Of a stretch of DNA of 24,183 nucleotides, positions 1 through 24,183 are shown piece by piece. The notes beneath the pieces are model-generated. The model did no database searches and had not been told where the DNA came from. It saw only the letters and a list, made by a program, of their open reading frames with translations. How positions within the stretch are numbered: the first letter of the stretch is position 1; the number at the start of each line of letters is the position of its first letter. The position numbers and the translations under genes are program-made. Origin of the DNA: a virus; the IMG/VR virus record IMGVR_UViG_3300025085_000186, positions 1-24,183 of that record; one strand, written 5' to 3'.

Positions 1-126
1 GAAGGTTACATTACGAACAAACGCAGACCTAATGTGTTGTATAACTCTGCCCTTTACTCGGACAGAGTATACATCTTTGTGTAGGTTCCAATATGTTTCA
101 TGGCGTTGGTTAATGATCGGGTTCAT
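1..126 (-). CDS. Small phage protein, 3' end outside window
   Basis: The ATG is at 126 on the minus strand, and the first 42 codons are open to the window edge. The Shine-Dalgarno AAGGAG overlaps the stop codon of the upstream Gp88-like gene, so the two are probably translationally coupled. The visible part contains NLHKDVYSVRVKGRVIQHI. From memory this resembles the start of a small family seen in phages and plasmids (NLHKxxxSVR...GRV), whose function I do not know. No catalytic motif is visible. The gene is real with fair certainty because start, SD and spacing are all good. Its product is unknown. Confidence 0.7.
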   Translation of the reverse strand, partial: MNPIINQRHETYWNLHKDVYSVRVKGRVIQHIRSAFVRNVTF

Positions 127-138
127 AGTAAATACTCC

Positions 139-762
139 TTAGTATTTCTTGACTTTTTCTACAATAGTCTTAACGTCATTGATTGTATAACACAACAGAC
201 AGTCTTTGCATTTCTGTCCTGTGCAATTCTGCCTGTCTACATCCTCATGCTCTAGCACATTGTTGAATGTCTTGTCAAAGAACTTAGGCGGCTTGGACAT
301 GATGTGAGACTTTTTAGGATTGGAATAGACAAGGTTAAGGTTCTCAGGCTTGCCATGCTTTTTGATGTAGCGAAACACAATGTCAACTCGCTTAGTCCAC
401 AAGGCAAAGCGACACCAAGGATTGTCAAGGACAATAGCCATAAGGTTTTCCATGTGCTGATCGTTGATCAGTTCACCATGTGCTGAGAAACGAAACACAC
501 TGTCCAAGATACGAGGTATCTCTTTGGGTTCCAATGGGCGGCTAGACAACAGGTCACTGTTACGCTGCAAGGCAGGAGCCATGTTCTTACGGAAGCCATC
601 AAGCATCTTGTGACTGTAGCAATCACCACAGATATTATCTGTCTTGTGTTCAACAGCTTTAGCATGTTGCTCAATGCAATAGGTATTTGTTTTTGTGTTG
701 GTACTGATAGCACGAAACTCAGCAAGTTTACCTGTCATATTTGATATGTGAACAGCAGTCAT
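139..762 (-). CDS. Gp88-family cysteine-rich phage protein
   Basis: The product has 207 residues. The N-terminal MTGKLAEFRAIST, then CGDCYSHK, an LxRN segment, FRFSAHGEL and a CRFALWTKR motif match, from memory, the phage Gene product 88 family. The C-terminus has a cluster CTGQKCKDCLLC, so metal or iron-sulfur binding is plausible but not shown. The biochemical role of the family is not established. The start was set at 762 because GGAG lies 7-10 nt upstream. A longer in-frame reading to 852 would run through the leader dyad and hairpin and was rejected. The gene has its own leader: hairpin 827-863, dyad 778-801, SD, ATG. It is followed closely by the partial gene at 1-126. Confidence 0.85.
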   Translation of the reverse strand: MTAVHISNMTGKLAEFRAISTNTKTNTYCIEQHAKAVEHKTDNICGDCYSHKMLDGFRKNMAPALQRNSDLLSSRPLEPKEIPRILDSVFRFSAHGELINDQHMENLMAIVLDNPWCRFALWTKRVDIVFRYIKKHGKPENLNLVYSNPKKSHIMSKPPKFFDKTFNNVLEHEDVDRQNCTGQKCKDCLLCYTINDVKTIVEKVKKY

Positions 763-777
763 AGTGTTACTCCGTAA

Positions 778-801
778 AAAGTGTCCAACATTGGACCGTT
801 T
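778..801 (-). promoter_or_regulatory. Leader dyad element, copy 1
   Basis: Full copy of the 24-bp element: AAA, GT, core GTCCAACATTGGAC (783-796), CG, TTT as read on the plus strand. It lies 20 nt upstream of the ATG of the Gp88-like gene and immediately upstream of its SD. The same element stands before most minus-strand genes in this block. Confidence 0.85.
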
Positions 802-826
802 CAGTTTGTTACAGTGTAGTATATAA

Positions 827-863
827 ATACTTAGTACTTTTATAAATGTCAAGTACTAAGTAT
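827..863 (-). other. Leader hairpin A
   Basis: Perfect 13-bp stem, 827-839 with 851-863, and an 11-nt loop. It lies between the stop of the 79-residue gene and the dyad of the Gp88 gene, where the other long leader hairpins sit. The stem sequence differs from the others, while the flanking GTTATACACAC and TATATAA sequences are shared. It lacks a clear T-run, so a simple intrinsic terminator is not assured. Confidence 0.75.
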
Positions 864-873
864 GTTATACACA

Positions 874-1113
874 CTAGTTGATGGTTAGCGGTATGGGGTA
901 AGCATAGTCGATGCCAACAAATTCATCGGGTACATATTCCTTGCACTCTAACATCTCAATGTTAGCGAGAGGTGTTTGCATCTGAGCCAACAGCATAGCT
1001 GTTTCGACAGCAGACTTCCAATCGTTTACGTTAGGCATAGTATCGTCCAGCTTAACTACACTAGGCACATTATCAATGCCTAGCGTTACTTCATATGCTT
1101 GTAGATAACTCAT
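874..1113 (-). CDS. Hypothetical small phage protein (79 aa)
   Basis: Not recognised. The product is 79 residues, acidic, with no transmembrane segment or cysteine cluster. It begins MSYLQAYEVTLGIDNVPSV and ends in a hydrophobic IPLTIN. The start at 1113 has GGAG at a somewhat long spacing inside the previous gene. Its ATG overlaps the stop of the 42-codon gene upstream (ATGA arrangement), so it is the last gene of a three-gene coupled unit, 1605 to 874. Its TAG stop lies at the edge of the conserved sequence that begins the next leader hairpin. Real gene likely, function unknown. Confidence 0.7.
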   Translation of the reverse strand: MSYLQAYEVTLGIDNVPSVVKLDDTMPNVNDWKSAVETAMLLAQMQTPLANIEMLECKEYVPDEFVGIDYAYPIPLTIN

Positions 1114-1238
1114 GTTTGTTTCTCCAATTCCTTACGGATTTTAGCCAGTAAATCTACTAAAGATTTATCTGAACGCATACTAGTCTTAGGCAGTAGCTGC
1201 TCACACATGGTGAGCAACTTTAGTTCAAGTTCCTTCAT
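1110..1238 (-). CDS. Hypothetical 42-residue protein
   Basis: Not recognised. A short open frame of 42 codons begins MKELELKLLTMCEQLLP and is predicted by eye to be mostly two charged helices (ELELKLL, LVDLLAKIRKELEK). It is supported by tight packing. Its ATG lies 1 nt after the stop of the upstream helix-turn-helix gene, with AGGG as SD, and its TGA overlaps the ATG of the 79-residue gene. Such a fit at both ends is unlikely for a chance frame. It could be a small protein-protein adaptor, but nothing proves a function. Confidence 0.6.
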   Translation of the reverse strand: MKELELKLLTMCEQLLPKTSMRSDKSLVDLLAKIRKELEKQT

Positions 1239-1239
1239 A

Positions 1240-1605
1240 TTACCCTGCCAAAGCAGCAGGGTTTTTGTCCATCAACTGCTTGTAAAGCAGAGTGGTTTGC
1301 TCCCAGCTTTGGATATATTCCTTACGTAGCTGGGCCTCGGCGGTCATGTTGGGGCATTTGTGAGGCAGGATGCCAAGCTGTTGTAGCTTCCCAACACGGT
1401 AAACTATACGGTTATGAAACTCGTTAAGGTTACGAGCCATTTCTTTGGCTGTCATGGTCATGTAGTTCTCGACTACATAATCATCAATGACGCTGTAGTT
1501 ATATGTATAACACGCTGCCTTCGACATATGGAAGGTGTGCTGCTCATACAAAGCAGGGTTGCTAGACTTGACGATAGGACGGGTTGTGTTTGTGTTGGTA
1601 GTCAT
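1240..1605 (-). CDS. Helix-turn-helix protein, possible leader-binding regulator
   Basis: The product has 121 residues. Residues about 42-80 (DYVVENYMTMTAKEMARNL followed by NRIVYRVGKLQQLGIL) look like a DNA-binding helix-turn-helix of the AsnC/winged type, with a regularly placed second helix. It is the clearest DNA-binding candidate in the minus-strand block and could bind the repeated dyads, including the one 20-odd nt in front of its own start; that is inference. The start at 1605 was preferred over an in-frame ATG at 1611 because AGGAG is 8 nt from 1605 and only 2 nt from 1611. The SD sits in the loop of a GCATA/TATGC hairpin. Confidence 0.75.
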   Translation of the reverse strand: MTTNTNTTRPIVKSSNPALYEQHTFHMSKAACYTYNYSVIDDYVVENYMTMTAKEMARNLNEFHNRIVYRVGKLQQLGILPHKCPNMTAEAQLRKEYIQSWEQTTLLYKQLMDKNPAALAG

Positions 1606-1625
1606 GTGCATATCTCCTATGCTGT

Positions 1626-1649
1626 AAAGTGTCCAATGTTGGACCGTTT
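1626..1649 (-). promoter_or_regulatory. Leader dyad element, copy 2 (inverted centre)
   Basis: The core GTCCAATGTTGGAC is at 1631-1644. The two central bases are TG where the other copies read CA, while the asymmetric flanks AAAGT and CGTTT keep their usual orientation. It precedes the helix-turn-helix gene. Confidence 0.85.
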
Positions 1650-1669
1650 GGTTGGGGTAGTAAGTGTAG

Positions 1670-1718
1670 TATATAAATAATAAGTATATCGTAAGAACTC
1701 TATACTTATTATGTTATA
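1670..1718 (-). repeat. 49-bp leader repeat, copy 1
   Basis: Identical over 49 bp to 3297-3345. It covers leader hairpin B and its flanks. Identity in the stem, loop and flanks of two distant leaders points to recent copying or gene conversion. Confidence 0.85.
1677..1712 (-). other. Leader hairpin B
   Basis: Perfect 12-bp AT-rich stem, 1677-1688 with 1701-1712, and a 12-nt loop. On the minus strand the loop contains GTTCTTACGA, which recurs in the loops of hairpins D, E and F and, with one extra T, in G, although some of their stems differ. Confidence 0.8.
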
Positions 1719-1730
1719 CACACTAAGTGT

Positions 1731-2117
1731 TTAAGCCAGTGTTAGTTTAAGGTCAAGCTCTTTCCATCCTACAGGCATACACATTACTGCTGTATTTTCT
1801 AGCAGATCAACAGCGATATCACCAACCGACATTGAAGGATGTTTCTGTAGTGATACTACATTGATACCCTCTCTGGCATAGCCATTACCTGCATCAAATA
1901 TATCTGATAATGCAAGTGACATACCATCAGTACAACTGATCAACATGGTCTGTTTATACATACCAAGTTCAATGGCATCCAATGCCCTTCGATTGGCATT
2001 TTCCCCATTGGGAAACATCAAGGCAAAGTATGCTAAAGCAAAGTCACTGTCCTGTTGTGCATTAATGCGCTTCACTTGATCGTCGGATAGTGGACGTTGG
2101 TAAATCATATAGGTCAT
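1731..2117 (-). CDS. Hypothetical phage protein (128 aa)
   Basis: Not recognised. The product is 128 residues, beginning MTYMIYQRPLSDDQVKRINA, soluble, with a LALSDIFDAGNGYAREGINV segment and a hydrophobic, methionine-rich C-terminus. The start at 2117 is favoured by GAAGGG 9-10 nt upstream and by the TAA of the preceding short frame two bases before it. A longer in-frame start at 2153 would overlap that short frame and has no better SD. It closes the unit that begins at dyad copy 3. The stop is followed after about a dozen bases by leader hairpin B. Confidence 0.75.
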   Translation of the reverse strand: MTYMIYQRPLSDDQVKRINAQQDSDFALAYFALMFPNGENANRRALDAIELGMYKQTMLISCTDGMSLALSDIFDAGNGYAREGINVVSLQKHPSMSVGDIAVDLLENTAVMCMPVGWKELDLKLTLA

Positions 2118-2118
2118 T

Positions 2119-2208
2119 TTATCGTACCCTTCTACGAAGTTTTTGTTTAGCATAACGTAAAGACTTACGTTCTATCTGCCACAACTTGCGGCGTTCCTTG
2201 TAAGTCAT
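2119..2208 (-). CDS. Possible 29-residue basic peptide
   Basis: A 29-codon frame begins MTYKERRKLWQIERKSLRYA and is very basic (many Arg and Lys). It lies between dyad copy 3, 9 nt upstream of its ATG, and the start of the 128-residue gene, which begins immediately after its TAA. The position matches the other leader-driven genes, and the stop-start coupling is tight. However, no good SD is seen upstream, and an ATGATATG sequence makes the start ambiguous. It may be a real peptide, a leader peptide for the next gene, or chance. Confidence 0.4.
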   Translation of the reverse strand: MTYKERRKLWQIERKSLRYAKQKLRRRVR

Positions 2209-2216
2209 ATCATTCT

Positions 2217-2235
2217 GTCCAACATTGGACCGTTT
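2217..2235 (-). promoter_or_regulatory. Leader dyad element, copy 3
   Basis: The core GTCCAACATTGGAC is at 2217-2230, with the CGTTT flank on one side only. The usual AAAGT flank is replaced. No long hairpin accompanies it. Confidence 0.75.
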
Positions 2236-2261
2236 GATAAACTTAATAAAGTTTAAGAGTT

Positions 2262-2441
2262 TCATCCATCCATATACTCCCTGAGTGCCTTACGGAAATC
2301 CGTTTGGCGATTACGTTTAGCTTTGTTGCCCTTTTTAGGAAGGACAACTTGCGGTGACTTGCGTTCCTGCAGCATAGCTTTAGCTACAGGATTGACAATA
2401 CCCATTGGGGCATTCTTCATATTACGATTAGGCACTTTCAT
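2262..2441 (-). CDS. Small basic phage protein (59 aa)
   Basis: A 59-codon frame, MKVPNRNMKNAPMGIVNPVA onwards, with a central QVVLPKKGNKAKRNRQ and a C-terminal FRKALREYMDG. The NPVAKAML stretch followed by a basic KKG segment recalls small conserved proteins of unknown function in other phages; this is memory, not a search. It overlaps the end of the 33-residue membrane peptide gene by 14 bp, so it is probably translated by coupling, which fits the lack of a clear SD. It might bind nucleic acid because of its charge. Confidence 0.6.
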   Translation of the reverse strand: MKVPNRNMKNAPMGIVNPVAKAMLQERKSPQVVLPKKGNKAKRNRQTDFRKALREYMDG

Positions 2442-2529
2442 TTTTAAACAAATCCCAAAACATCCATCCTAATGCACAAACTTGCACAAGGATTAAACCT
2501 GCAATTACACCAGACAAAAGATACTCCAT
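2428..2529 (-). CDS. 33-residue single-helix membrane peptide
   Basis: The frame MEYLLSGVIAGLILVQVCAL followed by GWMFWDLFKNESA has 33 codons. Residues about 4-26 form one hydrophobic helix with an aromatic WMFWDLF border and a short polar tail. The ATG overlaps the TAA of the 57-residue gene (TAATG) and the stop overlaps the next gene by 14 bp, so it is locked into a coupled unit of three. Size and topology suggest an inner-membrane peptide that interacts with a host membrane protein, but no function can be assigned. Confidence 0.6.
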   Translation of the reverse strand: MEYLLSGVIAGLILVQVCALGWMFWDLFKNESA

Positions 2530-2702
2530 TAAAGTTCGTCCCAAAAGATGCCCTTGAAGAAATCTCTATCTTCTGGCGATACGTTAGGCATGGCTTCCTG
2601 TATCAAAGCACCATCCATCCATGCTCTCACTTGTTCAAGGTTCACATCAATCTCTTTAGAGCGAACATCATCGGACAAGATAGATTTTACTTCAACAAAC
2701 AT
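2529..2702 (-). CDS. Small phage protein (57 aa)
   Basis: The product has 57 residues, with RAWMDGALIQEAMPNVSPED and a following FFKGIFWDEL. The pattern W-x-x-G-x-L-I-Q-E-A-x-P...S-P-E-x-R-x-F...G-I recalls a short phage family of unknown function. The start was set at 2702, with SD AAGGAA. A longer reading to 2732 would start at the ATG inside the dyad core, which has no SD and only translates the leader. It is the first gene of a coupled unit (57, 33 and 59 residues) under dyad copy 4. Confidence 0.75.
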   Translation of the reverse strand: MFVEVKSILSDDVRSKEIDVNLEQVRAWMDGALIQEAMPNVSPEDRDFFKGIFWDEL

Positions 2703-2703
2703 A

Positions 2704-2718
2704 TAAAAGTTCCTTTTA
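2704..2718 (-). promoter_or_regulatory. SD-bearing GAA mini-hairpin, copy 1
   Basis: On the minus strand TAAAAG-GAA-CTTTTA forms a perfect 6-bp stem with a GAA triloop. The SD AAGGAA lies partly in the stem and partly in the loop, directly before the ATG at 2702. Confidence 0.6.
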
Positions 2719-2742
2719 AAAGTGTCCAACATTGGACCGTTT
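2719..2742 (-). promoter_or_regulatory. Leader dyad element, copy 4
   Basis: Full 24-bp copy with core 2724-2737, 21 nt upstream of the ATG of the 57-residue gene. Confidence 0.85.
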
Positions 2743-2769
2743 CGGTTGGGTCGTTAGTGTGTTATATAA

Positions 2770-2808
2770 GTTATATATACTTTCACTAAAGTATCAAGTA
2801 TATATAAC
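2770..2808 (-). other. Leader hairpin C
   Basis: Perfect 13-bp stem, 2770-2782 with 2796-2808, and a 13-nt loop. The stem sequence is unlike the other hairpins, and the loop does not carry GTTCTTACGA. The flanks TTATATAA and GTTATAACCAC are conserved. Confidence 0.75.
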
Positions 2809-2821
2809 GTTATAACCACTA

Positions 2822-2953
2822 TCAAAAGATAGTAAGATTAGGCCATATGTACACTGCAAACCACAACAATATAGCCAGAACAACGGCAGCATTTAAGGCA
2901 ACCATAATACCATTACCAATGGTATAAAGAATGTTTAAGACAGCTTGTTTCAT
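2822..2953 (-). CDS. 43-residue single-helix membrane peptide
   Basis: A 43-codon frame begins MKQAVLNILYTIGNGIMVAL, followed by NAAVVLAILLWFAVYIW. It has a single long transmembrane segment, residues about 15-38, with a lysine at the N-terminus. It has a complete leader of its own: dyad copy 5, mini-hairpin with SD AAGGAA, then ATG. No long hairpin separates it from the 82-residue gene upstream, so the two may share a transcript. Being a membrane peptide with a dedicated leader suggests a regulated effect on the host envelope, but this is inference. Confidence 0.65.
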   Translation of the reverse strand: MKQAVLNILYTIGNGIMVALNAAVVLAILLWFAVYIWPNLTIF

Positions 2954-2954
2954 A

Positions 2955-2971
2955 TTAAAAGTTCCTTTTAA
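2955..2971 (-). promoter_or_regulatory. SD-bearing GAA mini-hairpin, copy 2
   Basis: On the minus strand TTAAAAG-GAA-CTTTTAA forms a 7-bp perfect stem with a GAA triloop that includes the SD. It ends directly before the ATG at 2953. Confidence 0.6.
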
Positions 2972-2994
2972 AAGTGTCCAACATTGGACCGTTT
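2971..2994 (-). promoter_or_regulatory. Leader dyad element, copy 5
   Basis: Full 24-bp copy with core 2976-2989. It abuts the TGA stop of the upstream 82-residue gene at 2994-2996, so this leader lacks the long hairpin. Confidence 0.85.
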
Positions 2995-3242
2995 CAGTTA
3001 CGCTCTGCTTGGCGAAGCCAACGCTCTGCTGTAGTTACATCAGCAGCACCTGCTTTCATACAGGCAATCACAGCCTCATCATGAGCCTCACGCTCAGATT
3101 GCAGGTCTGCATTAATCTGCTCTTGCAGATCAGCTTTCCATTGCTGCTGATCAGCCTCAGACATATCCCGATAGAACACAAGATCACCGCCACGTGGCCT
3201 AAAGCCATAGGCATCTTTGTACATATCGCTGAAGTTATCCAT
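2994..3242 (-). CDS. Conserved-looking small phage protein (82 aa)
   Basis: The product has 82 residues. The N-terminal FSDMYKDAYGFRPRGGDLVF resembles a DMYxDxxGxRPR motif that I recall at the start of many short phage proteins of unknown function. The rest is a long charged helix, rich in Glu, Gln and Ala, that could form a coiled coil. The start at 3242 has SD GAAGGAAC inside a mini-hairpin and dyad copy 6 about 20 nt upstream. It is preceded by hairpin D. No enzymatic motif is visible. Confidence 0.75.
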   Translation of the reverse strand: MDNFSDMYKDAYGFRPRGGDLVFYRDMSEADQQQWKADLQEQINADLQSEREAHDEAVIACMKAGAADVTTAERWLRQAERN

Positions 3243-3243
3243 A

Positions 3244-3258
3244 TAGAAGTTCCTTCTA
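3244..3258 (-). promoter_or_regulatory. SD-bearing GAA mini-hairpin, copy 3
   Basis: On the minus strand TAGAAG-GAA-CTTCTA forms a 6-bp perfect stem with a GAA triloop. Compared with the copies at 2704 and 2955, an A-T pair is replaced by G-C on both sides, which is a compensatory change. Confidence 0.65.
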
Positions 3259-3281
3259 AAGTGTCCAACATTGGACCGTTT
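3258..3281 (-). promoter_or_regulatory. Leader dyad element, copy 6
   Basis: Full 24-bp copy with core 3263-3276, 20 nt upstream of the ATG at 3242. Confidence 0.85.
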
Positions 3282-3296
3282 CAGTTTGTAGTACGT

Positions 3297-3345
3297 TATA
3301 TAAATAATAAGTATATCGTAAGAACTCTATACTTATTATGTTATA
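3297..3345 (-). repeat. 49-bp leader repeat, copy 2
   Basis: Identical over 49 bp to 1670-1718. It contains hairpin D. Confidence 0.85.
3304..3339 (-). other. Leader hairpin D
   Basis: 12-bp perfect stem, 3304-3315 with 3328-3339, and a 12-nt loop containing GTTCTTACGA on the minus strand. Same sequence as hairpin B. Confidence 0.8.
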
Positions 3346-3353
3346 ACTACTAT

Positions 3354-3665
3354 TTACATTCCGTCTTCGTGGCATCCATATGGTGCAAGGTATCCCATTT
3401 CAAGGATACTATCCCAAAATTCTTTCGCTGATTCTGCGGTTAAATCAGACCATTTTTCTACGAAAGCACGGCGCATCATCCCATTACCACAATCGTCAAT
3501 CTTATCTTGAACTGATTTAGGAAGATTAAGGCAGTGTACATAATCATCTTCACCCCATGAAAAATATGATTTAACATCATCTTGATTACCAAATTTCTGT
3601 AAGAAATCGTTGCGGCCCATTTGATAAGCGTCAGCTTCCATATAAAGATTAAACAATTTTGACAT
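3354..3665 (-). CDS. Hypothetical phage protein (103 aa)
   Basis: Not recognised. The product is 103 residues, beginning MSKLFNLYMEADAYQMGRND, acidic, with several aromatic residues and a C-terminal YLAPYGCHEDGM. Three cysteines are scattered and do not form a metal motif. The start at 3665 is supported by SD GAAGGAAC in a GAA mini-hairpin and by dyad copy 7, 20 nt upstream. It is a single-gene unit bracketed by two leaders, with hairpin D right after its stop and hairpin E before its leader. Composition and length suggest a small host-interaction protein, but nothing shows this. Confidence 0.75.
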   Translation of the reverse strand: MSKLFNLYMEADAYQMGRNDFLQKFGNQDDVKSYFSWGEDDYVHCLNLPKSVQDKIDDCGNGMMRRAFVEKWSDLTAESAKEFWDSILEMGYLAPYGCHEDGM

Positions 3666-3666
3666 G

Positions 3667-3681
3667 TAGAAGTTCCTTCTA
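3667..3681 (-). promoter_or_regulatory. SD-bearing GAA mini-hairpin, copy 4
   Basis: On the minus strand TAGAAG-GAA-CTTCTA, identical to copy 3, directly before the ATG at 3665. Confidence 0.65.
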
Positions 3682-3704
3682 AAGTGTCCAACATTGGACC
3701 GTTT
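3681..3704 (-). promoter_or_regulatory. Leader dyad element, copy 7
   Basis: Full 24-bp copy with core 3686-3699. Its right side is the start of the 91-bp repeat. Confidence 0.85.
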
Positions 3705-3785
3705 CGGTTTGATGGTGTGTTATATAAAAGCAATAGGTAGTTCGTAAGAACTTACTACCTATTACTTGTTATAACCACTAGTTAG
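3695..3785 (-). repeat. 91-bp leader direct repeat, copy 1
   Basis: Matches 3918-4008 over 91 bp with one mismatch (GATGGTG against GATAGTG). It spans half of the dyad, the linker, hairpin E and the stop region of the upstream gene. Together with copy 2 it brackets the 37-codon gene. Confidence 0.9.
3732..3763 (-). other. Leader hairpin E
   Basis: 10-bp perfect stem AATAGGTAGT with ACTACCTATT (3732-3741, 3754-3763). The loop holds GTTCTTACGA on the minus strand and can form an inner 4-5 bp stem. Confidence 0.8.
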
Positions 3786-3895
3786 CAAAAAGATACGACT
3801 ACGAAAGACGTAGTGTCGAAACCCACTCTTGCAGGTGTGATGGTTAGAAAGGTGAATGGCAGACGGGCTACCCAGCTTGTCGAACGTACTAGCAT
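3782..3895 (-). CDS. 37-residue hydrophobic peptide between leader repeats
   Basis: A 37-codon frame begins MLVRSTSWVARLPFTFLTIT and ends FVVVSFC. It is hydrophobic and aromatic with few charges, but has no clean transmembrane helix. Support comes from a strong SD, AGGAG, 7 nt before the ATG at 3895, and from its position between two leader copies. Its TAA lies inside the 91-bp repeat. Its own dyad is degenerate, with only the right half surviving at 3918-3927. No function can be suggested. It may be a recently inserted or decaying cassette. Confidence 0.55.
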   Translation of the reverse strand: MLVRSTSWVARLPFTFLTITPARVGFDTTSFVVVSFC

Positions 3896-3917
3896 TTTGT
3901 TACTCCTGATATGTTAG

Positions 3918-3927
3918 TGGACCGTTT
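3918..3927 (-). promoter_or_regulatory. Degenerate leader dyad, half copy
   Basis: TGGACCGTTT is kept but the other arm is lost (the sequence reads ATGTTAG instead of GTCCAACAT). It precedes the 37-codon gene. Confidence 0.6.
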
Positions 3928-3954
3928 CGGTTTGATAGTGTGTTATATAAAAGC

Positions 3955-3986
3955 AATAGGTAGTTCGTAAGAACTTACTACCTATT
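3955..3986 (-). other. Leader hairpin F
   Basis: Same stem and loop as hairpin E: stem 3955-3964 with 3977-3986. It follows the stop of the 217-residue gene by about 25 bp. Confidence 0.8.
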
Positions 3987-4011
3987 ACTTGTTATAACCA
4001 CTAGTTAGTGA

Positions 4012-4665
4012 TTAGAATGGAAGGCCAACAGATTTTACTGCTTTAGCAGCAATGTGTGTATTTGCAGCATCTACAGGATCATCTGCATCAAGCTCTGCTT
4101 CAAGCCGTTCTTGCTCAATCATGAGCATCTCAATGATCTCTTCAAGATCAAGGCCATTGCCTTTCACAATGTCCATCATTTTGTCTACGACAAGCTGCGG
4201 AGTAACCTTTAGGTTAGGATTTGGTCCAACATTGGACACTTCTGCTTTAGCAGTAGGTTGTTCCGTTGGTTCAGCTTTAGCTGTAGTATCAGCTTCGCTG
4301 TCTGGATTGGCAGCTTTACGCATTGCAGCTTTTAAAGCTGTAAGACTAGAACCTTTGAACTTGCCTTTGGCAATGAAGTCACGGCACTCTTTTTCGTTTT
4401 CAACGAACCAAAGAGCCTCAGAACGGCGGCGTTTATCAATACCATTGATCCCATGAGTGACCAAGGTTTGACGACTGATTTGACCACTATCCATCGGAGA
4501 TGAGGCTTTCAACTTCTGTAGAAGTTTACCCAACCGAGTATCAAAGCCATTGGCTTTTACAGTCTGTTTCAACGAGTTGAGTTGACGCCACATTTTACCA
4601 AGGGCTTTGCCCTCTGCAATATCGTCACCGATTGAGGTAGTTTGGTTTTGGTTTGGAGTTGCCAT
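4012..4665 (-). CDS. First gene of the minus-strand block, hypothetical (217 aa)
   Basis: The product has 217 residues. The N-terminus is rich in Asn, Gln and Thr. The middle has a basic INGIDKRRRSEALWFVENEK stretch followed by a Lys/Ala helix. Next comes a low-complexity Ala/Thr/Glu linker, then an acidic C-terminal helix pair (LDLEEIIEMLMIEQERLEAE). The KRRRSEALWF region recalls early proteins of other marine phages, function unknown. The start at 4665 has SD AAAGGA and lies downstream of hairpin G and a minus-strand TTGACA box, so it is probably the first gene expressed leftward. A dyad core lies inside the coding sequence at 4224-4237. Confidence 0.8.
   Translation of the reverse strand: MATPNQNQTTSIGDDIAEGKALGKMWRQLNSLKQTVKANGFDTRLGKLLQKLKASSPMDSGQISRQTLVTHGINGIDKRRRSEALWFVENEKECRDFIAKGKFKGSSLTALKAAMRKAANPDSEADTTAKAEPTEQPTAKAEVSNVGPNPNLKVTPQLVVDKMMDIVKGNGLDLEEIIEMLMIEQERLEAELDADDPVDAANTHIAAKAVKSVGLPF
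4223..4241 (+). promoter_or_regulatory. Dyad element in opposite orientation, inside a gene
   Basis: On the plus strand GGTCCAACATTGGACACTT. The core is perfect, but the asymmetric flanks match the element as it reads on the minus strand elsewhere, so this copy is inverted relative to the others. It codes for residues SNVGP of the 217-residue protein. Confidence 0.6.
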
Positions 4666-4699
4666 GGTTAGTTTTCCTTTTATCTATTCTGTTTATATG

Positions 4700-4741
4700 A
4701 GAGAACTTATATCTCTCGTAAAGAACGAGATATAATTCTCT
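4700..4741 (-). other. Leader hairpin G
   Basis: AGAGAA (4700-4705) and TTATATCTC (4707-4715) pair with TTCTCT (4736-4741) and GAGATATAA (4727-4735), a 15-bp stem with a one-base bulge. The loop on the minus strand is GTTCTTTACGA, close to hairpins B, D, E and F. It lies before the first minus-strand gene, with no gene upstream to terminate. Confidence 0.75.
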
Positions 4742-4749
4742 TTATAAAC

Positions 4750-4778
4750 TAAGTAGAATAGAAAAAAGGGTTTGTCAA
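4750..4778 (-). promoter_or_regulatory. Candidate leftward promoter
   Basis: Perfect -35 TTGACA on the minus strand (4778-4773), then 17 nt to TACTTA (4755-4750), a poor -10. It lies about 85 bp upstream of the first minus-strand gene. The -35 is convincing and the -10 is not. Confidence 0.35.
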
Positions 4779-4796
4779 GTGGGTTGGTTTTGGTGA

Positions 4797-5190
4797 TTGA
4801 TCGAAGATCAAAAGGTCGCATGATGATCCTCGGCGCAGGTCGTTTCGCATTGACTGCAGGTATCGAAGATACCGAAGTTCGTACGTGAAACTCGTGAGGA
4901 GTGTTGCTGAATTGTCACAGTTTGTATATAGATGGAACATCTAAAAAGTGTCCAACATTGGACCGTTTGACCATTGGCAGAGCTATGCATGGCTTGTAGG
5001 ATCACATGACTGACCAATACCATTGGTGGGGTAGGGTATTTTTAAGCATCGGCTTCACTACACATCTTCGATGTGAAAACCCTTGGTATCAATTCACTAT
5101 TTATAGTGGCAACTGATTGAATAACACTTGTCGTAGACAAGGAAGCTGTTGAAATCACTCACTCTTTAGAGTGTTTGGTGTGATGATCAC
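4797..5190. other. Array of mini-hairpins in the control region
   Basis: Perfect short stems with tiny loops follow one another. 4797-4811 TTGATC-GAA-GATCAA; 4859-4873 GGTATC-GAA-GATACC; 4929-4943 TAGATG-GAA-CATCTA; 5013-5027 ACCAAT-ACC-ATTGGT; 5061-5075 CACATC-TTC-GATGTG (GAA on the minus strand); 5095-5108 CACTA-TTTA-TAGTG; 5127-5141 CTTGTC-GTA-GACAAG; 5160-5173 CACTC-TTTA-GAGTG; 5180-5190 GTGA-TGA-TCAC. Four of the loops are GNA closed by C-G, the motif known to make exceptionally stable single-stranded DNA mini-hairpins. No convincing gene lies here. An origin of replication or a set of single-strand promoters are the best guesses. Confidence 0.7.
4945..4968 (-). promoter_or_regulatory. 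Leader dyad element, copy 10 (no gene)
   Basis: Full 24-bp copy with core 4950-4963, followed on the minus strand by a mini-hairpin (4929-4943) at the usual distance. Here the transcript loop reads TTC rather than GAA, and no SD or convincing gene follows. Confidence 0.8.
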
Positions 5191-5196
5191 CTCATC

Positions 5197-5262
5197 TGCC
5201 CTCACCGCAACGGCTGCTTAGGCATTATGCATAGGTACAGGCGCAGTGACACGTGAGGGGCA
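5197..5262. other. GC-rich structured element
   Basis: TGCCCTCAC (5197-5205) pairs with GTGAGGGGCA (5253-5262) with one bulged G. A GGTAC/GTACC pair and a GGGG/CCCC pair extending to about 5280 offer alternative folds. The segment is clearly more GC-rich than its surroundings. No coding frame or tRNA fold was found. Confidence 0.45.
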
Positions 5263-5442
5263 AGGGCCACCCCCGTACCCAGCGTATATATGCATGTACT
5301 AATACACAGATTAGGTTTTTTAACTGGTAACCACAAGGTATATATACGTACTATGATACCCCATAGACACACTTACTGTGATATATTTGTCACACTATGC
5401 CCTAATGCTACACTAAAATCCTACCACATACAACATTAGGGG

Positions 5443-5476
5443 TTGACATGTTTTACCGAATGTGTAAAACTATCAT
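5443..5476 (+). promoter_or_regulatory. Candidate rightward promoter with overlapping dyad
   Basis: TTGACA at 5443-5448, then 16 nt to TAAAAC (5465-5470). The spacer and -10 are formed by a perfect inverted repeat, GTTTTAC (5450-5456) and GTAAAAC (5464-5470), which could be an operator. It lies about 160 bp upstream of the first plus-strand gene. Confidence 0.4.
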
Positions 5477-5632
5477 AGTAGACAGTAGACACTCACTTAC
5501 AGTGATTCATTGATAGATAAAAAATAATTCTAATCTATTAATCACGTAAATGCAGACACTTTAAGTGAGGAAACACAAATCCTACTACTTAAATGTACAT
5601 AAATAACAATAATATGTAGAAAGTACTTGACA

Positions 5633-5866
5633 ATGAGTAAGAAATCTGTAAAACTATATACAGACAATGTATTAGAAGAGTTTTATAACCACCTTCTTGA
5701 CGGTAATTTAGACCAATTGCACATACCACATAGTGATGTATTCTATGTAAAGGCTGCAGTTGATGCTCACTACGGTAAATCATTTACATTAAAGCACGTA
5801 GAAGAAGCAATGAGGCTGGAAGGCTGGACTGAGAAATCATACAGTGATCCTAACTATGGAAAATAA
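5633..5866 (+). CDS. First rightward gene, hypothetical (77 aa)
   Basis: Not recognised. The product is 77 residues, MSKKSVKLYTDNVLEEFYNH onwards, acidic, with HIPHSDVFYVKAAVDAHYGK and LKHVEEAMRLEGW in the second half. The pattern suggests a small alpha-helical domain, perhaps winged-helix-like, but this is weak. ATG 5633 is preferred to the in-frame TTG at 5627, which belongs to a TTGACA. The SD (AGAAAG) is moderate. It opens the rightward block and is followed 5 bp later by the next gene. Confidence 0.65.
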   Translation: MSKKSVKLYTDNVLEEFYNHLLDGNLDQLHIPHSDVFYVKAAVDAHYGKSFTLKHVEEAMRLEGWTEKSYSDPNYGK

Positions 5867-5871
5867 CTTAT

Positions 5872-6165
5872 ATGGCTATTCCTGAAAGAGTTAAAACTAA
5901 AATGAAAGAGGAAGGACTCCAAGGTGTTAATAAACCTAAGAGAACTCCTAGCCATAAAACAAAATCTCATTGTGTAATGGCTAAAGAAGGCGATAAGTAT
6001 AAGTTTATTAGATTCGGACAGCAGGGTGTTAGTGGTGCAGGTAAATCCCCTAAGACTGCAAAAGATAAAGCACGTAAGAAAAGCTATTATGCTAGACATA
6101 ATGCACAAGGAAAACCAACGAATAAGTTATCAGCAAAGTACTGGTCACATAAAGTAAAATGGTAA
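5872..6165 (+). CDS. Conserved-type small basic phage protein (97 aa)
   Basis: The product has 97 residues, very basic. The core (KYKFIRFGQQGVSGAGKSPK, then ARKKSYYARHNAQGK and a C-terminal KYWSHKVKW) resembles a phage family with the pattern IRFGxQG...A+++SF.ARH...YWxxKVxW, which I know from many marine phage genomes (possibly the DUF6321 group). In related sequences cysteines occupy some positions; here the second half has none. Function unknown; nucleic-acid binding or virion association is plausible from the charge. It lies between two other basic proteins with short spacing, so one transcript is likely. Confidence 0.8.
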   Translation: MAIPERVKTKMKEEGLQGVNKPKRTPSHKTKSHCVMAKEGDKYKFIRFGQQGVSGAGKSPKTAKDKARKKSYYARHNAQGKPTNKLSAKYWSHKVKW

Positions 6166-6178
6166 AGGATATAAACCA

Positions 6179-6787
6179 ATGGGAATTTTAAGTAAAGCAG
6201 CTAAAGCCGCTGCAAAGGCCGCAAAGGCCGCAAAAGCAGCGAAGGCTGCAAAAGCTGCTGCTGCAGATAAAGCTAAACCAAAAACTAAAACTAAAGCTAA
6301 AGAATCTCCTAATACAAAGTATGTAGGTTCTGGCCCTATTTCTGAAGTAATTGAGGGTAAGAAAACTAAAACTAGAGCTGCTACTCAAGGTAAAAATAGA
6401 GTACCTGAAGCTGAAAAGAAAGATCAAGCTAAGAAAGCTACTGGTCGTATTACTGCAAAGAATACAAAGCCGGGAGCAAAACCATTAAGCATGAGTAAAT
6501 ACCGTTCCTTTACAGATGCACAACGTGCTAAAGCTAAAGCACAAGCAGGTATTGATTTCCGTGCAGGTAAAATTACTAAAGCAGAGCGTGATACTATTGT
6601 AAAACGTATTGATGCTGCTAATGCTGCTGAAGTAGATAAAGGCGGTCGTAAAATGGCTCAAGGTAAAGCCGATAAAAAACCATTTAAAGGATATACTCCT
6701 AAGTCTCCCTTTAATAAAGGTGGAATGGCTAAGAAAAAAGCTACTGCATATATGTATGGTGGCATGGCTAAAAAGAAAAAGAAGTAA
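6179..6787 (+). CDS. Lysine/alanine-rich histone-like phage protein (202 aa)
   Basis: The product has 202 residues and is strongly basic. Residues 1-30 begin MGILSKAAKAAAKAAKAAK and continue as AAK repeats encoded by imperfect GCAAAGGCC-like DNA repeats, resembling histone H1 tails. The middle has a helical segment (SFTDAQRAKAKAQAGIDFRA). The C-terminus carries FNKGGMAKKKATAYMYGGMA and a lysine run. The KGGM motif recurs at the end of another gene here (9214-9654), and the N-terminal MGxLSKAxK matches the giant virion protein. A DNA-condensing or packaged basic protein is a reasonable guess, not shown. SD: AAAGGA. Confidence 0.75.
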   Translation: MGILSKAAKAAAKAAKAAKAAKAAKAAAADKAKPKTKTKAKESPNTKYVGSGPISEVIEGKKTKTRAATQGKNRVPEAEKKDQAKKATGRITAKNTKPGAKPLSMSKYRSFTDAQRAKAKAQAGIDFRAGKITKAERDTIVKRIDAANAAEVDKGGRKMAQGKADKKPFKGYTPKSPFNKGGMAKKKATAYMYGGMAKKKKK

Positions 6788-6903
6788 TGTCCAATAAAAT
6801 TAAATCAGATGCAAAGCGTTTATCAGATAGTCAATTCAAAGCTATCTATAAACAAACTAAAACTCAAGCATTAAAGAAAGCTGGACTAAAACCTATTAAG
6901 TAA
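6787..6903 (+). CDS. 38-residue basic peptide
   Basis: A 38-codon frame, MSNKIKSDAKRLSDSQFKAI onwards, ending KKAGLKPIK. It is basic and mostly helical by eye. The ATG overlaps the TAA of the previous gene (TAATG), which explains the lack of its own SD. The codon pattern fits its neighbours. Not recognised. It might assist the basic protein upstream. Confidence 0.6.
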   Translation: MSNKIKSDAKRLSDSQFKAIYKQTKTQALKKAGLKPIK

Positions 6904-6911
6904 TTCAACCC

Positions 6912-6942
6912 TTCCCGTTGTGTTGATCGTGCATAGCGGGAA
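6912..6942 (+). other. Hairpin after the basic-protein cluster
   Basis: TTCCCG (6912-6917) pairs with CGGGAA (6937-6942), extendable by two pairs including G-U, with a loop of about 15 nt. No T-run follows, so it is not a canonical terminator. It separates the basic-protein genes from the DUF1127 leader. Confidence 0.4.
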
Positions 6943-6968
6943 TGCATTAATAGCTGTAGTTATTTAAA

Positions 6969-7025
6969 CTTGAACATGGTATAACTATCTTATGGTTAAA
7001 CATAAGGAGACATACCATGTTCAAG
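6969..7025 (+). promoter_or_regulatory. Start-codon hairpin of the DUF1127 gene
   Basis: CTTGAACATGGTAT (6969-6982) and ATACCATGTTCAAG (7012-7025) form a perfect 14-bp inverted repeat. The right arm contains the ATG at 7017. Inside is a second hairpin, CTTATG (6989-6994) with CATAAG (7001-7006), which takes in part of the SD AAGGAG. In mRNA this would hide start codon and SD at once. As DNA it could instead be an operator. Confidence 0.8.
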
Positions 7026-7157
7026 AATATTATTAAAACAATACAACAAGCACAAGAACGTAGAGTGGCATACTGGCAGCTACAACATATGTCAGATAAA
7101 GCTCTTAGAGATATAGGAGTAACACGTGGCGAAATCAGGCAAAAAGTCTACCGTTAA
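7017..7157 (+). CDS. DUF1127-family microprotein (46 aa)
   Basis: A 46-codon frame begins MFKNIIKTIQQAQERRVAYW. The C-terminal part, LQHMSDKALRDIGVTRGEIR, matches the DUF1127 (YjiS-like) signature L-x-x-x-S/D-x-x-L-x-D-I-G-x-x-R-x-x-I. DUF1127 proteins are common in alphaproteobacteria, and one from Rhodobacter (CcaF1) is known as an RNA-binding protein affecting sRNA maturation and RNA turnover. Here it may alter host or phage RNA metabolism; that is inference. SD AAGGAG lies 7 nt before the ATG but within an RNA structure. The last 32 bp overlap the next gene. A host-derived gene is likely. Confidence 0.85.
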   Translation: MFKNIIKTIQQAQERRVAYWQLQHMSDKALRDIGVTRGEIRQKVYR

Positions 7158-7314
7158 TGCAGCAGGTAATTATACTAAGCCTACTATGCGTAAACGTATT
7201 GTTGCTTCAGTCAAAGCCGGAGGCAAAGGAGGTAGGCCCGGTCAGTGGTCTGCCCGTAAAGCACAGCTTGTTGCCTCTCGTTACAAGAAGGCAGGAGGGG
7301 GATACACTACATGA
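7126..7314 (+). CDS. Conserved-type small basic phage protein (62 aa)
   Basis: The product has 62 residues, with VNAAGNYTKPTMRKRIVASV, then KAGGKGGRPGQWSARKAQL and ending ASRYKKAGGGYTT. The GGKGGxPGQWSARKAQ motif recalls a short family widespread in marine phages (possibly DUF5872-like). Function is unknown; the charge suggests binding to DNA or RNA. The GTG start at 7126 is supported by GGAG about 7 nt upstream, inside the DUF1127 gene, so the two overlap by 32 bp. Its stop overlaps the next ATG (ATGA). Confidence 0.8.
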   Translation: MAKSGKKSTVNAAGNYTKPTMRKRIVASVKAGGKGGRPGQWSARKAQLVASRYKKAGGGYTT

Positions 7315-7466
7315 AGGTAAATGCACCCAAAGGCTATCATTGGATGAAGCAAAAAGATGGTAAATTTAAACTAATGAAACATAGTGGTAAGTTTGTATCT
7401 CACAAAGGAGCAAGTCTTACCGCTAATTTTCCTGTGCAGAAAAAACATACTGATGCCAAAAAGTAA
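7311..7466 (+). CDS. Small basic phage protein (51 aa)
   Basis: A 51-codon frame, MKVNAPKGYHWMKQKDGKFK, then LMKHSGKFVSHKGASLTANF, ending KKHTDAKK. The APKGYHWM...LMK...HKGAS pattern recalls a short conserved family in marine phages with no known role. The ATGA overlap with the previous gene and a 14-bp overlap with the next place it in a coupled run of small basic proteins. AGGAGGGGG upstream is an excellent SD. Confidence 0.75.
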   Translation: MKVNAPKGYHWMKQKDGKFKLMKHSGKFVSHKGASLTANFPVQKKHTDAKK

Positions 7467-7710
7467 AAGCCAACAGAGTCTTGATAGATGGACTAAGCAG
7501 GATTGGAGAACCAAAAGTGGCAAGCCCTCTACACAGGGGTCTAAGGCTACTGGTGAAAGATACCTTCCTGCTAAGGCTATTAAATCTCTTAGTGATTCTG
7601 AGTATGCTGCTACAACCCGTGCCAAACGAAGAGGCACGGCTAAGGGTAAGCAGTTTGTGGCTCAACCTAAGAAAGTTGCAAAAAAAGTAAAAGCATATAG
7701 GGGGAAGTAA
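7453..7710 (+). CDS. Small basic phage protein (85 aa)
   Basis: The product has 85 residues, starting MPKSKSQQSLDRWTKQDWRT, with TGERYLPAKAIKSLSDSEYA followed by ATTRAKRRGTAKGKQFV. The GERYLPAKAIKxLS..EYAATTxAKR pattern is one I recall in marine phage proteins of unknown function. ATG 7453 was preferred over an upstream non-ATG start at 7384 because the extra 23 residues only translate the previous gene in another frame. The very basic tail suggests nucleic-acid binding. 14-bp overlap with the gene before. Confidence 0.75.
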   Translation: MPKSKSQQSLDRWTKQDWRTKSGKPSTQGSKATGERYLPAKAIKSLSDSEYAATTRAKRRGTAKGKQFVAQPKKVAKKVKAYRGK

Positions 7711-7711
7711 T

Positions 7712-7921
7712 ATGCCAGAGATTGTTATGGAACGTATACTTAAATGGCAAATCATGCCACGTATTATGATGCTTGCTGTTACTGTACTAACATACCAAAC
7801 GGTACATTGGTTTATGACATTGCCTGATCCATCAGTACAACAATCTGGTTTAGTATCCATTTGTATGGGCGCACTTACAGGTTGTTTTGCTGTATGGCTT
7901 GGCAATGAGAAGCATAAATAG
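7712..7921 (+). CDS. Two-helix membrane protein (69 aa)
   Basis: The product has 69 residues. Two hydrophobic segments, residues about 17-38 (RIMMLAVTVLTYQTVHWFMT) and 45-63 (GLVSICMGALTGCFAVWLG), are separated by a short polar loop with DPS, and both ends are charged. An inner-membrane protein with two helices near a holin and an endolysin could be an antiholin, a second holin or a lysis accessory protein; I cannot decide which. SD GGGGGAAG is strong. The last 17 bp overlap the next gene. Confidence 0.7.
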   Translation: MPEIVMERILKWQIMPRIMMLAVTVLTYQTVHWFMTLPDPSVQQSGLVSICMGALTGCFAVWLGNEKHK

Positions 7922-8108
7922 TCCTATACATAAAGAAGTAAATAGGTTCCTTTGGATTGTCAAAGGGCGGTTAGCCCCTGATGAATATAGTGAACAAGAC
8001 TACTTAGATGTATACGACTCATACTTTAAAAGGCTTTGGGGCAATCATGAGAACTGTGTTCATGAGGAAGGCTTTGAAGAAGCATATACGGAGAAGTATA
8101 AAAAATGA
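7905..8108 (+). CDS. Hypothetical small protein in the lysis cluster (67 aa)
   Basis: The product has 67 residues, MRSINSPIHKEVNRFLWIVK onwards, acidic in the second half (EYSEQDYLDVYDSYFKRLWG). It is soluble by eye, with an aromatic-rich helix and two histidines and one cysteine but no metal motif. ATG 7905 was chosen over a TTG at 7887. It overlaps the membrane protein gene upstream, and its stop overlaps the holin start (ATGA), so expression is coupled to the lysis genes. Not recognised. Confidence 0.65.
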   Translation: MRSINSPIHKEVNRFLWIVKGRLAPDEYSEQDYLDVYDSYFKRLWGNHENCVHEEGFEEAYTEKYKK

Positions 8109-8458
8109 TTGGTCAACTAATAGGAAGTCTTACAGGTTTAGCTACCAGCATCATAGATGGTAAGACACAAATAAAACTAACTGAAGCTGAAATAAAAAAG
8201 AAACAGCTTACTGGTGAGATTGATTGGGACTTGGAAGCTATGAGAGCTACCGAGAACTCATGGAAGGATGAATGGATTACCTTACTATTTAGTATTCCTC
8301 TTATACTTGCATTCTGTGGTGAATGGGGTAATGCTATAGTTGCACAGGGCTTTGCGTCACTAGAGATAATGCCTCAGTGGTATCAGATTGCATTAGGTGG
8401 AATTGTTAGTGCTTCCATAGGAATGCGTTCAGTGAGTAAGTTCTTTGGAAAGAAATAA
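8105..8458 (+). CDS. Holin candidate, 3TM/GTA-holin type (117 aa)
   Basis: The product has 117 residues. An N-terminal amphipathic or hydrophobic stretch (LIGSLTGLATSIID) is followed by a charged helix (TEAEIKKKQLTGEIDWDLEA). Then come ENSWKDEW and two hydrophobic segments, residues about 57-75 (WITLLFSIPLILAFCG) and 91-108 (WYQIALGGIVSASIGM), with a short basic tail. This order resembles the GTA_holin_3TM family. A holin would permeabilise the inner membrane to release the endolysin encoded directly downstream. The assignment rests on topology and context, not on a catalytic motif. Confidence 0.65.
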   Translation: MIGQLIGSLTGLATSIIDGKTQIKLTEAEIKKKQLTGEIDWDLEAMRATENSWKDEWITLLFSIPLILAFCGEWGNAIVAQGFASLEIMPQWYQIALGGIVSASIGMRSVSKFFGKK

Positions 8459-8471
8459 TAATGTGATAAAA

Positions 8472-9020
8472 ATGCCACAGTTAAGTGAAACTGACAGGCA
8501 GTTTATTGTATTAGAAAAACAACAAGAGTTAATACGAGAGCAAGCAAAGCTCATAGCGGAGAAAAAAATGACGTTTCAATTATCTAATCGTAGTAAAGGC
8601 AGACTAGAGGGAGTAAATCCTCAACTTGTACAAGTAGTAAATGAAGCTATTAAACGTACTAAAATAGACTTTGGTGTTACTTGTGGTATGCGTACTGTAG
8701 AGGAACAGGAAAAGTTAGTTGCTAGTGGTGCTTCACAAACCATGAAGAGTAAACACTTAGAAGGTCGTGCAGTTGATCTGGTAGCCTATATTGGTTCTAA
8801 TATTACATGGAAACTAAATAAGTATGACGAGATTGCTGACGCTATGGCTGAAGCTGCACGTGATCAAGGTATAGCTATTAAGTGGGGTGCAGCTTGGAGT
8901 GTAGGTAACATTGCTGAGTGGGATGGTTCTATGGAAGACGCTATGAATAGCTATGTAGACCTGCGTAGATCACAAGGCCGTAGACCATTTATTGATGCAC
9001 CACATTTTGAAATGATGTAA
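8472..9020 (+). CDS. Endolysin, M15 L,D-/VanY-type peptidase
   Basis: From residue about 33 (MTFQLSNRSKGRLEGVNPQL) this is a peptidase M15 domain like the T5 L-alanyl-D-glutamate endolysin. It has VTCGMRTVEEQEKL, the zinc motif SKHLEGRAVDLVAY with its His and Asp, and a C-terminal DAPHFEMM with the third ligand His. It should cleave peptidoglycan cross-links during lysis. The start is uncertain. ATG 8472 gives a 182-residue form with a 32-residue charged coiled-coil-like extension but has no near SD. The internal ATG 8568 has a near-perfect GCGGAG SD and gives the usual 150-residue size, so it is probably the main or a second start. Confidence 0.85.
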   Translation: MPQLSETDRQFIVLEKQQELIREQAKLIAEKKMTFQLSNRSKGRLEGVNPQLVQVVNEAIKRTKIDFGVTCGMRTVEEQEKLVASGASQTMKSKHLEGRAVDLVAYIGSNITWKLNKYDEIADAMAEAARDQGIAIKWGAAWSVGNIAEWDGSMEDAMNSYVDLRRSQGRRPFIDAPHFEMM

Positions 9021-9022
9021 AT

Positions 9023-9214
9023 GTGTATACCTTTGTACTAATAGTTTATCTTGGCATAGACAGAGAACGTATAGAGGACACAATGGTATTTAATACGATA
9101 GAACATTGTAACTACTACGCAAATCAAATAACTAAACGATATAGTACACACGGCATAGCACCAGAAGATAGAGCTATAGCTTATTGCTTACCCAAATATA
9201 AGGAACTAAAATAA
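9023..9214 (+). CDS. Small phage protein (63 aa)
   Basis: The product has 63 residues with a GTG start, beginning MYTFVLIVYLGIDRERIEDT. The first 12 residues are hydrophobic, too short for a normal membrane helix and more like a beta strand. FNTIEHCNYYANQITKRY followed by a C-terminal CLPKYKELK resembles, from memory, a short marine-phage family with conserved Cys and Tyr residues and no known function. It starts 2 bp after the endolysin stop, and its TAA overlaps the ATG of the next gene. The SD is weak, so coupling is likely. Confidence 0.65.
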   Translation: MYTFVLIVYLGIDRERIEDTMVFNTIEHCNYYANQITKRYSTHGIAPEDRAIAYCLPKYKELK

Positions 9215-9654
9215 TGCCTAAGACTGAAGCAAACACAAGACCAGATAATCGTGATGTTAAACAAGCACGTTTAAAATACAGACAAGCTCTAGATTTATTT
9301 GAACGCAGGTTAGCAAACCTTAATAAGACTGACATGCTAAGTTATAAAAAAAACAAGCAATCTGAGGCTTTAAGAAAAGAATTTTTAAAAACAGTAAAGC
9401 CTTTTAATCGTATATTATCTGAAGGTGAAGAAAAAGCTATGGTTAGAAAAGTACAACAAACTATGTCTGATATGGGGTATAGCTCTGGTCGCTCTACTAA
9501 TAGTGATAATCTTAAAAAACCTGTAGCCAAACCTAATTCTGCAGATACGCCCGGTAAAGGTAGCGATGAACCTATTACAAGACGCAATAAAAATAAAGGC
9601 GGTTTAATTAAAACAGGTGCAAAAGATTATCGTAAAGGTGGGATGTTTTATTAA
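9214..9654 (+). CDS. Hypothetical protein with KGG C-terminal motifs (146 aa)
   Basis: The product has 146 residues. A charged helical first half (ARLKYRQALDLFERRLANLN) is followed by a disordered, Lys/Asn/Ser-rich stretch and the tail KNKGGLIKTGAKDYRKGGMF. The KGG(L/M/I) motif also ends the basic protein at 6179-6787 and occurs in the giant protein at 14153, so it may mark proteins that share a partner, for instance a virion component. It lies directly before the small terminase gene, with the stop codon overlapping its ATG. No function is recognised. Confidence 0.7.
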   Translation: MPKTEANTRPDNRDVKQARLKYRQALDLFERRLANLNKTDMLSYKKNKQSEALRKEFLKTVKPFNRILSEGEEKAMVRKVQQTMSDMGYSSGRSTNSDNLKKPVAKPNSADTPGKGSDEPITRRNKNKGGLIKTGAKDYRKGGMFY

Positions 9655-10028
9655 TGGCACGTACACTTACAGAAAAACAACAAGCATTTCTTAATGTACT
9701 GTTTGATGGTGCAGGTGGCGATGTAGTACTTGCTAAGAAACTAGCGGGGTATTCAGATACCTACAGTACTAGTGATTTAATCAGAGGCATAAAGGAAGAA
9801 GTACTTGAAGCAACTCAAATGTATATGGCAAGGAATGCACCAAAGGCTGCAATGGCTATTGTCGGTGGTCTATATGACCCCACGGAACTGGGCATTAAAG
9901 ATAAAGTTGCTTCTGCAAAGGAACTACTGGATCGCACTGGATTGGTTAAAACAGAAAAGATGCAAGTAGAGGCAAAGGGTGGCGTTATGTTAATGCCAGC
10001 TAAGAATATAGAAGAAGATGATGACTAG
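9654..10028 (+). CDS. terS: Terminase small subunit-like protein (124 aa)
   Basis: The product has 124 residues. LTEKQQAFLNVLFDGAGGD and LAKKLAGYSDT form an N-terminal helix-turn-helix of the type that starts many terminase small subunits (T-xKQ-xFL...A...AGY). AMAIVGGLYDPTELGIKDKV and AKELLDRTGLVK give the helical oligomerisation region, and the acidic tail EEDDD closes it. The protein would recognise phage DNA and recruit the large subunit. Position two genes before the large subunit supports this. The assignment rests on motif style and context. Confidence 0.7.
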   Translation: MARTLTEKQQAFLNVLFDGAGGDVVLAKKLAGYSDTYSTSDLIRGIKEEVLEATQMYMARNAPKAAMAIVGGLYDPTELGIKDKVASAKELLDRTGLVKTEKMQVEAKGGVMLMPAKNIEEDDD

Positions 10029-10443
10029 GCCACTAGGCAAATGGAAATTACCACAGCCCACTGATGTAAAAGTTGATAATGAATGGGTTGACATTCCCCG
10101 AATTTCACGTACAATACCTTTTGGGTATATAGTTGATCCTGAAGATGATAGGATACTAAAACCTATACCCGATGAACTTAATAAGTTAGCACTTGCTAAA
10201 AAATATTTAAAGCAATATTCGTATAGAGAAGTTGCTAATTGGTTAAGCGCACATACAGGTAGAAGTATCTCCCATGTAGGGTTAATGAAACGGGTAAAGA
10301 ATGAGCGAAGCAGAAAACAACAAGCTACAAGCCTACGCAGATGGGCAGAATATGCGAAAACGGCAATCGCCAAAGCGGAAGCCATCGAAAAGAAAAGGCT
10401 TGACAGCAAAAAAGACAACGAAGAAAGAGCTACCCCAGCCTAA
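10021..10443 (+). CDS. Helix-turn-helix protein between the terminase genes (140 aa)
   Basis: The product has 140 residues. The central LKQYSYREVANWLSAHTGRS followed by ISHVGLMKRVKNERSRK is a convincing helix-turn-helix like those of resolvases and recombinase-type proteins. The N-terminus (IPRISRTIPFGYIVDPEDDR) is a beta-rich segment. A second DNA-binding subunit of the packaging complex is possible. An alternative ATG is 3 bp upstream; both overlap the small terminase stop. The last 143 bp overlap the large terminase in a different frame, where this protein is a charged, probably flexible tail. Confidence 0.7.
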   Translation: MTRPLGKWKLPQPTDVKVDNEWVDIPRISRTIPFGYIVDPEDDRILKPIPDELNKLALAKKYLKQYSYREVANWLSAHTGRSISHVGLMKRVKNERSRKQQATSLRRWAEYAKTAIAKAEAIEKKRLDSKKDNEERATPA

Positions 10444-11878
10444 TATAATTGAGCATGACTATATCAAGGAGGTTGAGGAAACCCACAATGTTATCTTTAA
10501 GCCGAATGAGGGACCGCAGACTAACTTTCTTGCCGCAGGTGAAAGAGAAGTCCTGTACGGAGGCAGTGCTGGTGGGGGTAAGTCTTACGCTATGCTTGCT
10601 GATCCTCTTAGGTACATGGGTAATTCCAGCTTTAGCGGCCTACTATTACGCCACACAACAGAAGAACTAAGAGAACTTATTAGTAAATCGCAAGAAATGT
10701 ATCCTAAGATTTGGCCCGGTATTAAATGGTCAGAACGTAAGATGCAATGGACTGCACCATCAGGGGCTACTCTGTGGATGAGTTATTTAGATAAGGATCA
10801 AGATGTTACTAAGTATCAAGGATTGGCCTTTAGCTGGATCGGTTTTGATGAACTTACCCAATGGGCTACACCTTTTGCTTGGAATTATATGAGATCACGT
10901 TTAAGATCAGCAGACCCTGAGTTACCTCTTTGTATGAGGGCAACTACAAACCCCGGCGGCAGAGGCCATCATTGGGTTAAGAAAATGTTTATAGACCCCT
11001 CACCTGCAGGTAAGTCGTTTATAGCTACAGACATTGAAACAGGTGAGCCACTAAAGTATCCATCTGGTCATGCCAAAGCGGGTAAGCCATTATTTAAACG
11101 CAGGTTTATTCCTGCAAGACTAAAAGACAATCCGTACCTGTCGCAACAGGGTGACTATGAAGCAATGCTTTTGTCACTACCAGAGCAACAACGTAGGCAA
11201 TTACTAGACGGTGATTGGGACATTAAAGAAGGTGCAGCCTTCACTGAGTTTAATAGACACGATCATGTCATTGAGCCTTTTGAAATTCCTAATAATTGGG
11301 TTAAATTTAGAGCTTGCGATTACGGTTACGGAAGTTACACAGGAGTCTTATGGTTTGCGGTTAGTCCTGATGAGCAGTTGGTAGTGTACAGAGAGTTGTA
11401 TGTATCTAAAGTTCTTGCGGTAGACTTAGCAGACATGGTACTTGAGGCAGAGGCTGGTGATGGTAATATGCGGTATGGCGTACTTGACTCGTCACTGTGG
11501 CATAAACGTGGTGACACTGGCCCTAGCCTAGCAGAACAAATGATTATGAGGGGCTGTCGCTGGCGTCCATCAGATAGAAGTAAAGGCTCACGTGTAGCTG
11601 GTAAGAACGAAATACACAGGCGTTTACAGGTAGATGAGTTTACAGAGGAAGCACGTATGGTATTCTTTAATACCTGTACTGAAACTATCTCACAACTACC
11701 TGCCATACCACTGGATAAAAAGAATCCAGAAGATGTAGATACCCACTCGGAAGATCACTTGTATGACGCACTACGTTATGGTATAATGTCTAGGCCACGC
11801 TTTAGTATATTTGATTATGACAGTAGAGGTACACCTCAGAATAGTATGCCAATGGCAGACTCAACTTTTGGATATTAA
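10301..11878 (+). CDS. terL: Terminase large subunit (525 aa)
   Basis: ATP-driven DNA packaging motor with nuclease. Walker A GGSAGGGKS at residues 87-95, Walker B WIGFDE at about 179-184, and the coupling motif TTNPGG at about 215-220. The nuclease domain has the acidic residues of FRACDYGYGS (about D340), YGVLDSSLW (about D396) and HLYDALRYG near residue 490. The length is normal. The N-terminal 50 residues are lysine-rich and lie over the end of the previous gene. The true start could be this ATG or a later one such as MRKRQSPK near 10352, since no SD is outstanding. Confidence 0.93.
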   Translation: MSEAENNKLQAYADGQNMRKRQSPKRKPSKRKGLTAKKTTKKELPQPNIIEHDYIKEVEETHNVIFKPNEGPQTNFLAAGEREVLYGGSAGGGKSYAMLADPLRYMGNSSFSGLLLRHTTEELRELISKSQEMYPKIWPGIKWSERKMQWTAPSGATLWMSYLDKDQDVTKYQGLAFSWIGFDELTQWATPFAWNYMRSRLRSADPELPLCMRATTNPGGRGHHWVKKMFIDPSPAGKSFIATDIETGEPLKYPSGHAKAGKPLFKRRFIPARLKDNPYLSQQGDYEAMLLSLPEQQRRQLLDGDWDIKEGAAFTEFNRHDHVIEPFEIPNNWVKFRACDYGYGSYTGVLWFAVSPDEQLVVYRELYVSKVLAVDLADMVLEAEAGDGNMRYGVLDSSLWHKRGDTGPSLAEQMIMRGCRWRPSDRSKGSRVAGKNEIHRRLQVDEFTEEARMVFFNTCTETISQLPAIPLDKKNPEDVDTHSEDHLYDALRYGIMSRPRFSIFDYDSRGTPQNSMPMADSTFGY

Positions 11879-11888
11879 GGAAATATAA

Positions 11889-14018
11889 ATGGACGAAGAT
11901 AATACATTCATTGAAGACGAATCAATAGTACTAGAAGATAGTGAACAGTCTTCTATAGACGATTATCAAACCAATAACATTATTCCTTATATTGAGGGAC
12001 GCTTTAAACGTGCAGAAGATTACCGCAATCAAGATGAACAACGCTGGTTAGCTGCATACAGAAACTACCGTGGTATATACGGTCCTGATGTACAATTTAC
12101 TGAGGCTGAAAAGTCAAGAGTTTTTATTAAGGTTACTAAAACTAAAACACTAGCTGCATATCAGCAGCTTGAGTCTATTATGTTTGCTAACAATAAGTTT
12201 CCTTTAACAGTAGACCCTACAGAATTACCAGAGGGTGTAGTGTCAGATGTAAACTTTGATCCTAAAGAACCAGAGCAAATTAAAGAGTCAGAAGAAAACG
12301 ATCCTGTAACTCCGTATGGATTTAAGGGTGACGGTAAAGAACTGGCTAAAGGTGCTACAAGTAAAACACTAGGTGAAATGCTTGGCTCCTTTACAGATAA
12401 ACTACGTGGCGTAGATGGTTTAAAGAATGGCACAGGCATGACACCTACCGCTATTACATTTAGTCCAGCTATGGTAGCTGCAAAGAAAATGCAAAAGAAA
12501 ATACAGGACCAATTAGAAGAGTCTAACGCAAGTAAACATTTACGTAATACTGCATTTGAGATGGCATTATTTGGCACTGGTGTTATGAAGGGTCCATTTG
12601 CTGTTGACAAAGAGTACCCTCATTGGAATGAAGATGGTGAGTACAGCCCCACTATTAAAACAGTACCGCAGGTATCTCATGTATCTGTGTGGAACTTTTA
12701 CCCTGATCCAGATGCAAATAATATGGATGAGGCACAGTATGTAATTGAACGTCATAAAATGTCACGTACACAACTACGTCAACTCAAGAAACGTCCTTTC
12801 TTTAGAGACAATGTAATTGATGAAGCAATACAACTTGGTGAGAATTACAATAAAGAATTTTGGGAAGATGATCTATCTGACTATGCACCTGAACATGGCG
12901 TAGAACGCTATGAGGTACTAGAGTATTGGGGCATGGTTGATGTAGATTTCTTAGAAGAACAGGGCGTAGACATTCCCTCTGAGCTTAGTGATGTAGATGA
13001 ACTACAGGCTAATGTTTGGGTTTGTAATGGTAAACTACTACGTATGGTAATTAATCCATTTAAACCTGCCCGTATACCGTATCATGCTGCCCCGTATGAA
13101 CTCAATCCCTATAGCTTCTTTGGTGTAGGTATCGCTGAAAACATGGACGATACTCAAACACTAATGAACGGTTTTATGCGTATGGCTGTAGACAATGCTG
13201 TACTGTCGGGTAACTTACTTATAGAGATTGATGAAACAAACCTAGTTCCCGGTCAAGACTTGTCATTGTATCCCGGCAAAGTCTTTAGGCGTCAAGGTGG
13301 CGCACCGGGACAGGCTATTTTTGGTACTAAGTTTCCCAATGTATCAGGAGAAAACCTGCAACTGTTTGATAAGGCACGTGTACTTGCAGACGAAAGCACT
13401 GGCTTTCCTAGCTTTGCACATGGGCAAACAGGTGTATCAGGTGTAGGTAGAACTGCATCAGGCATTAGTATGCTTATGGGTGCAGCACAGGGAAGTATTA
13501 AGTCTGTAGTTAAGAACATTGATGACTACCTACTACGCCCACTAGGTGAGGGTTTGTTTAGGTTTAACATGCAGTTTGACTTTGACCCTGACATTAAGGG
13601 TGACTTAGAAGTTAAGGCACGTGGTACTGAAAGTCTCATGGCTAATGAAGTACGCAGTCAACGTCTTACACAATTTATGCAGATTGCAGCCGCACCATCA
13701 CTAGCACCCTTTACTAAGTTTGATTATATTATTCGTGAGATTGCAAAGTCTCTTGATCTTGACCCAGACAAAGTAACAAACAATATGAATGAAGCTGCAC
13801 TGCAAGCAGAAATGATGAAGGGCTTTCAACAGGAACAGCCACAACCGCCCCAAGGTGGACAACCATCAGTAGACGCATCTGGCGTTGGCGGTGCAACTAT
13901 AGGTACAGGTGGAGTACCTGCGCCGGGACAACAAGGATTTACAGGAAATGAACAGCAACCTACTCAACAACCTCAAGCCGCTGGTGGTCAACCAGCAGGA
14001 ATGGGACCAATTCAATAA
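11889..14018 (+). CDS. Portal protein (709 aa)
   Basis: The product has 709 residues, close to the P22-type portal in size. The early region, IEGRFKRAEDYRNQDEQRWL then AAYRNYRGIYG, is typical of portals of this group. The centre has FEMALFGTGVMKGPFAVDKE and a VSVWNFYPDPDANNMDEAQY strand region, followed by PYHAAPYELNPYSFFGVGIA and TGFPSFAHGQTGVSGVGRTA. The C-terminus is Gln/Pro/Gly-rich and disordered. It forms the dodecameric ring through which the terminase pumps DNA and to which the tail docks. SD AAGGAAAT, 10 bp after the terminase stop. Confidence 0.88.
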   Translation: MDEDNTFIEDESIVLEDSEQSSIDDYQTNNIIPYIEGRFKRAEDYRNQDEQRWLAAYRNYRGIYGPDVQFTEAEKSRVFIKVTKTKTLAAYQQLESIMFANNKFPLTVDPTELPEGVVSDVNFDPKEPEQIKESEENDPVTPYGFKGDGKELAKGATSKTLGEMLGSFTDKLRGVDGLKNGTGMTPTAITFSPAMVAAKKMQKKIQDQLEESNASKHLRNTAFEMALFGTGVMKGPFAVDKEYPHWNEDGEYSPTIKTVPQVSHVSVWNFYPDPDANNMDEAQYVIERHKMSRTQLRQLKKRPFFRDNVIDEAIQLGENYNKEFWEDDLSDYAPEHGVERYEVLEYWGMVDVDFLEEQGVDIPSELSDVDELQANVWVCNGKLLRMVINPFKPARIPYHAAPYELNPYSFFGVGIAENMDDTQTLMNGFMRMAVDNAVLSGNLLIEIDETNLVPGQDLSLYPGKVFRRQGGAPGQAIFGTKFPNVSGENLQLFDKARVLADESTGFPSFAHGQTGVSGVGRTASGISMLMGAAQGSIKSVVKNIDDYLLRPLGEGLFRFNMQFDFDPDIKGDLEVKARGTESLMANEVRSQRLTQFMQIAAAPSLAPFTKFDYIIREIAKSLDLDPDKVTNNMNEAALQAEMMKGFQQEQPQPPQGGQPSVDASGVGGATIGTGGVPAPGQQGFTGNEQQPTQQPQAAGGQPAGMGPIQ

Positions 14019-14178
14019 TTATGTTGAGGACTTAATTAAACAACAGCACCGCACTATAGAACAAACAGACGAAAGTATTATAGTTTATAGAGCGCAAGGT
14101 GCAATACATACATTACGAAGATTACTTTTATTAAGGGAAGAGGTACTACAGAATGGGTCTACTAAGCAAAGCTCTTAA
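13948..14178 (+). CDS. Small protein overlapping the portal end (76 aa)
   Basis: The region from DQFNNYVEDLIKQQHRTIEQ to VYRAQGAIHTLRRLLLLREE is a convincing charged helical protein, of a kind often found right after podovirus portals. The start is uncertain: ATG 13948 with AGGA close upstream gives 76 residues, and a GTG at 13909 gives 89. Either overlaps the portal gene by 70 bp or more in another frame. It also overlaps the next gene by 26 bp. Its role is unknown. Confidence 0.6.
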   Translation: MNSNLLNNLKPLVVNQQEWDQFNNYVEDLIKQQHRTIEQTDESIIVYRAQGAIHTLRRLLLLREEVLQNGSTKQSS

Positions 14179-17100
14179 AACTGCTGTAAAAGCTGCTGAT
14201 GTAGCCAAGGATGCAAGTAGAACTAAACCTAAGTCTCAAATGAATCCTTTGGTTAAAGCAAGAAAAAAACTTGCCGAAACAGATTTTGAAAAATCAGCAA
14301 GTCAAGAAGTAAAAGATTTTTTATCTGTAGTAGAAGAAAAAGACCCTAATCAACTTGGTGAGTTTTACAGTCCTGTAGTTAGTACGCTAGAAGAAATGCC
14401 TATTGGCAAACAAGGTACTAAAGGGGAAAACATATCTGCTTTTATTCAAAAACGTGCGCCTAGCATTACAGGTTCAGAAAAAGGGAATTTACCTAAGTTA
14501 GACCCAAAGAAAAAATACACCCGTGAAGAAGCTATCGAAACACTAAAACCTATTGATAAATCTTATAGCATTGAAATAAATCAAAATCCAGCTTATCAAA
14601 ATCCTAATCAAAGAGGTAATCAAAGACAAAATATTACAGATAAAGAAGAAAGTTACTTTGAAGTATTTGTAAAACAAAAAGATATAGACCCTGAAATAGA
14701 AGAAGTTTCAGGAGGACATTTTCAAGATGCAGGAATACTTGCACATACACGTTCATCTATTAGAAGGGAAACTCCTGCAGGTGGCCCTCTTACAAAAAAA
14801 ATAAAAGACAGAGAACGCTATCTTCTAATTGAAGAAATGCAAAGTGATGTAGCTAATCTTGTTGAAAAAAATGTAGATGAATTAGGTATGTCTAGGATTT
14901 CAGAAGATGCTAGAGAAGTTTTTGCTGAAGAAGGACCACAAGGTAATTTTGCAAATGAGGTAGTAGACAATTTAGGTACACCTTTTAATAAAGAACATGA
15001 AAATATATTAAATGATTGGTATACTAAAATACGTAAAAGAACTGATTTAGGGTATGTAATAGGAGAAAACTATTCAAAAATTCAAGATGTAATTGACTTA
15101 AAACGTATATATAAAGATGTATTAAATATTGATGTAGGTGGACGTACCCCAGAACAAATACATAAAAATGCCTCTGTGCGGTTATATGAAAATGATGTAG
15201 ACCCTGACGAATTAATTATGAATTTTGGTGATTCTGAATATGATATAGGAGAATATTTTGATGAAACTTTTAATTATTATTTAAAATTATCTACAGACGT
15301 AAGTAAAAAAGAACGTAAATTTGGAGAAATTACTTATCCTAAATCTGCTGTGCCTCTTAATACTAGAACAGAATATGTTACAAAGTTAATACAAGCTAAT
15401 ATTGCTTTGGCAAAAAAACAAGGCGTAACTAAAATAGTAATACCTGACTATAAAGAAATTGCTAGATTGCGTGACCACATTCAAACTGATGGAAATAAAG
15501 AAGATATATTTAAAATGACTTATGAAGATGCAGTAAATAAAGCATTAAAAAGTTTAATAAAAGAATCTAAAGGACAAATTAAAGTAGGTAAACGTGAACT
15601 AAAATATAATTCTGCAGAAGCTAGAGGTAATCGCAAAAGTACTGCAACTGAAATAGATATATCAGATTTTGATTTTAATCCTGATACACAAGCATTTAGA
15701 TTTAATAAAGGTGGAATAGTACCAATGAATAACCAGACTCAGCAAGCATTTGCACTAGGTGGATTAAAAGATGAAGGTGGCGAAATTGATGAAGCGTCAG
15801 GTAATCGTGTACCCATTGGCGGCACTAAAGAAGGTGTACGGGATGACATATCAGCTAATGTAAGTGAAGGTGAGTTTATTTTTCCTGCAGATGTAGTACG
15901 ATATCATGGCCTAGATAAAATGATGGCACTACGACAAGAAGCTAAGATGGGCCTTAAGCAAATGGAACGCATGGGACAGATGGGCAATAGTGATGAAGCT
16001 ACTATTCCTGATGACTTACCTTTTGGCATGGCTGATCTTATTGTAGTTGGTGGCGAAGGTGAGCCTATGGAATTTGCAGATGGTGGATTTGTGCCACAGA
16101 TGCAGACGTTACAAACAGCACCTGTACCTACAATGGGCGGTGGTACATCTACTGGTACGCAGACACCTATTGTGTATGATGACTTTATGAAGACACCTGT
16201 AGTGACTATGCAGGAATACCGTGACGCTAATGGTAACTCTATTATTATTACATCTGTAAATGGCAAGGCTACTACTGAAATACCTGCAGGGTATACATTG
16301 TACACACCACCTGCTAACACTGCACCTACAACTACACAAGCAGCTATTCAGACTGTTAATAGACGTAGCTACAGACCTAGTGGTGATGATGAAGGTCCAG
16401 AGCCACAGCCAGATCAACCAGCACCTGACTATAGAAATATGAATGACGATGAGTTTTTTAGTTATATGGCAGAGCAAAATGGCTTTGGTGCTAAAGCAGG
16501 TAATGCTGCAGGTTTAGCTATTGCTACTATGGTAGGTGGCCCTGTTGGTTTGTTAGTTGGTGCTTTAATGCGTAACAATAAAAATAATCAAATGGCTAAT
16601 ATGAAAAGTCGCATTGATAGAATGGATGATGGCCCAGCTAAAACTAATGCACTAGCACTTTATAAAGAATATGGTGGTGAAACAGACCCTAAGAAAAAAG
16701 AAGGACTATTTGCTAACATAACAAATTTTGTTACAGGTCTTGTTACTCCTGTTGCTAATGCACTTGGCATTAATCAAGAGGATGCTGCAAAGGTTGCACA
16801 GAATGCTGCAGTAACAGAAGTAAGTGGTACTGAACCTGCTACTGCTGCTGCTGCTGCACCTACAACAAGTCTTAAACCTATATTACGGCCTGATGTTAGT
16901 GTTACTGCACCTGTTACTCAAATAGGACCACAAGGTACAGCTATTGGTACATTTACTAATCAAGACCCTAGACAACCTACTGCATTTCCCGGTATGGGAG
17001 CTAGAGTAGCAGCAGGTAATGTACAACCAGCATCTCCTGAATTTACACTTAACAATGCGCCTCTTATAACTGCTAGTGGAGCTACCTCCCCTCAAGCTGC

Positions 17101-18997
17101 TTTATCTCCAATACGTTCTGCATCTGAAACAGGGCCATCTTCTATTAATCCAATGATTGGTACACAAGACTATGATACTAGACAAGAAGCATTAAGACCT
17201 AAAGTACGTCCTGAACGTACTGGCCCTGATTTTGACGCTCCTGAATTTAATAAAAACTTAATAGGATATGATGAAACGGGTATAAATGTACAACCTCCAC
17301 AACCTACAGAAGCAGAACAAAACTTAGCAAAATTTCAAAGGGATCAAGAATTTAAAAAAAGATTCACGCCAACTAAACCTAATTTAATAAGAGAAGATAA
17401 ACCTGATTATACTTCATTAAAAGCAACCCAACAAAGCTATGGACCTTCCCAACGTGCAGGTTACGAAAGTGATATGTATGCTGCAATGCAAGACATGCCC
17501 CCAGTTAATTATGTAGTTGCTCCCGGCGAAACAGGTCAAGCAAATAGAGTTTTACAAAAACAACCACAAACATCTGTAGAAAGTAGCTATGATGAAGTTG
17601 GTGTGCAAATGCAAGACCCACGTGAAACAGAAGGAATGGGTTCTCCTTTATCTCCTGTTGTTGGACCTACTACAGTCAGTGCAGAAGAAACATATGGCCC
17701 TGCTTCTGATAGATTTGTTCCAAGTTATCCAAGCCCAGATGCTTTTCAATACACTGCACAAAATCTTAATGCTCAAGCACAAAGGGAAGCTGCAGCACTT
17801 CAAGCATCGCCTGATATGTTTGGACCTATTCAAACACAACAAGCATTTGGTGATACTTCTTATATTGGGGGAACTCCATTTATTGCAGAACAAGATAAGA
17901 GGTATTCTATTTTTGGAGATGAACTTGAACCGGGTTTTAAAGATGCTTCTTTAGATGTAGCTGCACAACAACAAACTGCAGCACAAACTAGAGCCAGAGA
18001 AGCACAAGCACAACAGGCTAGAATACAAACACGTAATAAAGAAATTGCTACAGCAACCTCTAAGATACCTGCATACATTGCAAACTCTAAAGAAACACAG
18101 GATGCAATTAAAGCTGGCTACGTAGGTAGTACTACAGGCGGCTATGCTATTGGTAAAATATCTGGCAGTGATGGTAACGATGCTGGTGTTGTACAAAATG
18201 CAGATGGTAAAGTTACTAAACTTAAAGACTTAGAAGGTTACGGAGGTCTTAAAGGCACACAGCGTGGTAATATGACAGTGTTTAGTGATGCTGAAGGTAC
18301 TAAGTTTGTTAAGAGTACATTTGGTAAAAAGACTAAACTAAATGGTGACAAGTATGAAGGACCGGGAATTACACGAAAAGATAAAGGTTTAGGAAATACT
18401 TTTTTTCAAAGTGCTGCAAATGTTCTTACGCCGGGAGATGGTAAAAGTTACGTTGATGGAGAATTAGTAAATGATAGTGGTAGTAGTAGAAGTAGTTCTA
18501 CTAAAACATATAATAGTTTAGCAGAAGCTGCTAAAGATGGTCAACATGGACAATCTGTTAATATAGCTGGAAAAGGCGTACAAAAAGTTTCATTTGGGGA
18601 TGCATCGTATGATGCTAAAATGAAAGCAGAAAGCGATAAAGCAGATGATGGAGGAAGTGACGATAGTAAAATTGTCTGTACAGAAATGTATCGTCAAACT
18701 CAACTTGTAGATTGGCAACACACTATGAAAATCTGGCATGTATATCAAGAAAAGTACTTGACACCTTATCATCAAATAGGTTATCATTGGTTATTCAAAC
18801 CATATGTTAAAGGTATGAAAAAAAGTTCTATACTAACTAAATTAGGTGCTACACTAGCAAAACATAGAACAGAACATTTACGTTATGTACTAACTAAAGG
18901 TAAATCAAAAGATAACTTAGTAGGTAATGTTTGGTGTAAATTTGTACATCCATTAGTATATGTCGCTGGCATTTTTAAACAAAAGATAGGTAAGTAA
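14153..18997 (+). CDS. Giant multidomain virion protein (1614 aa)
   Basis: Parts in order. Residues 1-30 are a basic amphipathic MGLLSKALKTAVKAA. Residues about 160-500 are a module with GGHFQDAGILAHTRSS, YLLIEEMQSD and EYVTKLIQANIALAKKQGVT, like the IEE-QSD module of phage polyvalent proteins. FNKGGIVP is at about 517. Residues 535-630 hold EASGNRVPIGGTKEGVRDD and EGEFIFPADVVRYHG, a domain I know from marine phage structural proteins. A glycine-rich membrane-active helix is at about 783-806. Then comes a long Gln/Pro/Ala-rich region, and finally residues about 1505-1614 (KIVCTEMYRQ...LTPYHQIGYH). An internal virion protein ejected with the DNA is the likeliest role. The first third looks more A-rich than the SGNRVP region, which suggests fusion. 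Confidence 0.75.
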   Translation: MGLLSKALKTAVKAADVAKDASRTKPKSQMNPLVKARKKLAETDFEKSASQEVKDFLSVVEEKDPNQLGEFYSPVVSTLEEMPIGKQGTKGENISAFIQKRAPSITGSEKGNLPKLDPKKKYTREEAIETLKPIDKSYSIEINQNPAYQNPNQRGNQRQNITDKEESYFEVFVKQKDIDPEIEEVSGGHFQDAGILAHTRSSIRRETPAGGPLTKKIKDRERYLLIEEMQSDVANLVEKNVDELGMSRISEDAREVFAEEGPQGNFANEVVDNLGTPFNKEHENILNDWYTKIRKRTDLGYVIGENYSKIQDVIDLKRIYKDVLNIDVGGRTPEQIHKNASVRLYENDVDPDELIMNFGDSEYDIGEYFDETFNYYLKLSTDVSKKERKFGEITYPKSAVPLNTRTEYVTKLIQANIALAKKQGVTKIVIPDYKEIARLRDHIQTDGNKEDIFKMTYEDAVNKALKSLIKESKGQIKVGKRELKYNSAEARGNRKSTATEIDISDFDFNPDTQAFRFNKGGIVPMNNQTQQAFALGGLKDEGGEIDEASGNRVPIGGTKEGVRDDISANVSEGEFIFPADVVRYHGLDKMMALRQEAKMGLKQMERMGQMGNSDEATIPDDLPFGMADLIVVGGEGEPMEFADGGFVPQMQTLQTAPVPTMGGGTSTGTQTPIVYDDFMKTPVVTMQEYRDANGNSIIITSVNGKATTEIPAGYTLYTPPANTAPTTTQAAIQTVNRRSYRPSGDDEGPEPQPDQPAPDYRNMNDDEFFSYMAEQNGFGAKAGNAAGLAIATMVGGPVGLLVGALMRNNKNNQMANMKSRIDRMDDGPAKTNALALYKEYGGETDPKKKEGLFANITNFVTGLVTPVANALGINQEDAAKVAQNAAVTEVSGTEPATAAAAAPTTSLKPILRPDVSVTAPVTQIGPQGTAIGTFTNQDPRQPTAFPGMGARVAAGNVQPASPEFTLNNAPLITASGATSPQAALSPIRSASETGPSSINPMIGTQDYDTRQEALRPKVRPERTGPDFDAPEFNKNLIGYDETGINVQPPQPTEAEQNLAKFQRDQEFKKRFTPTKPNLIREDKPDYTSLKATQQSYGPSQRAGYESDMYAAMQDMPPVNYVVAPGETGQANRVLQKQPQTSVESSYDEVGVQMQDPRETEGMGSPLSPVVGPTTVSAEETYGPASDRFVPSYPSPDAFQYTAQNLNAQAQREAAALQASPDMFGPIQTQQAFGDTSYIGGTPFIAEQDKRYSIFGDELEPGFKDASLDVAAQQQTAAQTRAREAQAQQARIQTRNKEIATATSKIPAYIANSKETQDAIKAGYVGSTTGGYAIGKISGSDGNDAGVVQNADGKVTKLKDLEGYGGLKGTQRGNMTVFSDAEGTKFVKSTFGKKTKLNGDKYEGPGITRKDKGLGNTFFQSAANVLTPGDGKSYVDGELVNDSGSSRSSSTKTYNSLAEAAKDGQHGQSVNIAGKGVQKVSFGDASYDAKMKAESDKADDGGSDDSKIVCTEMYRQTQLVDWQHTMKIWHVYQEKYLTPYHQIGYHWLFKPYVKGMKKSSILTKLGATLAKHRTEHLRYVLTKGKSKDNLVGNVWCKFVHPLVYVAGIFKQKIGK

Positions 18998-19204
18998 ATG
19001 GAAGAAGAAATATATTCATTTGATGATTACTTTAAAGAAGTTTTAAACCGTGTTTCTAATTTATCTGATAAAGAAAAAGATACATTAAGCTCTTTAAAGT
19101 CTTCTGTAGAAGGCAAGTTATTATCAAAAATACTAGGTCCAGAATTAACATCTATTAGTTTAGTAATTGATTCTAAACCTAAACGTGGTTTAGCTGCACG
19201 TTAA
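18998..19204 (+). CDS. Small acidic protein before the scaffold gene (68 aa)
   Basis: Not recognised. The product is 68 residues, MEEEIYSFDDYFKEVLNRVS onwards, with an acidic N-terminus, a Ser/Leu-rich helix pair and a basic end, KPKRGLAAR. The ATG follows directly after the TAA of the giant protein, with GATAGG as a weak SD, so it is likely coupled. Position between a giant virion protein and the scaffold suggests a minor virion or assembly protein. Confidence 0.65.
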   Translation: MEEEIYSFDDYFKEVLNRVSNLSDKEKDTLSSLKSSVEGKLLSKILGPELTSISLVIDSKPKRGLAAR

Positions 19205-19217
19205 ACAGCTAATTAGA

Positions 19218-19264
19218 ACTGGCCTACCCACTCCCCTTACAACACAGGCTACGGTGGCCCCAGT
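19218..19264 (+). other. Hairpin before the scaffold gene
   Basis: ACTGG (19218-19222) with CCAGT (19260-19264), and GGCC (19221-19224) with GGCC (19256-19259), can pair around a C-rich loop. It ends 14 bp before the scaffold ATG and could affect its translation or RNA processing. Confidence 0.35.
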
Positions 19265-19278
19265 AAATAGGAACTAAA

Positions 19279-20148
19279 ATGGAAAACCAAATAGTAGAGG
19301 TACAAGAACCGCCCAAGTCAATGATGATGCAACGTAAGAGTAGAGTGCATGAACGTGTAGAGGAAGACGAAAAAGAACTACGTGAATTAATGGCAGAACG
19401 TGAAGGCGCAGAAAAAGAAGCTGAAGTACAGGCCAAAGAAGATGCAGAGCCAGAAGGTGCAGAAGAAAAGAGTTATAAGAAACGCTATGCTGATTTACGT
19501 AGAGGATCACAAAAAGCAAAGGCAGACTTAGAGGCTCGTATTACTACATTAGAGTCGCAGTTAAAACAAAGTGCTGCACAAGAAATTAAACTACCTAAGT
19601 CAGATGAAGACATAGATGCATGGGCAAGCCAGTATCCAGATGTAGCTGCTATTGTTGAAACTATTGCTATTAAGAAAGCACGTGAGCAACAAGAAGGTTT
19701 ACAGGAACGTATTAAAGAAATTGATACATTACGGGAAAGTGCATCACGTGAGAAAGCTGAAGTAGAATTACTTAAAGCGCACCCTGACTTTGGAGAGATA
19801 CGTGATAGTGATGAGTTCCATGAGTGGGCAGAAGAACAGCCTAAGTGGGTACAAGAAGCACTATACGAAAATGATAATGATGCAAGGTCTGCAGCACGTG
19901 CTATTGATTTGTACAAAGCAGACATGAACATTAAAACAAAAAAACCTAGCAGTAATAAAGAAGCTGCTAAGTCGGTGAATACTCGTAATACACGTAGTCA
20001 ACCAGACGCTACATCTAACAATACTAAAATGTCTGAGTCACGTGTTAATAAAATGTCTACTAAAGAATACGAGAAACATCAAGACGAGATCATGGAAGCT
20101 ATTAGAAAAGGTGAATTTATTTACGATATTTCTGGTAGCGCACGATAA
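19279..20148 (+). CDS. Scaffolding protein (289 aa)
   Basis: The product has 289 residues, highly charged and almost entirely helical. It has long Glu/Lys/Ala runs (residues about 30-130), a coiled coil in LEARITTLESQLKQ, the segment AWASQYPDVAAIVETIAIKK, then HPDFGEIRDSDEFHEWAEEQ and a basic C-terminus. Composition, length and position directly before the major capsid gene fit a podovirus scaffold that guides capsid assembly and leaves before maturation. The HPDF...S..F..W..EQP pattern recurs in scaffolds of related marine phages. SD AGGAA. No protease motif is seen. Confidence 0.82.
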   Translation: MENQIVEVQEPPKSMMMQRKSRVHERVEEDEKELRELMAEREGAEKEAEVQAKEDAEPEGAEEKSYKKRYADLRRGSQKAKADLEARITTLESQLKQSAAQEIKLPKSDEDIDAWASQYPDVAAIVETIAIKKAREQQEGLQERIKEIDTLRESASREKAEVELLKAHPDFGEIRDSDEFHEWAEEQPKWVQEALYENDNDARSAARAIDLYKADMNIKTKKPSSNKEAAKSVNTRNTRSQPDATSNNTKMSESRVNKMSTKEYEKHQDEIMEAIRKGEFIYDISGSAR

Positions 20149-20154
20149 AAAGAC

Positions 20155-20182
20155 TTGACAAGTCTTAAATAAACAATATAAC
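20155..20182 (+). promoter_or_regulatory. Candidate promoter for the capsid gene
   Basis: TTGACA (20155-20160), 16 nt, TATAAC (20177-20182): a good sigma-70-like pair just after the scaffold stop. The -35 sits within a palindrome, AGACTTGACAAGTCT. Confidence 0.5.
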
Positions 20183-20192
20183 TATATACAAC

Positions 20193-20318
20193 AGGTTTAA
20201 CACAGCCCCCTACTTATTTGGACTACCTGTGTTAAATCTACTTTCACAAATATAAATAGTTTTAACGACTACCTAATGTCTTTGGCCCGTTGTGTAAAAG
20301 GTCGGCCAACTTTTTACA
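20193..20318 (+). promoter_or_regulatory. Structured leader of the major capsid gene
   Basis: The 250-bp gap has two hairpins. TTTAACACAG (20196-20205) with CTGTGTTAAA (20227-20236) is a perfect 10-bp stem that extends by three pairs. TGTAAAAGGT (20293-20302) with ACTTTTTACA (20309-20318) has one G-T pair and a 6-nt loop. The rest of the gap, to 20398, holds no gene and ends in AAAGGA, the SD. Confidence 0.6.
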
Positions 20319-20398
20319 ACAATGTTACCCATAAGAGTTAGCCTCATTACATACCGTTTGTAGTTTGTATCTGTGTCTTAATGCAAAGGAATAATACA

Positions 20399-21472
20399 AT
20401 GGCATTTACGACAGCTACGGGTTATGGTAATTTACCTAATGGTAATTTTAGCCCAGTCATTTACAGCAAACAGGTACAACTTGCCTTCCGCAAGTCTACC
20501 GTCTGTGGTGACATTACTAACTCCGATTATTTTGGAGAAATCTCTGGTCAAGGCGATACCGTCAAGATCATTAAAGAACCCGAAATCTCTGTAAGCGAAT
20601 ATGCACGTGGCACAAATGTCACAGCGCAAGATTTGCAAGACGAAGATTTCTCTCTGGTTATTGACAAAGCTAATTACTTTGCTTTCAAAATGGATGACAT
20701 TGAAGAAGCTCATAGCCACGTCAACTTTATGGAGCTTGCCTCTAACCGTGCTGCATACCGTCTTGCTGACCAACATGACCAAGAAGTTCTTGGTTATATG
20801 TCTGGTTACAAACAGTCTTCTTTGCACAGCAAAGCTGATGCACTGAACACTACCGTAAACGGTACTAAAGCAGTATCAACTGCTGGTTCTAACGAACTGC
20901 TTTCTTCTATGCAACTGAAGAAAGGTGACTTTGGTAACATCACAACAAGCTCCGCAGGGGATCACTCTATTCCTCTAGTGGCACGTTTGCCCGGTGCTAC
21001 CGCACTTCCAACAGCTTCAGCTTCACCAGCAATGGTTGTAGCACGTATGAAGCGTTTACTTGATCAACAGCAAGTTGACACTCAAGGACGTTGGTTGGTA
21101 GTTGATCCAGTATTTATGGAAATTCTTGCTGATGAAGATTCACGCTTCATGAATGCAGACTTCGGTGAATCGGGTGGACTGCGTAATGGTCTTGTTCTCA
21201 ATAACTTCCACGGCTTCCGTGTGTATTCCTCTTCTAATCTGCCAGCGGTAGGTACTGGGGCAGGAACATCTGGTGCTGCTAACCAAAACTCTAACTTTGG
21301 TGTTATTGTTGCTGGACATGATTCTGCTGTAGCAACTGCGGAGCAGATCAATAAGACAGAAACATATCGTGACCCTGACAGCTTTGCTGACATTGTTCGT
21401 GGTATGCATCTATATGGTAGAAAGATTCTTCGTCCTGAAGCAATCGTTACTGCCAAATATAACGCAGCGTAA
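20399..21472 (+). CDS. Major capsid protein (357 aa)
   Basis: The product has 357 residues. It begins MAFTTATGYGNLPNGNFSPV, and has SKQVQLAFRKSTVCGDITNS, GDTVKIIKEPEISVSEYARG and a long helix, FMELASNRAAYRLADQHDQE. The C-terminal domain has RWLVVDPVFMEILADEDSRF and FHGFRVYSSSNLP, and it ends in a FADIVRGMHLYGRKILRPEA strand. This pattern (NTVKI..p.i.v.dY..g, then VVDP.f...L..D.R) is that of HK97-fold coat proteins of podoviruses. It builds the capsid shell. ATG 20399 was chosen for its AAAGGA SD; a start at 20381 lies in the SD region. Codon use is richer in C-ending codons than the neighbours, as expected for the most abundant protein. Confidence 0.92.
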   Translation: MAFTTATGYGNLPNGNFSPVIYSKQVQLAFRKSTVCGDITNSDYFGEISGQGDTVKIIKEPEISVSEYARGTNVTAQDLQDEDFSLVIDKANYFAFKMDDIEEAHSHVNFMELASNRAAYRLADQHDQEVLGYMSGYKQSSLHSKADALNTTVNGTKAVSTAGSNELLSSMQLKKGDFGNITTSSAGDHSIPLVARLPGATALPTASASPAMVVARMKRLLDQQQVDTQGRWLVVDPVFMEILADEDSRFMNADFGESGGLRNGLVLNNFHGFRVYSSSNLPAVGTGAGTSGAANQNSNFGVIVAGHDSAVATAEQINKTETYRDPDSFADIVRGMHLYGRKILRPEAIVTAKYNAA

Positions 21473-21484
21473 GGGAGATATAAC

Positions 21485-22018
21485 ATGGCTACTTATGATA
21501 TGACTTCCAGTGATACTGCTGGTGTTGGGGCAAATGTTCTTGCTGTCCCAACAGTAGTTGGTAACTCTGTACGCACCATTGAAGCAATCTTAGATATTGA
21601 TGCAATGGTTACTGCTGGTTATTCTGGCGCAAACGGTGATGTTTTCCAACTTTTGGAAATCCCTGCCGAATCAGTTATTGTTGCTGCTGGTGCAGAAATC
21701 ATGAAACCTTTCACGACTTCTTGTACTGCAGATATTGACTTCGCTGGTGGCGATGACATTATTGACGGTGCTGACTTGACTGCTGCTGCTGGTACATACC
21801 TTGCAAAAGGCACTAACGGTGAAGCTAACGTTGTCAATACAGGCGCAGCTTCTACGTTTGCTGCTGCTGCTTTGGCATGTGTTGGCGCTGCTGATACTAT
21901 TGACGTTACTATTGCTGGTGCTGCACCTGCTACTGGGCGTCTTCGGGTATATGCAGTAGTTGCAGATGTTTCAGCCGCAATGACTGAACCTGCTGTTGCA
22001 GCACGTGACCTCATTTAA
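21485..22018 (+). CDS. Capsid-associated structural protein (177 aa)
   Basis: The product has 177 residues, strongly Ala/Gly/Val/Asp-rich and almost lysine-free. It is predicted by eye to be beta-rich with repeated hydrophobic strands (AAGAEIMKPFTTSCTADIDF; ADTIDVTIAGAAPATGRLRV). It lies 12 bp after the major capsid gene with SD GGGAGA and shares its optimised codon use, so it is probably made in large amounts. A decoration protein or head-fibre protein is the most likely role. It ends before a hairpin at 22034, consistent with a capsid-gene transcript ending there. Confidence 0.75.
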   Translation: MATYDMTSSDTAGVGANVLAVPTVVGNSVRTIEAILDIDAMVTAGYSGANGDVFQLLEIPAESVIVAAGAEIMKPFTTSCTADIDFAGGDDIIDGADLTAAAGTYLAKGTNGEANVVNTGAASTFAAAALACVGAADTIDVTIAGAAPATGRLRVYAVVADVSAAMTEPAVAARDLI

Positions 22019-22033
22019 TAAAACTAAATACTT

Positions 22034-22058
22034 TGGGGCTGGCTATATGCTGGCCCCA
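22034..22058 (+). terminator. Hairpin after the capsid genes
   Basis: TGGGGCTGGC and GCTGGCCCCA (22034-22043, 22049-22058) form a 10-bp stem with two G-T pairs and a TATAT loop. It lies 16 bp after the stop. A run of T is missing, so it may be only a partial terminator that lowers transcription into the tail genes. Confidence 0.5.
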
Positions 22059-22122
22059 TTAGTGTATCAAACTTATGCAACTAAAAACTCTTGGGGCATA
22101 AAAGGCTTATTAAGGAAACATA

Positions 22123-23058
22123 ATGGCTCTTACTTTTCTTTCTTTAACTAATAGCGTTATTACACGTATGAACGAAGTGGAGCTAACTTCTAGTAACTTT
22201 ACAAGTGCTAGGGGTGTACAGATACAATGTAAGAACGCAGTTAATGAAGCAATACGATACATTAACCAGCGTGAGTTTGGATATTCTTTTAATCACGCTA
22301 CTAATACAGAATCATTAGTTCCGGGAAAAGTTAGATATACCTTGCCTACAAGCACTAAATCTGTAGACTACAACACAGTTAGAATTAAAAAAAGTACTAC
22401 ACTTGATTGCGCTGGTAGCAATCTTGGTATTTTAAACTATAATGAATACATACAAAATGAACATGCTAATCAAGAAGATGAAATAAACTCTACTACTTTA
22501 AATGGCTCTCACTCTAGTTCTGTTGAAACTTTGACGCTCACTTCTACTACAGGGTTTGATGCTTCAGGGACAATATATATTGGTAGTGAGCAAATTACTT
22601 ATACAGCTATATCGGGCAATGATCTTACAGGATGTACACGTGGTGCAAACAGTACTACTGCTGCCCTACATGCAGATGGTGTGTTTGTGGCACAGTTTGA
22701 TAACGGAGGTGTACCTAGAAATATTGTACGTACACCTGATAATAACTATTTAATATACCCTTTCCCTGATAAAGAGTATACTTTAACATTTGATTATTAT
22801 ACTTTTCCTTCTGATTTATCTGCTCATGGAGATACAACCACTATTCCTGAGAGGTTTGCTCCTGTAATTATAGACGGAGCCACTTCTTTTGTTTATCAGT
22901 ACAGGGGTGAAACGCAACAATATCAATTAAACTTTTCTAGGTTTGAGCAGGGTATTAAAAACATGCAGAGTTTACTTATTAACAAGTACGACTATGTAAG
23001 GTCTACAATGATAGTTAGGCCAAGAGGCTCTAGTGCCTTTATGGCAGGTGTTAATTAA
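22123..23058 (+). CDS. Head-tail adaptor / tail tubular protein A-like (311 aa)
   Basis: The product has 311 residues. The N-terminus, MALTFLSLTNSVITRMNEVE followed by KNAVNEAIRYINQREFGYSF, and the C-terminus, ERFAPVIIDGATSFVYQYRG then SLLINKYDYVRSTM, look like podovirus tail adaptor proteins (T7 gp11 or P22 gp4 role). These join the portal and the tail nozzle. It is longer than those because residues about 133-190 hold an inserted beta module (TTGFDASGTIYIGSEQITYT then CTRGANSTTAALHADG) that also occurs in the next gene. SD AAGGAAA; the stop overlaps the next start by 1 bp. Confidence 0.75.
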   Translation: MALTFLSLTNSVITRMNEVELTSSNFTSARGVQIQCKNAVNEAIRYINQREFGYSFNHATNTESLVPGKVRYTLPTSTKSVDYNTVRIKKSTTLDCAGSNLGILNYNEYIQNEHANQEDEINSTTLNGSHSSSVETLTLTSTTGFDASGTIYIGSEQITYTAISGNDLTGCTRGANSTTAALHADGVFVAQFDNGGVPRNIVRTPDNNYLIYPFPDKEYTLTFDYYTFPSDLSAHGDTTTIPERFAPVIIDGATSFVYQYRGETQQYQLNFSRFEQGIKNMQSLLINKYDYVRSTMIVRPRGSSAFMAGVN

Positions 23059-24183
23059 TGCCAGATAGTTCTCAATCACAGCCAGTTGCATTTAACTGTG
23101 AGGGCGGTTTAGTTCTTAACCGTTCTAACTTTATTATGCAGCCGGGAGAGGCACTACAACTAGAAAACTTTGAGCCTGACATTTCAGGTGGCTACAGACG
23201 TATTAGTGGCTTTCGTAAATACGTAAATGCTGTTGTACCTCACACTAGCTCTAGCTCTGAATCACTACTAATGATTGCTAACTTTGACAATAAAGTATTA
23301 GCAGCCAGAGGTGAAAAGATATTTAGTTCTGCTTCTGCTGAGTTATCTATTGCTATTGCAGCAGATACAAGCATGACAGGATCAGGTACTATTACTGTAC
23401 CATCTACATTAGGTTTTTCTTCTAGTGGTACACTACAGATTAACTCAGAGATATTTACTTACACAGGTAAAACATCTACTACTTTTACAGGCGTAACTAG
23501 GGCTGTATCTTCTACTGCAGCAGCACATTCTAAACTTGATGTAGTATCAGAAAGCTGGACTGTTAGAGACACAGGTAGAACCAGTGCTGCAAAGTACCAC
23601 TTTGAAAGATATAACTTTGACGGTAACGAAAAGATTATCTGTGTGGATGGGGTCAATGCTCCTGTAATATTTAACACTTCTATGGCAGCAGCAGACGTTA
23701 GTGATAGTAGTGTAGCAGGTGCTACTGTTGTAGCTGCATACAGAAATCGTATGTTTTATGCAGGTAAATCTACTACTCCGCAAGAAATAATCTTTAGCGA
23801 AGGATTTAATGAAGACGGTTTTAATACGGGTGCTTCTGATCCTGCAGGAAGCATTAGTGTTGATGATACTGTAGTTGCACTAAAGGTTTTCCGTGATAGC
23901 TTGTTTATCTTTTGTGAAAACAGAATATTTAAACTTACAGGTTCTACCTCAACTAATTTTTCTGTAGAACCTGTTACTAGAAACATTGGTTGCATTAACA
24001 GCTTTACCGTACAGGAATTTGCAGGTGACTTAATCTTTCTTGGTCCTGATGGATTACGTACTGTTGCTGCGACTGCACGTATTGGTGATACTGAACTGGG
24101 TACTATTAGTAAAAACATCCAGACTGTATTTGATGAGAACATTAAAGATGCTGGAGCGTTTGACTCCGTAGTTATACCCGATA
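23058..24183 (+). CDS. Tail tubular protein B-like / nozzle protein, 3' end outside window
   Basis: The frame is open from ATG 23058 through the window end (375 codons). The start, FNCEGGLVLNRSNFIMQPGE then LENFEPDISGGYRRISGFRK, is typical of podovirus tail nozzle or tubular B proteins (T7 gp12 role), which form the lower tail tube. Later parts, YRNRMFYAGKSTTPQEIIFS, LKVFRDSLFIFCENRIFKLT and FLGPDGLRTVAATARIG, are beta-propeller-like repeats seen in that family. Residues about 103-164 carry the module shared with the previous gene (STLGFSSSGTLQINSEIFTY). TAATG coupling to the previous gene. Confidence 0.8.
   Translation, partial: MPDSSQSQPVAFNCEGGLVLNRSNFIMQPGEALQLENFEPDISGGYRRISGFRKYVNAVVPHTSSSSESLLMIANFDNKVLAARGEKIFSSASAELSIAIAADTSMTGSGTITVPSTLGFSSSGTLQINSEIFTYTGKTSTTFTGVTRAVSSTAAAHSKLDVVSESWTVRDTGRTSAAKYHFERYNFDGNEKIICVDGVNAPVIFNTSMAAADVSDSSVAGATVVAAYRNRMFYAGKSTTPQEIIFSEGFNEDGFNTGASDPAGSISVDDTVVALKVFRDSLFIFCENRIFKLTGSTSTNFSVEPVTRNIGCINSFTVQEFAGDLIFLGPDGLRTVAATARIGDTELGTISKNIQTVFDENIKDAGAFDSVVIPD

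Follow-up and report, generated by a model that had tools for sequence, protein, structure and literature searches.

The closest described systems are found in mycobacteriophages. Phages of cluster A (L5, Bxb1) carry stoperators, many short sites per genome that lie mainly in one orientation relative to transcription, with one site at an early promoter and others between genes, and whose versions vary between relatives and track the repressor (PMC6550527, PMC9283540). The start-associated SAS/ESAS elements of cluster K lie in one orientation, mostly at ATG starts and at non-structural genes, and are preceded by an inverted repeat that contains a SigA-like promoter (PMC3203893, PMC11373665).

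The window analysed here, the whole stretch of 24,183 nt, belongs to an HMO-2011-type marine podophage. It carries nine exact copies of the 14-bp core GTCCAA-NN-TTGGAC, every one in the early region and at the positions given by the sequence-only reading (783, 1631, 2217, 2724, 2976, 3263, 3686, 4224 and 4950), where about 0.001 is expected in dinucleotide shuffles. When up to three mismatches were allowed, 11 matches were found against 2.06 expected, a number reached by 0 of 100 shuffles, and all core matches fell within the first 4,968 nt. Seven copies extend to the full oriented 24-mer AAACGGTCCAAYRTTGGACACTTT, all on the minus strand (Table 1). As had been noticed, six of these seven precede an ATG with a Shine-Dalgarno sequence, the ATG lying 14-20 nt past the 24-mer and 19-25 nt past the core, and the seventh (core at 4950) has no gene after it. 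The half copy near 3918 is also real and reads GGACCGTTTCGG. Other parts of that reading needed correction. The copies at 2217 and 4224 are not leaders; they lie inside coding sequences of 48 and 217 aa that relatives keep, and the supposed 29-codon frame at 2208 merely starts at an ATG internal to the 48-codon gene. The flanks, described as asymmetric, are partly symmetric (AAA...TTT), while a real and conserved asymmetry resides in C[C/G] versus AC and in the TG-biased centre.

Table 1. Dyad copies, accompanying inverted repeats and candidate factor genes in the window
Feature	Position	Strand	Remark
Full 24-mer, orphan copy	4945..4968	-	Divergent noncoding region upstream of first early gene
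14-bp core in CDS 4012-4665	4224..4237	-	Encodes SNVG, low-confidence linker of model
Full 24-mer before gene 3354-3665	3681..3704	-	
Full 24-mer before gene 2994-3242	3258..3281	-	
Full 24-mer before gene 2822-2953	2971..2994	-	At end of preceding ORF; without upstream hairpin
Full 24-mer before gene 2529-2702	2719..2742	-	
14-bp core in small CDS 2119-2265	2217..2230	-	Encodes KRSNVGQ
Full 24-mer, CA-centred, before HTH gene 1240-1605	1626..1649	-	
Full 24-mer before gene 139-762	778..801	-	
Half copy (AAACGGTCCA alone) before ORF 3782-3895	3915..3931	-	Sequence
Shine-Dalgarno inverted repeat TTAC-GGA-GTAA	767..777	-	Sequence and family-wide test
Shine-Dalgarno inverted repeat GCATA-GGAGA-TATGC	1608..1622	-	Sequence; RNA fold z -3.3
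Shine-Dalgarno inverted repeat TAAAAG-GAA-CTTTTA	2704..2718	-	Sequence and family-wide test
Shine-Dalgarno inverted repeat TAAAAG-GAA-CTTTTA	2956..2970	-	Sequence and family-wide test
Shine-Dalgarno inverted repeat AGAAG-GAA-CTTCT	3245..3257	-	Sequence, family-wide test, RNA fold
Shine-Dalgarno inverted repeat AGAAG-GAA-CTTCT	3668..3680	-	Sequence and family-wide test
Upstream inverted repeat, 13-bp arms	827..863	-	
Upstream inverted repeat, 12-bp arms	1677..1712	-	
Upstream inverted repeat with promoter-like TTGATA/ATATAACT	2770..2808	-	
Upstream inverted repeat, 12-bp arms	3304..3339	-	
Upstream inverted repeat, 14-bp arms	3728..3767	-	
Upstream inverted repeat belonging to half copy	3951..3990	-	
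HTH protein gene, candidate binder	1240..1605	-	Tri-helical HTH and C-terminal helix (AF2, fold comparison)
First early gene (CDS a), candidate factor	4012..4665	-	

A relaxed form of the dyad was found in 112 IMG/VR stretches and also in two Roseobacter phages, CRP-1 and CRP-345. In 123 of 145 distinct contexts, the distance from its end to a Shine-Dalgarno-bearing start codon is 12-21 nt, compared to about 21 contexts for random points, with 9 on the opposite strand, and 211 of 217 dyad copies fit the same asymmetric flanks. The proposal of a directional, start-associated element conserved in marine phages thus holds by orientation, start placement and presence in relatives across the 145 contexts; the element is neither equally frequent away from starts, nor randomly oriented, nor lacking in relatives, so that the original observation was right and understated the case. 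The intragenic sites, the co-changed versions, the Shine-Dalgarno inverted repeat and the promoter-bearing upstream repeat had been missed. Among 148 distinct oriented copies, the arms of the dyad are near-invariant and the centre is free, with few near-misses, a pattern usual where a dimer binds palindromic DNA. A noncoding control-region copy was present in every group examined, the equivalents of the orphan copy lying at 53808 in CRP-1 and 54485 in CRP-345 and, in another version, in HMO-2011. Repeated GTCC-N6-GGAC was absent from the first 12 kb of each of CRP-603, CRP-2, CRP-207, CRP-9, CRP-13, CRP-235 and HTVC033P and from the first 50 kb of ctYwJ313. The 24-mer had 0 matches in 84,980 prokaryote genomes (GTDB), and an origin as a host element or prophage was rejected on this ground.

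The copies inside coding sequence and the versions of the site in different lineages were compared across relatives. Homologs of CDS a keep the core in 68 of 78 unique ORFs, with the codons TCC AAY GTT GGA in 56 of 61 instances, and no core was lost among the 45 + 5 S[NK][VI]G instances homologous to the small CDS, the synonymous sites at both cores being fixed though the proteins diverge to 29% identity. The core in the integrase (RLSKVG) was rejected as a conserved site and used as a control, being restricted to a clade, with drifting codons elsewhere; for this peptide the codons drift freely in 23 of 41 cases. Between L083 and L103, the 24-mer occupies the same place in the gene in different reading frames. 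Judging from these codon patterns, the intragenic cores are under selection at the nucleic-acid level. In the type II lineage, five of six sites have switched together to GTCCGACGTTGGAC, two of them in CDS a and the small CDS, one at another intragenic position, one in a leader and one in noncoding DNA, and the change affects one side of the dyad alone. The HMO-2011 clade has its own version, AGTCCGACAGCGGACT, at equivalent places.

We propose, with a probability of about 0.48, that HMO-2011-type phages encode a sequence-specific factor for which the dyad serves as repeated recognition site, and that this factor controls their early genes jointly. In its most likely form, as the combined analyses suggest, the sites would be oriented DNA operators resembling cluster A stoperators and co-evolving with their factor. 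The predicted phage factor would bind the GTCCAA/TTGGAC dyad as DNA; the site in the control region would act as an operator, and at the others, located within the first early genes or a short way ahead of start codons, the bound factor would hinder transcription in a direction-dependent manner, as at cluster A stoperators. This reading builds on what was observed, namely the multiplicity, orientation and fixed place of the sites, the nucleic-acid-level selection on the intragenic copies and the concerted switch of sites within a single lineage. It is favoured by the dimer-like palindrome, the single orientation and the independence from promoters, by the fixed codons of the coding cores and the shared place in different frames in L083 and L103, by the joint type II change, the separate HMO-2011 version and the noncoding copy in each group, and by the HTH family that accompanies types I and II (74 loci). 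We infer DNA as the target, a repressive effect, and, as candidates for the factor, the HTH protein or the first early protein. The HTH protein may be the binder; its family was not found in eight dyad-free relatives, and by eye no diagnostic recognition-helix change was seen in the type II lineage. Homologs of CDS a accompany each of the three dyad versions, while none was detected in relatives that lack the dyad; a PDB sequence search with the first early protein gave no match, and fold comparison yielded nothing usable. Several points count against the operator reading, however: the constant dyad-ATG spacing of 14-16 nt and the Shine-Dalgarno inverted repeat, which argue for translation over transcription; the RNA-stem-like pairs at core position 5 together with the one-sided type II change; the HTH family going undetected in the HMO-2011 clade; and the uncertain lysogeny of these phages, among which CRP-3 alone has been shown to integrate (PMC6918029).

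It is scarcely credible that conservation of the peptide SNVGQ alone accounts for the coding copies, with the leader copies as a separate, unrelated repeat: both CDS copies do share one reading frame, but their codons are fixed where those of integrase RLSKVG drift, further in-CDS copies are read in other frames, the CDS a site falls in a linker modelled with low confidence, and coding sites changed jointly with noncoding ones. The leaders begin, in 61 of 121 cases, with an upstream inverted repeat; the dyad follows, and behind it another inverted repeat, variable in sequence, surrounds the Shine-Dalgarno sequence. A promoter-like TTGA..TATAAC/T motif with a 16-18 nt spacer occurs in 44 of 121 leaders, as compared to about 0.004 expected per window, and 35 of these 44 have the upstream repeat. 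Since the dyad directly follows the stop of the preceding ORF in 40 of 121 leaders, where the upstream repeat is absent, it is independent of the promoter, and the earlier suggestion of a promoter part is not supported. That the dyad itself is a promoter or activator part, with TTGGAC as -35, is very improbable; TTGGACA looks like a -35 box, but a better promoter-like motif is present within the upstream inverted repeat, and the symmetry would be left unexplained. As a -35 box the dyad was rejected on geometry, as the -10 would land on the ATG, past the Shine-Dalgarno sequence. Scanning the window for generic sigma-70 promoters gave 14 sites against 16.8 expected in shuffles, with no enrichment, and about half of the terminator-like sites in the window are simply dyads that lack real T runs. 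It is also improbable that the leader module is a recombination landing site retained for the exchange of early gene cassettes. The same dyad precedes different genes, leader repeats run to about 120 nt, and homology blocks of close relatives often end 12-35 nt from the dyad centre (a qualitative observation, without statistical control); gene swapping can, however, result from any repeated leader, and the codon-level constraint, the noncoding copy and the joint type II change would go unexplained.

An RNA-level translational operator is a serious, though less probable, alternative. Here a phage or host protein would bind the dyad in the mRNA, folded as GUCCA-ANNU-UGGAC directly 5' of the Shine-Dalgarno sequence in or beside the second small hairpin, and would set early gene translation. 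The narrow spacing to the ATG and the sense orientation of the dyad would fit, as would the Shine-Dalgarno repeat, which accompanies the dyad, is not seen before ordinary genes and shows compensatory changes (pairing 0.56 versus 0.33 permuted, maximum 0.44 in 2,000 permutations). Across the three versions, core position 5 would pair as A-U, G-U and G-C, as in a stem. Folding was better than in shuffles for some leaders (z -3.3, -2.7) but not for several others (z -0.3, -0.2); moreover, within type I the two arms show no covariation and variation is greatest in the would-be loop, copies lie deep in coding sequence and in a noncoding region remote from any start, and an Rfam search returned a lone chance-level match below its gathering score, so that no family was assigned. 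It is unlikely that one phage factor reads leader and intragenic sites alike as RNA, coupled to the Shine-Dalgarno hairpin in a translational regulon. Oriented DNA operators remain our preferred reading.

We found no description of this dyad in the literature. It occurs in very common, dominant marine phages and offers a testable regulatory code, with co-controlled early genes, plug-in of cassettes and co-evolution of site and factor. Compared with cluster K, it adds codon-constrained intragenic copies and lineage switches, which help to separate DNA from RNA models; if the RNA reading were true, the dyad would be a new class of start-associated element, palindromic yet oriented, in a dominant marine phage group. 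In T4-type phages, mobile regulatory cassettes reportedly described by Arbiol et al. in 2010 place repeated promoter and stem-loop leaders between swapped small early genes. The marine leaders similarly combine promoter and stem-loop between small early genes that may be exchanged among relatives, but the window phage lies outside the T4 superfamily that hosts those cassettes; the phages are unrelated, and we know of no palindromic factor site or coding copies in the T4-type cassettes. The cluster K start-associated puzzle recurs here in unrelated phages: as with SAS/ESAS, the dyad lies in one orientation 12-21 nt before starts of early genes, with an upstream repeat and a sigma-70-like promoter (61 of 121 with the repeat, 44 promoter-like, 35 both). 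However, the cluster K SAS, GGGATAGGAGCCC, includes the Shine-Dalgarno sequence, whereas the marine dyad is unrelated in sequence and stands upstream of it; marine leaders at this point read, for example, AAACGGAGTTT or AGAAGGAACTTCT and do not match the SAS consensus, their Shine-Dalgarno repeat is variable, and conserved copies occur inside coding sequence. Like cluster A stoperators, the dyad is present in multiple copies in one orientation (7 of 7 window 24-mers; 123 versus 9 of 145 contexts), but the cluster A sites are asymmetric 13-mers spread genome-wide, each occupied by a monomer of the immunity repressor, which blocks elongation there, whereas the marine dyad has a palindromic 14-bp core with oriented flanks, is concentrated in the early region and, unlike them, keeps a fixed spacing to the Shine-Dalgarno sequence.

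In agreement with the sequence-only reading, nine exact copies of the 14-bp dyad core (GTCCAA-NN-TTGGAC) and seven full 24-mers (the core with its asymmetric flanks) were found in a single orientation, all within the first fifth of the window. The exact 24-mer is present in 9 IMG/VR contigs and was not found among the 84,980 prokaryote genomes searched. Searching IMG/VR with the symmetric relaxed pattern AAANNGTCCAANNTTGGACNNTTT matched 112 stretches, many with several copies; of the 217 copies, 211 were flanked asymmetrically (AAAC[N]...ACTTT), and symmetric GT/AC on both sides was seen in none. The right part of the window encodes terminase, portal and coat proteins. Since the terminase shares 80% identity with that of Puniceispirillum phage HMO-2011 and 82% with those of Roseobacter phages CRP-1 and CRP-345, the window is a piece of an HMO-2011-type podophage genome. 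The start of the CRP-1 early region corresponds to the minus-strand genes at 1-4.7 kb of the window, and the early region holds most of the cores counted genome-wide in CRP-1 (5) and CRP-345 (6). The Pfam matches to GP88 and L5 gp82 fall in phages of alphaproteobacteria, though both are mycobacteriophage families. The long noncoding stretch of the window is likely a control or origin region.

Features of the window and of compared phages
Feature	Sequence	Coordinates	Remarks
HTH protein, candidate factor	window	1240-1605	74 loci
HTH gene	CRP-1	2346-2690	annotated from 2457; conservation puts start at 2346 (MTNTFVFKSVR...)
CDS a	window	4012-4665 (-)	first early gene
Small CDS	window	2119-2265 (-)	48 aa
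Cores within coding sequences	window	2217; 4224	
Additional core within gp30 coding sequence	CRP-345	14469	not seen in CRP-1
Type III dyad (HMO-2011 clade version)	HMO-2011; L144	1927; 4437	another coding copy; encodes C-terminal tail SDSGLT of gp82-like protein
Tandem leader segments	window	3716-3780; 3939-4003	near-identical; inverted repeat + half/full dyad; around ORF 3782-3895
Noncoding, between divergent gene blocks	window	4690-5630	~0.9 kb; several small inverted repeats
Early genes matching GP88 and L5 gp82	window; CRP-1	139-762; 2783-3190	

The proposed oriented association with gene starts also held, since a Shine-Dalgarno sequence and start (ATG in 122 cases) lay downstream of the dyad in 123 of 145 distinct contexts, compared to 9 on the opposite strand and ~21 for random points on the same strand; these contexts include related phages and are not independent, and the counts describe the set without strict significance. 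The element-to-ATG distance in the 123 was 12-21 nt (mode 14-16), while the other 22 comprised the copy in the noncoding control region, copies lying in frame within genes, and a few places left unclassified. In the 100 nt upstream, 61/121 leaders have an inverted repeat of 9 bp or longer, versus 12/500 random windows, and 44/121 contain TTGANN-N16-18-TATAA[C/T] (expected, 0.004 per window); 40/121 were without the upstream repeat and placed no more than 15 nt after an ORF stop. The stretch between dyad and ATG contains another inverted repeat, this one with GGA or GAA at its centre and variants that are compensatory, for example AAAC-GGA-GTTT, TTAC-GGA-GTAA, AATC-GGA-GATT and CAAG-GAA-CTTG; the full 4-bp repeat is missing in a good third of leaders. 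The best stem in this region averaged 4.0 versus 2.7 in shuffles, and before the starts of ordinary CRP-1 and CRP-345 genes it was no better than shuffle level. Gene cassettes appeared, qualitatively, to be swapped between dyad leaders. In the distal tandem segment of the window only half of the dyad is left, which would fit cassette insertion or decay.

In homologues of CDS a, the core was kept in 68 of 78 unique ORFs at identities down to 29%, with codons TCC AAY GTT GGA for S[NK][VI]G in 56/61 cases; homologues of the small CDS kept it in 45/45 and 5/5 instances. The integrase RLSKVG segment keeps the S-K-V-G peptide but encodes it variously; the core is present in 18 cases and missing from 23 (leaving out two more peptide matches elsewhere in the protein). 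In another early gene the 24-mer precedes the same downstream peptide in differing frames (L083, INRPILDTLKFEPTLIYDSGW; L103, AKPSKVGHFKEPTLIYDSGW; translated by eye), and in the CDS a protein model the site ends a low-confidence stretch (125-148). Selection on the coding copies therefore acts at the nucleic-acid level.

The dyad also differs between lineages. Of six sites in the L032/L050/L132 lineage, one leader retains the old form and the other five read GTCCGACGTTGGAC; these five are in the control region, CDS a, the small CDS, another leader and an intragenic place. HMO-2011 and its relatives carry AGTCCGACAGCGGACT, each genome having 4-5 such sites, which lie in the control region, ahead of gene starts and where a gp82-like gene ends. 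Such lineage-specific versions imply that a trans-acting factor has evolved together with its sites. Gene conversion between the copies is less likely, since the stretch in common is only ~20 nt and sits in unrelated genes. For this factor, we put the probability that it reads the dyad as a DNA site at roughly 0.5, on the basis of invariant arms around a free centre, few near-misses, and coding and noncoding copies alike. Action at the RNA level, which the dyad-to-start spacing, the Shine-Dalgarno repeat and stem position 5 (A-U, G-U or G-C) would favour, is a more doubtful proposition, and the two need not exclude each other.

Two candidate factors were considered. The HTH protein is modelled as a tri-helical HTH with a long C-terminal helix, its top solved matches being Lrp/AsnC-type HTH domains at a modest Z of ~6; the family was not detected in eight dyad-free relatives (most of them partial genomes) or in the HMO-2011 clade. 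The CDS a family accompanies all three dyad versions, and none was found in the dyad-free relatives examined; its protein gave no recognisable fold by PDB sequence search and fold comparison.

Among known systems, the dyad would be most like the cluster A stoperators in its mode of working, and its placement most closely resembles that of cluster K SAS/ESAS; however, it belongs to neither, because site symmetry and consensus differ. Gene-cassette swapping has been reported in T4-type phages, and the apparent swapping between dyad leaders would resemble it.

Follow-up and report, generated by a model that had tools for sequence, protein, structure and literature searches.

What is a tight cluster of short, perfect hairpins doing between two divergent gene blocks of a marine phage? 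The question is raised by positions 4797-5190 of the window, a 24-kb piece of the genome of a marine podovirus of the HMO-2011 type. HMO-2011-type phages are reported to be a dominant marine group (PMC9038755), and the text of that paper mentions neither promoters nor RNA polymerase. The closest isolates, CRP-1, CRP-345 and HMO-2011, share about 74% nucleotide identity with the window across the terminase-portal region. Within the open PMC literature, no description of the array was found. A preliminary description based on the bare sequence had listed nine short hairpins here and proposed that they act at the level of DNA, as part of an origin or as a set of hairpin promoters.

All nine hairpins were located where they had been placed. 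A stem/loop search recovers six perfect 6-bp stems with 3-nt loops: TTGATC-gaa-GATCAA (4797-4811), GGTATC-gaa-GATACC (4859-4873, the D1 hairpin), TAGATG-gaa-CATCTA (4929-4943), ACCAAT-acc-ATTGGT (5013-5027), CACATC-ttc-GATGTG (5061-5075) and CTTGTC-gta-GACAAG (5127-5141). The two 5-bp stems with TTTA loops are CACTA-ttta-TAGTG (5095-5108), which extends to 6 bp with a TT loop if the T-A pair forms, and CACTC-ttta-GAGTG (5160-5173), the final hairpin in the array. The TAGATG hairpin is of a leader type that recurs ahead of several early genes, and it adjoins the palindrome GTCCAACATTGGAC (4950-4963; 5-bp stem GTCCA-acat-TGGAC), one of 8-9 copies ahead of minus-strand genes and probably a double-stranded DNA site or a leader element. 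Dinucleotide shuffles of 4797-5190 yield on average 0.12 of the 6-bp triloop hairpins, in keeping with the earlier estimate of well under one, with a maximum of 3 and none of 1000 shuffles reaching the observed six. Relaxing the criteria to stems of 5 bp or more and loops of 3-5 nt brings the count to nine, against 1.16 expected (0/1000). Both strands of the array, folded as single-stranded DNA, are more stable than their shuffles (z -3.03 and -3.00). The C-GNA-G triloops that had been reported are present at 4797, 4859 and 5127 on the plus strand and at 5061 on the minus strand; the remaining triloops are of other kinds. Among relatives, enrichment of GNA/TNC loops is not significant (33% vs 21%, p 0.20), and a 5'-C/3'-G closing pair is enriched (66% vs 30%, p 7e-8).

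Relatives for alignment were drawn from three protein-based scans of viral contigs, a terminase scan and isolate records. The preliminary description had suggested looking for conservation of the hairpins rather than of their sequence, and this is the pattern across 41-57 relatives. The clearest case lies in a conserved block, D1 (4826-4893; ATCCTC..GTTTC..CTGCAG-hairpin-GAAGT..AAACTC), recognized by alignment and covariation. All 57 relatives retain its hairpin with 6 bp or more, in 13 stem alleles overall. Together with three basal pairs, which occur as ACT:AGT, GTT:AAC or ATT:AAT, it is Watson-Crick paired in 369 of the 369 cells of a 41-sequence alignment, with 91 double changes, no single-sided change and no G-U. 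None of 500 shuffles matches its paired percentage or its covariation score, and pairing falls to 20-49% when the partner is slid by 1-3 columns as a control. An unsupervised mutual-information scan ranks the stems at 4859-4873, 5095-5108 and 5061-5075 at or near the top for covariation, and the pairs 4853-4878 and 4854-4877 stand there as well. The hairpin at 5095-5108 retains a stem of at least 5 bp in 50 of 57 relatives, with 11 stem alleles, and is followed by the conserved unpaired flank GCAACTGAT (5109-5117, plus strand). In most relatives CAACTG at this flank pairs with a downstream CAGTTG, and the window differs by one mismatch. Flanks such as GCAACTGAT and GAAGT, and the GCA/GA internal loop of block D1, are constant among relatives; in the array stems, the sequence changes and it is the pairing that is kept.

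The preliminary description missed that the array does not stand alone. When perfect stems of 6 bp or longer and loops of 3-5 nt are counted, positions 1-5000 of the window hold 39 hairpins against about 3.6 expected from order-2 Markov controls, and after 5200 the density drops to the background of about one per kb. The excess covers the whole leftward early block together with the intergenic array (1-5173) and continues beyond the left end of the window. The array is thus the sharp right-hand edge, at about 5173, of a hairpin zone of about 5 kb over the leftward early genes, and the excess lies on one side only. It includes coding DNA: the gene at 4012-4665 and 21 homologues contain 158 hairpins versus 20.8 after synonymous-codon shuffling. 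Regular spacing was not seen, the hairpins being placed randomly or in clusters.

Several other elements accompany the leftward genes. The repeat AAAGTGTCCAACATTGGACCGTTT occurs at 782-803, 1630-1651, 2216-2237, 2723-2744, 2975-2996, 3262-3283, 3685-3706 and 4949-4970, mostly ahead of these genes. Several copies adjoin a triloop hairpin that contains a likely Shine-Dalgarno sequence, TAGAAG-gaa-CTTCTA or TTAAAAG-gaa-CTTTTAA, immediately 5' of the ATG. Longer hairpins lie between leftward genes at 1670-1725, 3297-3352, 3723-3778, 3946-4001 and 4680-4765; their TCGTAAGAAC-like loop is conserved while the arms change, and each is possibly a terminator overlapping the promoter of the next gene.

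The same zone is found in HMO-2011 (52.5 kb through the genome start to 2.5 kb) and CRP-1 (first 5 kb), and within this marine phage group the excess amounts to 7-10 times chance over 4-9 kb at one genome position. No zone is present in the sister phage CRP-2 or in HTVC033P, and no comparable zone exists in phiM6, T7 or lambda, the last having nothing localised. One 55-kb IMG/VR contig (L005, also G001) encodes a terminase 99% identical to that of the window and has neither a match to the array nor a hairpin excess; its early module appears to have been swapped wholesale. Conversely, three phages of 60-68 kb (G014, G015 and G016) share few proteins with HMO-2011 yet carry equally strong zones where their gene blocks diverge, with 26-33 hairpins per 2.5 kb in G014 and G015 and 15-16 in G016 against 2.3-3.0 expected. 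The G016 zone stops at 35.14 kb, right beside that genome's skew minimum at 35.21 kb. A search for a gene specific to hairpin-rich phages yielded no convincing candidate, and the short ORFs that surfaced in it may reflect only the repeated leader element. A cruciform nuclease of the T7 endonuclease I family was considered as a cause and set aside, being present in hairpin-rich and hairpin-poor phages alike. The GP88-like gene (139-852 of the window) was rejected as well: many carriers at 77-81% protein identity are hairpin-poor and more distant ones, G014-G016 among them, are rich.

Conserved pairing of this kind could arise in RNA. The array might be transcribed, from one strand or both, into a structured noncoding RNA or leader, with early mRNAs hairpin-rich for stability or regulation; the covariation and the conserved loops and flanks would suit such an element, and an RNAalifold fold of the plus strand initially appeared RNA-like. 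Plus-strand RNA had been read from G-U counts in the outer D1 helix, but the pyrimidine/purine composition of the columns largely predicts this pairing and its G-U excess, and the covariation scan, the pair count and a zone-wide comparison of G-U with A-C also undo the reading. In that comparison, perfect stems are enriched 7.1-fold over 55 kb of HMO-type zones and 5.5-fold over 56 kb of distant zones. A single G-U, scored on the mRNA strand, gives stems no higher enrichment than a single A-C does (1.60 v 1.71, p 0.50, and 1.68 v 1.63, p 0.78, respectively), so that G-U does not exceed A-C across 111 kb, and the 369 D1 cells hold none. Enrichment by loop length is 7.2, 10.2, 6.8 and 6.4 for loops of 2, 3, 4 and 5 nt, 2.6 for 6 nt and about 1.5-2 for longer ones; by stem length, with loops of 2-5 nt, it is 1.2, 1.9 and 6.7 times for 4, 5 and 6 bp. 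Loops of 2 nt are normal in DNA and poor in RNA. Rfam 15 gave no match at the gathering score and nothing credible up to E 10, and tRNA scans were empty. Because G-U and A-C are equally enriched and the loop optimum is 2-5 nt, the evidence points to hairpins of DNA and not of RNA, and an RNA element seems improbable. The earlier DNA-level reading is upheld by the conserved pairing, the strand-symmetric excess and the DNA-like loop sizes. A set of DNA hairpin promoters of the phage N4 kind, recognised by an RNA polymerase that is either injected or single-subunit, would fit the sizes of stem and loop (5-7 bp, 3 nt) and the early location, and the first 5 kb of N4 itself are hairpin-rich (20 perfect mini-hairpins at 1-5000 vs 4.3 expected), so that a related DNA-level pressure may act there. 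In DSS3phi2, the 49 kb covered contain mini-hairpins at about three times the expected number. The N4 rules call for -9C and -8G on the template hairpin, a G-R-N loop and +1C at a fixed distance (PMC4496689), but none of the six array triloops combines -9C, -8G and a G-R-N loop; they have T, A or another base at -8, or a closing base other than C, and the flanks differ from hairpin to hairpin. Sequence searches detected neither a T7-type or other single-subunit polymerase nor an N4-type one: PF00940 is absent from the complete HMO-2011, CRP-1 and CRP-345 genomes and from G014-G016, and phmmer with the DSS3phi2 vRNAP as query matched N4 at 2.5e-25 and nothing in HMO-2011, CRP-1 or the window, itself an incomplete genome. 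The promoter set proposed at the outset is accordingly very improbable.

Still less probable is that the array consists of double-stranded protein sites, either operators or initiator repeats. GTCCAATGTTGGAC is repeated with a fixed sequence ahead of minus-strand genes, and the region equivalent to the array in CRP-9 carries GTTTAN4TAAAC repeats. However, a site for a dimeric protein retains its sequence, whereas the array stems change and only their pairing is kept, which makes this reading one for the palindrome and not for the array. The CRP-9 intergenic region (L328) contains at least four GTTTANNNNTAAAC inverted repeats resembling protein sites, and in CRP-2 and CRP-603 (L326 and L325) TGTGATCACA palindromes replace the array, with several copies in CRP-603; the same palindrome also occurs within some hairpin arrays. 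A more serious competitor, though in our judgement unlikely to be the whole account, is a pure mutational footprint, in which template switching makes and repairs short palindromes and both zone and array are without function. Polymerase template switching yields homogenised arms and inverted spacers (PMC8604942) and is able to generate and preserve perfect hairpins (PMC8794818). The marks of that mechanism are all found here, namely perfect arms, compensated changes and loops that are inverted while the stem stays as it was: identical stems bear loops in both orientations (gaa/ttc, tt/aa), and one close relative (L106) has a compensated stem with an inverted loop. The random or clustered spacing also suits a footprint, as does the lack of extra synonymous conservation in coding hairpins. 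Among close relatives, third codon positions diverge by 9.4% inside hairpins and 9.9% outside (p 0.69), and for this reason the coding hairpins look like a footprint. Noncoding hairpins behave differently, diverging by 1.4% against 3.1% for their surroundings; the comparison covers 13 related, non-independent loci, which makes the size of the difference approximate. Since they diverge half as much as what surrounds them, the array and the leaders look to be under selection. A footprint without function would also have to accommodate a D1 hairpin that survives in every one of the 57 relatives despite complete turnover of its stem, conserved D1 flanks and an internal loop that is never 'corrected' away.

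Where might such DNA become single-stranded? To the right of the array lie elements that could belong to an origin. A G/C-run tract, GGGGCAAGGGCCACCCCCGTACCC (5255-5290), is present also in those HMO-type phages in which the array is missing; it shows C runs in the window and in four relatives (L073, L132, L155 and L237) and G runs in most relatives, so the run seems to flip strand. It is followed by a conserved block, TACACAGATYAGG...GTWAACCACA (TACACAGAT..AACCACA; 5299-5340), and by a conserved sigma70-like promoter with TTGACA for the rightward block (5443-5470, plus strand), whose HMO-2011 version is TTGACA-N17-TATAAT. An AT-rich stretch (5490-5626), with ACTTAAAGTGT / CACTTTAAATGT-like repeats in relatives, precedes the first rightward gene. 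The cumulative GC-skew minimum lies at 54,249 in HMO-2011 and 53,982 in CRP-1, within a few hundred bases of the array, and the maximum sits where the two gene blocks converge. This agrees with the origin that had been proposed and falls short of proving it, because gene direction also flips at the minimum, which hence need not mark an origin. The minimum is at the same position in CRP-2, which has no hairpin excess, so hairpins are not required for it.

The explanation that we tentatively favour, while allowing that it may well prove wrong, is that the hairpin zone, spanning the intergenic region between the divergent gene blocks and the early genes next to it, is origin-proximal DNA that is often single-stranded and carries a footprint of template switching, with the array additionally selected. 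Replication would probably start at the intergenic region beside the array, a placement suggested by the cumulative skew minimum, the G-run tract, the AT-rich repeats and the divergent promoters. Given a start there, the adjoining DNA would often be single-stranded early in infection and could fold into mini-hairpins. Polymerase switching templates across these hairpins would keep the arms identical and sometimes invert the loops, leaving a zone-wide footprint, and the intergenic hairpins with their fixed single-stranded flanks would be further selected as a folded DNA control element. Counting against this explanation are the irregular spacing of the hairpins, the restriction of their excess to one side and the skew minimum that CRP-2 has without them; loops of 2-5 nt, moreover, are expected from any hairpin-forming process. 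A broader and more doubtful proposal is that the junction of origin and early genes holds a dedicated folded-DNA zone in several phage lineages unrelated to one another. Dozens of mini-hairpins, extruding or folding within single-stranded early DNA, would there direct early transcription or the start of replication, with no RNA polymerase of the phage's own involved.

A sharply bounded zone of conserved DNA mini-hairpins would be a direct pointer to the place and manner in which replication or early expression begins in these phages, and it would offer an example from nature of a genome, its coding sequence included, that is shaped by DNA secondary structure. CRP-1, with the zone, and CRP-2, without it, infect the same host strain, FZCC0023, and have the same gene order. 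Such sister phages, alike in gene order but not in the zone, open the way to a comparative test of cause and effect.

Known systems offer partial parallels. The complementary-strand origins of M13 and G4 use one to three single-strand initiation hairpins; as in those phages, small folded hairpins would stand here at a start of replication, although the zone holds dozens of them and no sequence match to those origins is known. Promoters of N4 are supercoil-extruded DNA hairpins in the early region, of which only three are known. The array resembles the promoters of the N4 vRNAP in its 5-7 bp stems, 3-nt loops, early location and DNA-level hairpins, and N4 shares a general hairpin excess in its first 5 kb, but here no virion polymerase was found by sequence search, the loop and stem determinants are absent, the flanks are unlike one another and the dozens of hairpins extend into coding DNA. 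Perfect inverted repeats within protein-coding genes are also known from the mitochondria of Nematomorpha (PMC6649704), where the palindromes reach 284 bp, compared with arms of 6-9 bp and loops of 2-5 nt in the present case. A further parallel is template-switch homogenisation (PMC8604942, PMC8794818), which shares perfect arms, compensatory double changes and loop inversion in coding and noncoding DNA; unlike those cases, the hairpins described here occupy only a single 4-9 kb stretch of the genome, where their density is 7-10 times that expected, and only some phages have them, while the array retains an uncorrected internal loop.

Follow-up and report, generated by a model that had tools for sequence, protein, structure and literature searches.

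A likely promoter-embedded translational lock, predicted at the DUF1127 gene of HMO-2011-type marine phages

Why does the start codon of a 46-residue phage protein lie inside a perfect inverted repeat, and in which RNA would such a hairpin act? The locus belongs to a 24,183-bp virus record, IMGVR_UViG_3300025085_000186, which was analysed as a whole and is called the window below. An earlier note on this DNA had proposed that a start-codon hairpin keeps a DUF1127-type protein under tight translational control. Our analysis indicates that the arrangement is real, conserved and regulatory, and that it likely works as a promoter-embedded translational lock.

The inverted repeat and its surroundings

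A repeat search places the two arms of the outer stem on the plus strand at 6969-6982 (CTTGAACATGGTAT) and 7012-7025 (ATACCATGTTCAAG). The perfect 14-bp repeat reported by the earlier note is there: the arms are complementary at 14 of 14 positions, and the right arm spans the DUF1127 start codon (ATG at 7017) and codons 2 and 3. The nested 6-bp hairpin was also recovered, from sequence and fold, as CTTATG (6989-6994) and CATAAG (7001-7006) on the same strand; its right arm overlaps the Shine-Dalgarno (SD) sequence AAGGAG, read at 7004-7009 (plus strand). The folding check that the note had called for came out in favour of the hairpin. Region 6930-7060 folds at -33.6 kcal/mol, compared with a mean of -16.3 (sd 2.89) for 200 shuffles (z -6.0), and 0/200 shuffles were as stable as the native sequence. 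The duplex between leader and start region is the strongest among the 35 window genes. The inverted repeat was found again, exact, in 34 IMG/VR stretches, and no Rfam match was obtained in the window at gathering thresholds.

The window was assigned to the HMO-2011-type marine phages because its large terminase shares 82% identity with those of Roseobacter phages CRP-1 and CRP-345 and 80% with that of Puniceispirillum phage HMO-2011. The 46-aa protein (7017-7157, plus strand), taken from the ORF listing, is a DUF1127 member as the note had it, matching Pfam PF06568 with an E value of 3.5e-10 and 39.9 bits at a curated cut-off of 23.3. Its gene shares a strand with the terminase, portal and coat genes and is positioned ahead of all three. 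The next gene, phrog_17747 (7126-7314, plus strand), overlaps it by 32 nt and is followed by closely packed genes. On the upstream side, a 38-aa ORF (6787-6903, plus strand; below the 40-aa listing limit and read from the sequence) overlaps the preceding gene's stop codon and leaves a gap of 113 nt to the DUF1127 ATG. Among 78 leaders, the nearest same-strand upstream ORF (about 35 aa or longer) ends 44-147 nt before DUF1127, with a median of 92. The interval separating the upstream gene from DUF1127 might have held a terminator, an idea that was set aside: this stretch folds in some relatives, not uniformly, and its conserved core behaves like a promoter element.

For comparison, 158 loci were collected in addition to the window by a protein-based search (alignment query), from isolates and by pattern searches. 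A DUF1127 match is present in 158 of these 159 sequences, HMO-2011 itself being the one without. Four loci with a short upstream (L084, L089, L112 and L118) were dropped to give 91 distinct upstreams, and exclusion of five leaders from other lineages (L047, L049, L050, L051 and L122) left 86 distinct leaders. Of the 142 contig loci checked, 140 match HMO-group proteins in two or more places, the exceptions being L122 and L165. The counts carry a bias, as the repeat or arm pattern itself served as the query that brought in L004-L037 and L132-L158; the repeat-independent subset comprises 67 leaders from 20 of the 22 clusters.

As evidence against its proposal, the earlier note had named relatives that keep the gene and lack the repeat. 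Such relatives exist (SIO1, ICBM1, P12053L, phiM19, L122 and L165), all of them outside this phage group; within it we found none. In SIO1 (AF189021.1), a DUF1127-like frame without a hairpin lies at 20004-20135, where no feature is annotated, upstream of the ribonucleotide reductase gene. A host origin of the leader was rejected as well: of 25 cellular contig loci, 24 were readable upstream (L169 has no start); six of these carry TATAAY at some point in the scanned stretch, and by eye none shows matching anatomy.

Promoter elements beside the left arm

The left arm overlaps, and ends inside, a candidate extended -10 element, TGGTATAAC (6977-6985, plus strand), which has the form TGNTATAAY. 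All 86 leaders have a -10-like hexamer (TATAAY or TGTAAAAC) at -62 to -27; as first anchored, these are 75 TGNTATAAY, 6 TATAAY and 5 TGTAAAAC. The same letters account for the frame ATG GTA TAA noted earlier in the left arm. It is present at 6976-6984; its reading as a regulatory two-codon frame did not stand, because A-TGN-TATAA always reads ATG NTA TAA. As an upstream-ORF attenuator it was also rejected since it has no SD and begins with GTG or TTG in some relatives.

A conserved upstream element, GCATAGCGGGAATGC (6931-6945, plus strand), is an imperfect palindrome and a possible activator site. Its core, with the consensus RTAACGGGGTTGCA, was found by pattern in 77 of the 86 leaders, the other nine giving no match. 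The distance from core to -10 is 46-49 bp in 77/77 (47 in 58 of them), unlike the distance from core to ATG, which varies between 76 and 104. Six of the 77 spacings rely on a proximal TAAAAC as the -10; these six were anchored by the spacing and cannot test it. The same six leaders also have a better upstream TGATATAAC, and RNA from there would retain the hairpin. L001, L139, L132 and their relatives carry a second TGNTATAACTAT 15 nt before the proximal -10; should this be a promoter, transcripts from it would include the hairpin in closed form. By pattern, a single late-strand copy of the core precedes DUF1127 in the window, CRP-1, CRP-235, CRP-738 and CRP-3, looser single matches lie on the opposite strand in CRP-235 and CRP-3, and none was found in CRP-603 or HMO-2011.

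No -35 element is recognisable for the putative DUF1127 promoter, which is also absent from the output of a generic sigma-70 hexamer-pair scan. The coat gene suggests that these phages use TATAAC as a -10: its TATAAC is preceded by TTGACA, at a distance of 16 bp, in the window, CRP-1 and HMO-2011; the window copy (20155-20182) is the only TTGACA-N15-18-TATAAY of the record. The canonical TTGACA-N16-TATAAC is followed, within 20155-20239, by a hairpin with 13-bp arms in the long coat-gene leader. An occurrence of TGGTATAAT inside terL (11779 in the window; 42663 in CRP-1, L159) was discarded as coding sequence.

TGNTATAAY at -62 to -20 is rare: 1 of 35 genes in the window, 2 of 58 in CRP-1, 1 of 56 in CRP-235, 1 of 57 in CRP-738 and 0 of 54 in CRP-3. 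DUF1127 is among these genes in the first four genomes, and its CRP-3 counterpart has a plain TATAAT; in CRP-1, the second gene with the motif is not sequestered. When genes are ranked by a simple leader/start duplex, DUF1127 comes 1st in the window, 3rd in CRP-1, 2nd in CRP-235, 25th of 57 in CRP-738 and 10th of 54 in CRP-3. Duplex strength by itself is not distinctive; its combination with the promoter is, and TGNTATAAY together with sequestration was found only at DUF1127 in these five genomes or records.

The transcription start is predicted at about 6992 (plus strand), 12 nt past the first T of TATAAC and inside the left arm of the nested stem, where SD accessibility peaks (see below). 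The 14-nt left arm would then lie upstream of +1. The gene's own mRNA should therefore lack it, and the lock would be confined to read-through RNA. In this respect the analysis does not support the reading of the earlier note, in which the hairpin would act in the mRNA of the gene itself.

Further repeats occur elsewhere in the window. The palindrome TCCAAYRTTGGA, possibly a repressor or replication site, is present nine times in the early minus-strand region (784, 1632, 2218, 2725, 2977, 3264, 3687, 4225 and 4951), with several copies just ahead of gene starts and at least one inside a gene; in 50-kb stretches of other genomes, CRP-1 has one copy and CRP-235, CRP-738, CRP-603, CRP-3 and HMO-2011 have none. 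Repeated modules in which TATAAC is joined to a long hairpin (arms of 12-14 bp), some nearly identical, precede several early minus-strand genes (1677-1712, 2750-2819, 3304-3339, 3728-3780 and 3951-4003). The leader of an early 217-aa gene (4665-4790, minus strand) forms a long hairpin, at -42 kcal/mol over 190 nt, whose left arm follows TTGACA and whose pairing reaches AAAAGG near the start. It may be a second promoter-in-stem case.

Pairing and predicted folding across the leaders

The left arm differs between groups, being CTTGAACATGGTAT in the window, TATAACTATCTC in CRP-1, CTACTCCT in the L101 group and ATGTTCAT in CRP-603; in CRP-235 the arm, AACTCTCCTTAGT, is located upstream of the -10. 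Native arm/start duplexes average -17.1 kcal/mol versus -11.2 kcal/mol for swapped arms, a result matched by 0 of 20,000 permutations over the 22 clusters. L123 and L090 are clear exceptions, ranking 15th and 16th of 22 in the arm swap. The Phe codon at position 2 (TTT or TTC) co-varies with the left arm, and 10 of 26 aligned window-type leaders show the compensatory A-U/G-C exchange there. In these 26 leaders, the co-variation score of the outer stem exceeds that of 500/500 shuffles and of every slid control, and G-U wobbles at other positions retain pairing (24 of 362 cells); two pairs of the outermost region are lost in half of them. The sequences, the conserved geometry and the co-variation, like the folding predicted below, were all obtained by computation. 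Conservation beyond chance and the compensatory changes favour what was originally suggested, a start-codon hairpin that keeps translation under tight control, and the predicted lock appears to be maintained by topology, not by sequence, across the HMO-2011-type phages.

In predicted folds of read-through RNA, SD and AUG together are less than 0.4 unpaired in 86/86 leaders. Cutting the RNA at the predicted +1 raises their accessibility in 86/86 and that of the SD in 84/86 (the exceptions being CRP-207, L043, and L135), and the median SD value moves from 0.20 unpaired to 0.76. In 84 of the 86, the majority of pairing partners are located before +1; CRP-603 and CRP-2 differ, their arms extending across +1 with partner fractions of 0.42 and 0.46. 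The repeat-independent leaders behave similarly, with the SD less than 0.5 unpaired in 67/67. Among the 61 of these that were not re-anchored, the SD is more open in the local RNA in 60 and most partners are upstream in 59. Start-region accessibility is 0.19 with native and 0.43 with shuffled upstream parts; single clusters differ modestly from their shuffles, 11 of 22 falling at 5/100 or below.

We also moved the RNA start along representatives of the 22 clusters. On average the SD remains 0.21-0.28 accessible for starts as far as TATAAY+4; the mean then climbs to 0.41 at +8 and 0.61 at +10 and has its maximum, 0.67, at +12 after TATAAY. Starts 10-12 nt after TATAAY are those expected of sigma-70, and the complementary arm therefore appears to end about where transcription should begin. 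In four of the 22 clusters the SD is never 0.5 unpaired for any start, in L123, L032 and L073 it reaches 0.5 well before +1, and CRP-235 (L040) opens later. The local RNA of the window itself has its AUG only 0.07 unpaired at 37 C in prediction, held in a weak AUGGU/ACCAU helix (MFE about -4.9), and this residual helix is an open weakness of the lock model.

Mechanism, rival explanations and known systems

We favour, with a probability of about 0.7, a promoter-in-stem switch in which read-through RNA is locked and locally started RNA is open. Same-strand transcription across the 38-aa ORF (6787-6903) would supply the read-through RNA. Such transcripts from upstream genes would carry both arms, and their helix would bury the SD and start codon and leave DUF1127 untranslated. 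The gene's own promoter, consisting of the upstream element and the extended -10 without a good -35, would sit inside the left-arm region; RNA begun at about 6992 would lack most of the complementary arm, expose the SD and be translated. Production of DUF1127, and possibly of the genes that overlap downstream, would thus be restricted to times when this promoter fires, probably at the onset of late expression. Promoter activity, the exact +1, read-through, the translation block, its timing and the benefit to the phage are what we infer from the computed features.

The hairpin could instead act within the gene's own mRNA, controlled by a ligand, by autogenous binding or by temperature. It is very stable and conserved, and some leaders have the second TATAAC 15 nt upstream, from which RNA would retain the arm. 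We consider this unlikely, since the -10 stands at a fixed spacing from the upstream element, in or beside the left arm, and since arm and loop sequences vary among clusters with no obvious conserved protein site. Temperature control, which the earlier note had allowed for, fares poorly: the start region of the read-through RNA is predicted to remain closed from 5 to 65 C (SD in the window 0.004 unpaired at 5 C, 0.043 at 37 C and 0.159 at 65 C). A thermometer was rejected on these grounds and such a function of the hairpin is unlikely.

Cleavage of read-through RNA at the hairpin by RNase III or RNase E, with processing rather than a ribosome block as the main effect, is quite improbable in our view. 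Either enzyme could plausibly act on a long perfect stem, and more hairpins occur in the intergenic regions of this phage, yet the arms follow the SD/ATG and no fixed cleavage site. A shade less probable still is that the repeat serves as a DNA operator over the -10 for a dimeric repressor. Perfect palindromic arms do flank a promoter; however, the arm sequence differs by cluster, the distance from -10 to ATG is variable, the wobbles noted above preserve pairing in RNA, and the constant feature is complementarity to the SD/ATG region. An AT-rich -10/discriminator could also pair with a purine-rich SD by chance, which would produce the TATCTC versus GGAGATA match that recurs in many leaders. 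Chance pairing would not explain the permutation result, the compensatory changes or an arm lying upstream of the -10 in CRP-235 and L117, and we regard it as the least credible of these explanations.

What the guarded protein does is less clear. CcaF1 of R. sphaeroides, a DUF1127 family member, binds RNA (PMC10253847), members from Agrobacterium and E. coli bind the kinase PhoR (PMC12501420), and RNA binding was not seen for Salmonella YjiS (PMC11707872). CcaF1 and the other proteins belong to the same Pfam family as the phage protein and are cellular. Because both RNA and PhoR binding have been reported, the activity of the phage DUF1127 cannot be read off, and its description as a host RNA-metabolism protein is uncertain. 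In a FastTree phylogeny (no support values shown), the phage proteins group apart from the cellular ones, except for that of the MAG contig L165, which groups with the phage proteins and may itself be viral. The tree thus gives no support to a recent capture of a host gene.

The principle of such a lock is already known and its marine-phage setting is new. DUF1127, promoter and hairpin are unmentioned in the main text of a paper on HMO-2011-type phages (PMC9038755, term search), and searches of 5.39 million PMC papers, a set in which subscription literature is largely missing, brought up no title or abstract describing such a device outside T4-like phages. More tentatively, and somewhat short of an even chance, HMO-2011-type phages may have independently evolved a T4-style lock with varied arms and one activator-dependent, DUF1127-specific promoter marking late entry. 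If so, a way of timing expression that is familiar chiefly from T4-like phages would have had a separate origin in a marine group that is ecologically dominant, the lock would guard a family of debated function, and early DUF1127 synthesis would be implied to harm infection. The case offers a defined candidate promoter with a predicted start and, in the cultured CRP roseophages, a test system; a promoter inside an anti-SD stem is a sequence-independent signature to seek in other phages.

Incoming RNA sequesters the start region of the IS10 and IS50 transposase genes, and their own transcript does not; these are transposons with different promoters. The T4 late promoter consensus serves as a further point of comparison, and the phage leaders differ from it in having TGNTATAAY plus an upstream element. 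A cellular DUF1127 gene, duf1127_1 of S. meliloti, is likewise controlled via its leader RNA, as predicted here, with uORF-dependent and presumably Rho-dependent transcription attenuation (PMC12218461). Unlike for the phage leader, no promoter inside a start-codon stem is described for it. A full-length reporter plasmid for it accumulated mutations (PMC12218461), which fits a need for tight DUF1127 control and proves nothing here. The closest parallel is found in T4, where longer upstream transcripts bury the SD/AUG of e (lysozyme), soc, 49 and I-TevI (PMC3014915), as predicted for the 86 leaders. In gene e, late promoters in the region encoding the 5' strand give a short open mRNA (PMC3014915), and sequence, geometry and spacing place the putative DUF1127 promoter in the corresponding region. 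The phages and the gene are unrelated to those of T4, and the present lock is known from sequence and prediction. By analogy, the DUF1127 leader would thus work like the T4 gene e lock without being a homologous member of it.
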